Virus record (IMG/VR): IMGVR_UViG_3300020704_000001
Span: 16,621-80,620 of that record
Origin: a virus
DNA: 64,000 nucleotides
Strand: one strand, 5' to 3'
The notes under the pieces are model-generated. The model was given only the letters and a program-made list of their open reading frames with translations. It ran no database searches and was not told the DNA's origin. The position numbers were made by a program, and so were the translations under genes. Below, in pieces: positions 1 to 64,000 of the stretch (positions within the stretch are counted from its first letter, which is position 1; every line of letters starts with the position of its first letter).

Positions 1-605
1 GCAGTTGTTGCACCCCTTTTAATTCCTTTCCATGCAGTACTAGCAATTCCCCCTGCTGCTGCTCCTTCTAATGCACCTTCTGCCACACCTGCTAATGTTG
101 AACCTAATCCACTACCTTCTTTATTTTCTTTTTTATTTTCATCACTAGAATTTTGTTGAGATGCAGTTTGTTGCAAATTTCCAGTTTCATTCATTCTCGC
201 TACAACATTAGCATTAGATAAACTTGATTGTGTTTGATTTAAAATTGAATTCCTAGCTAATAATGCTGTATATGCTGAAATTTTTTCAACAGTAATATTA
301 AGTTTAATTAAATCGCCATGAATTTTATTCAATGCTTGTAGAGCAGTTTTACTGTTTCCTTCTGTCAATATAGAATTTGTTCCTGCACCAGCAAGGCTAC
401 TAATATCAACAGGTTGCCCATTACCCTTATTATTTTGAGAACCTGTTGTCTGATTTATTGGAATTGTATTAATATTAGACTTTTTAGGAGTTAATTCCTT
501 ATCTTTTCCTTGTTTAAGAGCATTATATGCTCCATATAAAGAACTGCTTGCAGTTAAAGTTCTTGTTGACTTTATTGCTGACCCAATACTCGAAAAAATT
601 GACAT
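1..605 (-). CDS. Putative tape-measure protein (N-terminal part, runs off the left edge)
   Basis: The frame is open from an ATG at 603-605 to the window edge, about 201 residues, with no stop, so the gene is truncated here. An AAGGAA ribosome site sits just upstream. The product starts MSIFSSIGSAIKSTRTL and continues with Asn/Gln/Ser-rich sequence, a helical stretch near residues 85-110, a charged Lys/Glu patch, and a Gly/Ala-rich possibly membrane-active segment near residues 170-195. It directly follows the frameshifting gp26-type tail chaperone, and in contractile and siphophage tails that position is normally held by the tape measure (gp29 in T4). The assignment rests on position and composition. 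Another baseplate hub protein is possible. Confidence 0.5.
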   Translation of the reverse strand, partial: MSIFSSIGSAIKSTRTLTASSSLYGAYNALKQGKDKELTPKKSNINTIPINQTTGSQNNKGNGQPVDISSLAGAGTNSILTEGNSKTALQALNKIHGDLIKLNITVEKISAYTALLARNSILNQTQSSLSNANVVARMNETGNLQQTASQQNSSDENKKENKEGSGLGSTLAGVAEGALEGAAAGGIASTAWKGIKRGATT

Positions 606-626
606 AAAGTTTCCTTAACTTTTATA

Positions 627-1528
627 TTACCTATTACCTTGTTTTTGTAAATCTGCTTGTTCTTTTAAATAATTTACTAATAAACTCACATATATTTCCC
701 GTTCCCAAGGAATCATTTCATCAAGCTCTCGCAAACTATAATTATGGTGTTGCATTAAACCAAAATTTGTTTTATAATAGTACGCAAGATCTTCACTACC
801 AAGAATTAATCGAAAAAATCGAATATATCTTCTACATCAATGTGGTGTTCTGTTCCACATTTTTTACACTTTAAATTTATTTGTTTATGAATTTTTGGTT
901 CATTTGCAAAAAAATTCCCTATTTTAGAGTACTGTTCCATAGTTAAATTTCCCAACCACTCAACAAGTTCTGCTTTTGGGATATCTTGAGCACTATGAGA
1001 AGATGTTTCATCATAAATAAATTCAATGTTTTTTGCTACTAAATTAAATTCTTCTTCAGCAGTTAAAAATTCACTTTTTTTGATTATGTTCGGTTCAAAT
1101 CTTTGAAAATTTAATTTAACACCAATTTTATCTGTTATTTGTATTGTTTGTGGCAATGCTTCGGTTATTTCCAAATCTGTTAATAAATTTAATCTGTGTA
1201 GCATTATCCCACCACAAATTTCCTCATCTACAACATTTTCGCATTTATATTTTAAATCGACACTTTCTGATTGAGATCTTGCTCTAAGTTGATAAAATAA
1301 AAATTCAATATCAGTTACAGGCAATTTTCTAGCATTTATTGGTGACAATACACAATTATCAACAATTTGTGCGATTGCTTCGATTAATGCTTCTGGCTCA
1401 TTTGATTCAACAGCCATCAATAAGATTTTTTGTTCTTTCACAACATAAGGTCTAAATTTAACATCCTGTTTCGATACAGGAAGCTTTACAGTATATGTTG
1501 GAGAATCAATTTTTGGTAATAGTGACAT
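627..1528 (-). CDS. gp26/-1 frameshift fusion product (tail assembly chaperone, long form)
   Basis: If ribosomes slip -1 on the heptamer at 812-818, the 239 codons of gp26 continue into 61 more codons ending at a TAA at 627-629, giving a protein of about 300 residues. The extension reads RLILGSEDLAYYYKTNFG, then LRELDEMIPWEREIYVSLL, then a Lys/Gln-rich tail. It has no ATG near its 5' end, since the zero frame upstream closes with a TGA. It also has coding character and a strongly conserved-looking helix, so it is best read as a C-terminal extension, analogous to lambda gpG/gpGT. T4 itself encodes gp26 and gp51 separately. Production of the fusion is inferred, not demonstrated. Confidence 0.65.
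806..1528 (-). CDS. 26: Baseplate hub assembly protein gp26 (tail chaperone, short form)
   Basis: A 240-residue protein of the T4 baseplate-assembly family (T4 gp26 is 208 residues). Cysteines occur in two places, a C-x9-C pair near residues 96-106 and a CKKC near the C terminus, which together look like a zinc ribbon. The C terminus ends in DIFDFFD. In T4 gp26 helps build the baseplate hub with gp51 and the tape measure. The ATG at 1526-1528 is preceded by AAGGAT, which overlaps the end of the upstream gene, so translation is probably coupled. The last codons contain the slippery heptamer described separately, so this ORF probably yields both a short and an extended form. Confidence 0.85.
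   Translation of the reverse strand: MSLLPKIDSPTYTVKLPVSKQDVKFRPYVVKEQKILLMAVESNEPEALIEAIAQIVDNCVLSPINARKLPVTDIEFLFYQLRARSQSESVDLKYKCENVVDEEICGGIMLHRLNLLTDLEITEALPQTIQITDKIGVKLNFQRFEPNIIKKSEFLTAEEEFNLVAKNIEFIYDETSSHSAQDIPKAELVEWLGNLTMEQYSKIGNFFANEPKIHKQINLKCKKCGTEHHIDVEDIFDFFD
812..818 (-). promoter_or_regulatory. -1 ribosomal frameshift slippery site T TTT TTC
   Basis: Read on the minus strand, the end of gp26 is GAT TTT TTC GAT TAA. The heptamer T TTT TTC fits X XXY YYZ exactly. Both tRNAs can re-pair after a one-base back step, and the new frame (TTT TTT CGA TTA ATT) stays open for 61 codons to 627. The zero-frame stop follows two codons after the heptamer, typical of tail-chaperone frameshift genes. 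I did not establish a downstream stimulatory structure. Confidence 0.7.
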
Positions 1529-1532
1529 AATA

Positions 1533-2294
1533 TTATCCTTGGTTCAATGATTTAAAGTTTGGGTTTAAAATATTTGATTGTTGTGTTGGTGTTCCGAAAT
1601 TTGGTGTTAAGTATGAATTAAGTGTTGTATTAAACGAATTAATTCCTGTATTAATTACTTGAGTTCCTGATTGTGGAACAATATTAAAATTATTAATAGT
1701 TTCAGTAAAGTTTTTTGAATTTTCGTAAAAATTATATTGATATTCTGTATATGCAAATGTAACATTAAACGATATTGCTTGATTTTCAGCAGACCACGCT
1801 AATGGAATTTGACTTATTGCTATTGGGAATGCGTCGGTTAGTGTGCACGAAAGAAGTTTTTCTCCAGCAGATGTATAGTGTGTGATTGTTGGTTGACACA
1901 CTATCTCATCTTTATATTTCACATTATATGTTGTATCGATACCATTTCCAATAACCTCTCCTCTGCCAGTAAAAAGTGCTATCCATGTAAGGAATGTTTG
2001 CCTTACTTCTTCAATACCAAGACCTGGAGTGTAAAATGATAATGTAATATCGTTATATGCTGACATTATTGGATACTTTTCAACTACTCCATATATTTTT
2101 TGAGAAACTGTTGCAATAGATTCTCCTGGAAGTTCTGCTGAATGACAAAGATATGATAGTGTTTTTGTGTTTACATTTGAAAAGATTTTTGCTGCAAGAC
2201 CTGATGGCGCAGGTATAGTAACATCAAAATATGCACTTCTTCCTATATCATATTTTAATAATTGATCTAATGCCCCTAAATAATTAGTAGCCAT
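1533..2294 (-). CDS. Tail-tube-fold baseplate protein (gp54-like tube initiator candidate)
   Basis: 253 residues starting MATNYLGALDQLLKYDIG. The middle contains the pattern typical of T4 gp19/gp48/gp54 tube-fold proteins: a beta strand with LCHSAELPGESIAT, then YPIMSAYNDITLSFYT, a helix, and late strands ending around residue 190. The last 60 residues are Asn/Thr/Ser-rich and look flexible. T4 gp54 (320 residues) starts tail-tube polymerisation on the hub, and gp48 is assigned here to 3402, so this gene is the best gp54 candidate. A different tube-fold hub protein is equally possible. The ATG has GAGGAT upstream. It lies between the gp2-like gene and gp26 in the same leftward operon. Confidence 0.55.
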   Translation of the reverse strand: MATNYLGALDQLLKYDIGRSAYFDVTIPAPSGLAAKIFSNVNTKTLSYLCHSAELPGESIATVSQKIYGVVEKYPIMSAYNDITLSFYTPGLGIEEVRQTFLTWIALFTGRGEVIGNGIDTTYNVKYKDEIVCQPTITHYTSAGEKLLSCTLTDAFPIAISQIPLAWSAENQAISFNVTFAYTEYQYNFYENSKNFTETINNFNIVPQSGTQVINTGINSFNTTLNSYLTPNFGTPTQQSNILNPNFKSLNQG

Positions 2295-2303
2295 TGTTTA
2301 TCC

Positions 2304-2897
2304 TCATTGTAATGAATCCATTGATTCTTTCCATACTTGTTGTTTTGATTTTTTCTTAAAATTTTCAAATGGTAATGCAGCTGCATATCCCCAATCATAA
2401 GGAGGTATTAATTTAATTCCACCCCTTATTTGTTTATATAAATATTGTTTAAAGCAAGGTTTAAACATTTGCATTGTTGTTATATTCTTCAAAATATCAT
2501 AAGAAATTCTTAGTCTCTCTAATTCGCCATCTTTATATACCGATTTATCCAATAAATTGCTCAATAATATCATCCTAATATTTATTGGTAAATAATGTAA
2601 ATTTATCCCTTGAAAACCACCTTTTATAGTTCCCATCATTAATATTAATGGAAAAGTATCATAATATGGCAAAGAAGTTTTTAATTTTGGATCATAATGA
2701 AAAAGATACATTTTACCAACTTCAAATCGTTGAGTATTTTCTTCATTAAGAATTTCTTCTTCTTTTTGTTTTAATTCTTCAATTTCTACAGCTTTAGGAT
2801 TTATTAATGTCTTTATTTTCCCTTTAAACCATTTAATTGATTCAAATGCCGAACTTAATGTTATCTTTATATTAAAATCGTCTTGACTCTTTAACAT
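2304..2897 (-). CDS. 2: gp2-like DNA end-protector protein
   Basis: I choose the ATG at 2895-2897, which overlaps the gp4 stop as TAATG and gives 197 residues starting MLKSQDDFNIKI. A longer reading from a TTG at 2939 would overlap gp4 by 43 bp and is less likely. The central part (FHYDPKLKTSLPYYDTFPL, then GFQGINLHYLP) matches what I know of the T4-like gp2 family, which protects packaged DNA ends from host RecBCD and sits next to gene 4 in T4. The N terminus is lysine-rich with a coiled Glu/Lys helix. It is shorter than T4 gp2 (274 residues). Family assignment is from memory of the motif and synteny. Confidence 0.6.
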   Translation of the reverse strand: MLKSQDDFNIKITLSSAFESIKWFKGKIKTLINPKAVEIEELKQKEEEILNEENTQRFEVGKMYLFHYDPKLKTSLPYYDTFPLILMMGTIKGGFQGINLHYLPINIRMILLSNLLDKSVYKDGELERLRISYDILKNITTMQMFKPCFKQYLYKQIRGGIKLIPPYDWGYAAALPFENFKKKSKQQVWKESMDSLQ

Positions 2898-3340
2898 TAG
2901 AAATTTACATCCTTTTCTGTTAGTGTCATAAATTGCCAATTTCTATCAAGACAATAAGATTTCGCAGCTTTCCATTTTGCCTGATTTACTGCATAAGTAC
3001 AAACTTCAGTTATATACCGTTTTGTTATTCTCGTTTTTATTTGCGGTTCAATTGTTTGTGCATATGGTTTTATTTCTATTAAATATGCTTTAATTCTTCC
3101 ATCAGAACCTTTTATTCTTGCAAATACATCAGGAAAATATCTGTGATACTTATTATCAACAGGAGATTTATATGGAATAACACATTCTTCTGAATGCCAC
3201 TCAACAACATTAGGGTTATTATCCATCCAATTAAATATTTTTATTTCCCAACTTGATCTTGCAGTTATATTTTCCCAATCTCCAAGGTATTTTTCTTTAT
3301 TCTTTGGAACCCACTTTTTAGGTTTAGGATATTTGCTCAT
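2897..3340 (-). CDS. 4: Head completion protein gp4 (nuclease-fold)
   Basis: 147 residues, close to T4 gp4 (about 150). The sequence has the layout of a TnsA/PD-(D/E)xK nuclease: SSWEIKIFNWMDNNPNV, then YFPDVFARI with the acidic residue, then LIEIKPYAQT with the E-x-K pair. gp4 completes the head after packaging, together with gp50. It is the first gene of the leftward operon and is separated from gp48 by 61 bp holding two opposed late promoters. The upstream region has only a weak ribosome site. The family match is strong. Confidence 0.88.
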   Translation of the reverse strand: MSKYPKPKKWVPKNKEKYLGDWENITARSSWEIKIFNWMDNNPNVVEWHSEECVIPYKSPVDNKYHRYFPDVFARIKGSDGRIKAYLIEIKPYAQTIEPQIKTRITKRYITEVCTYAVNQAKWKAAKSYCLDRNWQFMTLTEKDVNF

Positions 3341-3352
3341 ATTAAAGTTTGA

Positions 3353-3360
3353 TATAAATA
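3353..3360 (+). promoter_or_regulatory. Late promoter TATAAATA driving gp48 and the baseplate operon
   Basis: Exact match to the T4 late -10 element, 41 bp before the gp48 ATG and oriented rightward. The late sigma gp55 that reads this motif is encoded at 50440. The motif lies upstream of, and is transcribed through, the leftward late promoter at 3369-3376. Confidence 0.75.
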
Positions 3361-3368
3361 GTTTATAA

Positions 3369-3376
3369 TATTTATA
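3369..3376 (-). promoter_or_regulatory. Late promoter TATAAATA driving gp4 and the leftward operon
   Basis: The minus strand reads TATAAATA exactly, 28 bp upstream of the gp4 start, leftward. It is interleaved with the rightward promoter at 3353-3360, so the two initial transcripts would start within a few bases of one another and pass through each other's core element. Confidence 0.75.
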
Positions 3377-3401
3377 TAAAAATTAATACGGGATAAATTT
3401 A

Positions 3402-4412
3402 ATGGAAACGCTTCCAACATCGCCATTAGCAAAATTATATACAAATCCAAATATGATGACTACATTGGCATATCCTTCCGATCTTGGTACAAGTAGAAAG
3501 GGGCATTGGATAAATTTTAATATTTCTGTTCCTACAAAATCAACATATGCAACAACATACACACCTCAAGGATCAGCTGGAATATTAAATGCAATATCAG
3601 CTTCTTCTATGACAAGTATAGTAAATGCAATTTCGCACCCAATAGATACAATATCTTCATTATTTTCTACATTAGGAGCAACTAATTCTTCTGGTTCTGC
3701 ATATAATGCCCCTATTCCCGAATTATGGACATATACAGTTACTCCTGGGTCTACAAAACTTTCAACAGTAATTAGTTTATATGCTCCAGACACTCTTTCT
3801 ACTGTCCAACACTCTCATTATAGTGTAGAAAGTTTAGGAGAAGCTACAGGAGTTGTTGGACAACTTGCAGCAGGAACAATTGGAATTGAAGAAGCAATAA
3901 AATCTGGTGGTGGGGATACTGCAATAAAAAATATGGCGGTTGAGGCTGCTCTTGCTACTGCAACTGGGAGTCAAGTTGTTGTTAATGCTGGACTTAAAGC
4001 TGGAGGTTCTGCCATAAACCCACAAATGGAAGTGTTTTTTAAAGATATCGATTTTAGAACCTTCCAATTTGATTTTTTGTTTACACCTCGTTCTGCTTCT
4101 GAAGCAGAAACAGTAAGGGCTATAATACAAGCATTCAAATTTCATGCTGCTCCTGAATTAGATAAAAATAATAGTGCTGGCGGAAGATATTATATTGTTC
4201 CGTCTGTTTTTGAAATTCAAATGTATAAAGATGGCCAAAAAAATGAGAATGTCGGAAAATATGGTGTCTGTGCTTGTGAAACAGTAAATGTTGATTACGC
4301 TCCTCAGGGGTGGGTTACTCATGAAGATGGTATGCCAGTACAAACGCGTCTAACTCTCCAATTCAAAGAGATGGAAATAATGACAAAAGAACGTATTGCA
4401 CAAGGATATTAA
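3402..4412 (+). CDS. 48: Baseplate tail-tube cap gp48
   Basis: 336 residues (T4 gp48 is 364). It opens with METLPTSPLAKLYTNPNMM and ends with the recognisable tube-fold C-terminal half: FRTFQFDFLFTPRSASEAE, a helix, then VPSVFEIQMYKDG and LTLQFKEMEIMTKERI. A Ser/Ala/Gly-rich insert of about 120 residues separates the two strands. gp48 caps the hub and, with gp54, primes tube growth. It is the first rightward structural gene and is followed after 2 bp by gp53. The start lies 41 bp after the late promoter. No strong ribosome site is visible. Confidence 0.85.
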   Translation: METLPTSPLAKLYTNPNMMTTLAYPSDLGTSRKGHWINFNISVPTKSTYATTYTPQGSAGILNAISASSMTSIVNAISHPIDTISSLFSTLGATNSSGSAYNAPIPELWTYTVTPGSTKLSTVISLYAPDTLSTVQHSHYSVESLGEATGVVGQLAAGTIGIEEAIKSGGGDTAIKNMAVEAALATATGSQVVVNAGLKAGGSAINPQMEVFFKDIDFRTFQFDFLFTPRSASEAETVRAIIQAFKFHAAPELDKNNSAGGRYYIVPSVFEIQMYKDGQKNENVGKYGVCACETVNVDYAPQGWVTHEDGMPVQTRLTLQFKEMEIMTKERIAQGY

Positions 4413-4414
4413 TA

Positions 4415-5053
4415 ATGGCTGATTTCTTTTCAAAATATCCAAAATTAATTTATAATAATAAAATTGCTACAGATCTTATTGCAAGAGTCGCATTAAGAGA
4501 AAAATATTCAAATAAAGTGCAGTTATATTATGAATATGACTTACAAGAAGGAGATACTCCAGAGATTGTAGCATCAAAATATTATGGCGATCCAGAAAAA
4601 AACTGGATAATATTATTTATGAATGAAATTATAGATCCTGTTTTTGATTTTCCTTTATCACAATCGAATTTTATTGCATATCTTGATAGCAAATATATGC
4701 TCGAAGGTTCTGCAATAAACCGTACTGGTTCTCAATATGCAACATTAACTATAAATCCTGATCCACTAGGGTATGTTGTTGATGTCATAACAACAGATCA
4801 ATCTTCTGGAACAATTTCTACAAATACAATATATATTGATCAAAAAGCATATAATGGACAATATTCGAATCCGACATTTAATTTTACAAATAGTCCTTTT
4901 TCAAATATTCAATATATTAAACGAACAGTAACAATTTATGATTATGAGAATCAAATAAATGAATCAAAAAGGACAATAAAATTGCTACAAACACAATATG
5001 TCAGCAAATTCGAAGAAGAATTATCTTCTTTAATGAAACTTCAATATGTGTAA
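4415..5053 (+). CDS. 53: Baseplate wedge protein gp53
   Basis: 212 residues (T4 gp53 is 196). The N-terminal segment FFSKYPKLIYNNKIATDLI is typical. A LysM-like module follows, with EGDTPEIVASKYYGDPEKN and then WIILFMNEIIDP. gp53 closes adjacent wedges around the hub. The C-terminal helix (about residues 170-205) is rich in Glu/Lys/Gln. The gene lies 2 bp after gp48 and 6 bp before the gp27-like gene, so it is part of one operon. Confidence 0.87.
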   Translation: MADFFSKYPKLIYNNKIATDLIARVALREKYSNKVQLYYEYDLQEGDTPEIVASKYYGDPEKNWIILFMNEIIDPVFDFPLSQSNFIAYLDSKYMLEGSAINRTGSQYATLTINPDPLGYVVDVITTDQSSGTISTNTIYIDQKAYNGQYSNPTFNFTNSPFSNIQYIKRTVTIYDYENQINESKRTIKLLQTQYVSKFEEELSSLMKLQYV

Positions 5054-5059
5054 AATAAT

Positions 5060-6412
5060 ATGAGTGACGGTATATTAACCTCCCAAGACATAGGAATAAA
5101 ATCTTGTTTGATTTCCGGATCATCAGGACAACAAATTGACTTTAAAAATATAATTATAGAATTTAATTATTATGAAGATATATTTGCTAATGGAGTTAGT
5201 GGTTCTCTGGTGGTAAATGATTCTATGGGCTACATAAATATTTTACAGTTACAGGGGTCAGAAGTTTTATCTCTTGTTATAGACAAACCAGGATTAAATC
5301 TGCCAATTTCTGGTAATTATAGAATTTATACAATATCAAACAGAAAACAAACAAATTCAACAAATCAAAATTATATAATCAAATTTTGTTCTGAAGAATT
5401 ATTTTTAAATGAACAATATAGAATTTCTAAGTCTTACACCAAAGTTAAAGTTTCTGATATTGTTATTGATATTGCATATAACCAATTAAAAATTCCTGAA
5501 CCATTATTGATTATTGATGAAACAACTGGATTAAGAGATATTGTAGTTCCCAACTTTAAACCAATTCAAGCAATAAACTGGCTGTCAACATTTGCATTAG
5601 CTGGTGGATCAAAAAATATTGGCGCTCCATTTTTCTTTTATGAAGATAGAGATGGTTGGAAATTTAAATCAATTTTAACGTTATTTAAACAACCAGTTTA
5701 TAAAACATATGAATATAGCGTAAAAGGTTTAAAATCTGACAGTAATGATTTGGTAACCGATTTAAATGCTGAAATTGTTAATGTTATACAATATGAACAT
5801 GTCAAAAATTTTGATTCTGTTTCTGCTGCCAGATCAGGTGTTTTTGCAAATAAGTTGCACACTGTTGATCCGTTAAGATTAAAACTTGGAGAAACAGATT
5901 TTAATTATGCTCAATATTTAAGTAATAATCCAGCAACATTAAATCAATACAATATTCCTGATACAGCAAAAAATAGAAAAGGTGATACAATGTCTGATGC
6001 TTCTGCTGTAGTAAAATATTGTATGACAACATCAGGCCAAAATCAAAATTCTTATATAAAAAGCAAAAATATTACAGTAAATGAAAATTTAGTTGAACAA
6101 ACAGTACCATTAAGAACAGCACAAATTGCGTTATTTTGTATTAATAGAATGAAATTATTAATTCCAGGTGATGTGTATATGACAATTGGAAGAGTTATCG
6201 AATTTAATTTACCTCAAGTATCTTATAATAAAGCATCAAGACAAAAAGGAAAGGACGAATTTTATTCTGGAAAATATTTAGTCACAGCAGTAAGACATTT
6301 ATTTAATCAAGCAGGAACATATGTTACATGTATTGAAATATGTAAAGATTCTTCCCCAACCCAATATGGTTCTTTTGATAATTCAAATCCTGAATGGAAT
6401 TCTTTACGATGA
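5060..6412 (+). CDS. 27: gp27-like baseplate hub protein
   Basis: 450 residues (T4 gp27 is 391). Short beta strands and the order of motifs (FYYDIFANGVSGSL-type start, FCSEELFLNEQYRISKSY, IQAINWLSTFALAGGSKN, FFFYEDRDGWKFKSI) fit the gp27/VgrG-like hub family of T4-like marine phages. The hub trimer holds the spike and opens the tube channel. The next gene is the spike protein, whose ATG overlaps this stop as ATGA. The start has almost no Shine-Dalgarno sequence, so coupling to gp53 is likely. Confidence 0.78.
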   Translation: MSDGILTSQDIGIKSCLISGSSGQQIDFKNIIIEFNYYEDIFANGVSGSLVVNDSMGYINILQLQGSEVLSLVIDKPGLNLPISGNYRIYTISNRKQTNSTNQNYIIKFCSEELFLNEQYRISKSYTKVKVSDIVIDIAYNQLKIPEPLLIIDETTGLRDIVVPNFKPIQAINWLSTFALAGGSKNIGAPFFFYEDRDGWKFKSILTLFKQPVYKTYEYSVKGLKSDSNDLVTDLNAEIVNVIQYEHVKNFDSVSAARSGVFANKLHTVDPLRLKLGETDFNYAQYLSNNPATLNQYNIPDTAKNRKGDTMSDASAVVKYCMTTSGQNQNSYIKSKNITVNENLVEQTVPLRTAQIALFCINRMKLLIPGDVYMTIGRVIEFNLPQVSYNKASRQKGKDEFYSGKYLVTAVRHLFNQAGTYVTCIEICKDSSPTQYGSFDNSNPEWNSLR

Positions 6413-7443
6413 ACAATACATTAGATTTTAATAATACAAGAAGAGGAAATTTTCTTGGTCATGATGGGTTTATTTGGTGGATTGGTGTTGTTGAAAATAG
6501 AAATGACCCATTAAACCTTGGGCGATGTCAAGTTAGAATTAAAGGTCTTCATTCTGCAAATTTAACAGAAATAACTACAGAATCATTACCTTGGGCACAG
6601 CCACTTTTTCCTATTAATCAATCATTTTCTACTCCTGCCACATTAACTGAGGGGGATATGGTTGTCGGGTTTTTCCTTGATGGTGATTCTGCACAATTTC
6701 CAGTAATTTTTGGAATGTTTCATGGAATACCAGAAGATCAAACAAATCTAAATTTAGGATTTAATGATCCAAGAACTGCTGACCAATTAAAGGCAGCGCC
6801 AAGAAAACCAAAATCAATTAATTATAATACTTCTGGTAGTGGTGCATCAATAAATGATAATTCTGCTGGCAACAATTATCCTGATATACTGAATGAACCA
6901 ACTACTGATAGACTAACAAGAAACGAAAGTATAGATTCTACAATCGTAAAATCAAAAAGGGATTCAGTAGTAAATGTTACAGATGCGAAAGGCGGTTCAT
7001 GGAAAGAACCTGCTACTCCATATAATGCAACATATCCATATAATCATGTTTTAGCAACTGAGTCCGGTCATTATCTTGAATTTGATGATTCCCCTGGAGC
7101 CGAACGTGTTCATTTATACCACAGATCAGGAACTTTTTCAGAAATACATCCAGATGGCACAAAAGTTGAAAAAATTACTAAAAATAAATATACGATAGTG
7201 ATGGGTGACGATGACATCTATGTTATGGGGGATTGTTCTGTTACAGTCCAAGGCAATGCAAAAGTTTATGTTCAAAAAAATTGCGATTTAAAAGTAGATG
7301 GAACTATGAATCAAACTATTGGAAAAGATTTAAACCTTACTGTTGGTGGAAATATTACAACAATTGCGAGTGGAAATATTACTCAAACAAGTATTGGTGA
7401 TACACAAATTATTGGTGCTAGTGTTGATATTTTATACATATAA
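6409..7443 (+). CDS. 5: Baseplate spike protein gp5-like (no lysozyme domain)
   Basis: I prefer the ATG at 6409, which overlaps the hub-gene stop (ATGA), giving 344 residues. An in-frame ATG at 6394 is possible but has no ribosome site. The N-terminal OB fold (FLGHDGFIWWIGVVENRND, RCQVRIKGLHS) and the C-terminal beta-helix (VMGDCSVTVQGNAKVYV, then GGNITTIASGNITQTS repeats) are clear. The lysozyme domain inserted in T4 gp5 is absent; a polar linker lies there instead. It makes the trimeric membrane-puncturing needle below the hub. The loss resembles cyanophage spikes. Confidence 0.85.
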   Translation: MNNTLDFNNTRRGNFLGHDGFIWWIGVVENRNDPLNLGRCQVRIKGLHSANLTEITTESLPWAQPLFPINQSFSTPATLTEGDMVVGFFLDGDSAQFPVIFGMFHGIPEDQTNLNLGFNDPRTADQLKAAPRKPKSINYNTSGSGASINDNSAGNNYPDILNEPTTDRLTRNESIDSTIVKSKRDSVVNVTDAKGGSWKEPATPYNATYPYNHVLATESGHYLEFDDSPGAERVHLYHRSGTFSEIHPDGTKVEKITKNKYTIVMGDDDIYVMGDCSVTVQGNAKVYVQKNCDLKVDGTMNQTIGKDLNLTVGGNITTIASGNITQTSIGDTQIIGASVDILYI

Positions 7444-7456
7444 CTCGGGGAAATAA

Positions 7457-7885
7457 ATGTCAATTCTTACAACCACAAATGGCTTAACAAATGGTGTCGT
7501 TGATCAAAGTGGATATTCAGACCTTGATTTATCGTTTAATCCTCATCCAGTAACTGGGGATTTAATGATAACAACAGGAAATATTGCTGTTTCTAGAGCA
7601 TTAAAAAATTTAATTTTAACTAATCATTACGAAAAACCATTTAATCCAGATTATGGTTCAAATGTCCTAAAATTATTATTTGAACCAATGACACCATTTA
7701 CTGCTTCAACTTTAGAATCAGAAATAAAATATACTATCAAAAATTTTGAACCTAGAATATCAATAAATTTCGTGAATGTTGTTGCAGATTATGAAAATGA
7801 TGCTTACGCTGTTTCTATATCATATTACATAAATAATTTAGTTCAACCGTTTTCAGCAGATTTTTTACTAGCACGTTTGCGATAA
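7457..7885 (+). CDS. 25: Baseplate wedge protein gp25
   Basis: 142 residues (T4 gp25 is 132), GPW/gp25 family. Characteristic segments are AVSRALKNLILTNHYEKPF, NPDYGSNVLKLLFEPM and IKNFEPRI, the last carrying the family's Glu-Pro-Arg core. gp25 binds gp6 and gp53 and is where the sheath is nucleated. A GGGG ribosome site precedes the ATG. It is followed by 33 bp that carry a degenerate late-promoter-like AATAAATA before gp6. Confidence 0.92.
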   Translation: MSILTTTNGLTNGVVDQSGYSDLDLSFNPHPVTGDLMITTGNIAVSRALKNLILTNHYEKPFNPDYGSNVLKLLFEPMTPFTASTLESEIKYTIKNFEPRISINFVNVVADYENDAYAVSISYYINNLVQPFSADFLLARLR

Positions 7886-7918
7886 TAAATACTATAAAAG
7901 AATTATAGGGGTAGATAA

Positions 7919-9997
7919 ATGGCAACCGCCAATTCAAACATTAATATTACTAATTTAGATTTTGATTCTATAAAATCAACTCTACAAACCTATCTTGGTA
8001 ATCAATCGCAATTTACAGATTATAATTTTAATGGGTCTGTCATTTCTTCAGTTTTAGATTTATTATCTTATAACACATATTATAATTCGTTTTATTTAAA
8101 TATGGTAGCTAATGAGATGTTTCTTGATACTGCGCTAAAACGCAGTTCAGTAATTTCTCATGCAAAATTACTAAATTATACACCAAGATCATCTATTTGT
8201 CCAAGTGCTATTGTAAATATAACAGTAACTGGTGGGTATAATTCTAATTTTTCTATTCCAAAATATACAGTGTTTCAATCAGAAGCAATAAATGGTACAA
8301 ATTATCAATTTGTCACATTAGATTCTTTTTCTGTACCAGCTGTTTCGAATATTGCAACATTTAATTCGCTTAAATTATATCAAGGCCAACCAGTTTCATA
8401 TACATTTAATGTTGATCCTGTTGGAAATCCTTCTTTTATATTTAAATTGCCGGATGGAACTATAGATTTATCTACACTTAATATTGTAGTATATCCAAAT
8501 TCTCAATCCACAGCATTTTCTGTTTACAATCTAGCAACAGATTATATGTCTCTTGATGAAACTTCTAATGTATATTGGGTCCAAGAATCATTAGATGGAT
8601 ATTATGAAATTTATTTTGGAGATGGAATTCTTGGAAATAAATTATCAGCTTCAAATATTGTCGTTGTTGAATATTTAACTACAAGCACAATAAACGCAAA
8701 TGGAGCAAAATCGTTTACTTTAATGGATAAACTCCAATATTATTCTTCTTTTTCTATCACAACAATTCAACCAGCTACAGGCGGTCAAGCAAAAGAATCA
8801 ATTGATTCAATAAAATTTCAAGCTCCAAAATCCTTTTCTGCACAAAATAGAGCGGTATCAAAAGAAGATTATATTACAGCAATACAACAAAATAAATTTG
8901 GATATTCGTTTGATTCAGTAAATGTTTGGGGTGGAGAAGAAAATGACCCTCCAATTTATGGGCAAATTTTTGTTTGTATAAAACCAACAGGCGGATATTT
9001 ATTAACAGATACACAAAAACAAAGACTCATAAGTGATGTTATAACACCTATTTCTGTTATGACAGTAAGACCTATAATAATAGATCCAGATTATACTTAT
9101 GTTAAAATTTCTGTAAATGTTGTTTATGATCAAAAATTAACAGTCTTGACTCCTGCCCAGTTACAGACTGCAATTTCTGGATTAATACAAAATTTTGGGA
9201 ATTCCACATTAAATACATTTAATTCTTCATTTTTATCTAGCGAATTAAATTCTATAATTTTAAATGCTGATAGTTCTATTCTTACCAATGAGATTAGCAT
9301 CCAACTCCAAAAGAAATTTTTTCCAAATACTTCAACACCAACAACATATAATTTATATTTTGGGGCTCCTCTATCAAAAGGTATTTTATTGACTGGTGTA
9401 AATAGTTCACCATCATTTAAAGTTATAGATACATCAAATTTATCAACATCTATTGATGGTGTTTTTATTGAAGAATCTCCTACTCTTACTGTTGGTATAT
9501 CTTCTATCCAAATAGTTAATCCTGGGTTTGGTTATCAACAAACACCAACAATACAAATTTTAGGTGATGGAACAGGCGCAACTGCTGTTGCTAATATGAC
9601 AGTAAATGGAGCTATTAAAAATATTGTTGTTACAAATGCAGGTTCTGGTTATACTAGTGCAATAATAAAAATTGTTCCGGCAGCTAATGATACAACAGGA
9701 CAAATGGGCTCTGCAACTGTTGTTTTACAAGGACAATATGGATCTTTGCGAACATCATATTATAATGATAATCAAATAAAAACAATTTTAAATGATAATG
9801 CAGGAACAATAGATTATTTAAATGGTATAATAACATTAAATTCTTTTAATCCAGTTGAAATTGATAATCCTTTAGGACAGTTTACATTAACAGCTTCTCC
9901 AACATCAACTATATTTTCTTCAACATATAATAGAATTATAACGCTGGATCCATTTGATCCAAATTCCATTACCGTAAATGTAATTGCGAAATCATAA
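7919..9997 (+). CDS. 6: Baseplate wedge protein gp6
   Basis: 692 residues (T4 gp6 is 660). The N-terminal half has the gpJ-like pattern: a helix with ISSVLDLLSYNTYYNSFYL, then YTPRSSICPSAIVNITVTGG, and FGDGILGNKLSASN. A Gly-rich beta module near residues 530-590 (VNPGFGYQQTPTI, TNAGSGYTSAIIKI) also recurs in the next two baseplate proteins. gp6 is the dimer that forms the inner iris of the baseplate. The start has GGGG-TAG upstream. The ATG of the next gene is immediately linked to the stop. Confidence 0.9.
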   Translation: MATANSNINITNLDFDSIKSTLQTYLGNQSQFTDYNFNGSVISSVLDLLSYNTYYNSFYLNMVANEMFLDTALKRSSVISHAKLLNYTPRSSICPSAIVNITVTGGYNSNFSIPKYTVFQSEAINGTNYQFVTLDSFSVPAVSNIATFNSLKLYQGQPVSYTFNVDPVGNPSFIFKLPDGTIDLSTLNIVVYPNSQSTAFSVYNLATDYMSLDETSNVYWVQESLDGYYEIYFGDGILGNKLSASNIVVVEYLTTSTINANGAKSFTLMDKLQYYSSFSITTIQPATGGQAKESIDSIKFQAPKSFSAQNRAVSKEDYITAIQQNKFGYSFDSVNVWGGEENDPPIYGQIFVCIKPTGGYLLTDTQKQRLISDVITPISVMTVRPIIIDPDYTYVKISVNVVYDQKLTVLTPAQLQTAISGLIQNFGNSTLNTFNSSFLSSELNSIILNADSSILTNEISIQLQKKFFPNTSTPTTYNLYFGAPLSKGILLTGVNSSPSFKVIDTSNLSTSIDGVFIEESPTLTVGISSIQIVNPGFGYQQTPTIQILGDGTGATAVANMTVNGAIKNIVVTNAGSGYTSAIIKIVPAANDTTGQMGSATVVLQGQYGSLRTSYYNDNQIKTILNDNAGTIDYLNGIITLNSFNPVEIDNPLGQFTLTASPTSTIFSSTYNRIITLDPFDPNSITVNVIAKS

Positions 9998-12900
9998 TGA
10001 ATACAAGTCAAAATATATCGACATTATTACAATCTCAATTGCCTGAATATATTAGGGGCGATCCATCATATTCAAATTTTGTTTCTTTTCTCCAAGCCTA
10101 CTATGAATGGATGGAACAAGATTCAGATACAAATAACACAAATGTTTTATATAATTCTAAAAATATTTTAAATTATAATGATATTGATAATACTACAGAA
10201 AAGTTTTTAGAATATTATGTTAATGATTTTTTACAATTTTTCCCAAAAGATTCTCTTGTATCGCCACAATTAGCAATTAAAGCAGCTAAAGAATTATATA
10301 GATCGAAAGGTACTCCAGCGTCTTATAAATTTTTATTTAAAATTTTATATAATTCTGATTTTGATTTATTTTTTACTAAAGATGCAATATTAGAAGCTTC
10401 TAGTGGGGTTTGGTATATACCTAAAAGTTTAAAATTATATACTACAGATACAGCATATTTAAATATACAAAACACAAGAATATTTGGAGAAACTTCTAAA
10501 TCAATTGCAACTGTTGAAAATTCTGTTCTTGCTGGAAATAAAACTGAAGTTTTTATTTCCAATATTGAACGTTTATTTAATTCTGGAGAAATGGTACGAA
10601 TCGTTGATTCTAATAATCAAGATATATACTTTTTAAATTCCCAAATAGTCCAAAAAGATCAAAACGGAAATTACCCAGTTGGAGCTTATAATCTACGAAC
10701 AAAACTTGTAGGGCAAGTAAGTCAAATAAATATTGATCCACAAAATAGAGGTTTATATTATAATCCAGGCGATCCAGTTGTGGTATATGGAGGTTTAAAT
10801 CAATCTATTTCTAATCCAATTGGAGCAACAGCCCATGTTGGAACAACTACATCTGGTTCTGTAAAACAAATAATTCCCACAACTGGCGGATTTGGATACA
10901 CATCAAACACGTTAATTTCGATCTCTAATGCTCCTGGAGCTATTGCAATAGTTGGATCATTAACTGCTCAACTACCTCCTGTTCCTGTAATATCAAATCC
11001 TGGAAGTGGGTATAATGTCGGCGATATTGTTATAAAGGGAAATACTCAGTCTCATTTTGCATTTGCTGACGTTTCGCAAGTTGATGAAAATGGTTCTGTA
11101 ACAAGTATTATATACAGAAATGGTTTAAATGCAAATGTTATATTGGGGATAACTGCAAATGTTTTATCTTCGAATATTTTTGCGACAAATGCTGCAATCA
11201 CAATATCTACTGTTCCTGGAAACGGTGCTGCAAATGCAACATATATTGTTGCTGATACTATTGATTTAAAACTTCAAGAACCTCATCTTGGGCATTCTAG
11301 TGGAATTCAACTTGGAAGTAGCGCAAGTCCAATTCCATATTATTTTTCAAAATTGCCTTCTGCTAATATAAATTCTAAATTATCTGACGCATTTACTTTT
11401 GAATCTTTTTCAACATTTGCAATTTCTTCAATTTTTGTTGAAAATGGTGGTGGTGGAATTGCATCATTACCATCAATAGCTGCTGAATCCATCTATCCAA
11501 CAGATGTTTATGATCCCTCTGATCCAACAAATGCACTAGGGAATAATATTACTGGGAATCTGGCAAACTTAGGAATATTATCTCCAATCCAAATTGTTAA
11601 TCCAGGGACTGGTTATCAAATTAATGATAGAATTATTTTTTCTGGAGGCTCTGGATATGGCGCGAATGCAATAGTATCTCAGGTATCTCCATCTGGCGGG
11701 ATTACACAAATAGACTTTAAATATCCAAACGCTGGAAACATAGAATATCCTCTTGGTGGGATGGGATATAAACAATCTTCATTACCTGTTGTTGTTGTAA
11801 ATTCCAGCAATGTCTTAGCGAGTAATGCTGCATTATTAGTTCCTGGAATTCTTGGTTCTGGTGCTACATTTTCTGTATCTACAGATAGGATTGGTTCTGT
11901 TACAACAATAGATTTAGTAACATATGGCGAAGATTATATATCACAACCAAACGTTTCTTTATATATTCAAGATGTTGTTGTATCAAACACTTCAACTTCA
12001 GATATAATACAATCTGGTGACATTGTCTATCAAGGAATTTCTGCAAATAACCCAAGTTATGTAGCTACTGTTGATTCTGTTTCAGAATTAACATATAATG
12101 CAATACAAGAATCATCCTTATATAATTTAAGAGTATTTAATTATAGTTCTAAAATAAATCCAGCATTACCATTAGTTGTGCAAAATAAACCAATAAATTT
12201 AAAATTGGCTAATACTGCATTCCCATTAAATACATTTTACCCTGGAAGCCCAGAATATGATGTTAATGGAATAAAGACGTATGGAGATGGAAATGCAAAA
12301 GCTACTTCAAAATTTTTAAATGGGTTGGCGATTGGGGCTGGACAATATTTGACTTCACAAGGTCAATTAAGCAGTTTTAGTGTATTACAAAACGAAAATT
12401 ATAATAATTTTACCTATCAAATTACTGTAGAGGCTGAAATATCAAAATATAGGGAAATGTTATTAAAATTGTTGCATCCATCTGGAATGAAGATTATAGG
12501 CAGATATTCAATAAAATCTGATGTAATGAATGAAATAACTGCATCAGACACATTAGTTTTCGGCCACACATTACAATATTATTCAAGTTCTCTTCTGACA
12601 ACTGCAACCATGGTTGCAGATTTTATTAATAAGAGTAATAATATTATATCATTTTCAAATTTGTTTGGTTCTGGAATTATTGGAATTTTCGCAAATTCAA
12701 TAGTTGAAATTACCTCATCTGCTGGAGATTCAATTAAATCTGATGTTGTGTCTATAGATACAACGAAAAATACAATAACACTAAAAACTAATACTTGGTT
12801 AACATTTTCTAATGTTGCTTATGTTTCAGCAAACGTTGGGAGTAATACTATTTCAGTATTATCATTAACTGGTTCTTATGATATTATAAATAGTGGGAAC

Positions 12901-13197
12901 TATACTAACTCATCATACCCATTAATGGATATTGTTAGAGCTGGTGATAAAATTTTAATTCCAAATAATACGGTAAAAATTGTTTCTGGTGTAGATTATA
13001 TTAATAATAATATAATATTGACTTCAAATTTAACAAATGCTGCAAACAATTCGTTATTATCGGTAAATAGAACTTTTGTTGCAACAAGCCCGTATATTAA
13101 AATATATGGTTCTACTGGAACACCAGTTTTTCTTGAAATAACAGATCAATCTGGAAACTCGATAACAACACAAGATGGTTTAATAATTACAGCTTAA
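9997..13197 (+). CDS. 7: gp7-like baseplate wedge / large structural protein
   Basis: 1066 residues (T4 gp7 is 1032). The N-terminal 130 residues (LPEYIRGDPSYSNFVSFLQ, YRSKGTPASYKFLFKILYN) form a helical module common at this locus in T4-like marine phages. The rest is beta-rich, with repeated VNPGTGY/NPGSGYNVGD motifs, Asn/Ser-rich linkers, and a helical piece near residues 810-850 with YREMLLKLLHPSGMKIIG. Position between gp6 and gp8 and size suggest the gp7 wedge protein. Primary sequence similarity to T4 gp7 is not obvious to me, so a cyanophage-type structural protein of independent descent is the alternative. Confidence 0.5.
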   Translation: MNTSQNISTLLQSQLPEYIRGDPSYSNFVSFLQAYYEWMEQDSDTNNTNVLYNSKNILNYNDIDNTTEKFLEYYVNDFLQFFPKDSLVSPQLAIKAAKELYRSKGTPASYKFLFKILYNSDFDLFFTKDAILEASSGVWYIPKSLKLYTTDTAYLNIQNTRIFGETSKSIATVENSVLAGNKTEVFISNIERLFNSGEMVRIVDSNNQDIYFLNSQIVQKDQNGNYPVGAYNLRTKLVGQVSQINIDPQNRGLYYNPGDPVVVYGGLNQSISNPIGATAHVGTTTSGSVKQIIPTTGGFGYTSNTLISISNAPGAIAIVGSLTAQLPPVPVISNPGSGYNVGDIVIKGNTQSHFAFADVSQVDENGSVTSIIYRNGLNANVILGITANVLSSNIFATNAAITISTVPGNGAANATYIVADTIDLKLQEPHLGHSSGIQLGSSASPIPYYFSKLPSANINSKLSDAFTFESFSTFAISSIFVENGGGGIASLPSIAAESIYPTDVYDPSDPTNALGNNITGNLANLGILSPIQIVNPGTGYQINDRIIFSGGSGYGANAIVSQVSPSGGITQIDFKYPNAGNIEYPLGGMGYKQSSLPVVVVNSSNVLASNAALLVPGILGSGATFSVSTDRIGSVTTIDLVTYGEDYISQPNVSLYIQDVVVSNTSTSDIIQSGDIVYQGISANNPSYVATVDSVSELTYNAIQESSLYNLRVFNYSSKINPALPLVVQNKPINLKLANTAFPLNTFYPGSPEYDVNGIKTYGDGNAKATSKFLNGLAIGAGQYLTSQGQLSSFSVLQNENYNNFTYQITVEAEISKYREMLLKLLHPSGMKIIGRYSIKSDVMNEITASDTLVFGHTLQYYSSSLLTTATMVADFINKSNNIISFSNLFGSGIIGIFANSIVEITSSAGDSIKSDVVSIDTTKNTITLKTNTWLTFSNVAYVSANVGSNTISVLSLTGSYDIINSGNYTNSSYPLMDIVRAGDKILIPNNTVKIVSGVDYINNNIILTSNLTNAANNSLLSVNRTFVATSPYIKIYGSTGTPVFLEITDQSGNSITTQDGLIITA

Positions 13198-13217
13198 CAA
13201 TTACATTAGGTTAAAAA

Positions 13218-14315
13218 ATGGCAACGATTAAAATTTCAGATTTACCTTCAAGTGGGTTAAATTCAAGTTCAAATACTTCAAACATATATTTTGTGATTGT
13301 TGATGCTTCTACGAATACAACATACAAAGCAACAGAAACGCAATTATCTCAAAGCATTTTTAATAGTAATATATTAAATGTTGGTCAAGCTCCGATAATT
13401 TTTCCGAATATAAGTGCGCAAATTTCTGGGAATTCTTCCCCATATTTGCAAATTAATCATCAGAATTTAATGCCAAATTCTTCAGTGGATTTTATTGGGA
13501 CTGCTGACGTTGGAACAAATCTCTACAATTATATTGATCTTGGTATAAATGGTTCTACATTTTCTGACGCCACATATTCTTCAATGAATGCGTTAGATGG
13601 ATATTTGTATGTTCAAGGGTCATCTTTATCCCCATATTCTGGGAATTTAGTAATTGGAACTGCTTCGGCTAACGCAAATATAGTTTTTATTGCTGGCGGA
13701 ACAACATCAAGCAATGTTGTGGGAAGAATGAGTTCAAATAAAATGGATATTTTAGTTCCATCTTCAATTTCAGCAAATTCTAATACTGTTGCATTTACAA
13801 TAAATCAATTAGGAAATGGAGCTTCGTTCATTATTAATGACGAGACAGTACCTGACGCAACCCCATTCTATATTGATTCAAATGGAAATGTTGGTATTGC
13901 GACGACAAATACAGCAAATAATAAATTAACTGTTGTTGGTGATAGTTATTTTACTGGTAATTTTAATGTTTCTGGAAACTTAGCTATTAAAAATACAGTG
14001 GCATATACTCCAAGAATTTTATTTGGCGCACAAACAGCAATTACTATAAATTTCTCTACAGACTCCCTCGTTAGAGCAACAATGGCTGCGAATCTTACAA
14101 TGTCATTTGCCAATTATTCTCCTGGAAGAGTTGTTGAAGTTTGGATAACAAACACTTCTGGCGCGAGTCAAAATTTAATTCATGGCCTTGTTGCAGTAAA
14201 CTCAACAGCAAATAACTATTTGTTTTCTATCCCTGGAAACTCAACAATAGTTTCTAAATTTATTTCGTTTGCTTCTGATATTGGTAATACGTTTAATTCA
14301 ATAACACACATATAA
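13218..14315 (+). CDS. Fibre-like virion structural protein
   Basis: 365 residues. It starts MATIKISDLPSSGLNSSSN, a motif seen at the N terminus of many phage fibre and tail-needle proteins, and continues with short beta repeats rich in Ser, Asn, Thr and Gly (such as GNLVIGTASANANIVFIAGG and IDSNGNVGIAT). The pattern predicts a trimeric beta-helical or beta-prism shaft. It lies between the gp7-like and gp8 genes in the baseplate operon, so it is probably a baseplate-attached short fibre or ornament. The family cannot be named with confidence. Confidence 0.5.
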   Translation: MATIKISDLPSSGLNSSSNTSNIYFVIVDASTNTTYKATETQLSQSIFNSNILNVGQAPIIFPNISAQISGNSSPYLQINHQNLMPNSSVDFIGTADVGTNLYNYIDLGINGSTFSDATYSSMNALDGYLYVQGSSLSPYSGNLVIGTASANANIVFIAGGTTSSNVVGRMSSNKMDILVPSSISANSNTVAFTINQLGNGASFIINDETVPDATPFYIDSNGNVGIATTNTANNKLTVVGDSYFTGNFNVSGNLAIKNTVAYTPRILFGAQTAITINFSTDSLVRATMAANLTMSFANYSPGRVVEVWITNTSGASQNLIHGLVAVNSTANNYLFSIPGNSTIVSKFISFASDIGNTFNSITHI

Positions 14316-14319
14316 AATT

Positions 14320-15711
14320 ATGGCAAATAATCAAACATTACTTACAAATGCTTCAAAATTTTCAGCAGTGAAAAATATGTATTATTCACCTGTAGCATTG
14401 GTGCAAAATGCATTATATTCACAAATGTTTTGTTTTCTTTCACATGTTGATCCTTGGCCAGACGCAAATAACCCACCAGTCCCACTACAAGATCAACGAT
14501 CACTAAAACAAATTATGAAAGGTATATTTGTTGCTAAACCGATTGGCACAAATCAAATGTCTCCTGTTATTAGAAGAATTAATTGGACAAGTGGATCTAT
14601 TTACGATTATTATCAAGATAATGTTGACATGTTTGAAACAAACATGGTTAATGATATGATGACAGGTACATATACCTATACATTCTATATCAATAACAAA
14701 TATGATCAAGTATTTAAATGTTTATGGAACAATAATGGTGGAGCTTCAATTGTAGAACCATATTTTGAACCAGGATCATATAACACAAATAATATATTTA
14801 AAGGTTCTGATGGATATAAATGGAAATATATCTACACAATAGATTATGCCTCAAAAGTTGAATTTATGGATACTAATTGGATTCCAGTACCAATTAAAGA
14901 ATATTCATCTAATCCACTGAAAAATCCTTCTGTTGGTTATGGAAATATTGATGTTATAAATGTTACTAATGGCGGTTCTGGATATTCAAACTCTGCAATT
15001 ACTGTAACTATTTCAGGGGACAATACTACACAAGCAACTGGGTATGCTACTACTGATAATGGGACAATTTCAGATATTATTGTAACTAATAGCGGAGCAA
15101 ATTATATAACAGCAAATGTAACAATATCATCTTCTTCTGGATATGGAGCAACAGCAATTGCCCCAGTATCTCCAATAGGAGGTCATGGACAGGACGCATT
15201 ATCAGAACTTGGGTGTTGTAATATTATGATCACAACAACATTTTCTGGAATTGAACAAGATACTTCTGGAACGCAAATGATTCCAACAGATATAACATAT
15301 TATCAATTGGGAATTTTGTCAAATCCAACATCAGTCAGTACCTCCCCAGATATTGCAAACCCGATTATATATAAAACAACAACAGATCTAATTGTTGCTG
15401 GTGGTTTTGGTGTTTTTGTTTCAGATGAAATAATATATCAAGGTTCTAGTCTTGCAGCAGCAACTTTTACTGGTACAGTTTTATCTTTTGATCCTGCTTC
15501 AAATATTTTGAAGGTACTAAATACTAGCGGAATACTGAATATTAACGCTCCAGTTTTTGGAAATTTTTCAAATACAGTAAGAACTCTATTGGCGTATAAT
15601 TTGCCTGATTTAGTTACTCTTTCTGGTGATATTGTATATATTGATAATAGGACTGGAATACAAAGAAGTTATGATGGTATTGAACAATTTAAAATAGTAT
15701 TGGGTTACTAA
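14320..15711 (+). CDS. 8: Baseplate wedge protein gp8
   Basis: 463 residues, longer than T4 gp8 (334). The N-terminal half carries the gp8 signature: YYSPVALVQNALYSQMFCF, WTSGSIYDYYQDNVDMF, then KYIYTIDYASKVEFMDTNW. An inserted beta module around residues 205-290 has the same NGGSGYSNSAITV type of repeats as gp6 and the gp7-like protein, which accounts for the extra length. gp8 is a wedge dimer linking gp7, gp10 and gp6. A good match to the family in the first 200 residues supports the call. Confidence 0.82.
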   Translation: MANNQTLLTNASKFSAVKNMYYSPVALVQNALYSQMFCFLSHVDPWPDANNPPVPLQDQRSLKQIMKGIFVAKPIGTNQMSPVIRRINWTSGSIYDYYQDNVDMFETNMVNDMMTGTYTYTFYINNKYDQVFKCLWNNNGGASIVEPYFEPGSYNTNNIFKGSDGYKWKYIYTIDYASKVEFMDTNWIPVPIKEYSSNPLKNPSVGYGNIDVINVTNGGSGYSNSAITVTISGDNTTQATGYATTDNGTISDIIVTNSGANYITANVTISSSSGYGATAIAPVSPIGGHGQDALSELGCCNIMITTTFSGIEQDTSGTQMIPTDITYYQLGILSNPTSVSTSPDIANPIIYKTTTDLIVAGGFGVFVSDEIIYQGSSLAAATFTGTVLSFDPASNILKVLNTSGILNINAPVFGNFSNTVRTLLAYNLPDLVTLSGDIVYIDNRTGIQRSYDGIEQFKIVLGY

Positions 15712-15723
15712 AAGGAAAAATAA

Positions 15724-18700
15724 ATGGCTTTAAATTTTAATACTCAACCATATATGGATGATTTTGATCCAAGTAAAAATTTTCATAGAATATTGTTCAA
15801 ACCAGGAGTAGCGGTTCAGGCAAGGGAATTAACCCAAGCACAAACAATATTACAAAATCAAATATCAAATTTTGCTTCTAGTATTTTTTCGCAAAATACT
15901 CCAGTTTCTGGTGGAAATGTTACTACAAATTTAACTACTAATTATATTAAGTTAAATCAGACATATAACAATTCTCCAATAAAGGCTTCAGTTTTTTTAA
16001 ATAAGTTAATAACCGATTCAACTGGAACAATTTTAGCGAGAGTAATTGCAACAGAAGAAGCAACGTTTCCAGGAACTATTTCTGGCGATCCACCAACATT
16101 AATTGTTACATATATATCAGGGACAAAATTTTCTGATAATATGGGAATTTTTACAACAGATAATACAAATTTTGCTGCTTCTTCAATTGGTATTACTGGT
16201 GGCACAACATGTACTGGGTTAAGTTCTGTTGCTTCGATATCTCCAGGAGTTTTTTATGTTGTAAATGGATATAATATGTCTTCCATCGCTAATAGTGATG
16301 GATCATTTAATAAATATTCTATTGGAAATTTTGTTTCTGTATTAGAACAAACTGTCATTTTAAGCAAATATAGCAATTCTCCATCTGTTAGAGTTGGTCT
16401 AGAAATAAATGAAACAATTATTGATTATGTTAATGATTCTTCATTATTAGATCCAGCTGTTGGTGCATCAAATTTCCAAGCTCCAGGGGCTGATAGATAT
16501 TCGTTATCTCTAAGTTTAACTACTTATCCTTTAGATTTAGGAAATGATGACCTTTTTATCGAATTAGTTAGAATTGATGCAGGAAATATCCTAAAGCAAG
16601 TTGATGGTACTGTATATTCTACTATTGATGATTATTTCGCAAAAAGAGATTTTGAAACAAATGGTGATTACATTGTTACCCCATTTACGTTTACTCCATC
16701 AAAAAACTCTCTTGGAGACTCAACAAAGTACGATTTAAGTATAAGTAAGGGGATTGCTTATGTTCATGGTTATCGTATCGAGAACCAATCAAATTTAGTC
16801 CTAACATCAGATAGAGCAAGAAATTATAATGCTGTAAATGTTAATGATGTATATATTGATTATGGAAGTTATTTTTTCGTTGATTCTTTAAGTGGTTTTT
16901 TTGATACAACAACCCAACCATCTATAGATTTACATTGCGTTCCATCTGCAAATATTAATTCTACGAGTGTATCTACATATAATTCAACATTAGTTGGTGC
17001 TGGAAATATTAGAGGATTAAGCTACGTTTCAGATAATGGAAATTCAAGCACTTCTACATACATATATAAAGCATATGTTACTGATATAACAACAAAAAAT
17101 TTAATTGGCTCAGTTACGAGCGCAACATCAACTTCAATCGTAATCAATGATCCATCAAATATATTTTCAGTGACATCTAATGCATATATTAATATGCCAA
17201 TAACTATAACAAGCGGAACTGCAGCTGGAGATATAAGAAACATAACATCATACATTGTTACTGGTGGTGTAAAAACAATATCTGTAAATGCTCCATTTAC
17301 TGTAAACCCATCATCAACTTCTACCTTTACATTGTCCATGTCTAGCACTGATGTTGAATCAATTGTCCAAACAGTAGGTTCTGGGTCTTATGCATTAACT
17401 GCTAACGTGAACATTAATATCGCTTCAGGAAAAAGTGGTTCTGTAATTTCTGGAGATGCTGTTTTAGAAAATCCACAAACTCCAGAATTAATATTTCCAA
17501 TAGGGAATCCTTATGTTTCAAGTATTTCAAATTCTTCATATACATCGACAAAAAACTGGAGAAACAAGGTATTTTCTTCTGGTGGAATATTAACACTTAA
17601 TATAACTTCTGGACCATTAACATTTATAGGTTCTGGAGTATTATCTGACAGCACAATTAAACAAAATTATTTTATTGTTGATTCTACAACCAATCAACTT
17701 TTAGATATTTCTAATTCTGATGGAACTACTATTACTGTAACACCATCCAAAACACAAATAACATTTTCAAATCCATCTTTTGCAAATAAACATGTAAATA
17801 TTTCAACAATAGTAAATGTCACAAGCGCTGATAGTTCTGCTGGTGGAATATTAAAAGCAAAAAATTTGATTGTTGGTAGTAATACAACAATCAGTACATC
17901 TGGACCAGATAGTGGTGGTGCTTTAAATGGAACAACTTTTGTTGATTTAACGTATGGACAAGTTTATATTCTAAACACTGGGTTATCGAGTAGTAATATC
18001 TCTTTATATGTTTCTGATGTTAAAAAAATAACAAGAATTATTGATACAAAATCTCCAACCACTTTTCCATCATTTGGGATGCTCACATCTTCTGCATATG
18101 ATGTAACTAATTTATATTCGCTTAATAATGGCCAAAAAGACTCACATTATGATCATGCAAGTATATCTTTAATTCCAGGTGCTAATTCCCCAAAAGGAAA
18201 TTTATTAATCATATTTGATAGATATTCTCACTCAAGTGGTGATGGTTATTTTAGTGTTCTATCTTATTTGTCAACAACATATGGCGGTATTTCCACATCT
18301 CCAGAACAATATCAAAATATTCCAACATATCTATCTCAAAGCGGAAATTCTTATAGATTATCTGATTGTTTAGATTTTAGACCAGTCAGAGCTTCTGCAA
18401 AAAGTACATTTGCTTACGAATATAATACTCCTTTGTCTTCTGATGGTGGAATATTAATACCAAATGCAACAACTCAATTCCAAAGCGCATATTCATATTA
18501 TCTTCCAAGAAAAGATATATTAATTTTAAGTAAAGACAAAAGTTTTAATATTATTGAAGGTACTGCTGCAACAAATCCAATTTTCCCACCAACACCAAAT
18601 GGGGCTTTGCTTCTTGCTAAGTTATCTTTAGATGCATACACTGCGTATGTTCCAGGAGAAAACCCATCAGGAACAATTCCAAACCTTTCTGTTGATCCAG

Positions 18701-21054
18701 TACCACATAATCGTTGGGCTAAATCGGATATTACAGATCTTCAAACAAGAGTAAATAATCTTGAATATTATACTTCATTAAGCATTTTAGAACAAAACGC
18801 ACAATCATTACAAGTTTCAGATGCTAATGGATTAAATAGGTTTAAAAATGGTATTTTGGTTGATGACTTTTCTTCTTATTCTACAGCAGATACAACAAAT
18901 CAAGACTTTGCTGCAAATATAAACATAAGAACAAAACAATTATCTCCAATTACAGTAGTAGACAATTTTCAATTAAATAATCCTATTGTATTAAATAGTT
19001 TGGGAACATTAACTGCTACAAATACATTTGCTGTGTCAAGTCTTGGTGGAACCAGAACAAATTTATTTACATTACCATATACAACTTCTAACATAATAAC
19101 TCAACCATTAGCGACAAGTACAATCAGTTTAAATCCTTTTGCTGTTACAATTTATCAAGGTATTGCTTCGTTATTTCCTCCTATGGATAATTGGGTTGAT
19201 ACTACACAATCTCCTGCACTATTATCAAATTCTCCTGGATTGCAAATTAGTCAACAAACAAATGGAGTTAATGTTATAAATGCTGGTGATTTTGCTATAA
19301 TCCCAGGAACTATATCTTCTTCGTCTTCTTCTACCTCTACTGGTGGAATAATAAATCATGGTGCATTTAATGGTCCATTTGGATCTCAAGTCGGGTATTC
19401 TGCAACAACTACAACGACTTATACAAGCAGTTTACTTCTACAAAATATCTCAACATCTATAAATTCTTCTCCAGCATTAAATGTTAATAATGGATATTTA
19501 AGTAATATTGCTATCTTACCATATATAAGACCTCAACAAATAGGATTTAAAGTTAAAGGTCTTTTGGTAAATACACCAGTATCAACATGGTTTGATGGGG
19601 TTAATATTGATAAATACATTTCTTCTCCAAATACAATAGAATTAACTGGAGTAACTGGAACTTTTAATGAAGGAGATGTTGTTGGTTTTTACATCTTAAA
19701 CGTATTTAATCCAACAGCAAGGGTTGAAGGAACATATGTTTATCCAGGAACATCTAATGTTAGGTTGTATGTAACAAATTTAATCGGTGCTCCTACATAT
19801 ACAACAACAAATGTAATTCAAAATGCAAATTTTGACGCCAATGGTAATTACTCAGGAACTACTGCCAGTGGAAGTGTAAATTCTGGTGTTACTCCTTTAT
19901 TAACTTCTGGACAAGTAACTTCGGTTGGTGGTTCTTATACACTTTCTGGTGGAGGAACTACATATATGATTTATGCTGTACAAGACCCAAATGAATGGTG
20001 TTCTTTTATGAATCAATATGCAGTATGGCAGGATTTAAATTCTTCTGTTTCAACTTGGAATTCTCCACTATTCTATCAAACATTATCTGCTGGTTTATAT
20101 ACATACACATTAGCTGTTGATAATACTGCAACAATATATTTGGATGGTTCCGCAATTACAACATATTCTGGATTTACAACTCCAGTTACTGGGATAATGA
20201 CAGTCGCAACAACTGGCAGCCATTCAATTTCTTGGAGCGCAACAAATACTGGCGGTCCAGCAGGGTTTGCACTCTCTATTAAAGACTCTTCTGGAAACGA
20301 AGTATTTAATTCTAGAACACCACCAAACGCAAGTTATAATAATGTAGCACAGGAACTGGTAATGCCACAGGGTGGTGCTTGGTTCTCTGGCGCCACAGCA
20401 ATTGCATTAGATCAAAATTGTTCAAGTATTCCAAACTTTTATGTTGGAGCAACAATAAATATTACATCTACATATGTGTATTCTTACACACTACAAACTG
20501 CAACATATGTTCCACCACCTCCTCCTCCAAGCGGTGGTGGTGGTGGCGGTGGTGGCGGTGGTTCTATAATTTGTACAAAATTATTTGAACTTGGATTACT
20601 TGACTGGAGTATTTATGAAGCTGATGAGGCTTTTGGTAAAATGATCAAAGAAAATAATCCAGAAATTTATGAAGGATATATTCGTTGGGCATCTATTGTT
20701 GTTGATTGGATGAACGGTTCAGGTCCAGATATTATGTTCTGGATCAAAGATGATGTTCAAAGAAAAAATAAACAAAAAGAAATGGTAACAAAATGGACAC
20801 AAAGAATTGCAACTCCATGGGCTGAGCATATGGCATACAAAATGGGTGTTCTTGAAATGGATAATAAAGTTGGAAAATTTATTATGTCTGTTGGATTCCC
20901 AATTTGTAAAATTGCAAATGTATTAATAAATAAGAATAAGAAACCAAACATAATAATTGGCTATAGTATGTGGGCTTTATTTTCGGTTTTGTATTCAATT
21001 AGTACAATTTTCAAAAAAGAAACTAAACAATCGGTGGAAGTAAATGTCATATAA
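15724..21054 (+). CDS. Large DUF4815-type baseplate/fibre protein with Pro-Gly hinge and extra C-terminal domain
   Basis: 1776 residues. The N terminus (FNTQPYMDDFDPSKNFHRI, VAVQARELTQAQTILQNQI) is typical of the DUF4815 proteins of T4-like marine phages, usually placed at the gp10 position. Later parts are beta-rich. Residues about 1420-1530 look like a PA14-type carbohydrate-binding fold (LYTYTLAVDNTATIYLDG, WSATNTGGPAGFALSIKD). A hinge of six prolines, a serine and ten glycines (residues about 1597-1613) leads to a 160-residue helical domain that includes WSIYEADEAFGKMIKEN and a hydrophobic stretch near the C terminus. It overlaps the next gene by 11 bp. Confidence 0.75.
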   Translation: MALNFNTQPYMDDFDPSKNFHRILFKPGVAVQARELTQAQTILQNQISNFASSIFSQNTPVSGGNVTTNLTTNYIKLNQTYNNSPIKASVFLNKLITDSTGTILARVIATEEATFPGTISGDPPTLIVTYISGTKFSDNMGIFTTDNTNFAASSIGITGGTTCTGLSSVASISPGVFYVVNGYNMSSIANSDGSFNKYSIGNFVSVLEQTVILSKYSNSPSVRVGLEINETIIDYVNDSSLLDPAVGASNFQAPGADRYSLSLSLTTYPLDLGNDDLFIELVRIDAGNILKQVDGTVYSTIDDYFAKRDFETNGDYIVTPFTFTPSKNSLGDSTKYDLSISKGIAYVHGYRIENQSNLVLTSDRARNYNAVNVNDVYIDYGSYFFVDSLSGFFDTTTQPSIDLHCVPSANINSTSVSTYNSTLVGAGNIRGLSYVSDNGNSSTSTYIYKAYVTDITTKNLIGSVTSATSTSIVINDPSNIFSVTSNAYINMPITITSGTAAGDIRNITSYIVTGGVKTISVNAPFTVNPSSTSTFTLSMSSTDVESIVQTVGSGSYALTANVNINIASGKSGSVISGDAVLENPQTPELIFPIGNPYVSSISNSSYTSTKNWRNKVFSSGGILTLNITSGPLTFIGSGVLSDSTIKQNYFIVDSTTNQLLDISNSDGTTITVTPSKTQITFSNPSFANKHVNISTIVNVTSADSSAGGILKAKNLIVGSNTTISTSGPDSGGALNGTTFVDLTYGQVYILNTGLSSSNISLYVSDVKKITRIIDTKSPTTFPSFGMLTSSAYDVTNLYSLNNGQKDSHYDHASISLIPGANSPKGNLLIIFDRYSHSSGDGYFSVLSYLSTTYGGISTSPEQYQNIPTYLSQSGNSYRLSDCLDFRPVRASAKSTFAYEYNTPLSSDGGILIPNATTQFQSAYSYYLPRKDILILSKDKSFNIIEGTAATNPIFPPTPNGALLLAKLSLDAYTAYVPGENPSGTIPNLSVDPVPHNRWAKSDITDLQTRVNNLEYYTSLSILEQNAQSLQVSDANGLNRFKNGILVDDFSSYSTADTTNQDFAANINIRTKQLSPITVVDNFQLNNPIVLNSLGTLTATNTFAVSSLGGTRTNLFTLPYTTSNIITQPLATSTISLNPFAVTIYQGIASLFPPMDNWVDTTQSPALLSNSPGLQISQQTNGVNVINAGDFAIIPGTISSSSSSTSTGGIINHGAFNGPFGSQVGYSATTTTTYTSSLLLQNISTSINSSPALNVNNGYLSNIAILPYIRPQQIGFKVKGLLVNTPVSTWFDGVNIDKYISSPNTIELTGVTGTFNEGDVVGFYILNVFNPTARVEGTYVYPGTSNVRLYVTNLIGAPTYTTTNVIQNANFDANGNYSGTTASGSVNSGVTPLLTSGQVTSVGGSYTLSGGGTTYMIYAVQDPNEWCSFMNQYAVWQDLNSSVSTWNSPLFYQTLSAGLYTYTLAVDNTATIYLDGSAITTYSGFTTPVTGIMTVATTGSHSISWSATNTGGPAGFALSIKDSSGNEVFNSRTPPNASYNNVAQELVMPQGGAWFSGATAIALDQNCSSIPNFYVGATINITSTYVYSYTLQTATYVPPPPPPSGGGGGGGGGGSIICTKLFELGLLDWSIYEADEAFGKMIKENNPEIYEGYIRWASIVVDWMNGSGPDIMFWIKDDVQRKNKQKEMVTKWTQRIATPWAEHMAYKMGVLEMDNKVGKFIMSVGFPICKIANVLINKNKKPNIIIGYSMWALFSVLYSISTIFKKETKQSVEVNVI

Positions 21055-23215
21055 TTATAATACATCTCAGACACAAATTCTTTCAAGTATATTTACTGAT
21101 ACTGCAAAGATTATTTCTTATGATGCTACAAATAAAATTGCATATTTAGATACTCCTGTCCATGTTTCTTTAGGGTATAATGCTGCAATGGGCACAATTA
21201 CTTCTCATTATAATTTAATTGGTAGTATAACAAATGTTGCCCAAGCTATTTCTTCAGGAACATCTCTTCCAGCATTATCAACAGATGAGAATGGAAATTT
21301 TGTTGGGATATTTAATGTCCCTTCATCAAAATTCCAAACTGGCACAAAAGTTTTTAGGGTTGATAATAGGACAGTAACTACTGATCCAACAACTTCAACT
21401 TGTTATGCAGAAGCGTCTTTTACTGCTTCAGGTTTATCGGCTCAATCAAATCAAGCAAACTTTTCTCCTTCTGTTGATTCAAGTTCAATGAAGTTTACTT
21501 CAGTTGCACAAGCTTCACAAACCTTAGTGAATACACTAACAACATATACACCATATGATCCTATAGCTCAATCATTCATAATTGATTCAACAAATTATCC
21601 TAATGGTGTGTATTTAAAATCAATAAAAGTGTTTTTCTGTACAAAACCTTCTTCTAATATCCCAGTAACTCTGTCTATTGTTCCAACAGTAAATGGAACA
21701 CCAAATGGAAGCGCATTAGATTATTCTACCGTAACTTTATCTACAGCACAAGTAAATAATCCAACACCTAATCCACATTATCTTGATCCAACAACTTATA
21801 CAGAGTTTATGTTTCATGCTCCTGTATATATTCAGTCTGGTGTTTTATACGCTTTTGTATTAAAAGCTAACTCTCCAGATTATACTGTATATTTGGCTCA
21901 ACAAAATTCTACTGCAATTCCATCAACAGCTAAACCTTTACCAACAAGTGCAAATCCAACTACTCCAACAAAAGTTGGAGCTGCGCCATATGTTGGGGCT
22001 TTATTTGAATCTCAAAATTCAATTACATGGTCTGCTGATCAAACAAAAGATTTAATGTTTATAATTGATCAATGCGTTTTTGATACATCTAAAACACCAC
22101 AAATTAATTTTAATGTTGTACAAGGTCTTCCATTTAGAAAATTAGGAAAAGATGACATTCAACATAAATTAGATGCAAATAATGTTTCTAATTTAATAGG
22201 CAATTTTTCTGGCAGTTTACGTTCTGATGCGTTTAATATAACAACCACAGATTTTGTTCCAACATCAACTTCAATTGGATATAATTACACTGCAACACTT
22301 GCAAATGGTAATGTTCCTGATGGACCATATGGAATCTCTCCAGGAAAATTTGGGTGTCCAACACCATCAAATATCCAATTAAATGATGGTAAAGGTGAAA
22401 GAATTTTATTGGCAGCATCGAACTCATCATTCTCTCTTTCTGCTACATTAACTTCTTCTGATCCTAATGTTAGCCCAATAGTTTCTGATGATGGTATATC
22501 TTTATTTAATTTGAGATATATGATTAATAATATGGGAATACAAAATAATGTTATTGCTATTGCAAATACCGGATATGGATACAATGTGAATGCATTTTCT
22601 GTAACAGTAAGTTCTCCTGATATTGGATCAGATATTGCTGTTCTTTCTGCTAATCTTTCAAGTAATGGTACAATTTCTACAATTTATTCTGTATATCCTG
22701 GTTCTGGATATTTGACAACACCAACAATCTACATTAATGGAACAAATACATATCCAGCTATTGTTACTGTTTCAGGAGAAACAAGTCCTCATGGCGGAAA
22801 TTCTTATGCAAAATATTTTACTAAAAAAGTAATCTTGACTGCTGGGAATGATTCTGGAGATTTAAGAGTATATTATACTGCATATAAACCAATAGGAACT
22901 GGTGTTTATATTTATTATAAAATATTAAGCAGTAGTGATTCTCAAACATTTGATTCTGGAAATTGGCAATTAATGACACAATTAACAGGAACAACTTATT
23001 CTACATCACAATCTGATTTAATTGAATTTGAATGTGCTCCAGGAGTTAATGGGATAGCGTATAATTCTATTTCATACACAAATACTAGTGGAACAAATTA
23101 TACATCATTCATACAATTCGCCATTAAAGTGGTTTTAGCTTCTTCAGATAACACAAATGTTCCTTTCTTATCTGATATCAGAGCATTAGCATTGCCATCT
23201 GGAACAGGAATCTAA
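21044..23215 (+). CDS. Virion structural protein, companion of the DUF4815 protein
   Basis: 723 residues. The central part (YDPIAQSFIIDSTNYPNGV, LKSIKVFFCTKPSSNIPVT, YTEFMFHAPVYIQSGVLYA) is the segment that in related marine T4-like phages I associate with the C-terminal half of the same long DUF4815 polypeptide. Here it is a separate gene starting inside the end of that gene (ATG at 21044). A GYGYNVNAFSV/GSGYLTTPTI beta module, as in gp6, lies near residues 510-560. Probably a baseplate or fibre-base protein assembled with its upstream partner. The precise role is unknown. Confidence 0.6.
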   Translation: MSYNYNTSQTQILSSIFTDTAKIISYDATNKIAYLDTPVHVSLGYNAAMGTITSHYNLIGSITNVAQAISSGTSLPALSTDENGNFVGIFNVPSSKFQTGTKVFRVDNRTVTTDPTTSTCYAEASFTASGLSAQSNQANFSPSVDSSSMKFTSVAQASQTLVNTLTTYTPYDPIAQSFIIDSTNYPNGVYLKSIKVFFCTKPSSNIPVTLSIVPTVNGTPNGSALDYSTVTLSTAQVNNPTPNPHYLDPTTYTEFMFHAPVYIQSGVLYAFVLKANSPDYTVYLAQQNSTAIPSTAKPLPTSANPTTPTKVGAAPYVGALFESQNSITWSADQTKDLMFIIDQCVFDTSKTPQINFNVVQGLPFRKLGKDDIQHKLDANNVSNLIGNFSGSLRSDAFNITTTDFVPTSTSIGYNYTATLANGNVPDGPYGISPGKFGCPTPSNIQLNDGKGERILLAASNSSFSLSATLTSSDPNVSPIVSDDGISLFNLRYMINNMGIQNNVIAIANTGYGYNVNAFSVTVSSPDIGSDIAVLSANLSSNGTISTIYSVYPGSGYLTTPTIYINGTNTYPAIVTVSGETSPHGGNSYAKYFTKKVILTAGNDSGDLRVYYTAYKPIGTGVYIYYKILSSSDSQTFDSGNWQLMTQLTGTTYSTSQSDLIEFECAPGVNGIAYNSISYTNTSGTNYTSFIQFAIKVVLASSDNTNVPFLSDIRALALPSGTGI

Positions 23216-23216
23216 T

Positions 23217-23444
23217 ATGTATGTAAAAGTTACTGGAACTAATTTTGTCAGAGATATAAATTCTATGGCAATTATTAATACAGATAATAATGAAAAGAAT
23301 GAATACTATTCAAAACAAAAACTATTAAGTACCCAAAAACAAGAACTAAATAATATTAGATCTGAAATTGACGAAATGAAAAGTGATGTTTCTGACATAA
23401 AACAATTATTGCTACAATTAATGGACAAAGGTTCTCATGGCTAA
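23217..23444 (+). CDS. Small coiled-coil virion-associated protein
   Basis: 75 residues: MYVKVTGTNFVRDINSMAI, a conserved-looking strand, then an asparagine-rich stretch and a C-terminal helix with heptad spacing (LNNIRSEIDEMKSDVSDIK, LLLQLM). Small proteins of this shape occur next to baseplate/fibre genes in T4-like marine phages, but no function is known to me. It lies 1 bp after the previous stop and overlaps the next fibre gene by 8 bp, so it is translated with them. A fibre-assembly or attachment role is only suggested by position. Confidence 0.6.
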   Translation: MYVKVTGTNFVRDINSMAIINTDNNEKNEYYSKQKLLSTQKQELNNIRSEIDEMKSDVSDIKQLLLQLMDKGSHG

Positions 23445-26349
23445 TACAGTTTCTTTATTAAATTACGCTAACACATTTGGTGATTGGGTTGTTACTACAA
23501 ATGCATTAGGACTAGAGAATAATACTTTAGCAATTGGTAATTATCGCAAAGCAGCAGGAACATTATATTTAGAGAATGGTTCTTTAGCTCTCCAGTCTAA
23601 TGGTAATGTAATTTTTGCTCAACAATTAGCAGTCCAAGGATTTGGATCTTCTCTTTATGTTCAAAATAATGCTGCTGTTGGCGGTCAAGTATATTTTACA
23701 AATACAGCATTATCGTTAACTGCTTCTGGACAAATTTTAGCTAGTGGTCCTGGAACTGGATTGATTGTTGCAAATAATTCTATATTATCTGGAAATATTA
23801 GCATAGCGGGTACAACTGTTGCTGTAGGAAACGTTAGTTTTGCAAATAATTTAGTCGTATCAAAAACAACAAATACAAACTTTTTAAATGTATTTACAAA
23901 CGCTTTTATTGGTAATAGTGCTGCAATAACAAATGGAACATACACAAATACACTTTTAGCGGCAACAAGTGTTACTACACCAACAGTATATTCAACAACA
24001 ATTTTTGCTAATACAGTGCAAGCGTATTTAAGCGTTAATACAGCTTCTGTTAATACAATTTCTCTTTCAGCTAATTCTTCTATTCTTGGCAATATTCAAG
24101 CTAATTCTTGTATAATTAATACTATTCAAGCTAATACATCGATTAATACTGCAAGCATTACTACTTCTTCGTCAATATCAACTCCAAGGATTTCTATAAG
24201 CTCCACTATTGATGCTAATAATGCATCAGCCTATTTTGGCTCAGTACAATCTGGCCAATTTACTGTAAATGGAAATTTTGTTATCTTGGGCGCAACAGTA
24301 TACAATACTAATACTTTTACATTAAGCGCAAATGCAACTACAGCAGTTACAAGTGCTTTTATTGTGAATCGAGGAATAACTGGACAAGCTGCAGCACTTA
24401 GATGGAATGAACCAAGTAAATATTGGGACATGTTAGATGTTTCTTCTGGTTCGTATTATAAAGTATTAACATCAAATTCCATTTCAGATTCTATTACAAG
24501 TTCAAGCACAACAAATATTGCTTCTTCAAATGCTGTTTATGTTTTAAATAATACTGTATCATCTAATATTTCTTCATTATTTAGTTTAGTATCTACAGTT
24601 TATTCTTCAGCAAACTCTGGTATAAAATATATAAATGGAACTTCCGGTTCAGCAATACCATCATCAGGTGTTGTATCATTTTTAAGTACAAATGGTATAA
24701 CTGCTACAAGTTCTAGTAACACCATAACATTTAATACCCCTCAAGACATTAGATCTACTGCTTCTCCAACATTTAATTCTTTAGTATTAACAAATGCTCT
24801 TCCAATAGCGTATGGTGGTACTGGTGCAACAAGTTCTTCTGGTGCATTAACAAATCTTCTTCCTGCGTTCACAACTGCTGGTTATGTTTTGGCGAGTGGC
24901 GGTCCAGGAAACTATTATTGGGCAGCTGGCGGAACTGGTGGTGGTGGTAGTGGTAGTGGTACGACTCCAGGAACAACTATAAATTCGTCAAGGTTAAGTT
25001 ATACTGCAGCAAATAGTGTGACACAAGTTTGGACAACACCAGCATTTACAAATACGACACAAGTTAGATCATATATTAATGGCGTTCGTCAATTTGAATC
25101 GGAATATTCATTAAATCAATCAGCAAATACAATAACATTTTCAGTAGCACCAACTGCTGGTGATTCTATTCTTATTGAAGTTGATGGGTATTATGTGAGT
25201 CCATACTATGCAAATAATATTGCTTTCACAGTTAATAGTTCAATTTCTCCAACAGCAAATACGATCCAATTGGCTATTGACCAATTAGTTTCTGTTGCAG
25301 CACCAAAAATTTCTCCACAACTTATTGGTACTCCATTAGCTGTTACTGCTCCAGTTGGAGTTAGTAATACAATGATTGCAACAACTGGATTCGTATATAA
25401 TGTATTAAATAATTCAAGTACTGCATTTTTAGGGACATATTTAAATTCTCAGATGCAAGGAACTTTGGCAATAGGAAATGGTGGTACAGGAACAACTACA
25501 GGGACTGGCTCTGGAAATGTTGTATTAAGTACAAGTCCAACTCTTGTGACACCAATTTTAGGGACTCCACAATCTGGAAACTTCTCAACTGGAACTTTTA
25601 CTTGGCCCACATTCAATCAGAATACTACTGGTACTGCTTCTAATATAACATCATATCCATTAAATCAATCAGTTTCTACTACAGGCGCTCCAACCTTTGC
25701 TAATATTAAAACATCTGACGGAACTTCAACACAATTTGGGGGTTCGGCTACAACTGGGTTTTATATGGATGCCACAAATGCAGCCATTAGAACAACCTCT
25801 GCTGGTAATATCTATATGCAAAATGCTGGTGGAACATCTACTTATGGAACGTTCAATTCGGCAGGATTTAATGGAAACTTAAATGGTACTTGGTCTCAGC
25901 TTCCAGCTGGAACAACAACAAATTTTTACCAAGCAGCTGCACCGACAGGTTGGACACAACGCACAGATTTAAATGACTTTATGATGTATATAGTTTCAGG
26001 AGCAGGTGGTGGATCAGGTGGTGTGCATTCTCCAATTACTAATAGTGTCGTTCCTGCGCATACACACTCCTTTTCAACTGGTGCGCCTTCAAACGATCAT
26101 ACCCATTCTGATAATGGTCACACACATAACTACGACCATGGTATGCAACAAACAGTTAACCTTTTTAATGGAGGGTCTTATCAAGGGTTTCCTGTAGGAC
26201 CTGTTGGAACATATACTACAGCCACAGGTTATGCGTCTTTAACTGGACAATCCGCTACTCACACGCATTCAGGTTCAACAGATAATGGCTCTAGCCAGAC
26301 TAATTGGTCACCAAAATATTTATCTAATATAATGTGTACCAAAAGTTAA
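23437..26349 (+). CDS. Tail fibre with HxH-type receptor-binding tip
   Basis: 970 residues. The shaft is made of short beta repeats (NNAAVGGQVYFTN, NNSILSGNISIAGTT, GTGATSSSGALTNLL). The C-terminal 170 residues form a tip with many His-x-His pairs (AHTHSFST, DHTHSDNGHTHNY, THTHSGSTDNGSS), which resembles the metal-binding tip of T4 gp37 and tail-collar domains, preceded by the WTQ...AAAPTGWTQR strand. It probably binds the receptor. The tip is shared with the next fibre gene, and a shaft repeat is shared with both later fibres. No chaperone gene follows directly. Confidence 0.8.
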   Translation: MANTVSLLNYANTFGDWVVTTNALGLENNTLAIGNYRKAAGTLYLENGSLALQSNGNVIFAQQLAVQGFGSSLYVQNNAAVGGQVYFTNTALSLTASGQILASGPGTGLIVANNSILSGNISIAGTTVAVGNVSFANNLVVSKTTNTNFLNVFTNAFIGNSAAITNGTYTNTLLAATSVTTPTVYSTTIFANTVQAYLSVNTASVNTISLSANSSILGNIQANSCIINTIQANTSINTASITTSSSISTPRISISSTIDANNASAYFGSVQSGQFTVNGNFVILGATVYNTNTFTLSANATTAVTSAFIVNRGITGQAAALRWNEPSKYWDMLDVSSGSYYKVLTSNSISDSITSSSTTNIASSNAVYVLNNTVSSNISSLFSLVSTVYSSANSGIKYINGTSGSAIPSSGVVSFLSTNGITATSSSNTITFNTPQDIRSTASPTFNSLVLTNALPIAYGGTGATSSSGALTNLLPAFTTAGYVLASGGPGNYYWAAGGTGGGGSGSGTTPGTTINSSRLSYTAANSVTQVWTTPAFTNTTQVRSYINGVRQFESEYSLNQSANTITFSVAPTAGDSILIEVDGYYVSPYYANNIAFTVNSSISPTANTIQLAIDQLVSVAAPKISPQLIGTPLAVTAPVGVSNTMIATTGFVYNVLNNSSTAFLGTYLNSQMQGTLAIGNGGTGTTTGTGSGNVVLSTSPTLVTPILGTPQSGNFSTGTFTWPTFNQNTTGTASNITSYPLNQSVSTTGAPTFANIKTSDGTSTQFGGSATTGFYMDATNAAIRTTSAGNIYMQNAGGTSTYGTFNSAGFNGNLNGTWSQLPAGTTTNFYQAAAPTGWTQRTDLNDFMMYIVSGAGGGSGGVHSPITNSVVPAHTHSFSTGAPSNDHTHSDNGHTHNYDHGMQQTVNLFNGGSYQGFPVGPVGTYTTATGYASLTGQSATHTHSGSTDNGSSQTNWSPKYLSNIMCTKS

Positions 26350-26419
26350 TTGATTATTTTATAACATATAATAAACAGCGAATGTATTAATTATTTAAAA
26401 CGCTTAATAGGATCACTTA

Positions 26420-27334
26420 ATGACAACTCAAATAAAATCGTCTGTTTTAGCAACTACTGCAGTAACCCAAGGGAGTTATGGCTCAACGACACTAATTCCA
26501 TCATTTACTGTTGATGCTCAAGGAAGATTACAATCTGCTACTAACAATACCCCAAGCATTTCTGCATCTTTTATAACTGGTACGCTAGCAGTCGCTTCAG
26601 GAGGTACTGGTGTTACCACTTCTACTGGCTCTGGAAGTATTGTATTAAGTACAAGTCCAACTCTTGTGACACCAATTTTAGGAACTCCAACTAGCGGTAC
26701 ATTAACTAATTGTACTGGTTATACTTATGCTAATTTAACAGGCACAGTTACTACTTGGAATCAGAGTACTACGGGTAATGCTTTGACTGCCACAACTGCA
26801 GCGTCTTGCTCAGGAAATGCTAGTACAGCAACTACAGCTGCCACGGCAACTACAGCATTAAATTTAAACGGCACTTGGACACAAATGCCAGCTGGTACAG
26901 TAACTAACTTCTTTCAGGCAGCAGCGCCAACAGGTTGGACACAAAATAATACTTATACTAACCATATGATGCGAATAGTATCAGGTGCAGGTGGTGGTTC
27001 AGGCGGTACAATGTCGCCTATTTTAAATAATGTTGTACCTTCACATACACACAGTTTTTCTACTGGCGGAACTTCTAATGATCACACACATTATGATTAT
27101 GGACATACGCATACATACTACCAATACCCAGGTAGTGGTGCACTAACTGGATGGTCAACTCCGGGTGGCGCAGCACAACCTCAATATAACCCAAATGGTG
27201 TTACAGCCACAGGTTATGCGTCTTTAACTGGACAATCTGTTAATCACACTCACTCAGGTTCAACTGATAATGGTTCAAGCCAAACAAACTGGACTCCACA
27301 ATACATAGATAATATCTTGTGCTATAAAAACTAA
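26420..27334 (+). CDS. Second tail fibre with homologous HxH tip
   Basis: 304 residues. It starts MTTQIKSSVLATTAVTQGS, has a short shaft with the GGTGVTTSTGSGSIVLSTS module, an Ala/Thr low-complexity piece, and then a tip homologous to that of the upstream fibre (PAGTVTNFFQAAAPTGWTQ, HTHSFSTGGTSNDHTH, TGYASLTGQSVNHTHSG). The tip centre (TYYQYPGSGALTG) differs, suggesting an alternative receptor specificity. A ribosome site AGGA lies before the ATG. Its last bases (27305-27334) are repeated downstream at 29846, marking the edge of a duplicated or inserted cassette. Confidence 0.75.
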   Translation: MTTQIKSSVLATTAVTQGSYGSTTLIPSFTVDAQGRLQSATNNTPSISASFITGTLAVASGGTGVTTSTGSGSIVLSTSPTLVTPILGTPTSGTLTNCTGYTYANLTGTVTTWNQSTTGNALTATTAASCSGNASTATTAATATTALNLNGTWTQMPAGTVTNFFQAAAPTGWTQNNTYTNHMMRIVSGAGGGSGGTMSPILNNVVPSHTHSFSTGGTSNDHTHYDYGHTHTYYQYPGSGALTGWSTPGGAAQPQYNPNGVTATGYASLTGQSVNHTHSGSTDNGSSQTNWTPQYIDNILCYKN

Positions 27335-27462
27335 GGAATAAAAATGAAAGAATTTATTACAGGCTATCAATATGGTGATAATATGCGCTTTTCTTGTGTA
27401 TATGTATTTCCTAATAATCTAGATAAAGATGAAATACACGTACCTCCAAGAACAACTTTAAT
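27305..27462. repeat. Direct repeat, copy 1 (cassette boundary)
   Basis: The end of the second fibre gene, its intergenic space and the first 40 codons of the small gene at 27344 recur at 29846-30010. The copies are essentially identical apart from a 7-bp insertion in the spacer of copy 2. About 2.4 kb lies between the copies. Confidence 0.9.
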
Positions 27463-27568
27463 AGCACCGCCCGATTTATCTGAAAACCAAGATGCCTTAT
27501 GGGATGGTACAATGTGGTCTGCTGTAGATAAAGAACCTGTTCCACCTAACCCATATGCACCAATATGA
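27344..27568 (+). CDS. Small fibre-cassette protein, paralogue A
   Basis: 74 residues, starting MKEFITGYQYGDNMRFSCV. The first 40 residues are identical to the protein at 29892; the rest diverges, but both keep an ALWDG-T-MW/AMWTG-E-TW motif and a proline-rich C terminus. This short beta-rich protein with a W-x-G-x-x-W motif resembles tail-fibre-associated assembly or cap proteins, but I do not recognise a family. The ATG has AAGGA upstream. It overlaps the next small gene through ATGA. Confidence 0.55.
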   Translation: MKEFITGYQYGDNMRFSCVYVFPNNLDKDEIHVPPRTTLIAPPDLSENQDALWDGTMWSAVDKEPVPPNPYAPI

Positions 27569-27693
27569 GCGAAGAAATAAAAGGCAGTAATATATATCGT
27601 TATGCATGTTACACAAAACTTGCTGGAATTACTCCCAGTACAGGAGAGGTAATGGACGAATCAGGTTGTAGTATAAAGGAAACATATAAATGA
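27565..27693 (+). CDS. 42-residue truncated paralogue of the protein at 30218
   Basis: A short ORF linked by ATGA overlaps at both ends: its ATG overlaps the stop of the previous gene, and its TGA overlaps the ATG of the third fibre. Its core YTKLAGITPSTGEVMDE closely matches YTKLAGTNPNTGEVMDE of the 30218 protein, including flanking cysteines. The N-terminal cysteine region and the helical C-terminal half are missing. It could be a functional mini-version or a remnant kept for translational coupling. No function is known to me. Confidence 0.5.
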   Translation: MSEEIKGSNIYRYACYTKLAGITPSTGEVMDESGCSIKETYK

Positions 27694-28943
27694 CGACAGA
27701 AGTAGATGCATCAGTCTTAGCACCAACTGCTGTTACCATAGGAACTTATGGTGGCACAGATAGTATCCCATCGTTTACTGTCGATGCTCAGGGGAGATTA
27801 ACTTTTGCAGGAAATAATACACCGAGTATACCAACTAGTCAAATTACAGGAACTCTCGGTGTTGCATCTGGCGGTACTGGTGTTACTACTTCTACTGGCT
27901 CTGGAAGTATTGTATTAAGTACAAGTCCAACTCTTGTGACACCAATTTTAGGGACTCCGCAATCTGGAAACTTATCAAATTGTACGTTCCCAACACTTAA
28001 TCAAAATACTACTGGTACTGCTGCAGGTTTAAGTGCTACATTAGCAGTCGCTTCAGGAGGTACTGGTGTTACCACTTCTACTGGCTCTGGAAGTATTGTA
28101 TTAAGTATAAGTCCAACTCTTGTGACACCAATTTTAGGGACTCCGCAATCTGGAAACTTATCAAATTGTACGTTCCCAACACTTAATCAAAATACTACTG
28201 GTTCATCAGCATCTGTGACGGGAACTGTTGCCGTAGGTAACGGTGGAACTGGGTCAACAACATTGACCGTTAATAACGTGCTACTAGGTAACGGCACATC
28301 AGCATTACAAGCGGTCGCCCCAAGTACATCGGGCAACGTATTAACATCAAATGGGACAACATGGCAATCAATCGCGCCAAGTGGTGGCGGTTTCACCAGT
28401 ATGGTCGTCTTCACAGCATCAGGTACATGGACTATTCCTGCTGGCATTACTAAGGCGAAAGTGACTATCCAAGGGGCTGGCGGTGGTGGTGCTTCTTCTA
28501 TCTCTACTTGTCAAATGGCTGGTAATGGCGGTGGCGGCGGTGCGACTATAAAATATGTAACTGGATTGACTCCAACTGGAACTGTTGCTTGTACGATTGG
28601 CGCTGGTGGCGCTGGTGCCATTAGTGGTGCTACTAATGGTGGTGCGGGCGGGACTACATCTTTTGGCGCTTATTGCTCTGTAACTGGCGGAGGAGGCGGG
28701 GCTTCGTCAGGCATACTTGATCCAGTTTATTTCCAATTCCCGATAGGGTCAGGAGGCGCAGGAACAGGCGGGAATTGGAACCTTACTGGATCAAGTATGC
28801 CTGGTTATTTCTACACTTACACACCGCCCTCTTTAAACTATATTTCTAGTGGCACTAATCCACTCGGTAGCGGTGGCGCGGGCAACTATTCAATTGGTAC
28901 CGGTACTGCTGGAATGTCAGGTTTTATCATGATTGAATATTAA
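27690..28943 (+). CDS. Third tail fibre with glycine-rich tip
   Basis: 417 residues. The N terminus (MTTEVDASVLAPTAVTIGT, PSFTVDAQGRL) parallels the second fibre. The shaft carries two copies of a 48-residue module. The tip is unrelated to the HxH tips: it starts with SMVVFTASGTWTIPAGITK and continues as glycine-rich loops (GGGGGATIKYVTGL, GAGGAGAISGATNGGAGG) ending in SGFIMIEY, which is typical of Gly-rich adhesin tips that bind receptors. From about 28210 the base composition is visibly less AT-rich than neighbouring genes, which suggests acquisition by transfer. It lies inside the direct-repeat-bounded cassette. Confidence 0.75.
   Translation: MTTEVDASVLAPTAVTIGTYGGTDSIPSFTVDAQGRLTFAGNNTPSIPTSQITGTLGVASGGTGVTTSTGSGSIVLSTSPTLVTPILGTPQSGNLSNCTFPTLNQNTTGTAAGLSATLAVASGGTGVTTSTGSGSIVLSISPTLVTPILGTPQSGNLSNCTFPTLNQNTTGSSASVTGTVAVGNGGTGSTTLTVNNVLLGNGTSALQAVAPSTSGNVLTSNGTTWQSIAPSGGGFTSMVVFTASGTWTIPAGITKAKVTIQGAGGGGASSISTCQMAGNGGGGGATIKYVTGLTPTGTVACTIGAGGAGAISGATNGGAGGTTSFGAYCSVTGGGGGASSGILDPVYFQFPIGSGGAGTGGNWNLTGSSMPGYFYTYTPPSLNYISSGTNPLGSGGAGNYSIGTGTAGMSGFIMIEY
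27873..28202 (+). repeat. Two copies of a 144-bp module inside the third fibre gene
   Basis: Units at 27873-28016 and 28059-28202 are 186 bp apart (62 codons, in frame) and differ at only about two positions, one of which changes STSPT to SISPT. Shorter pieces of the unit also occur in the other fibres at about 25504-25568 and 26587-26688. Confidence 0.88.
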
Positions 28944-28956
28944 GGAGAAAATATAA

Positions 28957-29208
28957 ATGAAAGCATTAATAAGCCCTATTGAACCTGTAAACAATTCTGA
29001 CGGCACAACGGGCTATCGAGTTGCACAAGTTGAAGAAATAACTTTTGATGTAGCTGAACCATTATATTGGCTTGACTGCGATGCCAACGTGATAGCAGAT
29101 ATTTACTATTTTGATACTACATCTAATAATATATTAAAAAAGCCTGTTATTGCTCATACTAATGTATCAGGCACACAACCAATATCAACTGGAACACAGG
29201 CATTCTAA
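28957..29208 (+). CDS. Hypothetical fibre-cassette protein
   Basis: 83 residues, starting MKALISPIEPVNNSDGTTG and containing YRVAQVEEITFDVAEPLYW and a CDANVIADIYYFD segment. A short beta-rich protein. It follows the third fibre after 13 bp with an AAGGAG ribosome site, and its stop overlaps the next ATG (TAATG). I do not recognise the family. Position suggests a fibre-associated or accessory role. Confidence 0.5.
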   Translation: MKALISPIEPVNNSDGTTGYRVAQVEEITFDVAEPLYWLDCDANVIADIYYFDTTSNNILKKPVIAHTNVSGTQPISTGTQAF

Positions 29209-29492
29209 TGGATATTTTGATACTGCCCCCAGCGCATAGCCTAACTTATGACGGTGCAACACTAAACATTTATCATGCCAACAAGGGTGAGGGATTGCCG
29301 CATCATGTTCACACGTTTAGTCACGCAACCATGTGTCATTCAGGGTCAATCATTGTCCGTAAGGAGGGCAAAGAAATGATAGTTACTAAAGAAACTCAAC
29401 CTATAAATCTTACTGCTAATGAATGGCATGAAATTGAAGCATTAGAAGATAATACAGTGTTCTGTAATATGTTCTCTGAAGAAAAATATTAA
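29208..29492 (+). CDS. Small cupin-fold protein
   Basis: 94 residues. The two cupin motifs are visible: motif 1 as GLPHHVHTFSHATMCHSG, with the His-x-His pair, and motif 2 as ANEWHEIEALEDNTVFCN with the last His. Single-domain metal-binding barrels like this are common in bacteria as enzymes or sensors; the substrate cannot be read from sequence. Coupled by TAATG to the previous gene, within the fibre cassette. The composition is less AT-rich than the structural genes. A role in sugar modification or fibre assembly would be speculation. Confidence 0.7.
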   Translation: MDILILPPAHSLTYDGATLNIYHANKGEGLPHHVHTFSHATMCHSGSIIVRKEGKEMIVTKETQPINLTANEWHEIEALEDNTVFCNMFSEEKY

Positions 29493-29567
29493 AACACAAT
29501 CCGTACCAAAAGTAAAGAGCGAATACCATACCAATAACAACCATAACAACCACCATAGGAAAATAAA

Positions 29568-29831
29568 ATGAAATTATTACAAAATATAGGTAAGTTCTTT
29601 AAAGACTTATTCCGTCAATCTTTACAAGCACAATTAGCAATTTTAGTTCCAATTGCTCAAGGTGTTGTTACTAAGATTGAATCAGATCCAACTATCATTG
29701 TTGATGCTGGTAAACAAGAAACTGCGTTTTCACTTGTACTTGCTGAATTGTCTGCGAAAGAATTGCAATTTTTACCTAGAATAATTAACTTGGCGATTGA
29801 AATTGCTGTCGTTGATTTAAAAGGAGCCTAA
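29568..29831 (+). CDS. Small hypothetical protein with amphipathic N terminus
   Basis: 87 residues: MKLLQNIGKFFKDLFRQSL, then a hydrophobic helix LAILVPIAQGVVTKI and a final helix ending in AIEIAVVDLKGA. The basic, amphipathic first helix plus hydrophobic helix could associate with membranes, but there is no clear transmembrane hairpin, so holin is not claimed. It is preceded by AGGAAA and lies at the right end of the cassette before the second direct repeat. Confidence 0.45.
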   Translation: MKLLQNIGKFFKDLFRQSLQAQLAILVPIAQGVVTKIESDPTIIVDAGKQETAFSLVLAELSAKELQFLPRIINLAIEIAVVDLKGA

Positions 29832-29845
29832 ATTGTTGACAATAT

Positions 29846-30010
29846 ATAGATAATATCTTGTGCTATAAAAACTAAAAATCAAGGAATAAAAATGAAAGAA
29901 TTTATTACAGGCTATCAATATGGTGATAATATGCGCTTTTCTTGTGTATATGTATTTCCTAATAATCTAGATAAAGATGAAATACACGTACCTCCAAGAA
30001 CAACTTTAAT
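29846..30010. repeat. Direct repeat, copy 2 (cassette boundary)
   Basis: Second copy of 27305-27462, same orientation. It includes a non-functional copy of the 3' end of the second fibre gene (29846-29875, stop included), placed after an unrelated gene, which shows that this copy arose by duplication or recombination rather than by selection for the fibre end. Confidence 0.9.
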
Positions 30011-30185
30011 TGCTCCACCAAGTAATATTGCCCCTGGAAAAGAAGCAATGTGGACAGGAGAAACTTGGGTTATTGTAGCTACAGAACCTTTACCTGCAAA
30101 TCCACATATTGTTGAAGTCCCATCTGTTGAAGTCCCATCTATTGTTGAAGAAATAGCAAATACACCAAACATTAGCGCAGTATAA
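29892..30185 (+). CDS. Small fibre-cassette protein, paralogue B
   Basis: 97 residues. The first 40 residues are identical to paralogue A at 27344; it then diverges to SNIAPGKEAMWTGETW and a C-terminal tail with a VEVPSVEVPS repeat. The stop codon overlaps a late promoter for the next gene. The function is not recognised. The perfect N-terminal identity together with the diverged C terminus suggests exchange of the end by recombination or independent decay. Confidence 0.55.
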   Translation: MKEFITGYQYGDNMRFSCVYVFPNNLDKDEIHVPPRTTLIAPPSNIAPGKEAMWTGETWVIVATEPLPANPHIVEVPSVEVPSIVEEIANTPNISAV

Positions 30186-30188
30186 ATA
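30181..30188 (+). promoter_or_regulatory. Late promoter TATAAATA
   Basis: Exact T4-type late -10 motif overlapping the stop codon of the gene at 29892 and 29 bp before the ATG at 30218. It would drive the small genes and the neck operon downstream. Confidence 0.72.
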
Positions 30189-30217
30189 CTAATTATTAAT
30201 TGACTGAGGTTTATATT

Positions 30218-30529
30218 ATGGATATTAAAACAATTTTAACTTGCCCATTGGGTGCGAAATGTGAAGAAATTAAAGATGCAGCAATTCATCGCTGTGTTTG
30301 GTATACAAAACTTGCAGGAACTAACCCAAATACTGGGGAAGTAATGGACGAATATGGTTGTGCGATGACATGGATCCCTGTTTTATTGATTGAAAATTCA
30401 ATGCAACAAAGAAGTACAAGTTCAGCTGTAGAATCTTTCCGTAACGAAATGGTTCAAAGTAATGAAATGAATCAACAAATTTTATTATCTGCAGCAACGG
30501 TAAACCAGAAATTAATAAGTAATAGTTAA
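30218..30529 (+). CDS. Conserved small phage protein with cysteine motifs
   Basis: I start at the ATG at 30218 with GAGG upstream, giving 103 residues; an upstream TTG at 30200 has no ribosome site. The N-terminal half is cysteine-rich (TCPLGAKCEEI, IHRCVWYTKLAG, EYGCAMTWIPVLL), with four cysteines that could bind zinc or iron-sulfur. The C-terminal half is helical (SSAVESFRNEMVQSNEMNQ). Similar proteins occur in many tailed phages, without a function known to me. A 42-residue relative lies at 27565. Confidence 0.55.
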   Translation: MDIKTILTCPLGAKCEEIKDAAIHRCVWYTKLAGTNPNTGEVMDEYGCAMTWIPVLLIENSMQQRSTSSAVESFRNEMVQSNEMNQQILLSAATVNQKLISNS

Positions 30530-30559
30530 GATGTTAAATTAATAATCTAGGAGAATAAA

Positions 30560-30781
30560 ATGTCAGACTTTTTTAGTAAAACCGGTAATATGTTTAAATC
30601 GATTTTTTCGTTTTTCTCAAAAAACACTGCAACTTTAACTGAAGCTGCTGTTATTGTAGAAACAGTTTCTGATAATGCAGAATTAATTCCTACAACAATT
30701 GCTGTTGGTAAAGCTGTTGAGCAAGGTGCAACAGTTTTAGAAAAAATAGAAATTGCAAATACTGAAACTTCTGGATCTTAA
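30560..30781 (+). CDS. Small hypothetical protein
   Basis: 73 residues: MSDFFSKTGNMFKSIFSFF, an amphipathic aromatic N terminus, followed by an Ala/Val/Glu-rich helix (ELIPTTIAVGKAVEQGATV). It has an AGGAG ribosome site and sits between the conserved cysteine protein and gp13. It has the same amphipathic start plus helix layout as the 87-residue protein at 29568, which may be a distant relative. The function is unknown. Confidence 0.45.
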   Translation: MSDFFSKTGNMFKSIFSFFSKNTATLTEAAVIVETVSDNAELIPTTIAVGKAVEQGATVLEKIEIANTETSGS

Positions 30782-30810
30782 TTTAATCCACAGCGCCAAG
30801 GAAAATTCAA

Positions 30811-31557
30811 ATGGCTGAAATAGCATCTAGAGACGATTTAAAACAATATTGCCTCAGAAGACTTGGCGCTCCAGTAATTAAAATAAATGTTGACGATGCT
30901 CAACTTGAAGATAGAATTGATGATGCTCTTCAACTATATCAAGATTATCATTATGATGCCTCTGAAGTATATTATTGGCAACATACTATTACTCAACAAG
31001 ACGTTAATCAACAATATTTTGATATAGATCCAAGCATTTTTGGGATTACTAGAATATTTCCATTAAATGATACGTTAACACAAAATAATATGTTTGATCT
31101 TAGATATCAATTAAGATTACACGAATTATACGATTTCACATCAACTTCATATACTAATTTTAGTATAACAATGCAGCACCTACAAAACTTACAATCAATG
31201 TTCACTGGTGATATTCCAGTAAGGTTTCAAAGACACACAAATAGATTATATGTTGATTGGGCTTGGGGTTCAACAAATGCTGCTGTTGGTTTAACTGTTG
31301 TTGCTGAAGGATATCAAGCTATTGATCCAGAAACATTTGAATCCGTTTATAATGATATGTGGCTCAAAAAATATACTACAGCGTTATTCAAACGCCAATG
31401 GGGTGATAATATGAAAAAATTTGGAAATATTCAGCTTCCTGGTGGAATAACTTTAAATGGTAAAGAAACTTTTGATGAAGCTACAATTGAAATTGATAAA
31501 TTGGAAGAAGAAATGCAAGAAAGATATTCATTACCAGCCCAATTTATGATTGGATAA
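30811..31557 (+). CDS. 13: Neck protein gp13
   Basis: 248 residues, shorter than T4 gp13 (309). The start SRDDLKQYCLRRLGAPVIK and the motif DRIDDALQLYQDYHYD are characteristic of the family, as is WLKKYTTALFKRQWGDNMK near residue 190. gp13 and gp14 form the neck ring that closes the filled head and receives the tail. It precedes gp14 by 2 bp. The ATG has AAGGAAA upstream. Confidence 0.92.
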   Translation: MAEIASRDDLKQYCLRRLGAPVIKINVDDAQLEDRIDDALQLYQDYHYDASEVYYWQHTITQQDVNQQYFDIDPSIFGITRIFPLNDTLTQNNMFDLRYQLRLHELYDFTSTSYTNFSITMQHLQNLQSMFTGDIPVRFQRHTNRLYVDWAWGSTNAAVGLTVVAEGYQAIDPETFESVYNDMWLKKYTTALFKRQWGDNMKKFGNIQLPGGITLNGKETFDEATIEIDKLEEEMQERYSLPAQFMIG

Positions 31558-31559
31558 TT

Positions 31560-32417
31560 ATGACTTCTCCATATTTTCAAAATTATGGTAATGCTGTTGA
31601 ATCGAAACTCATAGAAGACTTATATAATGAAGCAATAGCAATACAGGGATTTCCTGGCTATTATCTACAAAATAAAAATACAGCTTCTAGAGATCTTATT
31701 TATGGTGATGATCCAATAAAAGCTTTTGATACTTCTTATAAATTAGATATGTATCTTGTCAACACATTCGATTATGGTGATGAACAAGATTTCTTTTCTA
31801 AATTTGGACTTGAAGTTAGGAATCAAGTAAAAATTCAATTTACTGTCAGAGAATTTTCTAAACAAACACTAAAAACAATGGCTAGACCTCTCGAGGGAGA
31901 TTTAATCTTTATTCCTTTCATGAAGGATACTGGAGAGCTATTTGAAATTAAATTCGTAAATTCTTCAAAAGATTTATATACTCTTGGAAGATCAAAACCA
32001 TATTTTTATGAATTATCTCTTGAACCGTTTAAATATAATGAAGAAAATATTGATACTGGTGTTGCAGCAATTGATAATATTGGGTTGCTAGAGAAATTTA
32101 AAACTGATTTAGACCTTATTTCTGGTTCAGGACAATATATCATAAATGAGATGGTATATCAAGGTTCTGCAAACAATCATATTGCGTACGCAGAAATAAT
32201 TGATTGGGATTCAGCGAATACAATTTTAACTGTTATCAATGATATTGGAGAGTTTGATCCAGCTTCTTCTCTTCCAATTGTTGGAGCCACAAGTAATGCA
32301 ATCTATTATTTAACATCAACAAATAACAGTGAACAACCAAATTTCGACAATGACTTTATTCATGATGAAGGGTTAACATTTATCCAAGCGAGCGATAATC
32401 CATTTGGCAGTCTATAA
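31560..32417 (+). CDS. 14: Neck protein gp14
   Basis: 285 residues (T4 gp14 is 256). N terminus YFQNYGNAVESKLIEDLYNE, then YDEQDFFSKFGLEV-type segment and FSKQTLKTMARPLEGDLI match the gp14 family. The C-terminal half contains a beta module (IINEMVYQGSANNHIAYAE) resembling one in gp15 and gp8. It forms the neck together with gp13 and lies within the 13-14-15-16-17 order known from T4. Confidence 0.9.
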   Translation: MTSPYFQNYGNAVESKLIEDLYNEAIAIQGFPGYYLQNKNTASRDLIYGDDPIKAFDTSYKLDMYLVNTFDYGDEQDFFSKFGLEVRNQVKIQFTVREFSKQTLKTMARPLEGDLIFIPFMKDTGELFEIKFVNSSKDLYTLGRSKPYFYELSLEPFKYNEENIDTGVAAIDNIGLLEKFKTDLDLISGSGQYIINEMVYQGSANNHIAYAEIIDWDSANTILTVINDIGEFDPASSLPIVGATSNAIYYLTSTNNSEQPNFDNDFIHDEGLTFIQASDNPFGSL

Positions 32418-32426
32418 GGAAAAATT

Positions 32427-33425
32427 GTGTATCCACCAACTAATGCTCCAGTATTAAATACAAGATTACAAGCTATCAGAAAAACAACGGTAGCATTCGC
32501 ATCACTTTTTAAGAATATCCCATTTATACAATACAATAATGATGGTTCAATAAAAGAAGAAATAATCGTACCTATTGTTTATGGTGATAAAGAAAAATAT
32601 GTAAAAAGATTAGAAGCTACTTCTAATCAAAATATATCAAATGAAAAAGTCCAAATAACACTACCAAGAATTGAATATGGACTGATTAATATGTTGTATG
32701 ATCCAGCGCGGAGAACAAATCAAGCAAATAAAATTGTTGGATGTAATTCTAATGGTTCAATATATGTAAACTCTCCGATGCCATATAATTTTAATTTTGA
32801 AATTGTTATCTATACAAGAAATATTGAAGATGCTAATCAAATAATGGAATATATTCTTCCATATTTTTGTCCTGATTATAATATAAAAATAAATATGGTT
32901 CCAGAGGCTGGAATTATAAAAAATATTCCAATCACATATATGGGCGATTCTGAAGATGAAGATTCTTCAGGAACATTTGATAGTTCTGTTCGGTCTGTAT
33001 TCAGAACTCTTTCTTTTGTTGCAAGAAGTTATATCTACCAACCTCCAAAATATTATAAACCGATTCTTTTTACAGATACAAATATTAATATAATACAATC
33101 TACAAACAATATAAATGTTGTTTCTGGTAATGGAACGTTTTATGTTGGAGATACAGTATTTCAAGGAGATTCTTTTGATAGAGCAACAGCTAAAGCTACT
33201 GTAGATTATTGGGATCCAAACACAAAAACATTAAGAATATCTCCAGTTTCTGGATCATTTACTCCAAATACAGTAATACAAAATCTAGAAAAAACAGCTA
33301 AATATATCACTGCGAATGTAAACGGTTCTATTGCTTACAACACAAAAATTACCCCTGTGCCAAACACATATCCAATAGTTGGTCCATATGATTATAATAT
33401 TATTACAACTGACTATACAAAATAA
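32427..33425 (+). CDS. 15: Tail sheath stabiliser gp15
   Basis: 332 residues (T4 gp15 is 272). It begins with a GTG start at 32427, supported by AAGGAA nine bases upstream and the absence of a nearby ATG. Family motifs include RLQAIRKTTVAFASLFKNI, PIVYGDKEKYVKRLEA and LPRIEYGLINMLYDPARRT. The C-terminal extension (about residues 225-310) has a WQGDSF/YWDPNTKTLRI-type beta module. gp15 is the hexameric terminator that holds the tube and sheath ends and joins the tail to the head. Confidence 0.92.
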   Translation: MYPPTNAPVLNTRLQAIRKTTVAFASLFKNIPFIQYNNDGSIKEEIIVPIVYGDKEKYVKRLEATSNQNISNEKVQITLPRIEYGLINMLYDPARRTNQANKIVGCNSNGSIYVNSPMPYNFNFEIVIYTRNIEDANQIMEYILPYFCPDYNIKINMVPEAGIIKNIPITYMGDSEDEDSSGTFDSSVRSVFRTLSFVARSYIYQPPKYYKPILFTDTNINIIQSTNNINVVSGNGTFYVGDTVFQGDSFDRATAKATVDYWDPNTKTLRISPVSGSFTPNTVIQNLEKTAKYITANVNGSIAYNTKITPVPNTYPIVGPYDYNIITTDYTK

Positions 33426-33428
33426 ATT

Positions 33429-33875
33429 ATGACAACACAATTTAATAAAAAAATGGAGAAATTATTTGATGTTCCTTCATCTGTTTTATATGATGATTCA
33501 GAACTCCAAGAATATCTTCCAGCTGACTCAGACCAAGAATTAACAGCCCTTTTGGATCATGATCTTAAACAGGATTACGAAAAAACTAGAAATAAACTTG
33601 ATTCCTTAATAGAAAAAGGAACTGATGCTATTGATAGCATGCTTTCTATTGCTAGAGAATCAGAAAAAGCGAGAGATTTTGAAGTTGCTGGTAATATGAT
33701 CAAAACCATTGTTGATGCTTCGAAAGATTTATTGGAAGTACAAAAGAAAATGAGAGAAATGACAGGAAAAAAAGATTCAGGAACTACTAATATTAAAAAT
33801 GCAGTTTTTGTTGGGAGTACAACAGAACTTCTGAAGGCGATGAAAGATATTAAAAACGGAAATATAAGTGAGTGA
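33429..33875 (+). CDS. 16: Small terminase subunit gp16
   Basis: 148 residues (T4 gp16 is 164). Mostly helical: an N-terminal segment with FDVPSSVLYDDSE, then long charged helices (LDHDLKQDYEKTRNKLDSL, MIKTIVDASKDLLEVQKKM) that form the coiled-coil oligomer, and a short C terminus. gp16 recognises DNA and stimulates the gp17 motor. The last 8 bp overlap the gp17 start, so the two are translationally coupled. Confidence 0.88.
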   Translation: MTTQFNKKMEKLFDVPSSVLYDDSELQEYLPADSDQELTALLDHDLKQDYEKTRNKLDSLIEKGTDAIDSMLSIARESEKARDFEVAGNMIKTIVDASKDLLEVQKKMREMTGKKDSGTTNIKNAVFVGSTTELLKAMKDIKNGNISE

Positions 33876-35547
33876 AAAAGAATATTATAGAGACAATTTA
33901 CTCTTAAAACGTCCAGGTGTTCAATATGAATTTGAACAATGGCAATTAGAAGAAATAGAAAAATGTGCTTCTGATCCAATATACTTCATTAGAAATTATG
34001 TAAAAATCATATCTCTAGATGAAGGCATTATATATTTTAATATGCACAAATATCAAGAAGAGATGGTTAATGCATTCCACAATAATCGATTCTCAATAGT
34101 TCGTATTGGTAGACAGTCAGGAAAAACAACAACATCTGTAGCATATTTACTCTGGTTATCTATTTTTACCGAAAGATATAGTATTGCAATAACAGCAAAT
34201 AAAAAAGCTTTAGCTGTAGATATTTTATCTAGATATCAATTAGCATACGAAAATCTTCCAATGTGGTTACAACAGGGTGTTGTTATTTGGAATAAAGGGT
34301 CTGTTGAATTAGAAAATGGATCAAAACTTTTAGCAGCATCTACAGCTGCAAGTTCTATTCGTGGTGGATCGTTCAATCTTGTAATGATGGACGAATTTGC
34401 TCACGTCCACAATAACTTAGCCGAAGAATTTTTTACTTCTACATATCCTGTAATTTCTTCTGGAACATCTACTAAAATTATTATAGTTTCTACTCCAAGA
34501 GGCATGAATCTATATTATAGAATGTGGATGGATGCAATAAACGGAAAAAGCGATTATTTCCCTGTAGATATTCATTGGTCAAGAGTCCCTGGAAGAGATG
34601 AAGCATGGCGCGAAAAGACCATTCGTAATACTTCAGAAAGGCAATTTGCACAAGAATTCGGCTGCGAATTCCATGGATCAACAAATACATTAATTGATGG
34701 AGGAAAACTTCAGATATTAATTGCAAAAGAACCATTGGAACTTGACGAAAAAGATGCTTTCGGAATGGAAATTTACGAAAAGCCAATAAGAGAATATTAT
34801 GATGATGAAACACAAAAGATGGTTGATAAAGATCATATCTATGTTCTTTGTGCTGATGTTTCTGAAGGAAAAAATTTAGATTATACAACATTTTCTGTTT
34901 TTGATGTTTCAACAATTCCATATAAACAGGTTGCAACATATAGAAATAATCAAATTTCTCCTATGCTATTTCCTGATATATTAAGGTTATGTGCTGAATA
35001 TTATAATAATGCTCATGTATTAATAGAAATAAATAATAACCCTCAAGTTGCAGATATTCTATATCAGGACCTAGAATATGAAAATGTGTTCAAAATATAT
35101 TCTGGAAATAAACAAGCACAACAATTATCTGAGAGTGGAAAGGCAACTCAAAATGGCTTAAATATGAGCCCATTAGTGAAACGAACTGGATGTTCTGCAC
35201 TAAAAACTATAATTGAAACAAATAAACTTGAAATTTATTCTTCAGAAACAATATATGAATTAACTAGATTTATTGCTACAAATAATTCATTTGCTGCTGA
35301 AGAAGGAGCTCATGACGATTTAGCTATGACGTTAGTTATGTTTGCTTGGGTGACAACTCAAAAATTATTCATAGAATTGTCTTCTACAGATATAAGAAAA
35401 AGGTTACAAATTGAACATAATTATGCAAAAGAAGAAGATTCCGAAATACCACCAATGCCTATGTTTTCTGACGATTTAAGAGATAGGTTCATTTTAGAAG
35501 CTGGAGATCTTTGGCAAGTTGTAGAAGAAGAACAATTTTATTATTAA
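33868..35547 (+). CDS. 17: Large terminase subunit gp17
   Basis: 559 residues (T4 gp17 is 610). It starts at a GTG (33868) inside the end of gp16, with GGAA upstream. Walker A is RIGRQSGKTTTSV, Walker B LVMMDEFAH, and the coupling motif STPRG follows. The C-terminal RNase H-like nuclease has its acidic residues in CADVSEGKNLDYT, LIEINNNP and GAHDDLAMT. It packages and cuts concatemeric DNA by headful. All catalytic positions I can check are intact. Confidence 0.96.
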   Translation: MSEKEYYRDNLLLKRPGVQYEFEQWQLEEIEKCASDPIYFIRNYVKIISLDEGIIYFNMHKYQEEMVNAFHNNRFSIVRIGRQSGKTTTSVAYLLWLSIFTERYSIAITANKKALAVDILSRYQLAYENLPMWLQQGVVIWNKGSVELENGSKLLAASTAASSIRGGSFNLVMMDEFAHVHNNLAEEFFTSTYPVISSGTSTKIIIVSTPRGMNLYYRMWMDAINGKSDYFPVDIHWSRVPGRDEAWREKTIRNTSERQFAQEFGCEFHGSTNTLIDGGKLQILIAKEPLELDEKDAFGMEIYEKPIREYYDDETQKMVDKDHIYVLCADVSEGKNLDYTTFSVFDVSTIPYKQVATYRNNQISPMLFPDILRLCAEYYNNAHVLIEINNNPQVADILYQDLEYENVFKIYSGNKQAQQLSESGKATQNGLNMSPLVKRTGCSALKTIIETNKLEIYSSETIYELTRFIATNNSFAAEEGAHDDLAMTLVMFAWVTTQKLFIELSSTDIRKRLQIEHNYAKEEDSEIPPMPMFSDDLRDRFILEAGDLWQVVEEEQFYY

Positions 35548-35568
35548 GGTTACCAAAACGTTAGATAT

Positions 35569-35576
35569 TATAAATA
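35569..35576 (+). promoter_or_regulatory. Late promoter TATAAATA for the sheath gene
   Basis: Exact late -10 motif, 36 bp before the gp18 ATG, following the gp17 stop. The sheath is one of the most abundant virion proteins, so a dedicated late promoter makes sense. Confidence 0.78.
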
Positions 35577-35612
35577 CTATTAAAAATATTATCTTTCAAC
35601 AAGGAGTAAATT

Positions 35613-37508
35613 ATGGCATTTCAAGTCAGTCCAAGTGTTACATTATCAGAATATGATAACACTAATTCTATACCAGTTTCAGGTTCTTCAGTAGGCGCTT
35701 TTGCTGGAGATTTCTCTTGGGGTCCAGGAAACAAAAGAATATCTATAGGTTCAGCGAATGAATTGGTATCAACATACACTCAACCAACCAACAATAACTA
35801 CGCTTCATTCTTTTCAGCTTCAAATTTTTTAGCATATACAAACAATTTAATTGTAGTAAGAACAGTTTCTTCAAATTCATATAATGCAACAGCTAATGCT
35901 TCTGCAACATTTAGTATTCCAAACAAACAAAATTGGGAATTAGCTTATTCTACAAACCAATCAAATTTAAATGTTATTGGACCATTCGCAGCAAGATATC
36001 CAGGAGCATTAGGGAACTCTTTAACTGTTTCAGTTTGTTCTAGCAATACTGCATTTAAAAGCCCTGCATTTACAGCAAATACAGTTGCAAACTCTACTTC
36101 TGTTTTGATAACTGGATTTACTACAGCATTTGCTGCTTCATATCCGTATTTTAGTTCTAATGATATTATTACATTAAATGGAACTTCATATACAATTGCA
36201 TCAATTTCAGGTAATACAGTTACTACAACAACTCAACAACCAACAACTGCAACTAATGTTACAGCAAAACTTTCTTGGAAATATGCTTCATCATTCTCAG
36301 CTGCTCCTGGAACTTCAGTTTATGGCGCTTCTCAAGGTGCTTCTGGAGATGAAATTTCTATTGCTGTTATTGATACAAATGGTGCATTTACTGGTGTTAA
36401 AGGTTATGTGTTAGAAACATTTGATCGTGTATCAAAAGCTACTGATTCAATTACAGATGATGGTTCAAATAACTATTATAATTCAGCTATCTTTGACAAA
36501 TCAAAGTATATATTTAAAGCTGGAACAGTTCCTGGAGCAACAAATTGGGACCAAACTTCATTAAATACTGTATTTAACGGTGCAAATAATTATACAGTAC
36601 AACTTAGCGGTGGGACTGATGTTCTATCTTCTGATTCTGATAGAATTAATGGATATCAATTGTTTGCAAACCCCGAAGAAGTAACAGTTGACTTTTTAAT
36701 CGCTGGCGAATCAAGCGCTACTGTTTCAGGTGCAATATTAACTATAGCTAATCAAAGAAAAGATTGTGTTGCATTCATCTCTCCATTAAGACAAGATGCT
36801 GTAACTTCTGTAAATATTGATAATATTATTGCGTACAGAAACAGTTTAAGTCCATCTACTTCTTACTCAGTTATGGATTCAGGGTACAAATATCAATACG
36901 ACAAATACAATAATGTGTATAGATATGTTCCATTAAATGCTGATATTGCTGGTTTATGTGCAAGAACTGATAAAACAAATGCTCCATGGTATTCTCCTGC
37001 TGGATATAATCGTGGTCAAATATTAAATGCTATTAGATTGTCATATAATCCAACTCAAACAAACAGAGACGATTTATATCAAGCTGGTATTAATCCTGTA
37101 TGTTCATTCCCAGGACAAGGTGTTGTTTTATTTGGCGATAAAACTATGCAAGCAAAAGCTTCTGCGTTTGATCGCATAAACGTTCGTAGATTGTTTATTA
37201 CTCTTGAAAGAGCAATTGCTGATGCTGCTAAATATTCATTGTTTGAATTTAATGACACATTCACACAATCAGCATTTATCTCGTTAGTTGATCCTTATCT
37301 TCGTTCAGTAAAATCTGGAAAAGGAATCTACGCTTACAAAGTTGTTTGTGATTCGTCTAATAACCCACCATCTGTTGTTGATCAAAATGGTTTCGTTGGC
37401 GATATTTTTATCCAACCAGCTAAATCTATTAACTTTATACAATTAAACTTTACTGCAGTAAATAGTGGTGTTAGTTTTACTGAAGTTGCAGGAACTTCAG
37501 TCGGTTAA
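35613..37508 (+). CDS. 18: Tail sheath protein gp18
   Basis: 631 residues (T4 gp18 is 659). The N terminus QVSPSVTLSEYDNTNSIPV and the segment FAGDFSWGPGNKRISIGS are typical. The conserved C-terminal core includes RGQILNAIRLSYNPTQTNR, DDLYQAGINPVCSFPGQG, FDRINVRRLFITLERAI and SGKGIYAYKVVCDSSN. It forms the contractile sheath. An AAGGAG ribosome site precedes the ATG. It is followed by a hairpin that may terminate or attenuate transcription. Confidence 0.95.
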   Translation: MAFQVSPSVTLSEYDNTNSIPVSGSSVGAFAGDFSWGPGNKRISIGSANELVSTYTQPTNNNYASFFSASNFLAYTNNLIVVRTVSSNSYNATANASATFSIPNKQNWELAYSTNQSNLNVIGPFAARYPGALGNSLTVSVCSSNTAFKSPAFTANTVANSTSVLITGFTTAFAASYPYFSSNDIITLNGTSYTIASISGNTVTTTTQQPTTATNVTAKLSWKYASSFSAAPGTSVYGASQGASGDEISIAVIDTNGAFTGVKGYVLETFDRVSKATDSITDDGSNNYYNSAIFDKSKYIFKAGTVPGATNWDQTSLNTVFNGANNYTVQLSGGTDVLSSDSDRINGYQLFANPEEVTVDFLIAGESSATVSGAILTIANQRKDCVAFISPLRQDAVTSVNIDNIIAYRNSLSPSTSYSVMDSGYKYQYDKYNNVYRYVPLNADIAGLCARTDKTNAPWYSPAGYNRGQILNAIRLSYNPTQTNRDDLYQAGINPVCSFPGQGVVLFGDKTMQAKASAFDRINVRRLFITLERAIADAAKYSLFEFNDTFTQSAFISLVDPYLRSVKSGKGIYAYKVVCDSSNNPPSVVDQNGFVGDIFIQPAKSINFIQLNFTAVNSGVSFTEVAGTSVG

Positions 37509-37533
37509 TTTTTGTTAATAAATAAATAAAAGG

Positions 37534-37553
37534 GAGCAGCTTTCGGGCTGCTC
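37534..37553 (+). terminator. Hairpin after gp18 (GAGCAGC-TTTCGG-GCTGCTC)
   Basis: Perfect 7-bp stem with a 6-base loop, 25 bp after the gp18 stop and 33 bp before the gp19 start. The trailing sequence is taaacaaaa rather than a U-run, so it may act as partial terminator, processing site or 3' stabiliser. Confidence 0.6.
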
Positions 37554-37586
37554 TAAACAAAAGATCTTATAAAGAGGAATAAACAA

Positions 37587-38165
37587 ATGGCGTTTAATGT
37601 AGATCAATTTAGAATGGCAATGGCATTGGATGGTGCAAGACCAAACTTGTTCCAAGTAACATTATCATTTCCAAGCCTTGTCGCTTATGGTGACACAAGA
37701 GAATTATCTTTTATGGCAAATTCAACAACATTACCATCATCTATTGTTGGTGTAGCAAGACAAAGTTATTTTGGTAGAGAAGTAAAATTTCCTGGAAATA
37801 GAGTATTTCAGGATTGGTCAATTAATGTAATTAATGATGAAACATTTAATATCAGAAATGCATTTGAACAATGGTTGAATATAATAAACAATAATAGTGG
37901 AAATGTGAGAGATTCAGCTGCAGTGTATAGTAATGGGTATTCTGTTGATGCTCAAGTAACACAATTCAGTAAAGATGGTCAACCATTAAAACAATATAAT
38001 TTTGTTGGTTTATTTCCTACCCAAGTTGATCCTATCAATTTAAGTTGGGGAAATAATGATACTATTGAAGAATTTGGCGTTACATTCTCGTATCAATATT
38101 GGGAGTCTACAAGAGATGCTGCAACACAGCCTTCTCCTAATGCAGCTTCTGCAGCTTTCCTATAA
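37587..38165 (+). CDS. 19: Tail tube protein gp19
   Basis: 192 residues (T4 gp19 is 163). The fold signature is clear: ARPNLFQVTLSFPSLV, FMANSTTLPSSIVGVARQS, YFGREVKFPGNRVFQDWSI, then NAFEQWLNIINNN and late strands (EFGVTFSYQYWES). It polymerises into the inner tube through which DNA passes. AGAGGAAT precedes the ATG. A variant late motif, TATAAAGA, lies shortly upstream. The extra C-terminal tail is Ala/Ser/Pro-rich. Confidence 0.93.
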   Translation: MAFNVDQFRMAMALDGARPNLFQVTLSFPSLVAYGDTRELSFMANSTTLPSSIVGVARQSYFGREVKFPGNRVFQDWSINVINDETFNIRNAFEQWLNIINNNSGNVRDSAAVYSNGYSVDAQVTQFSKDGQPLKQYNFVGLFPTQVDPINLSWGNNDTIEEFGVTFSYQYWESTRDAATQPSPNAASAAFL

Positions 38166-38186
38166 TATTTTTTGAGTTTTTAGATT

Positions 38187-39851
38187 ATGGCAAAAATATC
38201 ATTATTCGGATTTAAACTTGGGAAAGATACTCCTGCGCAGGAAGTTTTACCCTCGTTTTCTCCACCTGTGCTAGATGATGGTGCTGTAACCATAACGGCT
38301 GCAGCACATTATGGAACAAGCATTGATTTAGATTCAAATTATAAGAATGATGTTGAGTTAATTACTCGGTATCGTGAAATGGCAATGCAACCAGAAATTG
38401 AAACTGCTGTTGACGACATTATCAATGAAGCAGTAATTCATGACGAAGATGAATCAGTTAAAATTGTCTCAGATAATATCAAAGCCTCTCCAAAAGTAAG
38501 AGCTGCTATTGATGAAGAATTCCAAAATATCTTAACTCTTTTAAATTTCAAAAATTTAGGCCAAGATATATTCAGAAGATATTATGTTGATGGAAGATTA
38601 TTTTATAATATCATTCTAGATAAAGAAAATCCACAAGCAGGTATTCAAGAATTACGTTATACTGATCCAAGAAAACTTACTAAAATCAGAGAAATAAAAA
38701 AAGTAAAAGATAAAACTACTGGTTTTGATATTGTGCAAGGATTTGCTGAATATTATATTTATTCAGATTCGATTTCTACAAAATCGAATTTATCTAATTC
38801 TGGACTAAGAATTGCTCCAGATTCTATTATTTCTGTGACAAGCGGACTATTAGATTCAAAACGATCTATAATATTAAGTTATTTACATAAAAGTATTAAA
38901 CCTCTCAATCAATTAAGAATGATTGAAGATGCTACTATTATATATAAAATCTCTAGAGCTCCAGAAAGAAGAATATTTTATATAGATGTTGGAAATTTGC
39001 CGAAAATGAAGGCAGAACAATATCTTAAAGATATTATGACAAAATACAAAAATAAAGTTGTATATGATGCAAACACTGGTGCAATTCGTGATGATAGAAG
39101 ATTTCTTTCTATGCAAGAAGATTTCTGGTTACCAAGAAGAAATGGACAATCAACTGAAATTACAACATTACCATCATCAGCAGCATTTGATGATATGTCA
39201 ATGATTGAATATTTTGAAAAGAAATTATATAAATCTTTAAATGTTCCATATTCAAGACTAATTCAATCTGATTCTCCTTTTGATGCAGGAAATCCGGACC
39301 AAATATCTAGAGACGAAATTAAATTTGCAAAATTTATTAATAGATTAAGATTAAAATTTACTGATTTATTTGATCAAGCATTAAGAGTTCAATGTTACTT
39401 AAAAGGTATTTGTTCTCAAGAAGAATTTGATACATATAAACAACATATCTATTATGATTTTAAGATAGATAACCATTATGCAGAATTAATTGATGCACAA
39501 CTATTGCAAAGTAGAATGGGTGTTCTTGATTCTGTTGCCCCCTATGTTGGGAAATATTATTCACAACAATGGATTCAGAAAAATATATTACAATTTTCTG
39601 ATGAAGATATTAAACAAATGGCAAAAGAGATTACAGATGAAGTTAAAGATGGATGGTATCCTGACCCAAAACTTGCTGCAACAGATCCATCTTTAGGTGG
39701 TTTACCTCCTGATGGGAGCCAAGACTCTTTGCCTGTTTCAGATAATACTGATGCTAGCAACGATCAACAAGATGAACCACAAAATAAACCTGTAAAAAAA
39801 CAAAAAGATTCTGATCAACAATCTAATAACCCATATTATACTAATGGCTAA
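38187..39851 (+). CDS. 20: Portal protein gp20
   Basis: 554 residues (T4 gp20 is 524). Characteristic segments: LITRYREMAMQPEIETAVD, IINEAVIHDEDESVKIV, RRYYVDGRLFYNIILD, IYKISRAPERRIFYIDVGN and DMSMIEYFEKKLYKSLNVP. It forms the dodecameric portal that nucleates the prohead and conducts DNA. The last 50 residues are Asp/Gln/Lys-rich and disordered. It overlaps the next gene by 8 bp. Confidence 0.96.
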   Translation: MAKISLFGFKLGKDTPAQEVLPSFSPPVLDDGAVTITAAAHYGTSIDLDSNYKNDVELITRYREMAMQPEIETAVDDIINEAVIHDEDESVKIVSDNIKASPKVRAAIDEEFQNILTLLNFKNLGQDIFRRYYVDGRLFYNIILDKENPQAGIQELRYTDPRKLTKIREIKKVKDKTTGFDIVQGFAEYYIYSDSISTKSNLSNSGLRIAPDSIISVTSGLLDSKRSIILSYLHKSIKPLNQLRMIEDATIIYKISRAPERRIFYIDVGNLPKMKAEQYLKDIMTKYKNKVVYDANTGAIRDDRRFLSMQEDFWLPRRNGQSTEITTLPSSAAFDDMSMIEYFEKKLYKSLNVPYSRLIQSDSPFDAGNPDQISRDEIKFAKFINRLRLKFTDLFDQALRVQCYLKGICSQEEFDTYKQHIYYDFKIDNHYAELIDAQLLQSRMGVLDSVAPYVGKYYSQQWIQKNILQFSDEDIKQMAKEITDEVKDGWYPDPKLAATDPSLGGLPPDGSQDSLPVSDNTDASNDQQDEPQNKPVKKQKDSDQQSNNPYYTNG

Positions 39852-40263
39852 ACATATAAAAAAAGATTTACCACAAGTTTTGGTATTAAAACGGCAGTTT
39901 ATTCAAAGATTTCCAAATGGACAAATGGTTGCATTATATCATTCTGATCATTTAAATCAATTTGTTACTGTTCCTTTAGACAATTCACAATTTTCTTCTA
40001 ATACAGTTGAAAGCGTTTTAGAAAGATTAAATTATATCTCAGAAAATGATGATGTCGAAACATTAGTATTTGAAGATCTATCTGAATTGAATATAAATAA
40101 AGAATGTGCTGATATAATGTTAGAATTTATTGCATCTCAACCGGAATTATTAGAAGCAATTGTTGTTTCTGATAAAAAATTCTTAGAATTATTAGAACAG
40201 GCTGTAAATTTATCATCAGATATACCGGAATCTGAATCAAATCAGGAGTTAGAAGAACAATGA
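39844..40263 (+). CDS. Putative prohead core protein (gp67/gp68 position)
   Basis: 139 residues between portal and protease, where T4 has genes 67 and 68. The N terminus is basic (KHIKKDLPQVLVLKRQFIQ), the rest acidic and helical (LERLNYISENDDVETLVFE), ending in an acidic tail ESESNQELEEQ. T4 gp68 is of similar length and gp67 is similarly acidic, but I cannot show sequence similarity, so the assignment rests on position and composition. It overlaps both the upstream portal gene and, through ATGA, the protease gene. Confidence 0.5.
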   Translation: MAKHIKKDLPQVLVLKRQFIQRFPNGQMVALYHSDHLNQFVTVPLDNSQFSSNTVESVLERLNYISENDDVETLVFEDLSELNINKECADIMLEFIASQPELLEAIVVSDKKFLELLEQAVNLSSDIPESESNQELEEQ

Positions 40264-40910
40264 AATTATTAAACGAATTTACAGAATCGGTCTCAACTAA
40301 TGTGTTGGTTGAAGAAACGACTGGCAAAAAATCTTATAAAATTAATGGTCCATTTATTCATACAGAAGAAGCAAATAGAAATGGTCGTATTTATATAAAA
40401 GAACATATGCTTCCGGAAGTTTCTAGATATAAAAAAGATTTTGTAGATACAAGAAGAGCATTAGGAGAACTTTCTCACCCAGAAGGTCCAGCAATCAACC
40501 CTGATAAAGTTTCTCATTTAATTACAAAATTAGAATTTGTTGATAATTTGTGCATTGGCGAGGCAACAATTCTAGATACCCCGAATGGTAATATCGTTAA
40601 ATCATTTATTGATGCTGGAGTAAATTTTGGCGTCTCAACTAGAGGTCTTGGTTCGATCAAAGAATCTGGCGGTTTGAAATATGTCCAACCAGATTTTCGC
40701 TTAGTTACAGTAGATATAGTTTTAGATCCATCTGGAAAAGCGTGTTATGTCGAAGGATTGATGGAAGGAAAAGAATGGATGTATGTTGATGGGAAAGGTT
40801 GGGTAGAACAATACCTTGAAGAATCGCGAAAAACCTTAAAAACACTAAAAGCTAAAGATGTTGAACCAATGGCGTTACAAATTTTTGAGAATTTTCTCGC
40901 AAAATTATAA
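40260..40910 (+). CDS. 21: Prohead protease gp21
   Basis: 216 residues (T4 gp21 is 212). The catalytic His is in RRALGELSHPEGPAI and the nucleophilic Ser in FGVSTRGLGS, as in the herpesvirus-assemblin-like phage maturation proteases. The conserved AEANRNGRIYIKEH-type N-terminal segment is present. It cleaves scaffold and capsid proteins at [IL]-x-E sites in the prohead. It is coupled by ATGA to the upstream gene and followed by the late promoter for gp22. Confidence 0.95.
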   Translation: MKLLNEFTESVSTNVLVEETTGKKSYKINGPFIHTEEANRNGRIYIKEHMLPEVSRYKKDFVDTRRALGELSHPEGPAINPDKVSHLITKLEFVDNLCIGEATILDTPNGNIVKSFIDAGVNFGVSTRGLGSIKESGGLKYVQPDFRLVTVDIVLDPSGKACYVEGLMEGKEWMYVDGKGWVEQYLEESRKTLKTLKAKDVEPMALQIFENFLAKL

Positions 40911-40914
40911 CTTT

Positions 40915-40922
40915 TATAAATA
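40915..40922 (+). promoter_or_regulatory. Late promoter TATAAATA for scaffold and capsid genes
   Basis: Exact late motif immediately after the gp21 stop and 30 bp before the gp22 ATG; AAGAGGAT serves as the ribosome site. Confidence 0.78.
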
Positions 40923-40952
40923 ATACTAAACGAAATCTAAGAGGATATATAC

Positions 40953-42044
40953 ATGTCAAAAGAAAAAAATTTGAATCTTTCTGAAGCTGCATTAGAGATT
41001 CTGAACACAAACGTAAAAACAAAAGATGCTAGCCAAGATAAATTCGGCCAAGGCGAAAAATTAAAAGATACAGTAAATAAAAGTGCTTCTGATATCGGAA
41101 GTGCAAGTTTTGCAGAATATGATTTGAAAGATGTTCCTACTGCAACTGCTCCAGGAGAAACTCCTCCTGTTGGCTCAGAACCAATTAAAAAATTAGCTCC
41201 TCAACCAGCAGAAACTTCAACAGCTGTTGATACTAAAGTTGACCAATTACCTAAAAAGGGAAAATTTGTTAACGAAGAGGAAGAAGTTGATGAAACTGAA
41301 TCTGAAGAAGAAGTTAATGAAGATATCGAAGCATTAATGGCTGGCGAAAACCTTTCTGAAGAATTTAAAAAGAAAGCTACTGCTATCTTTGAAGCTGCTG
41401 TTAAAGCAAAAGTTTCTGAATTAGCTGAAGAATTAGAAGCACAATATGTTGCTCAATTCGAAGAAGCTTATGAAGAAATGAAAGAAGATTTCTCAACAAA
41501 AGTAGACGAATATTTAGATTACGTTGTTGAATCTTGGTTAGAAGAAAATACTCTTGCTATTGAATCAGGTCTAAGAACTGAAATAGCTGAAGGTTTTATG
41601 GAATCATTAAAAGCAGTGTTCGAAGAGCACTATATTGATATCCCTGAAGAAAAATTTGATGTAGTTGAAAGTTTAACTTCTAAAGTAGAAGTTTTAGAAA
41701 AACAAGTCAATGAAGAAATGACAAAAAACATTAACTTGAAACAAAAATTGTCAGAACAAAAGAAAGTAGAAGCTCTTCATGCAGTTTGTGAAGGATTAAC
41801 TTTATCTCAAGCAGAAAAAATTAAATCTATCGCCGAGGGTGTAGAATTTGTTTCTGATGAAGATTTCGTAAATCAAATGGAAGACATTAAAGAATCTTAT
41901 TTCTCTACTGCTACTTCTGTTAAACCCGCTTCGAAAGAATCTTTGAACGATGTAGTAGAATTAATCGAAGAAAAAGAACAAAAAGTTGTTGATCCAGTTA
42001 TCGCAGCTTATGCTTCTAAAATTTCTCAAACACTATTAAAATAA
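40953..42044 (+). CDS. 22: Prohead scaffold core protein gp22
   Basis: 363 residues, longer than T4 gp22 (269). It is highly charged with Glu/Lys-rich helices (EEEEVDETESEEEVNEDIE, LAEELEAQYVAQFEEAYEE), and ends in a conserved helix with VIAAYASKISQTLLK. The N-terminal 100 residues are Pro/Ala/Thr-rich and make up the extra length. It forms the internal scaffold that gp21 later digests; several [IL]-x-E sites can be seen. Gene order 21-22-23 matches T4. Confidence 0.9.
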   Translation: MSKEKNLNLSEAALEILNTNVKTKDASQDKFGQGEKLKDTVNKSASDIGSASFAEYDLKDVPTATAPGETPPVGSEPIKKLAPQPAETSTAVDTKVDQLPKKGKFVNEEEEVDETESEEEVNEDIEALMAGENLSEEFKKKATAIFEAAVKAKVSELAEELEAQYVAQFEEAYEEMKEDFSTKVDEYLDYVVESWLEENTLAIESGLRTEIAEGFMESLKAVFEEHYIDIPEEKFDVVESLTSKVEVLEKQVNEEMTKNINLKQKLSEQKKVEALHAVCEGLTLSQAEKIKSIAEGVEFVSDEDFVNQMEDIKESYFSTATSVKPASKESLNDVVELIEEKEQKVVDPVIAAYASKISQTLLK

Positions 42045-42078
42045 AAATACTTTAGAAAATAAAAAGGAGTTGTAAAAA

Positions 42079-43401
42079 ATGGCATTATTAAACGAAGAAT
42101 TAAACCTAAAATGGGGTCCAATTTTAGAGCACCCTGAATTAACTAGCATTTCTGATCCATATAAAAAAGCAGTTACTGCTATTATTTTAGAAAATCAACA
42201 AAATGCAATGGATGCTGATCGTCAAACTTTGAACGAAACAACAACTAACGTTGCTGGTGGTATTTCAAATTTTGATCCAATCTTAATCAGCTTAGTACGT
42301 CGTGCGCTTCCTAACTTAATTGCTTATGATATCGCTGGCGTTCAACCAATGACTGGCCCAACTGGTTTGATCTTTGCATTACGTTCACGTTACGGTTCAC
42401 AATCTGGCGCCGAAGCTTTCTACAATGAAGCTAATACTATCTTCTCTGGTATTATTGGTAATACTCCAGCAGGTAATACTGGTTCTACTACTGCTTCTGC
42501 TGCTTCTGCAAATAGTGCTGTTGATTCTACTGGTCCATTAGCTTTATCTAGTTTTGATACTGGTACTGGTTTAACTACTGCTTTGGGTGAAGTTTTAGGT
42601 GCATCAAACGCTTTCCCTGAAATGGGTATCTCTATCGAGAAAGTAACTGTTTCTGCTAAAACTCGTGCATTGAAAGCTGAGTACTCTTTAGAAATGGCAC
42701 AAGACTTAAAAGCAATTCATGGTCTTGACGCTGAAACTGAATTGTCTAATATTCTTTCTACTGAAATTTTATCAGAAATCAACCGTGAAGTTATCCGTAC
42801 TATCTACACTGTAGCTAAAGCTGGTGCTCAATTCGGTACTGTAACTCCTGGTATATTTGATTTAGATACTGACTCAAATGGTCGTTGGTCAGTTGAGCGT
42901 TTCAAAGGTTTGATTTATCATATCGAAAGAGAAGCTAACCAAATCGCGAAAACTACTCGTAGAGGAAAAGGTAACATCTTAATCGTTTCTTCTGATGTTG
43001 CTTCTGCTTTAGCAATGGCTGGTGTATTACAATATACTCCTGCTCTTTCTGCTGATCTACAAGTAGATGACACTGGAAATACTTTTGCTGGTTTGTTACA
43101 TGGTCGTATCAAAGTTTATATCGATCCTTATTTTGGTGGTTCTGCACAAAACGTAGAATTATGTACTGTTGGTTATAAAGGTACTTCTCCTTATGATTCA
43201 GGTTTATTCTACTGCCCATACGTTCCTTTACAAATGGTTCGTGCAGTTGATCCTTCAACTTTCCAACCAAAAATTGGATTTAAGACTCGTTACGGTTTAG
43301 TTGCTAATCCTTTTGCTGAAGGTTTAAACCAAGGTTTAGGACAATTAAATGCTCGTGCAAACTTATATTACAGAATTTTTGCTATCAAAAACTTAATGTA
43401 A
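42079..43401 (+). CDS. 23: Major capsid protein gp23
   Basis: 440 residues (T4 gp23 is 521, so shorter, as in marine relatives). Motifs: ISNFDPILISLVRRALPNL, IAYDIAGVQPMTGPTGLIF, EMGISIEKVTVSAKTRALK and LKAEYSLEMAQDLKAIHGL. An N-terminal [IL]-x-E candidate for gp21 cleavage is GPILE at residues 13-17. Codon use differs from neighbours: Arg is mostly CGT rather than AGA, and ATC, TTC and GGT are frequent, as expected for the most highly expressed protein. AAGGAG precedes the ATG. A hairpin with a TTCG loop and a strong terminator follow. No gp24-like vertex gene follows. Confidence 0.97.
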   Translation: MALLNEELNLKWGPILEHPELTSISDPYKKAVTAIILENQQNAMDADRQTLNETTTNVAGGISNFDPILISLVRRALPNLIAYDIAGVQPMTGPTGLIFALRSRYGSQSGAEAFYNEANTIFSGIIGNTPAGNTGSTTASAASANSAVDSTGPLALSSFDTGTGLTTALGEVLGASNAFPEMGISIEKVTVSAKTRALKAEYSLEMAQDLKAIHGLDAETELSNILSTEILSEINREVIRTIYTVAKAGAQFGTVTPGIFDLDTDSNGRWSVERFKGLIYHIEREANQIAKTTRRGKGNILIVSSDVASALAMAGVLQYTPALSADLQVDDTGNTFAGLLHGRIKVYIDPYFGGSAQNVELCTVGYKGTSPYDSGLFYCPYVPLQMVRAVDPSTFQPKIGFKTRYGLVANPFAEGLNQGLGQLNARANLYYRIFAIKNLM

Positions 43402-43408
43402 TAGAAAC

Positions 43409-43424
43409 TATAACTTCGGTTATA
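43409..43424 (+). other. Small hairpin with TTCG tetraloop after gp23
   Basis: TATAAC-TTCG-GTTATA is a perfect 6-bp stem closed by a UUCG tetraloop, placed 7 bp after the capsid stop and before the main terminator. It may protect the very abundant gp23 mRNA from 3' exonucleases. Confidence 0.55.
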
Positions 43425-43432
43425 TTAGGAAA

Positions 43433-43454
43433 GGGGCTGAAAAGCCCCTTTTTT
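43433..43454. terminator. Bidirectional terminator between gp23 and the glycosyltransferase
   Basis: GGGGCT-GAAAA-GCCCC stem-loop followed by TTTTTT on the plus strand and preceded by AAA, so it can end rightward gp23 transcripts and, less strongly, the leftward glycosyltransferase operon. The flanking genes converge here. Confidence 0.85.
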
Positions 43455-43458
43455 ATGC

Positions 43459-44799
43459 TTAAAAGAAAGAATCAAAAGTAACAATTTCTTCTTCAATAAA
43501 ATGATCTTTCCATAATTTATCAGCAACCCTTTTTACTTCAGGATTCTCTTTTCCAACAAGGGGTTGTTCATATTCTCCGCTATTATTACCTCCAAATGCA
43601 AGATTAATGAATTGTGAAGCAATAGTTTTTCTATCAAACGATAAAAGTTTCTTTTGATTGTTTTTAATAATTTTAAGATAATCTTTTTCATTAATATTAA
43701 AATATTGATTGATAAGATCACCAAACTCTTTTGGTGTTGCATCATGAGGAATCATTAAATAATTTTCGTTTGGTTTAAATACTTCACCAATACCTTTTTC
43801 GTTGTCTGAAACTCCAAAATTTCTAGCAATAGGGACAACACCATTAAGCATAGAATCAACAATTACTCTATTAAAATGTTCTCCATAATTCATAGACCAA
43901 CTAGGATCTAATAAAAATTTACATGTATCAAGAATTTCGTCACGCTTATTTTCGGTAATAAATCCAATATATGAGAATTTTCCTGAATTTGCAGCATTGT
44001 CCCAAATTGGCATATTTAATCTATCACTACCAGCATTTGGATCTAATTGTTTTGTACAATGATATTCTGGCTTACACTTATCAACGGAAGTCATATAATT
44101 CCTTTCAATCCCATCACCAGCTACAATAACATATCCATCAATATAGGGAACTGCTGCAATTAAATCATCAACCCTTTTCCACCGCTTAAATGTTTGTAAA
44201 GATAAAATTTTATCTTCTTTTAAAGCAAAAGATGGTATTTTCTGTTTTGATAAATCTTGAGGATTTAAAATTAAATTTCTTGGAACAGTTAAAAAATTAG
44301 CTGATTTTACTGCTGATGGGTGAACACAAGCAAGACCTGAAAATTTATGTTGAAATTTATATATCCAAGAATAATTCTTAATAAGATTTCCGTCATGAAT
44401 AACAACAATTTGTTTTGCTGTTACATCTTCAATCATTGGAGTCCAATCAAGAAAGTGTTCTGTTTCTGAATTTTTAAACCCAAAAATAGATTGCCAAATA
44501 ACCAAATCATGTTTATTTGCATCTTCCACAAATCTAGAAATTTCATTAGTGTTCTTTAAAGCATAATACGGACAAATCCAACCCTTTCCTTGATGGACTG
44601 GATATCCAGTCCCCACACCAATCTCATATCCTTCTTTTAAAGAATAATCAAGATCTCCTTTCTGAGGAGTTTTTGTTGGTTTCACAAATGCAAATGTCAC
44701 ATCATGACCAAGTTCTTTTAATCCAGCACATAACTGCTCATTATGATTAATAATTCCACCAAAATTATTAAACACATGCATAACTACAAATATTTTCAT
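43459..44799 (-). CDS. GT4-type glycosyltransferase
   Basis: 446 residues with a GT-B layout. The N-terminal domain has MHVFNNFGGIINHNEQLC, KELGHDVTFAFVKP and QIVVIHDGNLIK. The C-terminal donor-binding domain has LQTFKRWKRVDDLIAAVPY, YVIVAGDGIE, GEHFNRVIVDSMLNGVVPI and NFGVSDNEKGIG, which places it in the GT1/GT4 group using an NDP-sugar. It follows the TET/JBP-like dioxygenase by 12 bp with GAGG as ribosome site, so the two form an operon. A sugar donor cannot be named. Glycosylation of hydroxymethylated DNA bases is the leading hypothesis; glycosylation of capsid or other protein is the alternative. Confidence 0.8.
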   Translation of the reverse strand: MKIFVVMHVFNNFGGIINHNEQLCAGLKELGHDVTFAFVKPTKTPQKGDLDYSLKEGYEIGVGTGYPVHQGKGWICPYYALKNTNEISRFVEDANKHDLVIWQSIFGFKNSETEHFLDWTPMIEDVTAKQIVVIHDGNLIKNYSWIYKFQHKFSGLACVHPSAVKSANFLTVPRNLILNPQDLSKQKIPSFALKEDKILSLQTFKRWKRVDDLIAAVPYIDGYVIVAGDGIERNYMTSVDKCKPEYHCTKQLDPNAGSDRLNMPIWDNAANSGKFSYIGFITENKRDEILDTCKFLLDPSWSMNYGEHFNRVIVDSMLNGVVPIARNFGVSDNEKGIGEVFKPNENYLMIPHDATPKEFGDLINQYFNINEKDYLKIIKNNQKKLLSFDRKTIASQFINLAFGGNNSGEYEQPLVGKENPEVKRVADKLWKDHFIEEEIVTFDSFF

Positions 44800-44811
44800 T
44801 TAATTCTCGCC

Positions 44812-46230
44812 TCAGAAGAAATCTTCAATACCATTTAATTCAAATGATTTTTTTAACCATGGATGATGTTTTTCTAACCATTCATCACCTTGATCGCCTT
44901 TGGATTTTAAATAATCATACCACTCTTTTGCTCTAGCATAATCGTGATGTTTGTCTTCAGAGTCAGCCCACATTCCTGGACTTATTCCATTCCAACGGTT
45001 TCTTTGTTCTGGATGATCTTTGTTTAATCTTCTTGATTCAACAAATATTCTTCTTTCTTGTTCATACTCAAAAGAACCTAATTCAGCCATAGATTCATGA
45101 GTAAATGCAATTATTGATAATCTTTCTGCATCAGGATCCTCAAGAACAATTGGTGTATTTCCATGTAAACCAACAGTATTTAAAACTAATAATAAATCTC
45201 TTGGTCTAACATTTACAGCATAACCAATTTCAGGGAATGTTAGATAACCACCAGAAAACTTATCATTATTGCTCATGACACATAAATTTGCCATCCCTAA
45301 TTCCATATTCTTGGCGTCATGATGTGCTGCAGTTCTAAAATTACGATTCACAGTTACTGTTGTAAATGGAGTTCCTGGAACTCGAAATTTAGAATCAATT
45401 TTTTCTGCTACTTCCATTTGATTACTAAATCTCCATGGAAGTAATTCTTTAAATCCTTTAGATAAGGATTGTAAAAATGGATATGCTAATGCAAATTCTT
45501 CTGGATTATCTCTGGTATAAGATGTTGCTCTACCATATGGAATTCTTGGATATCTTGAATACCAACCAGAAATGCCACTATTAACAACATTAGCATAAGT
45601 TGTATCGCTAATATAATTATCTAAAATATCTTGTGCTTTCTTTTTTGCAATATCTACCTCTTCGTCACACAATGAATTTGCAAAATCATCAAATATAAAA
45701 TTATTTGCTTTGATTTTTTCGGTCAACCAAACAACACCCCTACTCTCATCAGATTTTAATGTTTTATATTTCTCTCTAATTATATTAATTTCTTTTCTTG
45801 GATTTCTTTCTCCAAAAATATCAGAAATATTATTTTTTAAAAAATGTTCAAGAATATCGAATTGCTCATCTGTAACCCATTCTCTTCCGCCACATGTACC
45901 TGTTCTTGGTCCACCAGCAATACCTCTATTTTGAGTTTCAACTGCTGCTTCTCGTAATCCAGCATAAGCTGAATCAGCTTCTTCTTGTGTAAAGAAGTTT
46001 TTACGGAATTTAAAAACAATATTTTTTTCGTTCAACCCCTTTCCACAATGCCCACAATCCATATTTTTTTCACAATTTTCTTCAGCTGTGAAATCAGCAC
46101 AATCTGGTGGTAAATATATATCACAATCTTCTTCTATCAATGTATGATAATGTGAATCATCTAACCATTGACCTATTAAATCTGGTCTTGGTATAACTTC
46201 TTCAGGTTTTAATACAATTACTTTTGTCAT
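44812..46230 (-). CDS. TET/JBP-family 2-oxoglutarate/Fe(II) dioxygenase
   Basis: 472 residues. The catalytic core lies at about residues 285-380: PFTTVTVNRNFRTAAHHDA supplies the H303-x-D305 pair, GGYLTFPEIGYAVNVRPRD the central strands, GLHGNTP the distal His (H356), and ERLSIIAF the 2-oxoglutarate-binding Arg (R370). Spacing (H-x-D to H about 50, H to R about 15) is as in JBP/TET proteins that oxidise the methyl of thymine or 5-methylcytosine in DNA. The N-terminal part has a C-x2-C cluster (MDCGHCGKG) and TQNRGIAGG. A sigma70-like promoter precedes it; the ATG has AGGATC upstream. The substrate is inferred. Protein hydroxylation cannot be excluded. Confidence 0.75.
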   Translation of the reverse strand: MTKVIVLKPEEVIPRPDLIGQWLDDSHYHTLIEEDCDIYLPPDCADFTAEENCEKNMDCGHCGKGLNEKNIVFKFRKNFFTQEEADSAYAGLREAAVETQNRGIAGGPRTGTCGGREWVTDEQFDILEHFLKNNISDIFGERNPRKEINIIREKYKTLKSDESRGVVWLTEKIKANNFIFDDFANSLCDEEVDIAKKKAQDILDNYISDTTYANVVNSGISGWYSRYPRIPYGRATSYTRDNPEEFALAYPFLQSLSKGFKELLPWRFSNQMEVAEKIDSKFRVPGTPFTTVTVNRNFRTAAHHDAKNMELGMANLCVMSNNDKFSGGYLTFPEIGYAVNVRPRDLLLVLNTVGLHGNTPIVLEDPDAERLSIIAFTHESMAELGSFEYEQERRIFVESRRLNKDHPEQRNRWNGISPGMWADSEDKHHDYARAKEWYDYLKSKGDQGDEWLEKHHPWLKKSFELNGIEDFF

Positions 46231-46259
46231 TTTTTGATCCTATTAATATTAATACTCAT

Positions 46260-46288
46260 AGTTTACTATACTTTTTAAATAAAGTAAA
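46260..46288 (-). promoter_or_regulatory. Sigma70-like promoter of the dioxygenase/glycosyltransferase operon
   Basis: On the minus strand, TTTACT, a 17-bp spacer, and TAAACT, with the -10 about 30 bp upstream of the dioxygenase ATG. It is a moderate match to -35/-10, unlike the TATAAATA late promoters of neighbouring structural genes, and suggests early or middle expression. Confidence 0.5.
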
Positions 46289-46311
46289 GCGCTTTTTGTT
46301 ATTTAGAAAAA

Positions 46312-46319
46312 TATAAATA
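46312..46319 (+). promoter_or_regulatory. Late promoter TATAAATA
   Basis: Exact late motif 25 bp before the ATG of the tube-fold gene at 46345, diverging from the leftward promoter just upstream. Confidence 0.75.
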
Positions 46320-46344
46320 TAGTAATAAAACAAAGGAACTTAAA

Positions 46345-46875
46345 ATGGCTGCACAAGACTTTTCTCCATGTGATCAAGATATTTTGCAATCTGCAAAATT
46401 TATCTTTACTATTCCTAGATTAACCTCTACACAATTCTTTTGTCAGGCAGCAAATATTCCTGGAATATCAACACATGCAAAATATCAAACTACTACATTT
46501 TTAGACCTAGCAATTCCAGGCGATAAAATAATTTTTGAGGATTTAAATATAGAATTTTTGTTAGATGAGGAATTGCAGTCATGGATTGGAATAAGTGAAT
46601 GGATGCGGGGTATTGCGTTTCCTGAAAATTTTGATCAATATATAAATTTAAGGCATCAATCAAAATATAGTGAACGAGTAGAATTCCCTCAATATGCTGA
46701 TGCAGAATTGGTTGTTTTATCTTCATCAAATCAACCAACAGTAAAAGTATATTTTAAAGATTTATTTCCTATTTCTTTATCTGCGATAGACTTTGATATA
46801 AGATTGAGTTCTGAAAAAGTAATGACAGCATCTGCGTCCTTTAAATATAAAAGGTATGATGTAGAAATATTGTAG
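46345..46875 (+). CDS. Tail-tube-fold structural protein (gp3/gp19-related)
   Basis: 176 residues: FSPCDQDILQSAKFIFTIP, FFCQAANIPGISTHAKYQT, IPGDKIIFEDLNIEFLLDE, then SWIGISEWMRGIAF and late strands with VKVYFKDLFPISLSAIDFD. The order of strands is that of the gp19 tube family, with the LPG/IPGIS and PGD signatures. T4 gene 3 (tail terminator, 176 residues) is the same length, so gp3 is a candidate, but a second tube-like protein is equally possible. It is preceded by its own late promoter and AAGGAA, and followed by uvsY. Confidence 0.6.
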   Translation: MAAQDFSPCDQDILQSAKFIFTIPRLTSTQFFCQAANIPGISTHAKYQTTTFLDLAIPGDKIIFEDLNIEFLLDEELQSWIGISEWMRGIAFPENFDQYINLRHQSKYSERVEFPQYADAELVVLSSSNQPTVKVYFKDLFPISLSAIDFDIRLSSEKVMTASASFKYKRYDVEIL

Positions 46876-46908
46876 TACCTATATAAATTTATTTGAGAAT
46901 TAATTATT

Positions 46909-47349
46909 ATGCTAAAACTTGATCAAATCATTGAGGAATGGAAATCTGATTGTAAAATAGATGAAACAGACCCTCAACACGAACTAATAAAAACCCCATT
47001 GCTCCATGCAAAATATATTGAAATATTGTCTCAACAAAGACTAGCATCACATAAAATGAAATTTAACCACTCAAAAATGAAAAAAATCAGAAGGGAATAT
47101 TATTTTGGGAATTTAGACAAAGAAACCCTTGATGAATATGGGTGGGAGCAGTTTGATCTTAGGATTGGAACTAAAGGTAATGTAGATTACTACTTAGATT
47201 CAGACGAGAATTTAATAAGACTTCTTGAAAAAAAAGCTTATTATGATGAATGTGTATCAATATGCGAATCAATTCTAAAAGAATTGTCTGCTCGTACTTG
47301 GCAACTCAGGGAATTTATGCAATATAACAAATTTTTGGCTGGTGGATAA
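46909..47349 (+). CDS. uvsY: Recombination mediator UvsY
   Basis: 146 residues (T4 UvsY is 137). Pattern: MLKLDQIIEEWKSDCKID, LLHAKYIEILSQQRLASHK, then MKKIRREYYFGNLDKETL and a C-terminal helix with TWQLREFMQYNKFLAGG, parallel to the T4 protein's KHIQDMRAFEAG end. UvsY loads the UvsX recombinase on gp32-coated single-stranded DNA. The stop is fused to the next start as TAATG. A near-late motif (TATAAATT) precedes the gene. uvsX and gene 32 are not in this window. Confidence 0.85.
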   Translation: MLKLDQIIEEWKSDCKIDETDPQHELIKTPLLHAKYIEILSQQRLASHKMKFNHSKMKKIRREYYFGNLDKETLDEYGWEQFDLRIGTKGNVDYYLDSDENLIRLLEKKAYYDECVSICESILKELSARTWQLREFMQYNKFLAGG

Positions 47350-48854
47350 TGATAGAAGTACATAAAATAAACGAATCCTTTGTTATCCTTAAATGCGATA
47401 GAGGAATAGCCCAAGAATTATCTGAATATTTTTCGTTTCTAGTTCCTGGTTACAAATATATGCCTGCATTTAAAAATAAAATGTGGGATGGAAAATTAAG
47501 ATTAGCTAAACTTCTTCCAAATGGTGATGTTGAATTTTATGTCGGATTAATTAACCAACTAGAAATATTTTGTTCGGACAGAGAATATTCCCTAATTAAA
47601 AATTATGATGATCGTTTGAATTTAATTTCATCAGAAGAATTACAATGCTTTATTGAAAAATTAAATATACATTCTTACGGAAAACGTATTGAAGTTAGAG
47701 ATTATCAATTTGAATGTGTGTTAGATTTTTTAAATACGAAAAGAATGGTAGGATTAAGTCCAACCAGTTCTGGAAAGAGTCTGATTCTTTATATTATAAT
47801 ACGCTATTTAATACAAAATACTTGTAAAAAAACATTATTAATTGTACCAAATGTATCATTATGCCACCAATTAGCCTCAGATTTTGTAGATTATGCATCA
47901 CACAATAAATGGGATTCTGATAATCATATACATCTAGTGTTTTCCGGAAAAGATAAAGATGCTGATAAAGAAATAATTTTATCTACATGGCAATCTTTAT
48001 ATACCATAAAAGATAAAAATTACTTTAAACAATTTGATCTTGTTATTTGTGATGAAGCGCATCTTTCTTCAGGAAAAGAAATAACTACTATAATAGAAAA
48101 GTGTATTAATGCTGAATATAGAATTGGTGTAACTGGTACTCTAAATGGTCAAAAAATACATTCATTGCAGTTAGAATCATTATTTGGTCCAGTAAAAAAA
48201 GTTATTACAACAAAAGAATTAATGGATAATAATCAAGTAACAAATTTAGCCATTAAATGTATTGTATTAAAGTATCCAGAAGAAATAACAAAACTTACCC
48301 AAAATTTAAAATACCAAGAAGAATTAGATTTTATTATATCAAATAAAGAAAGAAATAAATTTATTAAAAATCTAACTTTATCTCTTAAAGGAAATACATT
48401 ATTGTTGTATCAATTCGTAGAAAAGCATGGAGATGTGTTATATAACCTTATTTCTAATTCGAAATTTGCACAAGATAAAATTGTATACTATATACATGGA
48501 GATATAAAAGCGGAAGAAAGGGAATCTATAAGAAAGGCGATGGAGACTCAAAATAATGTTATTCTAATAGGTTCTGTTGGTACTGTTTCTACTGGAACAA
48601 ATATTAAAAACTTACACAACATTATTTTTGCAAGTCCAAGCAAATCAAGAGTTAGAAATCTCCAAGCAATTGGAAGGGTTCTTCGACTTAATGAGAATAA
48701 GGATAAAGCTATCCTTTATGATTTAGCAGACGATCTGAGGTATAAAAAGCATCAAAATTATACTATTCTTCATTTTAAAGAAAGAATTAAAATTTACAAT
48801 GAAGAAAAATTTAATTATAAATTGATTAATATTGATCTAGATCAGACCCTATAG
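47349..48854 (+). CDS. uvsW: DNA/RNA helicase UvsW
   Basis: 501 residues (T4 UvsW is 587). Superfamily 2 helicase: RIEVRDYQFECVLDF (Q-like), Walker A SPTSSGKS, DEAH-type box CDEAHL, motif III GVTGTL, then motif V-VI in the region STGTNIKNLHNIIFASPSK and AIGRVLRLNENKD. UvsW unwinds R-loops and branched DNA and controls the switch from origin- to recombination-dependent replication. The N-terminal double-stranded DNA-binding domain is present. It is coupled to uvsY and followed by an 845-bp non-coding region. Confidence 0.93.
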   Translation: MIEVHKINESFVILKCDRGIAQELSEYFSFLVPGYKYMPAFKNKMWDGKLRLAKLLPNGDVEFYVGLINQLEIFCSDREYSLIKNYDDRLNLISSEELQCFIEKLNIHSYGKRIEVRDYQFECVLDFLNTKRMVGLSPTSSGKSLILYIIIRYLIQNTCKKTLLIVPNVSLCHQLASDFVDYASHNKWDSDNHIHLVFSGKDKDADKEIILSTWQSLYTIKDKNYFKQFDLVICDEAHLSSGKEITTIIEKCINAEYRIGVTGTLNGQKIHSLQLESLFGPVKKVITTKELMDNNQVTNLAIKCIVLKYPEEITKLTQNLKYQEELDFIISNKERNKFIKNLTLSLKGNTLLLYQFVEKHGDVLYNLISNSKFAQDKIVYYIHGDIKAEERESIRKAMETQNNVILIGSVGTVSTGTNIKNLHNIIFASPSKSRVRNLQAIGRVLRLNENKDKAILYDLADDLRYKKHQNYTILHFKERIKIYNEEKFNYKLINIDLDQTL

Positions 48855-48960
48855 ATCTTAATTACGGCTAACTGGAGGCTTACTGTTTAATGATATTTTT
48901 TAATTGACCTTATAGTATCAATTAGTAATTATCTATCTTCAAATGCTTTAAAATGATGGT

Positions 48961-48991
48961 TGCGAGCGCAGCGAAGCAGGAGCGAAGCGAC
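48961..48991 (+). repeat. GC-rich 31-bp inverted repeat, left arm
   Basis: This stretch (TGCGAGCGCAGCGAAGC... to GCGAC) is the exact reverse complement of 49079-49109 and of 49164-49194. Its internal GCGAAGC repeats stand out against very AT-rich flanks. Pairing with either right arm would give a 31-bp helix with an 87- or 172-base loop. Confidence 0.85.
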
Positions 48992-49050
48992 TTAATAAGA
49001 CCTAATTGAATTTAATTAATACTATCTCTACTTTAAAAATATTAATTGAA

Positions 49051-49220
49051 TTTAAACTACATCGAGTTGCTTTAACTCGTCGCTTCGCTCCTGCTTCGCT
49101 GCGCTCGCACAACATCTATTTTGTTTAATATTAGATTTAAACTACATCGAGTTGCTTTAACTCGTCGCTTCGCTCCTGCTTCGCTGCGCTCGCACAACAT
49201 CTATTTTGTTTAATATTAGA
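49051..49220. repeat. 85-bp perfect tandem duplication
   Basis: Units 49051-49135 and 49136-49220 are identical. Each holds a small palindrome CGAGTT-GCTTT-AACTCG, the right arm of the 31-bp inverted repeat, and an AT-rich end. The next bases (49221-49225) begin a third copy and then diverge. Confidence 0.9.
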
Positions 49221-49246
49221 TTTAAGCAGCAGCGAAGGATATGACA

Positions 49247-49278
49247 CCCCATTTTCAGGGGGCATCAAAATTTTTTTT
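49247..49278 (+). terminator. Possible rightward terminator
   Basis: Short CCCC-ATTTTCA-GGGG stem followed by CATCAAAA and a run of eight T on the plus strand. The stem is only 4 bp, so it is a weak call; it would end transcripts coming through uvsW and the repeats. Confidence 0.35.
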
Positions 49279-49329
49279 AGATTTATGACAGTAAGTATTT
49301 TTATTTGAATCCGCATTATTGGGCTCTGT

Positions 49330-49667
49330 ACCTTACCCCACTTACTACGATTTTTAAAGAGAACTCGGTGTCAGTTTCTCTATATAATGCTTTTTATGAA
49401 TTCTAGATCGAATAAAATATATTAACAAGTTAATGTTCTATTCTGACCTTTATTTAACCTTTTACGATTATCTTAACCGAATCCCAGAACGGCTGGTACG
49501 ATTTAAGGCATCCCTTTCGGGGCAGAAGATAAAAGACTACGGTATGAAGCGTAGATTTGGAGTACCATCTCCTTTAAGAATGGATTTTCCGGTGAAATAT
49601 AAATCGGCTCACCAACCTTTAAACTCATACATTTATAGTTAATATTTAGTCAATACTAAATACACAT
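49330..49667 (-). ncRNA. Candidate structured non-coding RNA (leftward)
   Basis: On the minus strand this stretch has a series of short hairpins: GGTGA/TCACC, GGAG/CTCC, CTACG/CGTAG, a CCC-GAAA-GGG stem with a GNRA loop, CCAG/CTGG, and further left GAGAA/TTCTC. It begins just downstream of a -35/-10 pair at 49675-49703. The GNRA loop exists only in the minus-strand transcript. The 69- and 41-codon ORFs here look like by-products. No known RNA family was recognised. The boundaries are approximate. Confidence 0.35.
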
Positions 49668-49674
49668 AAATCAA

Positions 49675-49703
49675 AGTCTACTATAACATTTAAAAAAAGT
49701 CAA
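49675..49703 (-). promoter_or_regulatory. Leftward sigma70-like promoter
   Basis: Minus strand TTGACT, 17-bp spacer, TAGACT. It starts at the very end of the leftward gene at 49700 and points into the gene-poor region, where only the hairpin-rich stretch could be its product. The -10 is a 4/6 match. Confidence 0.45.
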
Positions 49704-49927
49704 GCATTATTTTTAATTTTTTTCTTGTATCCTTTTTCGTAGCATAATTTTTTTCTAGGTTTCTTTTTTTGTTTTGTATATTTATGTTCTTCGTAATATG
49801 CTTCTAATTTTCTAAACATATTAATATCTGTTGTATACCAGCGCCTATATTGGTGGTCAAAGTAAATCCCAATTCTTTTAGCTCGGTCTAACTGTTCTTT
49901 ATTATCAAATTGTAAATATGTTATCAT
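49700..49927 (-). CDS. Small basic protein, DUF5710-like
   Basis: 75 residues. The first half, YLQFDNKEQLDRAKRIGIY then FDHQYRRWYTTDINMFRKL, has the pattern of DUF5710 domains: aromatic strand, a helix with Lys/Arg, Gly, Asp and W-Y near a turn. The second half is very lysine-rich (KQKKKPRKKLCYEKGYKKK), suggesting nucleic-acid binding. It is oriented leftward, against its neighbours. No ribosome site stands out. Function unknown. Confidence 0.55.
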   Translation of the reverse strand: MITYLQFDNKEQLDRAKRIGIYFDHQYRRWYTTDINMFRKLEAYYEEHKYTKQKKKPRKKLCYEKGYKKKIKNNA

Positions 49928-49992
49928 ATTAAAATACCGTTTAAATAAAAATATATATAATTATATATTAATGTTATTTTGAGGTTTGTATT

Positions 49993-50376
49993 ATGATTGA
50001 AAAGTTTGAATTGAAAATTATTAGAATGAAGACGGGCGAAGATCTTATTGGTTTTTGTTTTGAAGATAGAATTAATAATAAGATAATAATAAAATACCCA
50101 AAAACATTTTATTCCTATATAGATCCAGATACAAGTGATGAAGAGATTGTCCTTATTGATTGGCTTCCTAAACTTGCTTTTTATTCGCAAGAAGTTAAAT
50201 TTGATTCCAGCAACGTTTTATTTTCATCTTATACGAATACTGCATTTGGTTATCAATACCTTTCTGTGATACAAGATTCATTAGATGAGACGACAGAATT
50301 AGCAACAAAAATACAAAAATTGTTATCTGAAACAAAAGATTCTTTTCCTGAAGTTAAAAATGATATATTACATTAA
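49993..50376 (+). CDS. Small Sm-like phage protein, paralogue A
   Basis: 127 residues: ELKIIRMKTGEDLIGFCFE, then strands rich in Ile/Tyr, VLIDWLPKLAFYSQEVKF, and a helical acidic C terminus. The GED-hIG (h, hydrophobic) turn and strand pattern are shared with the protein at 61662 (RMFRTISGEDVIAEFVE). Such small beta-barrel proteins in T4-like marine phages have been compared with Sm/Hfq folds; that comparison is my inference here. A GAGG ribosome site lies upstream of the ATG. It precedes the gp55 promoter. Confidence 0.5.
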   Translation: MIEKFELKIIRMKTGEDLIGFCFEDRINNKIIIKYPKTFYSYIDPDTSDEEIVLIDWLPKLAFYSQEVKFDSSNVLFSSYTNTAFGYQYLSVIQDSLDETTELATKIQKLLSETKDSFPEVKNDILH

Positions 50377-50381
50377 AACTA

Positions 50382-50410
50382 TTGACTTTTTTATAATTCT
50401 ATAGTATAAT
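50382..50410 (+). promoter_or_regulatory. Strong sigma70-type promoter for gp55-gp47-gp46
   Basis: TTGACT, 17 bp, TATAAT, with the -10 about 30 bp before the gp55 ATG. Near-consensus spacing and boxes; probably early or middle. It makes sense that the late sigma factor is transcribed from a host-type promoter. Confidence 0.8.
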
Positions 50411-50439
50411 TGGAAAAAGTGTAATAATATGAGGTTAAA

Positions 50440-51111
50440 ATGAAAGAATTAGATTTAGATTTAGATATAAGGTTTGATGAAGTCATACCAGAAGAAATTA
50501 TTCCTGAGGAAATCTTTTTAGATGATCCTATAAAAGACGAAACTGTAAAAGTTAAAAGGAAGAAGGTTCCAAAGAATTATATTAATAATGCAGATTTTTA
50601 TGAAGCTATTGTAGAATATAAGAAAAAATGTGATTTAGCTAAAGAAAATGGAACAAAAAAACCGATTGTTTCCAATTATATTGGTGAGTGTTTTACAAAG
50701 TTAGCAGAGGGTCTTTCTAGAAGACCAAATTTTTTCGGTTATTCTTATCGTGATGAAATGGTTTCTGATGGTATAGAAAATTGTTTGAGATATATTGAAA
50801 ATTTTAATCCAGAAAAAACAAAAAACCCTTTTGCATATTTTACCCAAATATTATGGTGGGCTTTTGTTCGTAGAATTAAAAAAGAAAAAACACAACAATA
50901 CATCAAATATAAAGCTACAGAAAATTTTGGTATTTTAGATACTGCTGAATTGATGGAATTGGGTGATGGAAATATTAAACAAATTGAAGTTTATGATAAT
51001 TTATATGAGTATATTAAGAAATTTGAAGAAACATCTTTAAAGAAAACAGAAAAACCCATAAAAGAAAAGCAAATTAAAGTTTGTGGAATTGAAACTTTCT
51101 TGGAGGGTTAA
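50440..51111 (+). CDS. 55: Late-transcription sigma factor gp55
   Basis: 223 residues (T4 gp55 is 185; the extra part is an acidic N terminus). Region-2-like core: YRDEMVSDGIENCLRYIEN, FNPEKTKNPFAYFTQILWW and AFVRRIKKEKTQQYIKYKA, the familiar part that contacts the core polymerase and recognises TATAAATA. Seven exact TATAAATA motifs at gene starts elsewhere in this window are consistent with its activity. Its co-activator gp33 is not recognised here. The stop is joined to gp47 through TAATG. Confidence 0.93.
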   Translation: MKELDLDLDIRFDEVIPEEIIPEEIFLDDPIKDETVKVKRKKVPKNYINNADFYEAIVEYKKKCDLAKENGTKKPIVSNYIGECFTKLAEGLSRRPNFFGYSYRDEMVSDGIENCLRYIENFNPEKTKNPFAYFTQILWWAFVRRIKKEKTQQYIKYKATENFGILDTAELMELGDGNIKQIEVYDNLYEYIKKFEETSLKKTEKPIKEKQIKVCGIETFLEG

Positions 51112-52178
51112 TGAAATTCGTTTTTCTTGGCGATACACATTTCGGTTGTAGAAATGCGAATCAACACCTTCAAGGTTTATTTGAAAAATTTTATTCAGAA
51201 ACATTCTTTCCATATTTACTTAAAAATGATATAAAATTAGTTATACAACTTGGTGATATTTTTGATTCTAGAAAATATTCTAATCATAATGCTTTGCATG
51301 AAGCAAAGAAGATGTTTTTCTCTAAATTCGAAGAATATGATATAAAACTTATAACATTACTTGGGAATCATGATATTGCTTTTAAAGAATCGTTATCTGT
51401 CAGTTCGTCAGATTTATTTTTATCTCAGTTTGAGAATGTTGAAGTAATAAAAGAACCATCTAGAATATTAAAAGATGGTGTTAGTATAGATATTATTCCG
51501 TGGATCTGTAAAGAAAATTATGAAGAATGTGTTAAATTTATAAAACAATCAAGTTCTGAAATGTGTGTCGGCCATTTTGAAATCCAAGGTTTTAAAATGT
51601 ATCAAGGTGGTATTTCTTCTGAGCATGGATTATCAGAAAAAACTTTTTCTAATTATGATAGAGTTTTGTCTGGCCATTATCATCACAGGTCTAAGAAAGG
51701 TAATATAGAATATATTGGTACACCTTATGAAATGACTTGGCAAGATTTTGGCGACCAAAAAGGTTTTCATTTGTTTGATACAGAAACTAGAAAACTACAA
51801 TTTATTAAAAACCCCTTTTCAATTTATGTAAAGGTTGATTATGATGATACTGGTGTTGAAATAACAAATTCAAGTTATTTGGATAAAGAGTATCTTGAAC
51901 AATTTAAATCTAAATATGTAAAAATACAAGTAAAAGAAAAAACAAATCCATATCTTTATGATTTGTTTATTGATCAAGTATATGCACAAAACCCTATAGA
52001 TGTTTCTACAATAGAAGAAATTGTTGATACTGAGGTTGAGGATTCTATTGATGAAACAGATGATACATTGACAATCACATACAAATATATTGATGGAATA
52101 AATCAACAAGATTTAGATAAAGTTAAATTGAAAAATATAATGAATAGTTTATATAATGATGCGTTGGCGGTAGAATGA
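51111..52178 (+). CDS. 47: Recombination nuclease subunit gp47 (Mre11-like)
   Basis: 355 residues (T4 gp47 is 339). Calcineurin-type phosphoesterase motifs: FLGDTHFG, IQLGDIFDSRKY, TLLGNHDIA, and the GH/GHYHH motifs in VGHFEIQG and VLSGHYHHRSK. With gp46 it resects DNA ends to give 3' tails for UvsX/UvsY-dependent recombination. The start is coupled to gp55 (TAATG) and the stop to gp46 (ATGA). The C-terminal acidic part binds the partner. Confidence 0.95.
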   Translation: MKFVFLGDTHFGCRNANQHLQGLFEKFYSETFFPYLLKNDIKLVIQLGDIFDSRKYSNHNALHEAKKMFFSKFEEYDIKLITLLGNHDIAFKESLSVSSSDLFLSQFENVEVIKEPSRILKDGVSIDIIPWICKENYEECVKFIKQSSSEMCVGHFEIQGFKMYQGGISSEHGLSEKTFSNYDRVLSGHYHHRSKKGNIEYIGTPYEMTWQDFGDQKGFHLFDTETRKLQFIKNPFSIYVKVDYDDTGVEITNSSYLDKEYLEQFKSKYVKIQVKEKTNPYLYDLFIDQVYAQNPIDVSTIEEIVDTEVEDSIDETDDTLTITYKYIDGINQQDLDKVKLKNIMNSLYNDALAVE

Positions 52179-53887
52179 TTATTTTTACAAAAGTAAGATT
52201 TAAAAATCTATTATCTTATGGGAATACATTTACTGAAATTGAATTAAATACAGCAAATAAAACATTGTTGTGTGGAAAAAATGGTTTTGGTAAATCTGTT
52301 GCTATTGATGCAATAACATTTGCATTATATGGAAAGCCATTCAGGAAAATAAACAAATCGGGTTTATTAAATTCAATTAATAAATTAGAATTGGTTACTG
52401 AAATTGAATTCTCTATTGGGTCACATTATTATAAAATAATTCGTGGCATTAAACCAAATATCTTTGAAATTTATTGCAATGACGTTTTAGTGCAACAAGA
52501 CGCAAAAGTTAAAGATTATCAAGATCATCTAGAACGTTATATCCTCAAAATGAGCTATAAATCCTTTACTCAGGTGGTGATTTTAGGTTCAGCGAGATAT
52601 ACTCCGTTTATGCAATTATCAGCTTCTGATAGACGCTCAGTTATTGAGGATTTACTTGATATCCAGATTTTTTCGAATATGAATCTTATTGTAAAGGATA
52701 AATTATCTGCGTTGAAAGAATCAATACAAGATTGTAAATATAATATAGAATTGTATAAAGATAAAATTGATATTCAGAAATCTAATATAAAGCAAAGTAA
52801 AAAAGCATCAGAAGAAATAATATTAAAAAAAGAATCTTTAATTGCTAATACATTTAATGATGCTGAATTGCATCAAAATGAATTAAATACTTTGTTGGAA
52901 ATTAATCAATCTTTATCTGAAATTATTTTAGATTTTGATTTAGTAGAATCAAAAAAACAAAAATTTGTTGTTATCCAAGAAAAATTTAAAACAAATAAGT
53001 TAAAATTTGAAAAAGAAAATTCTTTTTATGATTCTAATAATAATTGTCCAACATGCAAACAATCAATAGATTTGGAATTTAAATCGTCAATTGTTGAAAG
53101 TAATAATACAAAACTACAACAATTAAAGGATGGTGAAGAGAAATTATCTGGAGAATTATTAAGTGTTAAAAAAAGATTAGAAGAAATTAATATAATAAAC
53201 AAAACTATATCAGAAAATAATATAGAAATTTCTAAACTTAATGCTTCTATCGTTTCAGCTCATAAATATATAAAATTGATTTCTCATGAATTGCAAGAAC
53301 TAAATGTTGTAAATCAAACTGAAGGGAGTGATAATTTACAGTCTTTGGTTGAGAGTCTTGATGTTTATGTTGAAAATTATGAAGAATATATAATTGAAAA
53401 ATCTTATTATGATTTTATATCTGTTATGTTGAAAGATGGTGGGATTAAAACGCGGATAATTAAACAATATCTTCCAGTTTTAAACAAATATATAAATCAA
53501 TATTTGACTCAATTAGATTTTTTTGTTAATTTTAATATAAATGAAAATTTTGAAGAAGTAATTAAATCTAGACATAGAGACGAATTTACATATTCAAATT
53601 TTTCTGAGGGCGAAAAGATGAGATTAGATCTTGCTGTCTTATTTTCGTTTAGACAATTAGCAAGATTAAAAAATTCAGTAAATACAAATTTATTGATTTT
53701 GGACGAAGTTATGGATTCTAGCTTAGATGCTAATGGAACAGATGTTTTTATGGATCTCATTTCTTCTACAGATAAACATACAAATATTTTTGTAATAAGT
53801 CATAAAACGGATCAGATTTCTGATAAGTTTGATAGAATATTACAATTTGATAAAGTGAAAAATTTCTCTAAAATGAAGGTGATCTAA
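52175..53887 (+). CDS. 46: Recombination nuclease subunit gp46 (Rad50-like)
   Basis: 570 residues (T4 gp46 is 560). Walker A LCGKNGFGKSVAIDA, long coiled coils on both sides of a zinc hook with C291-P-T-C294 in NNCPTCKQS, the ABC signature SEGEKMRLDLAVLFSF, and Walker B LLILDEVMDSSLDA. It pairs with gp47. The ATG overlaps the gp47 stop. All key residues are present. Confidence 0.95.
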   Translation: MIIFTKVRFKNLLSYGNTFTEIELNTANKTLLCGKNGFGKSVAIDAITFALYGKPFRKINKSGLLNSINKLELVTEIEFSIGSHYYKIIRGIKPNIFEIYCNDVLVQQDAKVKDYQDHLERYILKMSYKSFTQVVILGSARYTPFMQLSASDRRSVIEDLLDIQIFSNMNLIVKDKLSALKESIQDCKYNIELYKDKIDIQKSNIKQSKKASEEIILKKESLIANTFNDAELHQNELNTLLEINQSLSEIILDFDLVESKKQKFVVIQEKFKTNKLKFEKENSFYDSNNNCPTCKQSIDLEFKSSIVESNNTKLQQLKDGEEKLSGELLSVKKRLEEINIINKTISENNIEISKLNASIVSAHKYIKLISHELQELNVVNQTEGSDNLQSLVESLDVYVENYEEYIIEKSYYDFISVMLKDGGIKTRIIKQYLPVLNKYINQYLTQLDFFVNFNINENFEEVIKSRHRDEFTYSNFSEGEKMRLDLAVLFSFRQLARLKNSVNTNLLILDEVMDSSLDANGTDVFMDLISSTDKHTNIFVISHKTDQISDKFDRILQFDKVKNFSKMKVI

Positions 53888-53889
53888 CT

Positions 53890-54486
53890 ATGCAAGAAAT
53901 AGTTTATAATACAAATGAATTAAACCCTCCAGCGAAAATAGTTCCAGAGTTTGAACCTTATACGTTGGCTCCTCAGGATGCTGAAATATTAGGATCGAAA
54001 ATACAAATTTTTGATTTTGGATATCCAAATCATGATCCATTAGAAATTGGTTCTAGATTAGTAGAAACTGCAAAATTGCATAATTCTTTTGGGATTGCAG
54101 CAAATCAATGTGGTGAAAGATATAGGGTTTTTGTTGCTGGTGCTGATGAAAATTATATTGCATTTTTTAACCCAGAAATTATACTTGAATCTGAAGAAAC
54201 GTCATTAATTCCTGAAACAGATTTGAGTAATATGGGTTTGTTGTTGCATGTTAAACGGCCAAAATCTGTAACTGTTCAATTTCAAGATTTAAATGGTCAA
54301 CTACAAACATTACACTTCGATGGTTTAACTGCAAGAATTGTACAACAATGTATTGACAGGTTAAATGGTATTGGGTTTGAGATGCGAGTTTCAAAATTGG
54401 TTCTTGATAGAGCAACTAAAGCTCTTGATAAAAAGGTTAAAAAATTCGTAAAACAAAATACTTATATAAAAACGGTGAGAAAATAA
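53890..54486 (+). CDS. Peptide-deformylase-like protein lacking the metal-binding residues
   Basis: 198 residues. The PDF fold is recognisable: motif 1 SFGIAANQCG (family G-phi-G-phi-AAxQ), the following strand RVFVAG, and a helix IVQQCIDRLNG aligned with the usual HE-x-x-H helix. But the two His and the Glu of that helix are Q153, R157 and C154, and motif 2 (normally EGCLS) reads PETDLSNMG, lacking the metal-binding Cys. It is therefore almost certainly not an active Fe/Ni/Zn deformylase. It lies 2 bp after gp46 and 23 bp before a glycosyltransferase-like gene. A structural or decoy role is possible. It is intact, with no frameshift. Confidence 0.75.
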   Translation: MQEIVYNTNELNPPAKIVPEFEPYTLAPQDAEILGSKIQIFDFGYPNHDPLEIGSRLVETAKLHNSFGIAANQCGERYRVFVAGADENYIAFFNPEIILESEETSLIPETDLSNMGLLLHVKRPKSVTVQFQDLNGQLQTLHFDGLTARIVQQCIDRLNGIGFEMRVSKLVLDRATKALDKKVKKFVKQNTYIKTVRK

Positions 54487-54509
54487 TTTTAATTTAAAGG
54501 TGAAATATT

Positions 54510-55304
54510 ATGGAAATAAAAATTAGTAAAGAAACATTGGAAGGAAAATCAATATTTATTGCAACACCAATGTATGGTGGTCAATGCCTTGGTATGTATA
54601 TGAAATCTTGTTTGGACCTTCAAACATTATGTATCCAATATGGTGTTGAAATTAAATTCTCATTTCTTTTTAATGAGAGTCTTATCCAAAGAGCTAGAAA
54701 TTATCTAGTTGATGAATTTGTACGGTCTTCATGCACACATATGATGTTTATTGATGCAGATATTTCTTTCAATCCAATTGATATTCTTGCAATGATCTCT
54801 TTGGATAAAGATATTATTGGCGCACCATATCCAAAGAAAACTATTAAGTGGTCTAATGTCAAAAAGGCTATTTTAAAAAATCCAGATATTGATGTTGGGG
54901 AATTAGAAAAACTTGGTGGTGATATTGTATTTAATCCAGTTGCTGGGACAGAAAGATTTAGTGTAACAGATCCTCTTGAAGTATTGGAAGTTGGTACTGG
55001 AATGATGATGATTCGTAGAGATGTTTTTGAGCGATATAAAGAAGCATATCCAGAATATTCTTATCTTCCTGATCATGTTGGTACTGCAAATTTTAGTGGT
55101 GATAGAGAGATTATGTCATATTTTAATGTTGAGATTGATCCAGGATCAAGAAGAACTTTGAGTGAAGATTATCACTTCTGTCAGCATAGTAGAAAAATTG
55201 GTATTCAAATTTGGATGGCTCCATGGATTATTTGTGGTCATACTGGAACCTATATGTTCCAAGGAAGTCTTCCTTCAATTGCAGCAAATTTGGGCGAATT
55301 ATAA
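54510..55304 (+). CDS. GT-A type glycosyltransferase-like protein
   Basis: 264 residues. The DAD motif is in MMFIDADISFNPIDILAM, next to a strand-helix with LIQRARNYLVDEFVRSS; the acceptor side has GTGMMMIRRDVFERY, LSEDYHFCQHSRK and a terminal WIICGHTGTYMFQGS. This is typical of metal-dependent GT-A glycosyltransferases of phages. The sugar and target are unknown. The ATG lies 23 bp after the deformylase-like gene with AAGGTG upstream. The donor-binding and DxD residues appear intact. Confidence 0.7.
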   Translation: MEIKISKETLEGKSIFIATPMYGGQCLGMYMKSCLDLQTLCIQYGVEIKFSFLFNESLIQRARNYLVDEFVRSSCTHMMFIDADISFNPIDILAMISLDKDIIGAPYPKKTIKWSNVKKAILKNPDIDVGELEKLGGDIVFNPVAGTERFSVTDPLEVLEVGTGMMMIRRDVFERYKEAYPEYSYLPDHVGTANFSGDREIMSYFNVEIDPGSRRTLSEDYHFCQHSRKIGIQIWMAPWIICGHTGTYMFQGSLPSIAANLGEL

Positions 55305-55311
55305 AAAGTGC

Positions 55312-55340
55312 TTGACAATTTAAAATATATGCTATACAAT
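55312..55340 (+). promoter_or_regulatory. Sigma70-type promoter for dNMP kinase and tRNAs
   Basis: TTGACA, 17 bp, TACAAT, with the -10 about 31 bp before the ATG at 55372. Consensus -35 and good spacing. Confidence 0.78.
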
Positions 55341-55371
55341 AATATTGTAGTTTGAATTTGAGAAATATGTT

Positions 55372-55977
55372 ATGATTATTGGTTTATGTGGTTTAATTGG
55401 TTCAGGAAAAGGCACTGCTGGTGAAATCTTAGTGGAACATGGTTTTGTTCCACTATCATTTGCTGGTTCTCTTAAGGATGCTGTTTCTGCTATCTTTGGA
55501 TGGGAAAGAGCATTACTTGAGGGTGATACTGATGAATCTAGAGATTTTAGAGAAGATGTTGATCCATTTTGGACAAAAAAGTTTGGAAGGGAGATTACCC
55601 CTAGAATTATATTACAGGAGTTTGGGACTGAGGTTGTTCGAAACAATTGTCTTGATTCTATTTGGGTTGATTCGCTTGAAAGAAAACTTTCTTTATATGA
55701 AAATGTTGTGGTTACAGATGTTAGATTTTCTAATGAGATTGATTTCTTAAGAAACTTAAATGGTCAAATTATACAAATCAATAGAGGTGAATTACCTGAA
55801 TGGTATTCTGTTGCTGAAAGAAACAATACATTGTATACTAATGATATTCTTTTTATAAGAGAATACCCAAGGATACATAAATCGGAATGGGGTTGGATAG
55901 GTAATAAAGGTATTGACTATATAATTGACAATAATGGTTCAAAAGAAGATTTAGAACAAAAATTGTTGAACAGGTAG
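55372..55977 (+). CDS. 1: Deoxynucleoside monophosphate kinase (gp1-like)
   Basis: 201 residues (T4 gp1 is 241). P-loop GLCGLIGSGKGTAGEIL at the N terminus; then FGWERALLEGDTDESRDFR, typical of the phage dNMP kinase family, ILQEFGTEVVRNNCLDSIW and VVTDVRFSNEIDFLRNL, the latter carrying the DxRF motif. It phosphorylates dNMPs for the phage DNA precursor pool. Driven by its own promoter and followed directly by the tRNA cluster. Confidence 0.9.
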   Translation: MIIGLCGLIGSGKGTAGEILVEHGFVPLSFAGSLKDAVSAIFGWERALLEGDTDESRDFREDVDPFWTKKFGREITPRIILQEFGTEVVRNNCLDSIWVDSLERKLSLYENVVVTDVRFSNEIDFLRNLNGQIIQINRGELPEWYSVAERNNTLYTNDILFIREYPRIHKSEWGWIGNKGIDYIIDNNGSKEDLEQKLLNR

Positions 55978-55989
55978 AATAGTGAAAAG

Positions 55990-56093
55990 TGAGCAGTGCT
56001 CTTAGGTACTCTAATGGTAAGAGATTTGACTGTTAATCAAACGTATACAGAAATGTTATGGGGGTTCGAGTCCCTCCCTAAGAGCACTGCTCA
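55990..56093 (+). other. 17-bp perfect stem enclosing tRNA-Asn
   Basis: The leader 55990-55999 pairs exactly with the trailer 56084-56093, extending the 7-bp acceptor helix (56000-56006 with 56077-56083) to 17 consecutive base pairs. The discriminator base is part of this extension. Confidence 0.8.
56000..56084 (+). tRNA. tRNA-Asn (GTT), atypical
   Basis: Acceptor TCTTAGG/CCTAAGA, D-arm CTCT-AATGGTA-AGAG, anticodon arm TTTGA-CTGTTAA-TCAAA with anticodon GTT (56032-56034), T-arm GGGGG-TTCGAGT-CCCTC and discriminator G, as in bacterial tRNA-Asn. CCA is not encoded. The variable region is 18 nt (56042-56059) instead of about 5, and contains a small ACA-GAAA-TGT hairpin. Leader and trailer extend the acceptor stem by 10 bp. 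Confidence 0.75.
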
Positions 56094-56105
56094 TTTAAAT
56101 AAATT

Positions 56106-56198
56106 ACAAGGTAAAATCTTGAAAGAAAACACTTCAAAGGTCGGGAGATACACTTTGAATAGTGGTGCAGTAAAAGTCTGTGATATCTCCCCCTTGTT
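56106..56198 (+). other. Structured inter-tRNA element
   Basis: Nested complementarity: ACAAGG (56106-56111) with CCTTGT (56193-56198), an inner TTGAA/TTCAA hairpin, and GGGAGATA (56143-56150) with TATCTCCC (56184-56191) enclosing CACT/AGTG and CAG/CTG hairpins. It has no T-loop motif. It could be a decayed tRNA or a processed spacer RNA. I see no known family. Confidence 0.35.
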
Positions 56199-56200
56199 TT

Positions 56201-56276
56201 GAGGATGGTAGCTCAATGGTAGAGCAGTTTGTTAGAAATAACATTTAAGCATGGGTTCGAATCCCATCGTTCCTCA
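56201..56276 (+). tRNA. tRNA-like gene with abnormal anticodon arm
   Basis: D-arm GCTC-AATGGTA-GAGC and T-arm ATGGG-TTCGAAT-CCCAT are normal. The acceptor GAGGATGG/CGTTCCTC has two mismatches. The anticodon region folds as TGTTA-GAAA-TAACA, a 5-bp stem with a GAAA tetraloop, instead of a 7-base loop; I cannot assign an anticodon. CCA is absent. It is either a decayed tRNA or a tRNA mimic. Confidence 0.55.
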
Positions 56277-56286
56277 CTTAGTTTAT

Positions 56287-56362
56287 CTCTCTGTAGTGTA
56301 GTCTGGTAACATGATGCGTTTGGGGCGCATTGTCCTTCGTTCAAATCGAAGCAGAGAGACCA
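56287..56362 (+). tRNA. tRNA-Pro (TGG)
   Basis: Acceptor CTCTCTG/CAGAGAG, D-arm GTGT/ACAT, anticodon arm ATGCG-TTTGGGG-CGCAT with anticodon TGG, T-arm CTTCG-TTCAAAT-CGAAG, discriminator A, and an encoded CCA. A complete, well-formed tRNA. Confidence 0.92.
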
Positions 56363-56366
56363 GTTT

Positions 56367-56457
56367 GGAAGAGTGGTTGAGTGGTTTAAGACAGCAGTCT
56401 TGAAAACTGTCGAGGGTTAATACCCCTCCGTGGGTTCGAATCCCACCTCTTCCGCCA
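56367..56457 (+). tRNA. tRNA-Ser (TGA)
   Basis: Acceptor GGAAGAG/CTCTTCC, anticodon loop CTTGAAA with anticodon TGA, a long class II variable arm (GAGGG-TTAATA-CCCCTC), T-arm GTGGG-TTCGAAT-CCCAC, discriminator G and encoded CCA. Confidence 0.93.
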
Positions 56458-56462
56458 TTTTC

Positions 56463-56540
56463 GCACCACTAGCTCAATTGGTTAGAGCTCTCCGCTCATA
56501 ACGGATAGGTTCTGGGTTCAAATCCCAGGTCGGTGCACCA
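56463..56540 (+). tRNA. tRNA-Met or tRNA-Ile2 (CAT)
   Basis: Acceptor GCACCAC pairs with GT-C-GGTGC with one bulged C, D-arm GCTC/GAGC, anticodon arm CTCCG-CTCATAA-CGGAT with anticodon CAT, T-arm CTGGG-TTCAAAT-CCCAG, discriminator A and encoded CCA. The first pair is G-C, so it is not an initiator. Met elongator and lysidine-modified Ile2 cannot be told apart by anticodon alone. Confidence 0.85.
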
Positions 56541-56550
56541 AATAAAATAC

Positions 56551-56579
56551 TTGACAAAATCTTAATTATAAGTTATAAT
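56551..56579 (+). promoter_or_regulatory. Sigma70-type promoter for gp45
   Basis: TTGACA, 17 bp, TATAAT: full consensus in both boxes and spacing, 37 bp before the gp45 ATG. Confidence 0.85.
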
Positions 56580-56615
56580 TATATCTGATTTAAAATTTTA
56601 ACATGAGGAAATAAA

Positions 56616-57299
56616 ATGAAAATATCACCAGAAACAAATGCGATTCTAAAAAACTTCGCACATATTAATCAATCATTATTCTTTAAAAAAGGTTCTGTCA
56701 TCTCAACTATGAGTCCACAAAAGAATATTCTTGTTGATGCAACAATTACAGAAACTATACCACAAGATTTTGGTATTTACGATTTAAATAATTTTTTATC
56801 TGTGACATCATTATTTAAAGATGGCTCTGAATTAGAATTTGATCAAAATCATGTAATTATCAAAGGTTTGAATGGTAGGTCAAAAATTAAATACCGTATT
56901 ACTGATCCATCAATGATTGTAGTTGCTCCAGATAAACGTCCCAAACTTCCAGTTGTTGATGTTAAATTTACATTCTCAAAAGAAGATCTAGAATGGGTTA
57001 TTAAAACAGCGTCTGTTATTGGTGCACCACATTTAGCTGTTGAATCAGACGGTACAACTGTATCATTAGTGACATTTGATGAGAGTAATGATGCAGGTCA
57101 TACAAACTCATTAGAAATGAGTGATGTGGATCCAGAAGGAAATGTGTTTAAATTAGTTTATAAAACTGAAAATTTAAAAGTTATTCCTGATTCATATTCT
57201 GTTGAAATTAGTTCTAAAGGTATTTCAACATGGACTTCAATAACTAATGAAATTAAATATTACATTACATTAGAAACATCAAGTAAATTTGGAGGGTAA
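56616..57299 (+). CDS. 45: Sliding clamp gp45
   Basis: 227 residues (T4 gp45 is 228). N terminus MKISPETNAILKNFAHINQ and SLFFKKGSVISTMSPQKN, central FGIYDLNNFLSVTSLFKDG and GLNGRSKIKYRITDPSMI, C-terminal ISSKGISTWTSIT. It forms the trimeric clamp for the DNA polymerase and is required for late transcription with gp55. The ATG has AGGAAA. Its last codons hold the GGAGGG ribosome site for the next gene. Confidence 0.95.
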   Translation: MKISPETNAILKNFAHINQSLFFKKGSVISTMSPQKNILVDATITETIPQDFGIYDLNNFLSVTSLFKDGSELEFDQNHVIIKGLNGRSKIKYRITDPSMIVVAPDKRPKLPVVDVKFTFSKEDLEWVIKTASVIGAPHLAVESDGTTVSLVTFDESNDAGHTNSLEMSDVDPEGNVFKLVYKTENLKVIPDSYSVEISSKGISTWTSITNEIKYYITLETSSKFGG

Positions 57300-57300
57300 T

Positions 57301-57528
57301 TTGCAAACAATTGAATTTTTTTTGTCTGAAAATAGTATAAAAGTTTTAGATTCGCAACAATTAACTGAAAAACATAAATTATTAGTTAGTGTTGATATTG
57401 GCGATTTATCATATGAAAAAGCACAAGAATATTTGTCTGCTGTGACTGAAGCATTTAAAAGTGTTGTTGATCCAGCTTCAGTTTTGGTTTATCCAGATAG
57501 CATTGATGTAACATTGATTGAACAATAA
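57301..57528 (+). CDS. Small hypothetical protein with TTG start
   Basis: I choose the TTG at 57301, 5 bp after GGAGGG (57291-57296, in the end of gp45), giving 75 residues beginning with QTIEFFLSENSIKVLDSQQ. An alternative TTG at 57289 lies inside the ribosome site itself. The protein has alternating strands and helices (LLVSVDIGDLSYEKAQEYL, LVYPDSIDVTLIEQ) and looks like a small alpha/beta fold. It sits between the clamp gene and the DsbA-like gene. The function is not recognised. Confidence 0.6.
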   Translation: MQTIEFFLSENSIKVLDSQQLTEKHKLLVSVDIGDLSYEKAQEYLSAVTEAFKSVVDPASVLVYPDSIDVTLIEQ

Positions 57529-57544
57529 AATTAGGAAATATATT

Positions 57545-57826
57545 ATGAGTAATAAAATTAGTATTGAAACAGTATTTGGAACATTAGACGATAACCAATC
57601 ACAAACTCTTCGTGAAGGTATTAAAGAAATATCTGTCCATCTGTCTAGGATGGATATTGAAAAGGAAGCGATTAAAGATATTGTCGCTTCCGTTTTTGAT
57701 GAAACTAAAGTTCCTAAAAAAATGATTAATAGATTTGCTAAAGTTTATCATAAACAATGCTTTTCTGAAGTAGTTGTTGAAGACAACGAATTCCAATCAC
57801 TATATTCTGCTTTATTTAGTAATTAA
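57545..57826 (+). CDS. dsbA: DsbA-like double-stranded DNA-binding protein
   Basis: Start at the ATG at 57545 with AGGAAA upstream, 93 residues (T4 DsbA is 89). The C-terminal half, IKDIVASVFDETKVPKKMI then RFAKVYHKQCFSEV and EFQSLYSALFSN, lines up with T4 DsbA's IKDIRIRAKDELGV / LALYHKDN / ELYDTVFSK. T4 DsbA binds late-promoter DNA and modulates late transcription. Here it lies between clamp and clamp-loader genes, not next to gene 33. A strong terminator follows. Confidence 0.65.
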   Translation: MSNKISIETVFGTLDDNQSQTLREGIKEISVHLSRMDIEKEAIKDIVASVFDETKVPKKMINRFAKVYHKQCFSEVVVEDNEFQSLYSALFSN

Positions 57827-57838
57827 ATTATGATTTTT

Positions 57839-57868
57839 GCCTCGCTGAGAAATTGGTGAGGCTTTTTT
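57839..57868 (+). terminator. Rho-independent terminator after the DsbA-like gene
   Basis: GCCTCGC pairs with GTGAGGC (7 bp with one G-T) across a 10-base loop, followed by TTTTTT. It separates gp45 transcription from gp44. Confidence 0.8.
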
Positions 57869-57884
57869 ATGTGAGATATATAAT

Positions 57885-58826
57885 ATGGTAAGAGAAGAGA
57901 TTCTGTGGGCTCAAAAATACAGACCAAATAAAATTGCAGATTGTATTCTTCCTGAATCAATCAAAACATCATTTCAAGAATTTGTTAACCAAGATAAAAT
58001 CCCAAATCTGTTGATTTCTGGTTCTCAAGGTTCTGGTAAAACAACACTTGCAAAAGCTCTTTGTGAAGAAGTTGGTTGTGATTACATAATTATTAATGGA
58101 TCTGATGAAAATGGTATTGATGTTCTTCGTGGGAAAATTAAAAATTATGCTTCTTCAGTTTCTTTGAGTGGAGGGAGAAAGGTTGTAATTATTGATGAAG
58201 CGGATTATCTTAATGCAAATTCGTTACAACCAGCATTGCGTAACGCTATAGAAGAATTTTCTATTAATTGTTCTTTTATTTTCACATGCAATTATAAAAA
58301 TAGAATTATTGAACCATTACATTCAAGATGTTCTGTTATTGATGTGAAAATATCAAAGGAAGATAAACCTAAATTGATGGCTCAGTTTTTTAAACGAGTT
58401 TGTTGGATTTTAGGTGAAGAAAAGATAGAATATAATAAAGAAGTTGTAGCTCAAGTTATTTCTAAATATTATCCAGATAACCGTAGAATCCTTAATGAAT
58501 TACAACGTTATGCGATGGGTGGAACAATTGATGTAGGTTTATTGTCTCAAGTTTCCGATATTCAATTAACACCTTTAATTACAGCGTTAAAAGAAAAGAA
58601 TTTTGCAGATACTAGAAAATGGTTATCTGATAATGACGATATTGATTCTGTAACACTTTTCAGAAAATTGTATGATAATTCTTATGAATTGTTAAAACCA
58701 AATTCAATTCCACAATTAGTTTTATTGATAGCAAAATATCAATATCAAAACGCTTTCGTTGCTGATCAGCAAATTAATACGTTAGCATTGTTTACTGAAA
58801 TGATGATAGAATTGGAATATCAATAA
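57885..58826 (+). CDS. 44: Clamp loader large subunit gp44
   Basis: 313 residues (T4 gp44 is 319). AAA+ ATPase: WAQKYRPNKIADCILPESI at the N terminus, Walker A SGSQGSGKTTLAKAL, Walker B VVIIDEADYLN, and sensor/Arg-finger region IFTCNYKNRIIEPLHSRCS. Four gp44 and one gp62 load gp45 on DNA. The gene starts 16 bp after the terminator T-run, and its stop overlaps the gp62 start (TAATG). Confidence 0.95.
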   Translation: MVREEILWAQKYRPNKIADCILPESIKTSFQEFVNQDKIPNLLISGSQGSGKTTLAKALCEEVGCDYIIINGSDENGIDVLRGKIKNYASSVSLSGGRKVVIIDEADYLNANSLQPALRNAIEEFSINCSFIFTCNYKNRIIEPLHSRCSVIDVKISKEDKPKLMAQFFKRVCWILGEEKIEYNKEVVAQVISKYYPDNRRILNELQRYAMGGTIDVGLLSQVSDIQLTPLITALKEKNFADTRKWLSDNDDIDSVTLFRKLYDNSYELLKPNSIPQLVLLIAKYQYQNAFVADQQINTLALFTEMMIELEYQ

Positions 58827-59206
58827 TGGATTTATTTAAGGATTTGCTTCCAGGTATATTGCAAAAAAAGAATTATATCCTTAATGAAGATAACGAAAAA
58901 GAATATAAACCTTATATTGTTAATATGGCATTATCGCAACATACTGATTGTGTATTATATGTAAATGAGATGAATCAATATCCAAGTCTTGATAATAAGA
59001 TGCAATATGATTTTTATTATTATGCTTTACGAGCCCAGAAACGTCCGTATCAAAAGTGGTTTAAATCTACAGAATCAAAAGACCTATTAAATGTGAAAGA
59101 ATACTTTGGATTTTCTTCTGAGAAGGCAAAAGAAGCTTTGAGAATACTGACAACAGAACAATTAGGACATATAGCTAAAATTGTTGATAAAGGTGGTAGG
59201 GAATAG
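58826..59206 (+). CDS. 62: Clamp loader small subunit gp62
   Basis: 126 residues, shorter than T4 gp62 (187). MDLFKDLLPGILQKKNYIL, then YIVNMALSQHTDCVLYVNE, then MQYDFYYYALRAQKRPYQK and KWFKSTESKDLLNVKEYFG match the family in order. The C-terminal part of T4 gp62 appears to be missing. It is translationally coupled to gp44 and followed by a late promoter. Confidence 0.85.
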   Translation: MDLFKDLLPGILQKKNYILNEDNEKEYKPYIVNMALSQHTDCVLYVNEMNQYPSLDNKMQYDFYYYALRAQKRPYQKWFKSTESKDLLNVKEYFGFSSEKAKEALRILTTEQLGHIAKIVDKGGRE

Positions 59207-59221
59207 CAACATTTTATGTTT

Positions 59222-59229
59222 TATAAATA
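59222..59229 (+). promoter_or_regulatory. Late promoter TATAAATA upstream of regA
   Basis: Exact late motif 38 bp before the regA ATG, just after gp62. It would add late transcription to regA and the structural-looking gene that follows. Confidence 0.65.
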
Positions 59230-59267
59230 CTTTTATTTTAAAACATAAGGATTTATGGAGCTATATT

Positions 59268-59672
59268 ATGAGTGATATTTTTAATGGATTTGGGGTTGAG
59301 GTCTTCATTGATGAAGAAAATTTTTTAAAAATAAAAGAAACGTTATCAAGAATTGGTGTTTTATCAAAAAAAGATAATTCATTGTATCAGTCTTGTCATA
59401 TATTACATAAACAAGGCAGATATGTTGTAATTCATTTTAAAGAATTATTTGCTCTTGATAATAAACTACATAGTATTGATGAAAATGATATTGCTAGAAG
59501 AAATACAATTGTAAAATTATTACAAGATTGGGAACTTCTTGAGATTCAAAATCCAGATTCTTGTAAATCTCCATTAGTTCCAATATCTCAAATAAAAATT
59601 CTTTCTTATAAAGAAAAATCTGATTATAATTTAGTTAGTAAATATAATATTGGCAAAATAAAATCAAAGTAA
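59268..59672 (+). CDS. regA: Translational repressor RegA
   Basis: I start at the ATG at 59268, giving 134 residues (T4 RegA is 122); no earlier in-frame start has a clear ribosome site. Motifs closely parallel T4: ENFLKIKETLSRIGVLSKK, LYQSCHILHKQGRYVVIHF, FKELFALDN, RRNTIVKLLQDWELLEIQ and a C-terminal YNLVSKYNIGKIK. RegA binds translation-start regions of many early mRNAs, including clamp and polymerase genes, and represses them. It lies downstream of gp62, as in T4. Confidence 0.93.
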   Translation: MSDIFNGFGVEVFIDEENFLKIKETLSRIGVLSKKDNSLYQSCHILHKQGRYVVIHFKELFALDNKLHSIDENDIARRNTIVKLLQDWELLEIQNPDSCKSPLVPISQIKILSYKEKSDYNLVSKYNIGKIKSK

Positions 59673-59687
59673 ATTTGGAAATTAATC

Positions 59688-60482
59688 ATGCCTTGTCATA
59701 ATGAATTAAATTCGCAATTAAAGGGTCTTCAAGCTAGGTTAGAACAAGCTGAGAATGATATAAACGCACATTATGCTGGTATATCTCAATTAGCGTTGTC
59801 GTTAGCTGCAAATCCATTTACTGCTGGAAGTGCAGCAGCTACTGCAGCAATTTATAATTTAAATCCTATAGGGATGAAAATCCTTCGTGCATTATTATCA
59901 GCCTTGATTCCAAAGGAACTTCAAAATACAATGAGAATGTTGACCATGTTGTCGGCTTCAAGTATTGATGATTTAGCGGAAGGTATTGTTGATTCTGCTG
60001 CTGCACAAGTTGTTGGAGCTGTTAATTATGGTATTGATTCGATAACTGAAACAGCATTAAGTGAAATGATTTCTGTACAAAACGAATTAAATTCTTTGGT
60101 ACCAAATGCGGTCAATGGGACCGTTCAAGCATTAGCAATGTCATCATTAAATAATGATAAATCTCATAATATTAATTTAGCGCAACAAGCATATGATGCT
60201 TGGTATTCAGCTTCTATTGCTCCTGTTGGAGAATTTACACAAAGTCAAATTAATTCTTTAAGAGTTGCATATCTTAAGGCTCAACAAGTTGTTAATACAA
60301 TTAATGCGGGTGCTGCTGGTGTTGTTGCTCAAGCTGGAGGTCTTTTATCTGGAGCTTCTCCAACCATCCAAGAAATAAATACTGCATTGCAACAATTTAA
60401 TAATATTGCTGCTTTTATTCTTACACAAAATGATATTTCAAGCTGTAAGTCTAAAGCAATGAAGATTGGACCACATACCTAA
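59688..60482 (+). CDS. Hypothetical protein, possibly virion-associated
   Basis: 264 residues. The N-terminal 30 residues form a coiled coil (ELNSQLKGLQARLEQAEND). A Gly/Ala-rich, partly hydrophobic middle (SLAANPFTAGSAAATAAIY, MKILRALLSALIPKELQNT) and a long helical second half follow. A C-x2-H near the start (MPCHNEL) and a Cys near the end could bind metal. Related proteins occur near regA in some T4-like marine phages, where they are thought to be structural; that is from memory. It can be read from the late promoter upstream of regA and ends at a double hairpin. Confidence 0.5.
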   Translation: MPCHNELNSQLKGLQARLEQAENDINAHYAGISQLALSLAANPFTAGSAAATAAIYNLNPIGMKILRALLSALIPKELQNTMRMLTMLSASSIDDLAEGIVDSAAAQVVGAVNYGIDSITETALSEMISVQNELNSLVPNAVNGTVQALAMSSLNNDKSHNINLAQQAYDAWYSASIAPVGEFTQSQINSLRVAYLKAQQVVNTINAGAAGVVAQAGGLLSGASPTIQEINTALQQFNNIAAFILTQNDISSCKSKAMKIGPHT

Positions 60483-60488
60483 ATAGAA

Positions 60489-60535
60489 TTTGTAGGGTGT
60501 TCCTACAAAGCTTAAACCTGCTTCGGGGGTTTAAG
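60489..60535 (+). terminator. Two consecutive hairpins after the 60482 stop
   Basis: TTTGTAGG-GTGTT-CCTACAAA (60489-60509) is directly followed by CTTAAACC-TGCTTCGGG-GGTTTAAG (60511-60535) and then AATTTTT. Two perfect 8-bp stems in a row form a double terminator or stability element. Confidence 0.75.
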
Positions 60536-60574
60536 AATTTTTAAATAAAATCTTGCTTTTTAAAGGAGACTAAA

Positions 60575-61024
60575 ATGACACAATTAGAACAATTTAGAAC
60601 AATTCACAATACTGCGTTAATAGGTTTTGATGATCTATTTCGTAGAATCAAAGAATTAGAAAGTCCAAAAACAAATTTCCCTCCCTATGATATAATTAAA
60701 ACATCTGATGATGCTTTTGTTATTAAATTGGCTGTTGCTGGTTATACGAAAGATGATATTTCTGTAACATTAGATTCTGGAAGATTATTTGTGGATGGAT
60801 CAATAAGACCTGATGATTATTCATTAGATTCTTTATTGGATAAAAAAGAAAAATATCCCGAATATCTTTATAAAGGAATTTCGCAAAGGAATTTCAAAAG
60901 AGAATTTACTCTTGCAGATACTGTTGAAGTTTCTGAAGTAAAATTGTCTGAAGGTATGTTATCTATACATTTAAAAAATGTAATTCCAGAAAGCCAAAAA
61001 CCAAAAACTTTTGAAATTATATAG
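60575..61024 (+). CDS. hsp20: Small heat-shock protein Hsp20 (alpha-crystallin)
   Basis: 149 residues. N terminus TALIGFDDLFRRIKEL, then the alpha-crystallin core (YDIIKTSDDAFVIKLAVAG, LFVDGSIRP), the strand FKREFTLADTVEVSEVKLS and the signature EGMLSIHLKN. It prevents protein aggregation and is a hallmark of cyanophage T4-like genomes, where it is thought to support virion assembly. AAGGAG precedes the ATG. It is bounded by terminators on both sides, so it is a single transcription unit. Confidence 0.92.
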   Translation: MTQLEQFRTIHNTALIGFDDLFRRIKELESPKTNFPPYDIIKTSDDAFVIKLAVAGYTKDDISVTLDSGRLFVDGSIRPDDYSLDSLLDKKEKYPEYLYKGISQRNFKREFTLADTVEVSEVKLSEGMLSIHLKNVIPESQKPKTFEII

Positions 61025-61040
61025 GTTTAATGTTCTAAAT

Positions 61041-61068
61041 AAAACGGCAAATTAAACCTTGCCGTTTT
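61041..61068 (+). terminator. Terminator after hsp20
   Basis: AAAACGGCAA (61041-61050) pairs perfectly with TTGCCGTTTT (61059-61068): a 10-bp stem with loop ATTAAACC and the T-run in the right arm. Confidence 0.85.
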
Positions 61069-61087
61069 ATCACTTTTATAGTATAAT
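61059..61087 (+). promoter_or_regulatory. Sigma70-type promoter for dCMP deaminase, overlapping the terminator
   Basis: TTGCCG (inside the terminator's right arm), 17 bp, TATAAT, with the -10 about 24 bp before the ATG at 61111. Read-through transcription forming the hairpin would not matter for this promoter, which starts downstream. Confidence 0.68.
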
Positions 61088-61110
61088 AAATTTTTAATTT
61101 AGGATTTTTT

Positions 61111-61626
61111 ATGAAACAAAAATTTATTGACTATTTTATGTCTGTTGCAGAATTAACTGCAAATCTCTCTCATGCTAAAAAATTAAAAGTTGGTTCTGTT
61201 ATTGTAAAAGATGATAGAATAATTTCTTGTGGATATAATGGATTACCTGCAGGATGGAATTCAAATATATGCGAGAAAGTTTCATTTCTTTCTGATGCTG
61301 AATATTTCAATTCTACAACCGAAGAAAAGCAAAAATATACCCCAATAGATGGGATTTATTTTTGGAAGGGTTTAAAAACATATGATGAAGTAATACATTC
61401 TGAAGCAAATTCAATCTCAAGATTAGCGAGTTCAACTGAATCTGGCGTTGGTGCGATAATGTTTTGCACGCATTCTCCTTGCATTCAATGTAGTAAAATA
61501 ATTTATAGTGCTGGAATTAAAACTGTATATTATAAACACGAATATCGTTCAACAGAAGGAATAAAATTTTTAAAAATGTGTGGAGTTGAGATTATAAAAT
61601 ACATTGACGAAAGAGCTAATGTATAG
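61111..61626 (+). CDS. cd: dCMP deaminase
   Basis: 171 residues (T4 Cd is 193). Zinc motif H-x-E in VIHSEANSISRLA and PCxxC in THSPCIQCSKIIYSAGI; also LKVGSVIVKDDRIISCGYN and GLPAGWN near the N terminus. It deaminates dCMP to dUMP, feeding thymidylate synthesis and so shifting the precursor pool toward dT, which fits the AT-rich genome. An extended insert with an FWKGLKTYDEVIH segment is present as in phage enzymes. Confidence 0.95.
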   Translation: MKQKFIDYFMSVAELTANLSHAKKLKVGSVIVKDDRIISCGYNGLPAGWNSNICEKVSFLSDAEYFNSTTEEKQKYTPIDGIYFWKGLKTYDEVIHSEANSISRLASSTESGVGAIMFCTHSPCIQCSKIIYSAGIKTVYYKHEYRSTEGIKFLKMCGVEIIKYIDERANV

Positions 61627-61632
61627 TATAAT
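61604..61632 (+). promoter_or_regulatory. Sigma70-type promoter inside the end of the deaminase gene
   Basis: TTGACG, 17 bp, TATAAT; the -10 lies right after the deaminase stop and 29 bp before the ATG at 61662. It can serve the Sm-like protein and DNA polymerase. Confidence 0.72.
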
Positions 61633-61661
61633 ATAATCTTAAATACAATAAAGGAAAAATC

Positions 61662-61973
61662 ATGACAGATATTAGAATGTTTAGAACAATTAGTGGTGAA
61701 GATGTTATTGCGGAATTTGTGGAAACAAACAAAACAGGTGATGTTTATAAAAATGCCATACAATTAGTTATTGTGCCTAAAAGAAGTAATCCAGAAGAGC
61801 AATCCTATGCATTTGCACCATTCCCACAATATGCTCAACAAAATACAGAAGGTAAAATTACATTTAATACAAATTTAATTTCATTTTTTATTGATATTGA
61901 TGAACAATTCTTAGAACAATATAATTCAATTTTCGGAATTATATCGGCACCTGCTCCAAAAATTATTATTTAA
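61662..61973 (+). CDS. Small Sm-like phage protein, paralogue B
   Basis: 103 residues: MFRTISGEDVIAEFVETNK, then strands QLVIVPKRSN and FAPFPQYAQQ, and LISFFIDIDEQFLEQYNSI. It resembles the protein at 49993 in the GED-hIxxF turn and overall strand order, so the two are probably paralogues. AAGGAAA precedes the ATG. It precedes DNA polymerase and shares its promoter. An RNA-binding function is possible but not shown. Confidence 0.5.
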   Translation: MTDIRMFRTISGEDVIAEFVETNKTGDVYKNAIQLVIVPKRSNPEEQSYAFAPFPQYAQQNTEGKITFNTNLISFFIDIDEQFLEQYNSIFGIISAPAPKIII

Positions 61974-62011
61974 AAATAATTCTAAATATGATAATTGATA
62001 GGAGTTGATAT

Positions 62012-64000
62012 ATGGAAAGTGAAGGTTCTTCCTTCTACACAAATGTAAGAGTTATTGGAAATAATATTTGTTATAGGGGTGTTGATGACTCGGGCCAACA
62101 GATCAGATTTAAATATGAATATAGCCCAAAGGTTTATGTTCCTTCTAATAAACAATCGAATTTTAAAACTTTGGATGGAAAGTATGTAGATGAAATTGAA
62201 CCTGGATGTATCAAAGAAACAAGAGATTTCATAAAACGATATGAAGAAGTTGATAATTTCGATATTTATGGTGATATTGGATTTGATGTACAATACATTT
62301 CAGATAAGTTCCAATCTAATGTAGATTGGGATATAAATAAAATTTCAATTCATATCTTAGATATTGAAACTGCTTCTGAAAATGTAAATGCTGTGTCTCA
62401 TAAATTAACAGCACCAGAAGAAATTCTTTTAATTTCTATGACTGAATTGTCTACAAAAAAAGTCACAACATTCACATCAAGAGATTACAATGGGACAAAT
62501 GATGATAATGCTGAAATTATTTTATGCCAAGATGAGTATTCGTTATTAAATCAATTTCTTGATCATTGGAATCGTATTGGTATTGATATCGTTTCTGGTT
62601 GGAATATTGATGGTTTTGATATACCATATTTGATTAATAGAATATCGAATGTTATGGGAGATGATCATGCTAAACGATTAAGTCCATGGAAAATGGTTTC
62701 TTCTAGAAAAATAAAAGGTAAGTTTGGTAAAGATGATATTGTTTATGATATTGCTGGAGTTAGTTGTTTGGATTTTATGCAACTATATCTCAAATTTACA
62801 TATGTTAAAAGAGAAATGTATTCTTTAGATTATATTTGTCAAGTTGAATTGGGTAAAGGTAAATTAGATCATAGTGAATTTGCTACATTTAAAGAATTTT
62901 ACACTAAAGGATTTGATAAGTTCATTGATTATAACATCATTGATACGATTCGAGTTATTGAACTTGAAGAGAAATTAAAGTTAATTGAACTTTGTTTAAC
63001 AATGTCATATTTGGCAAAAATAAATTATAATGATGTATTCTCACAAATTAGAATGTGGGATTCAATCATTTATAATCATTTAAAACATCAGAACATTGTA
63101 ATACCTAAAAAAGCATCTGGTTCTAAATCAGAACAATTTGAAGGCGCATTTGTAAAAGAACCAGTTCCTGGATTATACAATTGGGTTGTTAGTTTTGATG
63201 CAACTTCACTTTATCCTAGTATTATGCAGACATGGAATATTTCTCCAGAAACTTATATGGGTGTTGATACATCAATTTCTGTATCTGGGTTAATGGGTAA
63301 GAAATGTGAGATATCAGAAGAATATGCTACTGCTGCTAATGGAGCTATGTATAAAAGAGATAAGAAAGGGTTGCTTCCAGAACTTATTGATATTTACATG
63401 GCAAAAAGAAGATCTGCTAAAAATAGTATGATTGAAGCAGAAAAACAGTTGGAAAAATTAAAGAAAATTAAATTTGATTCTGATATTGATGAACAAAAAG
63501 AATACAAACGTCTTGTTAATGAAATATCTAAATTTAATAATGAACAAATGGCGTTTAAAATTGGTCTTAATAGTCTCTATGGGGCGATTGGAAATGCTTA
63601 CTGTAGGTATTTTGAATTAGAAAATGCAAGAGCTATTACTTTGACTGGACAATATATAATTAAAACGGTCGGTGAAGGATTGAATAGAGATCTTAGTAAA
63701 TTATTTAAAATTGATGATTACGATTGGTCTTTTTATTCTGATACAGATTCTTGTTATGTTTCTTTGGAACCTATGGTAAATAAGTTTTATAAGGATTTGT
63801 CTGATGAAAAACTTGTCAATCTTATTGATAAGATTTCTAAAGAAAAAATAACACCTATTATTAATGATAATTGTTTAGACCTTCAAACATATACAAATTC
63901 TTATAGAAATATGATTTCTTTTAAACAAGAGGGTATTTCTAGTAATGGCATTTGGGTTGCTAAAAAACGTTATTTTTTGAATGTTCTTGATAATGAAGGG
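62012..64000 (+). CDS. 43: DNA polymerase gp43 (N-terminal 663 residues, runs off right edge)
   Basis: Open from the ATG at 62012 (AGGAG upstream) to the window end. Family B polymerase: exonuclease motif I LDIETA near residue 117, exo II GWNIDGFDIPYLINRI, polymerase motif A SFDATSLYPSIMQTWNI near residue 396, motif B KIGLNSLYGAIGN and motif C YSDTDSCY near residue 575. T4 gp43 has 898 residues, so about three quarters is present. The N-terminal RNA-binding-like region that represses its own mRNA in T4 is likely retained. No intron or split is visible in this part. Confidence 0.96.
   Translation, partial: MESEGSSFYTNVRVIGNNICYRGVDDSGQQIRFKYEYSPKVYVPSNKQSNFKTLDGKYVDEIEPGCIKETRDFIKRYEEVDNFDIYGDIGFDVQYISDKFQSNVDWDINKISIHILDIETASENVNAVSHKLTAPEEILLISMTELSTKKVTTFTSRDYNGTNDDNAEIILCQDEYSLLNQFLDHWNRIGIDIVSGWNIDGFDIPYLINRISNVMGDDHAKRLSPWKMVSSRKIKGKFGKDDIVYDIAGVSCLDFMQLYLKFTYVKREMYSLDYICQVELGKGKLDHSEFATFKEFYTKGFDKFIDYNIIDTIRVIELEEKLKLIELCLTMSYLAKINYNDVFSQIRMWDSIIYNHLKHQNIVIPKKASGSKSEQFEGAFVKEPVPGLYNWVVSFDATSLYPSIMQTWNISPETYMGVDTSISVSGLMGKKCEISEEYATAANGAMYKRDKKGLLPELIDIYMAKRRSAKNSMIEAEKQLEKLKKIKFDSDIDEQKEYKRLVNEISKFNNEQMAFKIGLNSLYGAIGNAYCRYFELENARAITLTGQYIIKTVGEGLNRDLSKLFKIDDYDWSFYSDTDSCYVSLEPMVNKFYKDLSDEKLVNLIDKISKEKITPIINDNCLDLQTYTNSYRNMISFKQEGISSNGIWVAKKRYFLNVLDNEG

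Follow-up and report, generated by a model that had tools for sequence, protein, structure and literature searches.

Two adjacent genes of a T4-like phage, encoding a TET/JBP-family dioxygenase (hereafter TET) and a GT4-type glycosyltransferase (GT), almost certainly form a DNA-base hypermodification pair. The original prediction had proposed that the two act in DNA hypermodification, and this is now well supported by the swaps, behind TET, of the glycosyltransferase module with TAGT and with thymine-hypermodification genes. Both enzymes end in tails that resemble the one of the DNA polymerase, which suggests that the phage DNA may be camouflaged while it is being copied.

The gene pair and its enzymes

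The window, i.e., the whole stretch of 64,000 nucleotides analyzed here, corresponds to bases 16621-80620 of a record of 80,620 bases that is a fragment of a genome and not a complete one. TET (44812..46230, minus strand, 472 aa) precedes the GT (43459..44799, minus strand, 446 aa), whose start lies 12 bp past the TET stop, as had been claimed. This gap (44800..44811, minus strand) is consistent with co-transcription. The pair is indeed antiparallel to the late genes, since it occupies a slot between gp23 (major capsid protein, 42079..43401, PF07068 E=2.8e-144) and the gene of a gp19-like tail tube protein (46345..46875, PHROG 45 E=6e-31, PF23849), both on the plus strand. Between the convergent GT and gp23, direct reading of the sequence revealed a GC-rich hairpin with A/T runs on either side (43420..43460), which reads as a bidirectional terminator. 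The hairpin is absent from the list produced by the regulatory-signal scan. The sigma70-like promoter that had been attributed to the pair found no support: the region has 11 matches where 18.4 are expected, and the 114-bp gap that precedes TET contains no minus-strand match. The argument from this promoter that the pair acts during DNA replication is thus unsupported. Nor did the window show any enrichment in TATAAATA, the octamer of T4 late promoters.

The product of 44812..46230 is a true TET/JBP 2OG-Fe(II) dioxygenase by family and by fold. It matches the Pfam profile Tet_JBP (PF12851) with E=7.6e-28 and 97.2 bits, well above the curated cut-off of 34.9, over residues 226-379 (45094-45555), and phmmer links it to TET2. 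The catalytic positions singled out by the original prediction, H303, D305, H356, and R370 (the HxD...H iron ligands and the 2OG-binding arginine), occur in this order and are invariant across 34 aligned homologues. In the AlphaFold2 (AF2) model (pLDDT 87), the double-stranded beta-helix fold is closest to TET among 2OG enzymes: the 26 best PDB matches are CcTet, TET2, CMD1, and NgTET1, and FTO and the prolyl hydroxylases rank after them. The protein therefore groups with nucleic-acid dioxygenases and not with hydroxylases of proteins or small molecules.

The GT matches Glycos_transf_1/GT4 (PF00534; E=1.1e-8, 35.3 bits for a cut-off of 26.4), and its AF2 model has a GT-B fold with a moderate pLDDT of 79 and a disordered end of 11 residues. 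The best Foldseek matches by E-value (about 1e-12) are GT4 enzymes, PimA and WaaG being among the matches, while structures of the T4 alpha-glucosyltransferase with DNA have some of the highest query-normalised TM-scores (0.58-0.59). We found no match to PF20691 (TAGT, a GT-A family) in Pfam, nothing in a PDB profile search using the GT alignment, and no specific family for this protein in Pfam, PHROG, NCBIfam, or PADLOC. When viruses were searched with the GT alignment, 137 relatives came up; the best 80, corresponding to 50 distinct proteins, were examined. Among these 50, 46 have a TET in the fetched stretch, typically no more than about 10 bp away, and the other four start less than 700 bases from the end of a contig. 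Hence, all 46 testable cases among the best 80 of 137 relatives are linked to TET. A search of 50,697 phage records gave no member of the family, neither the window GT nor a 64%-identical relative was found in isolated phages, and a non-exhaustive scan of genome contigs with a pattern derived from the GT alignment gave no confirmed relative in bacterial genomes. While phage TET with a glycosyltransferase is an already known kind of association, a GT-B family tied to TET is new.

One might have expected the GT to act on the virion, in its capsid or tail, or on the envelope of the host, with TET being merely a neighbor. The cassette lies between the late structural genes gp23 and gp19, and GT4 enzymes are commonly involved in surface glycans or lipids, as are PimA and WaaG in the Foldseek results. 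Yet the link to TET in 46 of 46 testable cases, mostly at no more than about 10 bp, and the polymerase-type tail of all 50 distinct GT4s (both among the best 80 of 137) argue against this, as does the replacement of TAGT or of the ADDT set by the GT behind TET, in many lineages away from capsid genes. The GT thus belongs to a TET-linked family rather than with capsid-modifying enzymes; the family is dedicated to TET, a role on virion or envelope is unlikely, and we regard the reading in which TET is a bystander as very improbable.

A second glycosyltransferase, which had been proposed to add a further sugar, does exist at 54510-55304, outside the TET/GT module. The proposed role did not stand: its family is found in 71 phage records, most of which lack a detected TET, and a link to the module is therefore unsupported. 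The gene is conserved in relatives irrespective of the module they carry, and we rejected it as an extra tailoring step.

Exchangeable partners and the likely substrate

We gathered 86 distinct TET loci from searches of uncultivated viruses and from annotated phages. In close relatives TET stays in its slot, flanked by gp23 and the gene of the tail tube, and it is the next gene that varies: it can be the GT4 of the window, a TAGT of 269 aa (PF20691), a lone P-loop kinase, or a set of five genes encoding a GATase, an amidoligase, a low-molecular-weight phosphatase, an ADDT (PF18724), and a P-loop kinase. ADDT stands for amino-acid:DNA-transferase. In the wider family, TET follows gp43, uvsX, and the helicase in the replication operon, and there the set of GATase, amidoligase, ADDT, and kinase is the commonest. 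GT4, TAGT, and the kinase/ADDT set are mutually exclusive, with the exception of Cr30, which has a TAGT together with an ADDT-like gene.

TETs with unlike partners are up to 90% alike (loci L011 and L013), and ADDT and kinase, not seen behind TET in the lineage of the window, are present behind the 66-72% identical TETs of sister phages. On the TET tree, the four partner labels require 21 changes, for a minimum possible of 3, and 7 changes of GT4 alone are imposed by branches with strong support. Since GT4, TAGT, and ADDT modules exchange behind an orthologous TET, one TET product must suit several tailoring systems. Hence, a single TET lineage appears, from these gene neighborhoods, to feed several tailoring systems, and this exchange of modules behind one TET is new. 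If true, TET and its exchangeable partners would make a tool set for different thymine marks.

Which base is modified? The window TET keeps the residues that align with the TET2 active site (HHDAKNM in the window, HRDLHNM in TET2), and residues alone therefore do not decide between thymine and 5-methylcytosine (5mC). The ADDT family is found in 374 phage records, foremost in ViI-like phages, and is also encoded by ViI, M6, and phiW-14. These three phages make hypermodified thymidine via 5hmdU, which is phosphorylated and then tailored (PMC6449724). The original prediction had noted that no C5-methyltransferase was visible, and we found none in the 80,620-base record, itself a fragment. There was also none in the 34 virus records searched (that of the window and 33 related ones), nor in Cr30, DLP6, C48C1, and S-CBWM1. 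The records devoid of this enzyme include GT4-bearing contigs of 197, 169, and 147 kb, some of these records having the size of a genome, and Cr30, DLP6, and C48C1 are complete. As a positive control, the same search finds a C5-methyltransferase directly before the distant TET of the T4-like phage Melnitz. We also considered a dUMP/dCMP hydroxymethylase as the source of the hydroxymethyl base and rejected it, because the thymidylate-synthase family is absent except in Cr30.

Given the ADDT-type partners and the lack of C5-methyltransferase in the related records, the shared product of TET is most likely 5-hydroxymethyluracil (5hmU). The link of ADDT to hypermodified thymine, together with the lack of C5-methyltransferase and the restriction of thymidylate-synthase types to Cr30, makes thymine the simplest substrate. 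Thymine is thus likely to be the base on which TET acts, in preference to 5mC, in line with what had been proposed, and it is favored by the swaps with thymine-hypermodification genes and by the genome-sized GT4-bearing records without C5-methyltransferase.

The same two steps could take place on cytosine, with a methyltransferase of the host, or of the phage and encoded beyond the record, making 5mC, TET converting it to 5hmC, and the GT adding the sugar. Burke et al. 2021 (PNAS; cited in PMC10273834) reportedly found that metagenomic phage TETs oxidise 5mC to 5hmC, which is then glycosylated. The nearest solved folds, TET2 and CcTet, the incompleteness of the window's record, and the position of the Melnitz enzyme, in a distant T4-like relative, go in this direction. 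However, none of the 34 related records, GT4-bearing contigs of 146-197 kb included, nor the complete Cr30, DLP6, and C48C1 has a C5-methyltransferase, and close relatives of TET supply a module of the ADDT type, the known members of which work on bases derived from thymine. This makes the route through cytosine rather unlikely.

C-terminal tails and the sliding clamp

The window TET ends in GIEDFF and the window GT in TFDSFF, i.e., in clamp-binding-like tails (IEDFF-COOH at 44815..44829 and FDSFF-COOH at 43462..43476, both on the minus strand). Among the 62 ORFs of the window, only TET and the GT carry the strict form of this motif. C-termini like S-[LI]-[ED]-x-[FL]-F, mostly followed by at most one residue, are found in 102 of 107 TET homologues, although the tail sequence that precedes them is divergent, and, with a slightly wider pattern, in 50 of 50 distinct GT4s (from the best 80 of 137). 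In the fetched stretches the motif is present in all gp43 DNA polymerases (27/27), in all GT4s (9/9), and in 10 of 11 TAGTs, for 5 of 523 other ORFs (about 1%) and about 0.1-0.3% of shuffled tails. Three of these five ORFs encode a GT-A-like protein located behind TET. The strict motif is kept in few ADDTs (2/29) and kinases (3/21), and it is missing from the TETs of Cr30 and S-CBWM1.

The T4 polymerase gp43 ends in ASLDFLFG, and its tail (892-SLDFLF-897) lodges in a pocket of gp45, the clamp (PMC12746103). The tail of gp55, which ends in SLDFLYEAND in T4, also binds gp45, and gp43, gp55, and gp33 can exchange their tails (PMC2988020). The window encodes a gp55-like late sigma factor (50440..51111, plus strand) that adjoins gp47, is identified from gene order, and ends in GIETFLEG; it is likely, judging by this tail, to be a native clamp client with a TET-like end. 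The candidate docking partner is a gp45-like sliding clamp (56616..57299, plus strand), whose match to PF02916 (positions 73239-73448 of the record, G000) has an E-value of 1.7e-5, under the curated cut-off. Since their tails resemble the clamp-binding tail of T4-type polymerases, TET and the GT are probably tethered to gp45. We find such recruitment of both enzymes to the clamp fairly likely, with binding predicted from the motif. There is a precedent for the association of a DNA glycosyltransferase with the clamp, because the T4 alpha-glucosyltransferase binds gp45 (PMC13216743). There the link is physical, whereas that of the window GT is predicted from its tail; the T4 enzyme does not end in a clamp-type tail.

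Genome-wide scans of related phages revealed few tailed proteins. These are chiefly the DNA polymerase, enzymes that modify DNA (TET, TAGT, and ADDT, plus the D12 methyltransferase of C48C1 and a Mom of Melnitz), two phiW-14 proteins (an exonuclease and a small one), and a baseplate protein. This last occurrence and the shortness of the motif count against the clamp reading. In phiW-14, the ending LGxFF is common to polymerase and ADDT. In ViI, polymerase, kinase, and ADDT have in common a tail style resembling [VA][NS]L[LM]x[LM][LM], which was found post hoc and to which the strict motif does not apply. The TETs of six phages without detected gp45, with genomes of 32-70 kb, lack the tail, but the absence of gp45 according to PF02916 alone is a weak indication, because this profile missed gp45 in some T4-like records, e.g., the 197-kb G009. 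The TETs of the actinophages that we checked have no clamp tail.

The SLExFF tail might be another shared docking tag, e.g., for SSB or a helicase, instead of a clamp peptide. The shortness of the motif, its presence on some baseplate proteins, and the fact that gp45 binding is predicted from sequence leave some room for this. Against it, the tail is common to the clade's own DNA polymerases (27/27) and matches the gp45-binding tail of T4 gp43, the motif style in phiW-14 and ViI tracks the phage's own polymerase, and the TETs of phages without detected gp45 lack it. Overall, a tag for another partner seems unlikely, and we retain the clamp as the predicted docking site. In the literature that we searched, which left out most subscription journals, we met no description of polymerase-matched tails, and their presence on hypermodification enzymes is new here. 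If the prediction is true, a C-terminal tail matched to that of the polymerase provides a simple sequence rule for predicting which phage proteins act at the fork. The way in which phages achieve such complete and early modification of their DNA would then become directly testable through the removal of six residues.

Proposed pathway and comparison with known systems

TET would hydroxylate thymine, at its 5-methyl group, in freshly synthesized phage DNA to give 5hmU. The GT very likely glycosylates the product of TET: this GT4/GT-B enzyme would move a sugar from a nucleotide-sugar donor onto the hydroxymethyl group, the activity, sugar, and linkage being predictions. Tethered to gp45 through their tails, both enzymes would modify the DNA close behind the fork, and the modified genome may resist nuclease-based host defences. 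DLP6, whose TET is 42% identical to that of the window, is listed among phages with restriction-resistant DNA (PMC8228603), the sentence on this point being garbled in the original paper on DLP6. Taken as a whole, clamp-tethered hydroxylation of thymine followed by glycosylation has a somewhat better than even chance of being correct. We give about even odds to a broader proposal, namely that phage base hypermodification is generally coupled to replication, with unrelated enzymes (TET, GT4, TAGT, ADDT, and, in at least one case each, a D12 methyltransferase and a Mom) that have each acquired a clamp tail matched to the polymerase of their own phage and act as a clamp-borne relay while the fork passes, and with GT4 as a new TET-dedicated DNA glycosyltransferase family leading to glycosylated 5hmU, a bacterial-virus analogue of base J. 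If true, uncultivated phages would have a route to base-J-like DNA and a new family of DNA glycosyltransferases.

Phage modules of TET/JBP with TAGT were reportedly predicted by Iyer and Aravind, and we found TET and TAGT operons in mycobacteriophage and Arthrobacter phage (PF20691). As in the window, the dioxygenase gene shares an operon with a glycosyltransferase gene located behind it. However, TAGT is a GT-A enzyme whereas the window GT is GT-B/GT4, and the actinophage TETs checked differ by their lack of a clamp tail. Phage 5mC TET systems, such as those of Burke et al. 2021 and the Melnitz-type locus, share the TET family and nearby tailoring genes, but Melnitz has a C5-methyltransferase beside TET, whereas none was found in the clade of the window.

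In kinetoplastids, base J is made by JBP and a glucosyltransferase that convert thymine to 5hmU and then to glycosyl-5hmU in DNA. The route proposed for the window is alike, but the kinetoplastid system is eukaryotic and its glycosyltransferase is unrelated; we know of no clamp link in base J synthesis.

The T4 alpha-glucosyltransferase glucosylates 5hmC in DNA. This enzyme (GT72; PDB 1y6f, 1ya6, 1y6g) shares the GT-B fold with the window GT, whose role on DNA bases is predicted, but the two have no detectable sequence similarity. Furthermore, the 5hmC of T4 comes from the dNTP pool, unlike the product that TET is proposed to make in DNA. In ViI, M6, and phiW-14, 5hmdU is incorporated into DNA in nucleotide form (PMC6449724), whereas the window TET would make 5hmU within DNA. 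The pathway of these phages relies on kinase and ADDT where the window has a glycosyltransferase. It is alike in kind to the sister TET loci, which also have ADDT and a kinase, and 5hmU is the proposed common intermediate. The kinases of the sister loci belong to another family, PF18751, which was not found in ViI, M6, and phiW-14.

C-terminal tails shared with the DNA polymerase

The hypermodification enzymes of phiW-14 and of ViI (NC_015296 149619-150533 and 151076-152311) share, within each phage, a style of C-terminal tail with that phage's own DNA polymerase. A polymerase-type tail, a hydrophobic-acidic peptide, also ends a D12 adenine methyltransferase of C48C1 (locus L122:13680-14564, plus strand) and a Mom-family DNA modifier of Melnitz-3 (L198:11071-11880, plus strand). 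In phiW-14 an exonuclease and an NrdA.1-like protein bear the tail as well (tailed phiW-14 proteins: NC_013697 85893-86825, 26496-27356 and 81188-81487). A similar tail ends the T4_baseplate-family protein of DLP6 (L118:16867-17568, minus strand) and its equivalents in C48C1 and Melnitz.

Genes in and behind the TET slot

In C48C1 (L024:13335-15367), the TET/JBP dioxygenase gene (TET) is followed by genes for a 344-aa protein and a UDP-galactopyranose mutase, which suggests a galactofuranosyl tailoring branch. Loci L084-L086, which lack the usual gene set behind TET, carry an additional 266-aa GT-A-like protein around 2.1 kb behind it, with the tail NTLDEFFG. Inside the TET slot of relatives lie a GIY-YIG-like ORF (L004:11402-12124, minus strand) and an HNH/homing endonuclease (L008:13080-14522, plus strand), and modules may have been exchanged via such genes.

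Existing annotations and tRNA genes

The TETs of Cr30, DLP6, S-CBWM1 and HTVC112P (L022, L023, L025 and L026) are labeled "SNF2 DNA repair protein", and the module kinases in these phages are entered as adenylate kinase or as terminase small subunit. Such labels are probably mistaken. A cluster of five tRNA genes at window positions 56000-56540, one of them for a Ser tRNA whose anticodon is AGA, lies directly upstream of the gp45-like gene.

Follow-up and report, generated by a model that had tools for sequence, protein, structure and literature searches.

The window analysed here, a single stretch of 64,000 nucleotides, belongs to an IMG/VR virus record of 80.6 kb, which has a T4-like replication module: a late sigma factor, an SbcC/SbcD-like nuclease, a sliding clamp and a clamp loader. 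Five tRNA genes lie between a dNMP-kinase gene and the clamp gene, and the first of them is a tRNA-Asn(GUU) (Table 1). ARAGORN and the Rfam family RF00005 agree on this identity, as the initial annotation had read it from the letters; the RF00005 match scores 60.1 bits against a gathering cut-off of 29, spans model positions 1–71 and forms a full cloverleaf. The anticodon GUU and G73, canonical for tRNA-Asn, make up an ordinary set of Asn identity bases together with the U1-A72 pair, and the register continues with C74 and then A75 C76 where CA would be expected.

The 18-nt variable region pointed out in the initial annotation is real, and a GAAA-capped hairpin can form within it. Despite this long variable arm the gene is not a class II tRNA, given that its anticodon is that of Asn and not of Leu, Ser or Tyr. 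In the survey described below, a long variable region was found in 20 of 62 extended tRNA-Asn and in 9 of 87 non-extended ones, and it is a trait separate from the helix extension. Phage tRNA-Asn, extended or not, repeatedly have variable regions of 12–24 nt, in which a GNRA-type loop is usual (for example in the window, L294, L281 and L413). Docking of the GAAA tetraloop into an 11-nt receptor within the tRNA (UAUGG...CCUAAG) was considered and is probably a coincidence. Further along the cluster, the gene called as tRNA-Ser(AGA) at 56202–56275 seemingly has a GNRA tetraloop (TGTTA-GAAA-TAACA) in place of the 7-nt anticodon loop. Its relative in L096 (7218–7293) reads TGTTA-GTGA-TAACA at this point, and judging from the letters the two may represent a conserved anticodon-less tRNA-like RNA.

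The leader of the tRNA-Asn pairs with its trailer without a break from -1:73 to -13:85, which is 13 bp past the acceptor stem and gives a helix of 20 bp when the acceptor stem is included (55987–56006 with 56077–56096). The initial annotation had described a 17-bp helix with ten extra pairs; the perfect extension is real but was understated, as three outer pairs (G.U, A-U and A-U) had not been counted. With a fold energy of -45.6 kcal/mol, the structure is far more stable than shuffled sequences (z = -5.96), none of 200 of which folded as well. By the same pairing count the remaining tRNAs of the cluster extend by 0–1 bp, which bears out the contrast previously drawn with them, although the description of those others as CCA-containing needs care: CCA is encoded neither by the tRNA-Asn nor by the Ser(AGA)-like gene.

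Table 1 Features of the tRNA-Asn(GUU) locus, in window coordinates.
Feature	Coordinates	Strand	Basis
Relic GRIVKSEQCS*, in-frame GIY-YIG C-terminus; overlaps kinase end and 5' arm	55973..56005	+	alignment; L096/L097 ORFs
Extension 5' arm, leader -13 to -1	55987..55999	+	sequence; fold; pairing count
Distal box 5' half, A-12 G-11	55988..55989	+	sequence; class enrichment at these pairs; PMC5141509
Proximal-box position 5' half, CAGU, -6 to -3	55994..55997	+	sequence; C-6 and G78 enriched
Predicted 5' cut, between -1 and +1	55999..56000	+	inferred: box positions, 2-nt overhang rule
tRNA-Asn(GUU), predicted excised tRNA positions 1–74	56000..56085	+	ARAGORN; Rfam RF00005, 60.1 bits
tRNA-Asn(GUU) landmarks (CCA not encoded)	U1 56000, A72 56083, G73 56084, C74 56085		
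Variable region, 18 nt, GAAA-loop hairpin, separate trait	56042..56059	+	sequence; fold; survey
Extension 3' arm, positions 73–85, 13 bp including one G.U	56084..56096	+	sequence; fold; pairing count
Predicted 3' cut, between C74 and 75	56085..56086	+	inferred: box positions, 2-nt overhang rule
Distal box 3' half, U83 U84	56094..56095	+	sequence; class enrichment at these pairs; PMC5141509
Pseudoknot-like RNA, conserved with tRNA in mobile block	56133..56191	+	alignment with L096/L097; repeated family
Pseudoknot-like RNA parts	a 56133–56139, b 56143–56150, a' 56153–56159, hairpin 56168–56180, b' 56184–56191		

Relatives of the neighbouring genes were scanned, and pairing past the acceptor stem was measured for every tRNA. 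Of the 286 distinct tRNAs measured first, 282 had no more than two continuous extra pairs and four had 12–13, namely three unrelated tRNA-Asn (window, L018 and L235) and a tRNA-Gln (L239). As four extended tRNAs that were compared have no sequence in common in their helices, counts were made by structural register. The survey was then widened: GIY-YIG homing endonucleases, which accompany such tRNA clusters, were used in a profile scan. Extension length is bimodal: about 30 of ~1,120 distinct phage-contig tRNAs have roughly 11–14 extra pairs. For the 1,050 tRNAs with a defined register, the background reaches about 9 of 13 positions paired (-1 to -13) and 33 tRNAs stand at 10–13; 11 are perfect over 13 pairs and 10 of these end exactly there. 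The initial annotation had proposed looking for the extension in related phages, and it does recur there, with arm sequences that are unrelated between phages; what is conserved is the register with the acceptor stem. The window tRNA itself recurs in L096 and L097, where one trailer change turns a G-C into a G.U and keeps the pair. Because the extended helix is found in unrelated sequences, a chance helix is ruled out, as it is by the shuffles and by the bimodal lengths. A trait specific to tRNA-Asn is likewise ruled out, given that about ten isoacceptors carry the extension, most often tRNA-His (9 of 28) and tRNA-Asn (8 of 55).

So that length would not be judged on the cases that had suggested it, IMG/VR was scanned with a tRNA-Asn pattern that fixed pairs -1 to -4 only. 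This gave 58 extended sequences, and the acceptor stem was good in 57. At the unspecified pairs the pairing was 95–100% from -5 to -11, 84% at -12, 79% at -13 and 41% at -14, the last being background, at the level of unrelated sequence. Most pattern matches that lacked the extended helix were no tRNAs in that register.

When the tRNA-Asn pattern was run on bacterial and archaeal genomes, 257 billion bases in all, it gave only about eight true cases, including a tRNA array of Novimethylophilus kurashikiensis, an array in a Gallionellaceae MAG and a few Patescibacteria-group chromosomes, and the trait is therefore strongly phage-enriched. Within the phylum of one of the latter (L463, a Patescibacteria MAG) the pattern was present in 2 of 380 genomes. 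Chromosomal tRNA-Asn genes with an 11–13 bp extension were seen in L450, L457, L463, L466 and L479, all of the Patescibacteria group and rare in the phylum, and the one in L450 lies near a likely dnaG gene. On the N. kurashikiensis contig (L444/L478), an extended tRNA-Asn and an extended tRNA-His sit amid ordinary tRNAs, together with a divergent copy of the pseudoknot-like RNA described below; the content of this array suggests exchange with phages. Among cultured phages, an extended tRNA-His is carried by Vibrio phage nt-1, by Stenotrophomonas phages Marzo, Mendera and Moby, and by Synechococcus phage BUCT-ZZ01, an extended tRNA-Thr with a perfect box by Acinetobacter phage AM101, and an extended tRNA-Pro by Rhizobium phage RHph_I1_18. 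The checked stretches of T4, XacN1, Va1, phiAbaA1 and Proteus phage VTCCBPA139 hold no clear extended tRNA, the 80–110 kb stretch of KVP40 holds no tRNA, and close DNA relatives among cultured phages gave only ordinary tRNA matches or weak chance matches.

In L096 and L097 an intact 221-aa GIY-YIG homing endonuclease ends within the 5' stem of the tRNA (...GWYKGRTVKSEQCS*), and a relic of its C-terminus is located after the kinase stop in the window. The relic and the intact gene together indicate that the tRNA block, including the downstream pseudoknot-like RNA, is mobile, as expected of a tRNA module linked to a homing endonuclease. Endonucleases of the SegB type are known to accompany phage tRNA genes and to amplify them (PMC13096335). 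The pseudoknot-like RNA shows a compensatory change in a/a' when aligned with L096/L097, and the family has no match in Rfam. Its arrangement (a, b, a', a hairpin with a TAARAGT loop, b') is repeated within phage tRNA clusters, with copies in the window, in L096 (6732, 7074, 7182 and 7915), L097, L248–L257 and L478. Some non-tRNA stretches of such clusters (L096 7460–7790 and L239 2930–3000) also seem to be closed by long terminal helices (AAAACACATTC...GAGTGTGTTTT and GAACATGAAATGTA...TACATTTCATGTTC).

The length and register of the helix recall substrates of RNase III. Counted from the cleavage centre, the E. coli enzyme has a distal box, UU/AG, at 10–11 and a proximal box, CWUW/WAWG, at 2–5 (PMC5141509). 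Substrates of more than 11 bp contain the distal box, which is 2 bp long (PMC4858673), and the cuts leave 2-nt 3' overhangs (PMC5371410). By the overhang rule, a cut at -1/+1 would therefore be accompanied by a second at 74/75, which would centre the site between -1:73 and -2:74 and place the distal box at -11/-12 and the proximal box at -3 to -6. In 57 non-redundant non-His cases, -11 has 24 of the G.U pairs with the G in the leader, against 11 for the ten other pairs combined (p about 1e-19), and AG at -12,-11 occurs 24 times (p about 7e-15), these p values being rough because sequences were treated as independent once near-duplicates had been removed. AG/UU on both strands is found 15 times in the predicted register and 0–4 times in other registers. 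Across the outer positions, counts of C peak at -6 (23) and counts of G at 78 (28), and both bases are enriched there in the class. By sequence, then, the enriched positions are the published RNase III box positions, with the qualification that the consensus is that of E. coli and may not hold in other hosts. In the window the distal box is an exact AG/UU, G.U wobble included, at the spacing that the class statistics single out, and CAGU faces ACUG (56086–56089), with three of four pairs agreeing with CWUW/WAWG. Together, the 20-bp helix and the 5-bp T stem also give the unbroken helix, about two turns long around the cut, that marks an RNase III stem.

Mature tRNA-His normally retains one extra 5' nucleotide, and an excision model therefore predicts the whole site one pair further outward, with the 3' end at 75. 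Among the extended tRNA-His groups, AG/UU stands at -13/-12 in 6 of 8 and at the Asn register in none of the 8, with the caveat that these tRNAs mostly have U at -1 and not the usual G; the tRNA-His of nt-1 and BUCT-ZZ01 have the same one-pair-shifted box. All eight groups encode C73-C74-C75, and most other extended tRNAs encode C74 without C75.

A complete CCA is encoded by 8 of 35 extended tRNAs against 969 of 1,120 others (p about 2e-16), and within the helix it would introduce a mismatch or constraint. The persistence of an encoded CCA in about a quarter of extended tRNAs counts against the excision model. C74 is weakened as stand-alone proof, given that it is also present in 76% of non-extended CCA-less tRNAs, a control set of which part may be mis-registered. 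The absence of C75 in the Asn set is partly by construction because the pattern fixed A75-A76, and L018 has A74 instead of C74.

We consider it likely that the extended helix serves as a built-in site for processing of the RNase III type, at which one cut gives both ends of the tRNA and RNase P is not needed. The helix class with its length limit, the box positions, the tRNA-His shift and the scarcity of encoded CCA are seen in the sequences themselves; which enzyme acts, where it cuts and in what order the tRNA matures are inferred from them. The leader and trailer would prolong the acceptor stem, and the extension, the 7-bp acceptor stem and the 5-bp T stem would form about 25 bp of coaxial double-stranded RNA. 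The site, located where the tRNA itself ends, would be flanked by 12–13 bp on each side, its inner arm being the acceptor and T stems (12 bp). An RNase III dimer, presumably the host's, would cut at -1/+1 and, offset by two nucleotides, at 74/75. This single event would mature the 5' end and leave N73-C74 at the 3' end, to which the CCA-adding enzyme would then supply C75 and A76, making RNase P and the 3'-trailer nuclease dispensable; in tRNA-His, which keeps -1, the outward shift of the site would leave C75 as the 3' end. A host enzyme is assumed because no phage RNase III was found: PF00636 was detected in 0 of 34 phage records, many of them fragments, with controls positive in 8 of 14 genomes. 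Pairing of the leader with RCCA inhibits RNase P (PMC9433436) and is described as an obstacle to it elsewhere (PMC10731613), which fits an alternative maturation route. The processing signal dependent on a double-strand cutter, one of the options in the initial annotation, is thus well supported by a helix length that is nearly fixed, by boxes at the positions known for RNase III, by the one-nucleotide shift seen in tRNA-His and by the finding that C74 (C75 in tRNA-His) is the last encoded residue of CCA.

It is unlikely that the helix instead acts as a folding clamp, isolating the tRNA to ensure proper folding whatever the transcript and blocking exonucleases until RNase P unwinds it and processes normally. 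Such a clamp would be useful to mobile cassettes, and the tRNA block does move between contexts with a homing endonuclease; short leader-RCCA pairing can also be unwound by RNase P (PMC9433436), but two such pairs already slow the enzyme and the window has 13. Neither the 11–13 bp limit, the G.U preference confined to -11, the fixed AG/UU nor the tRNA-His shift is predicted by a clamp. The other option of the initial annotation, a self-protecting or nuclease-resistant tRNA whose precursor would remain a helix and serve as a decoy or counter host nucleases instead of working in translation, appears very unlikely: phage tRNAs do counter tRNA-cleaving defences (PMC13096335), but many isoacceptors are extended with anticodon, discriminator and T-arm features intact, the box positions suit cutting and not protection, and the idea predicts neither these positions nor the sharp length limit and has gained no evidence. 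That limit is left unexplained by tetraloop and terminator readings as well as by a decoy. The same excision by another double-strand cutter, either a Mini-III enzyme or an unrecognised phage nuclease, would satisfy the geometric argument equally, no Pfam RNase III domain was found in the 34 phage records, and many phage genes are of unknown function; we nevertheless regard it as highly improbable, as Mini-III enzymes have no proximal or distal box preference (PMC5141509), yet the box bases are conserved in the class. A DNA-level inverted repeat serving the homing endonuclease or recombination, to which the GIY-YIG link in L096/L097 might point, is scarcely credible, given that the repeat prolongs the acceptor stem in the same register, that its G.U pairs are not palindromic in DNA and that its arms differ in sequence between phages. 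Neither such a repeat nor a decoy accounts for the length limit, the box bases or the tRNA-His shift.

Extending the RNase III-type excision reading to the class as a whole, we lean slightly towards a dedicated, convergent and RNase P-independent route, in which the two ends of a CCA-less phage tRNA come from one RNase III cut. This route would be concentrated in tRNA-His and tRNA-Asn across many phages and a few bacterial genomes, and it may free the phage tRNA supply from host RNase P. The making of tRNA 5' ends is regarded as almost universally the work of RNase P, and such a route, if true, would be an unexpected second one in bacteria. No report of such a tRNA class was found in the open-access literature that was searched. 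Direct tests are possible with purified enzyme and cultured phages. If the reading holds, it would give annotators a simple signature, help to explain CCA-less phage tRNAs and offer a compact means of releasing tRNAs or other RNAs with defined ends.

The helix resembles established RNase III stems, such as those of rRNA precursors and phage T7 R1.1, in spanning at least two turns and in its box positions around a staggered cut. It differs from them in that the predicted cut lies at the tRNA end and would make both functional ends, and in that the acceptor and T stems of the tRNA itself form half of the substrate. In the E. coli metY-nusA-infB transcript, as reportedly described by Regnier and Grunberg-Manago in 1989, RNase III also releases a tRNA from a longer transcript, as predicted here, but the cut there is said to fall downstream of the tRNA and not to make the mature ends. 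Maturation free of RNase P is known elsewhere from the leaderless tRNAs of Nanoarchaeum and from the HARP and PRORP enzymes. These share with the proposed route a mature 5' end made without ribozyme RNase P, but they use leaderless transcription or another leader endonuclease and not a double-stranded RNA cut. The SegB-tRNA clusters of T4 and T6 similarly tie a GIY-YIG homing endonuclease to mobile phage tRNA genes (PMC13096335), whereas T4's own tRNAs, checked here, are without the extended helix. The extended-acceptor pre-tRNAs of E. coli are comparable in that the leader likewise pairs with the tRNA 3' end; however, these form about two such pairs, have an encoded CCA and remain substrates of RNase P (PMC9433436, PMC10731613), whereas the phage class has 11–13 pairs, usually without an encoded CCA.
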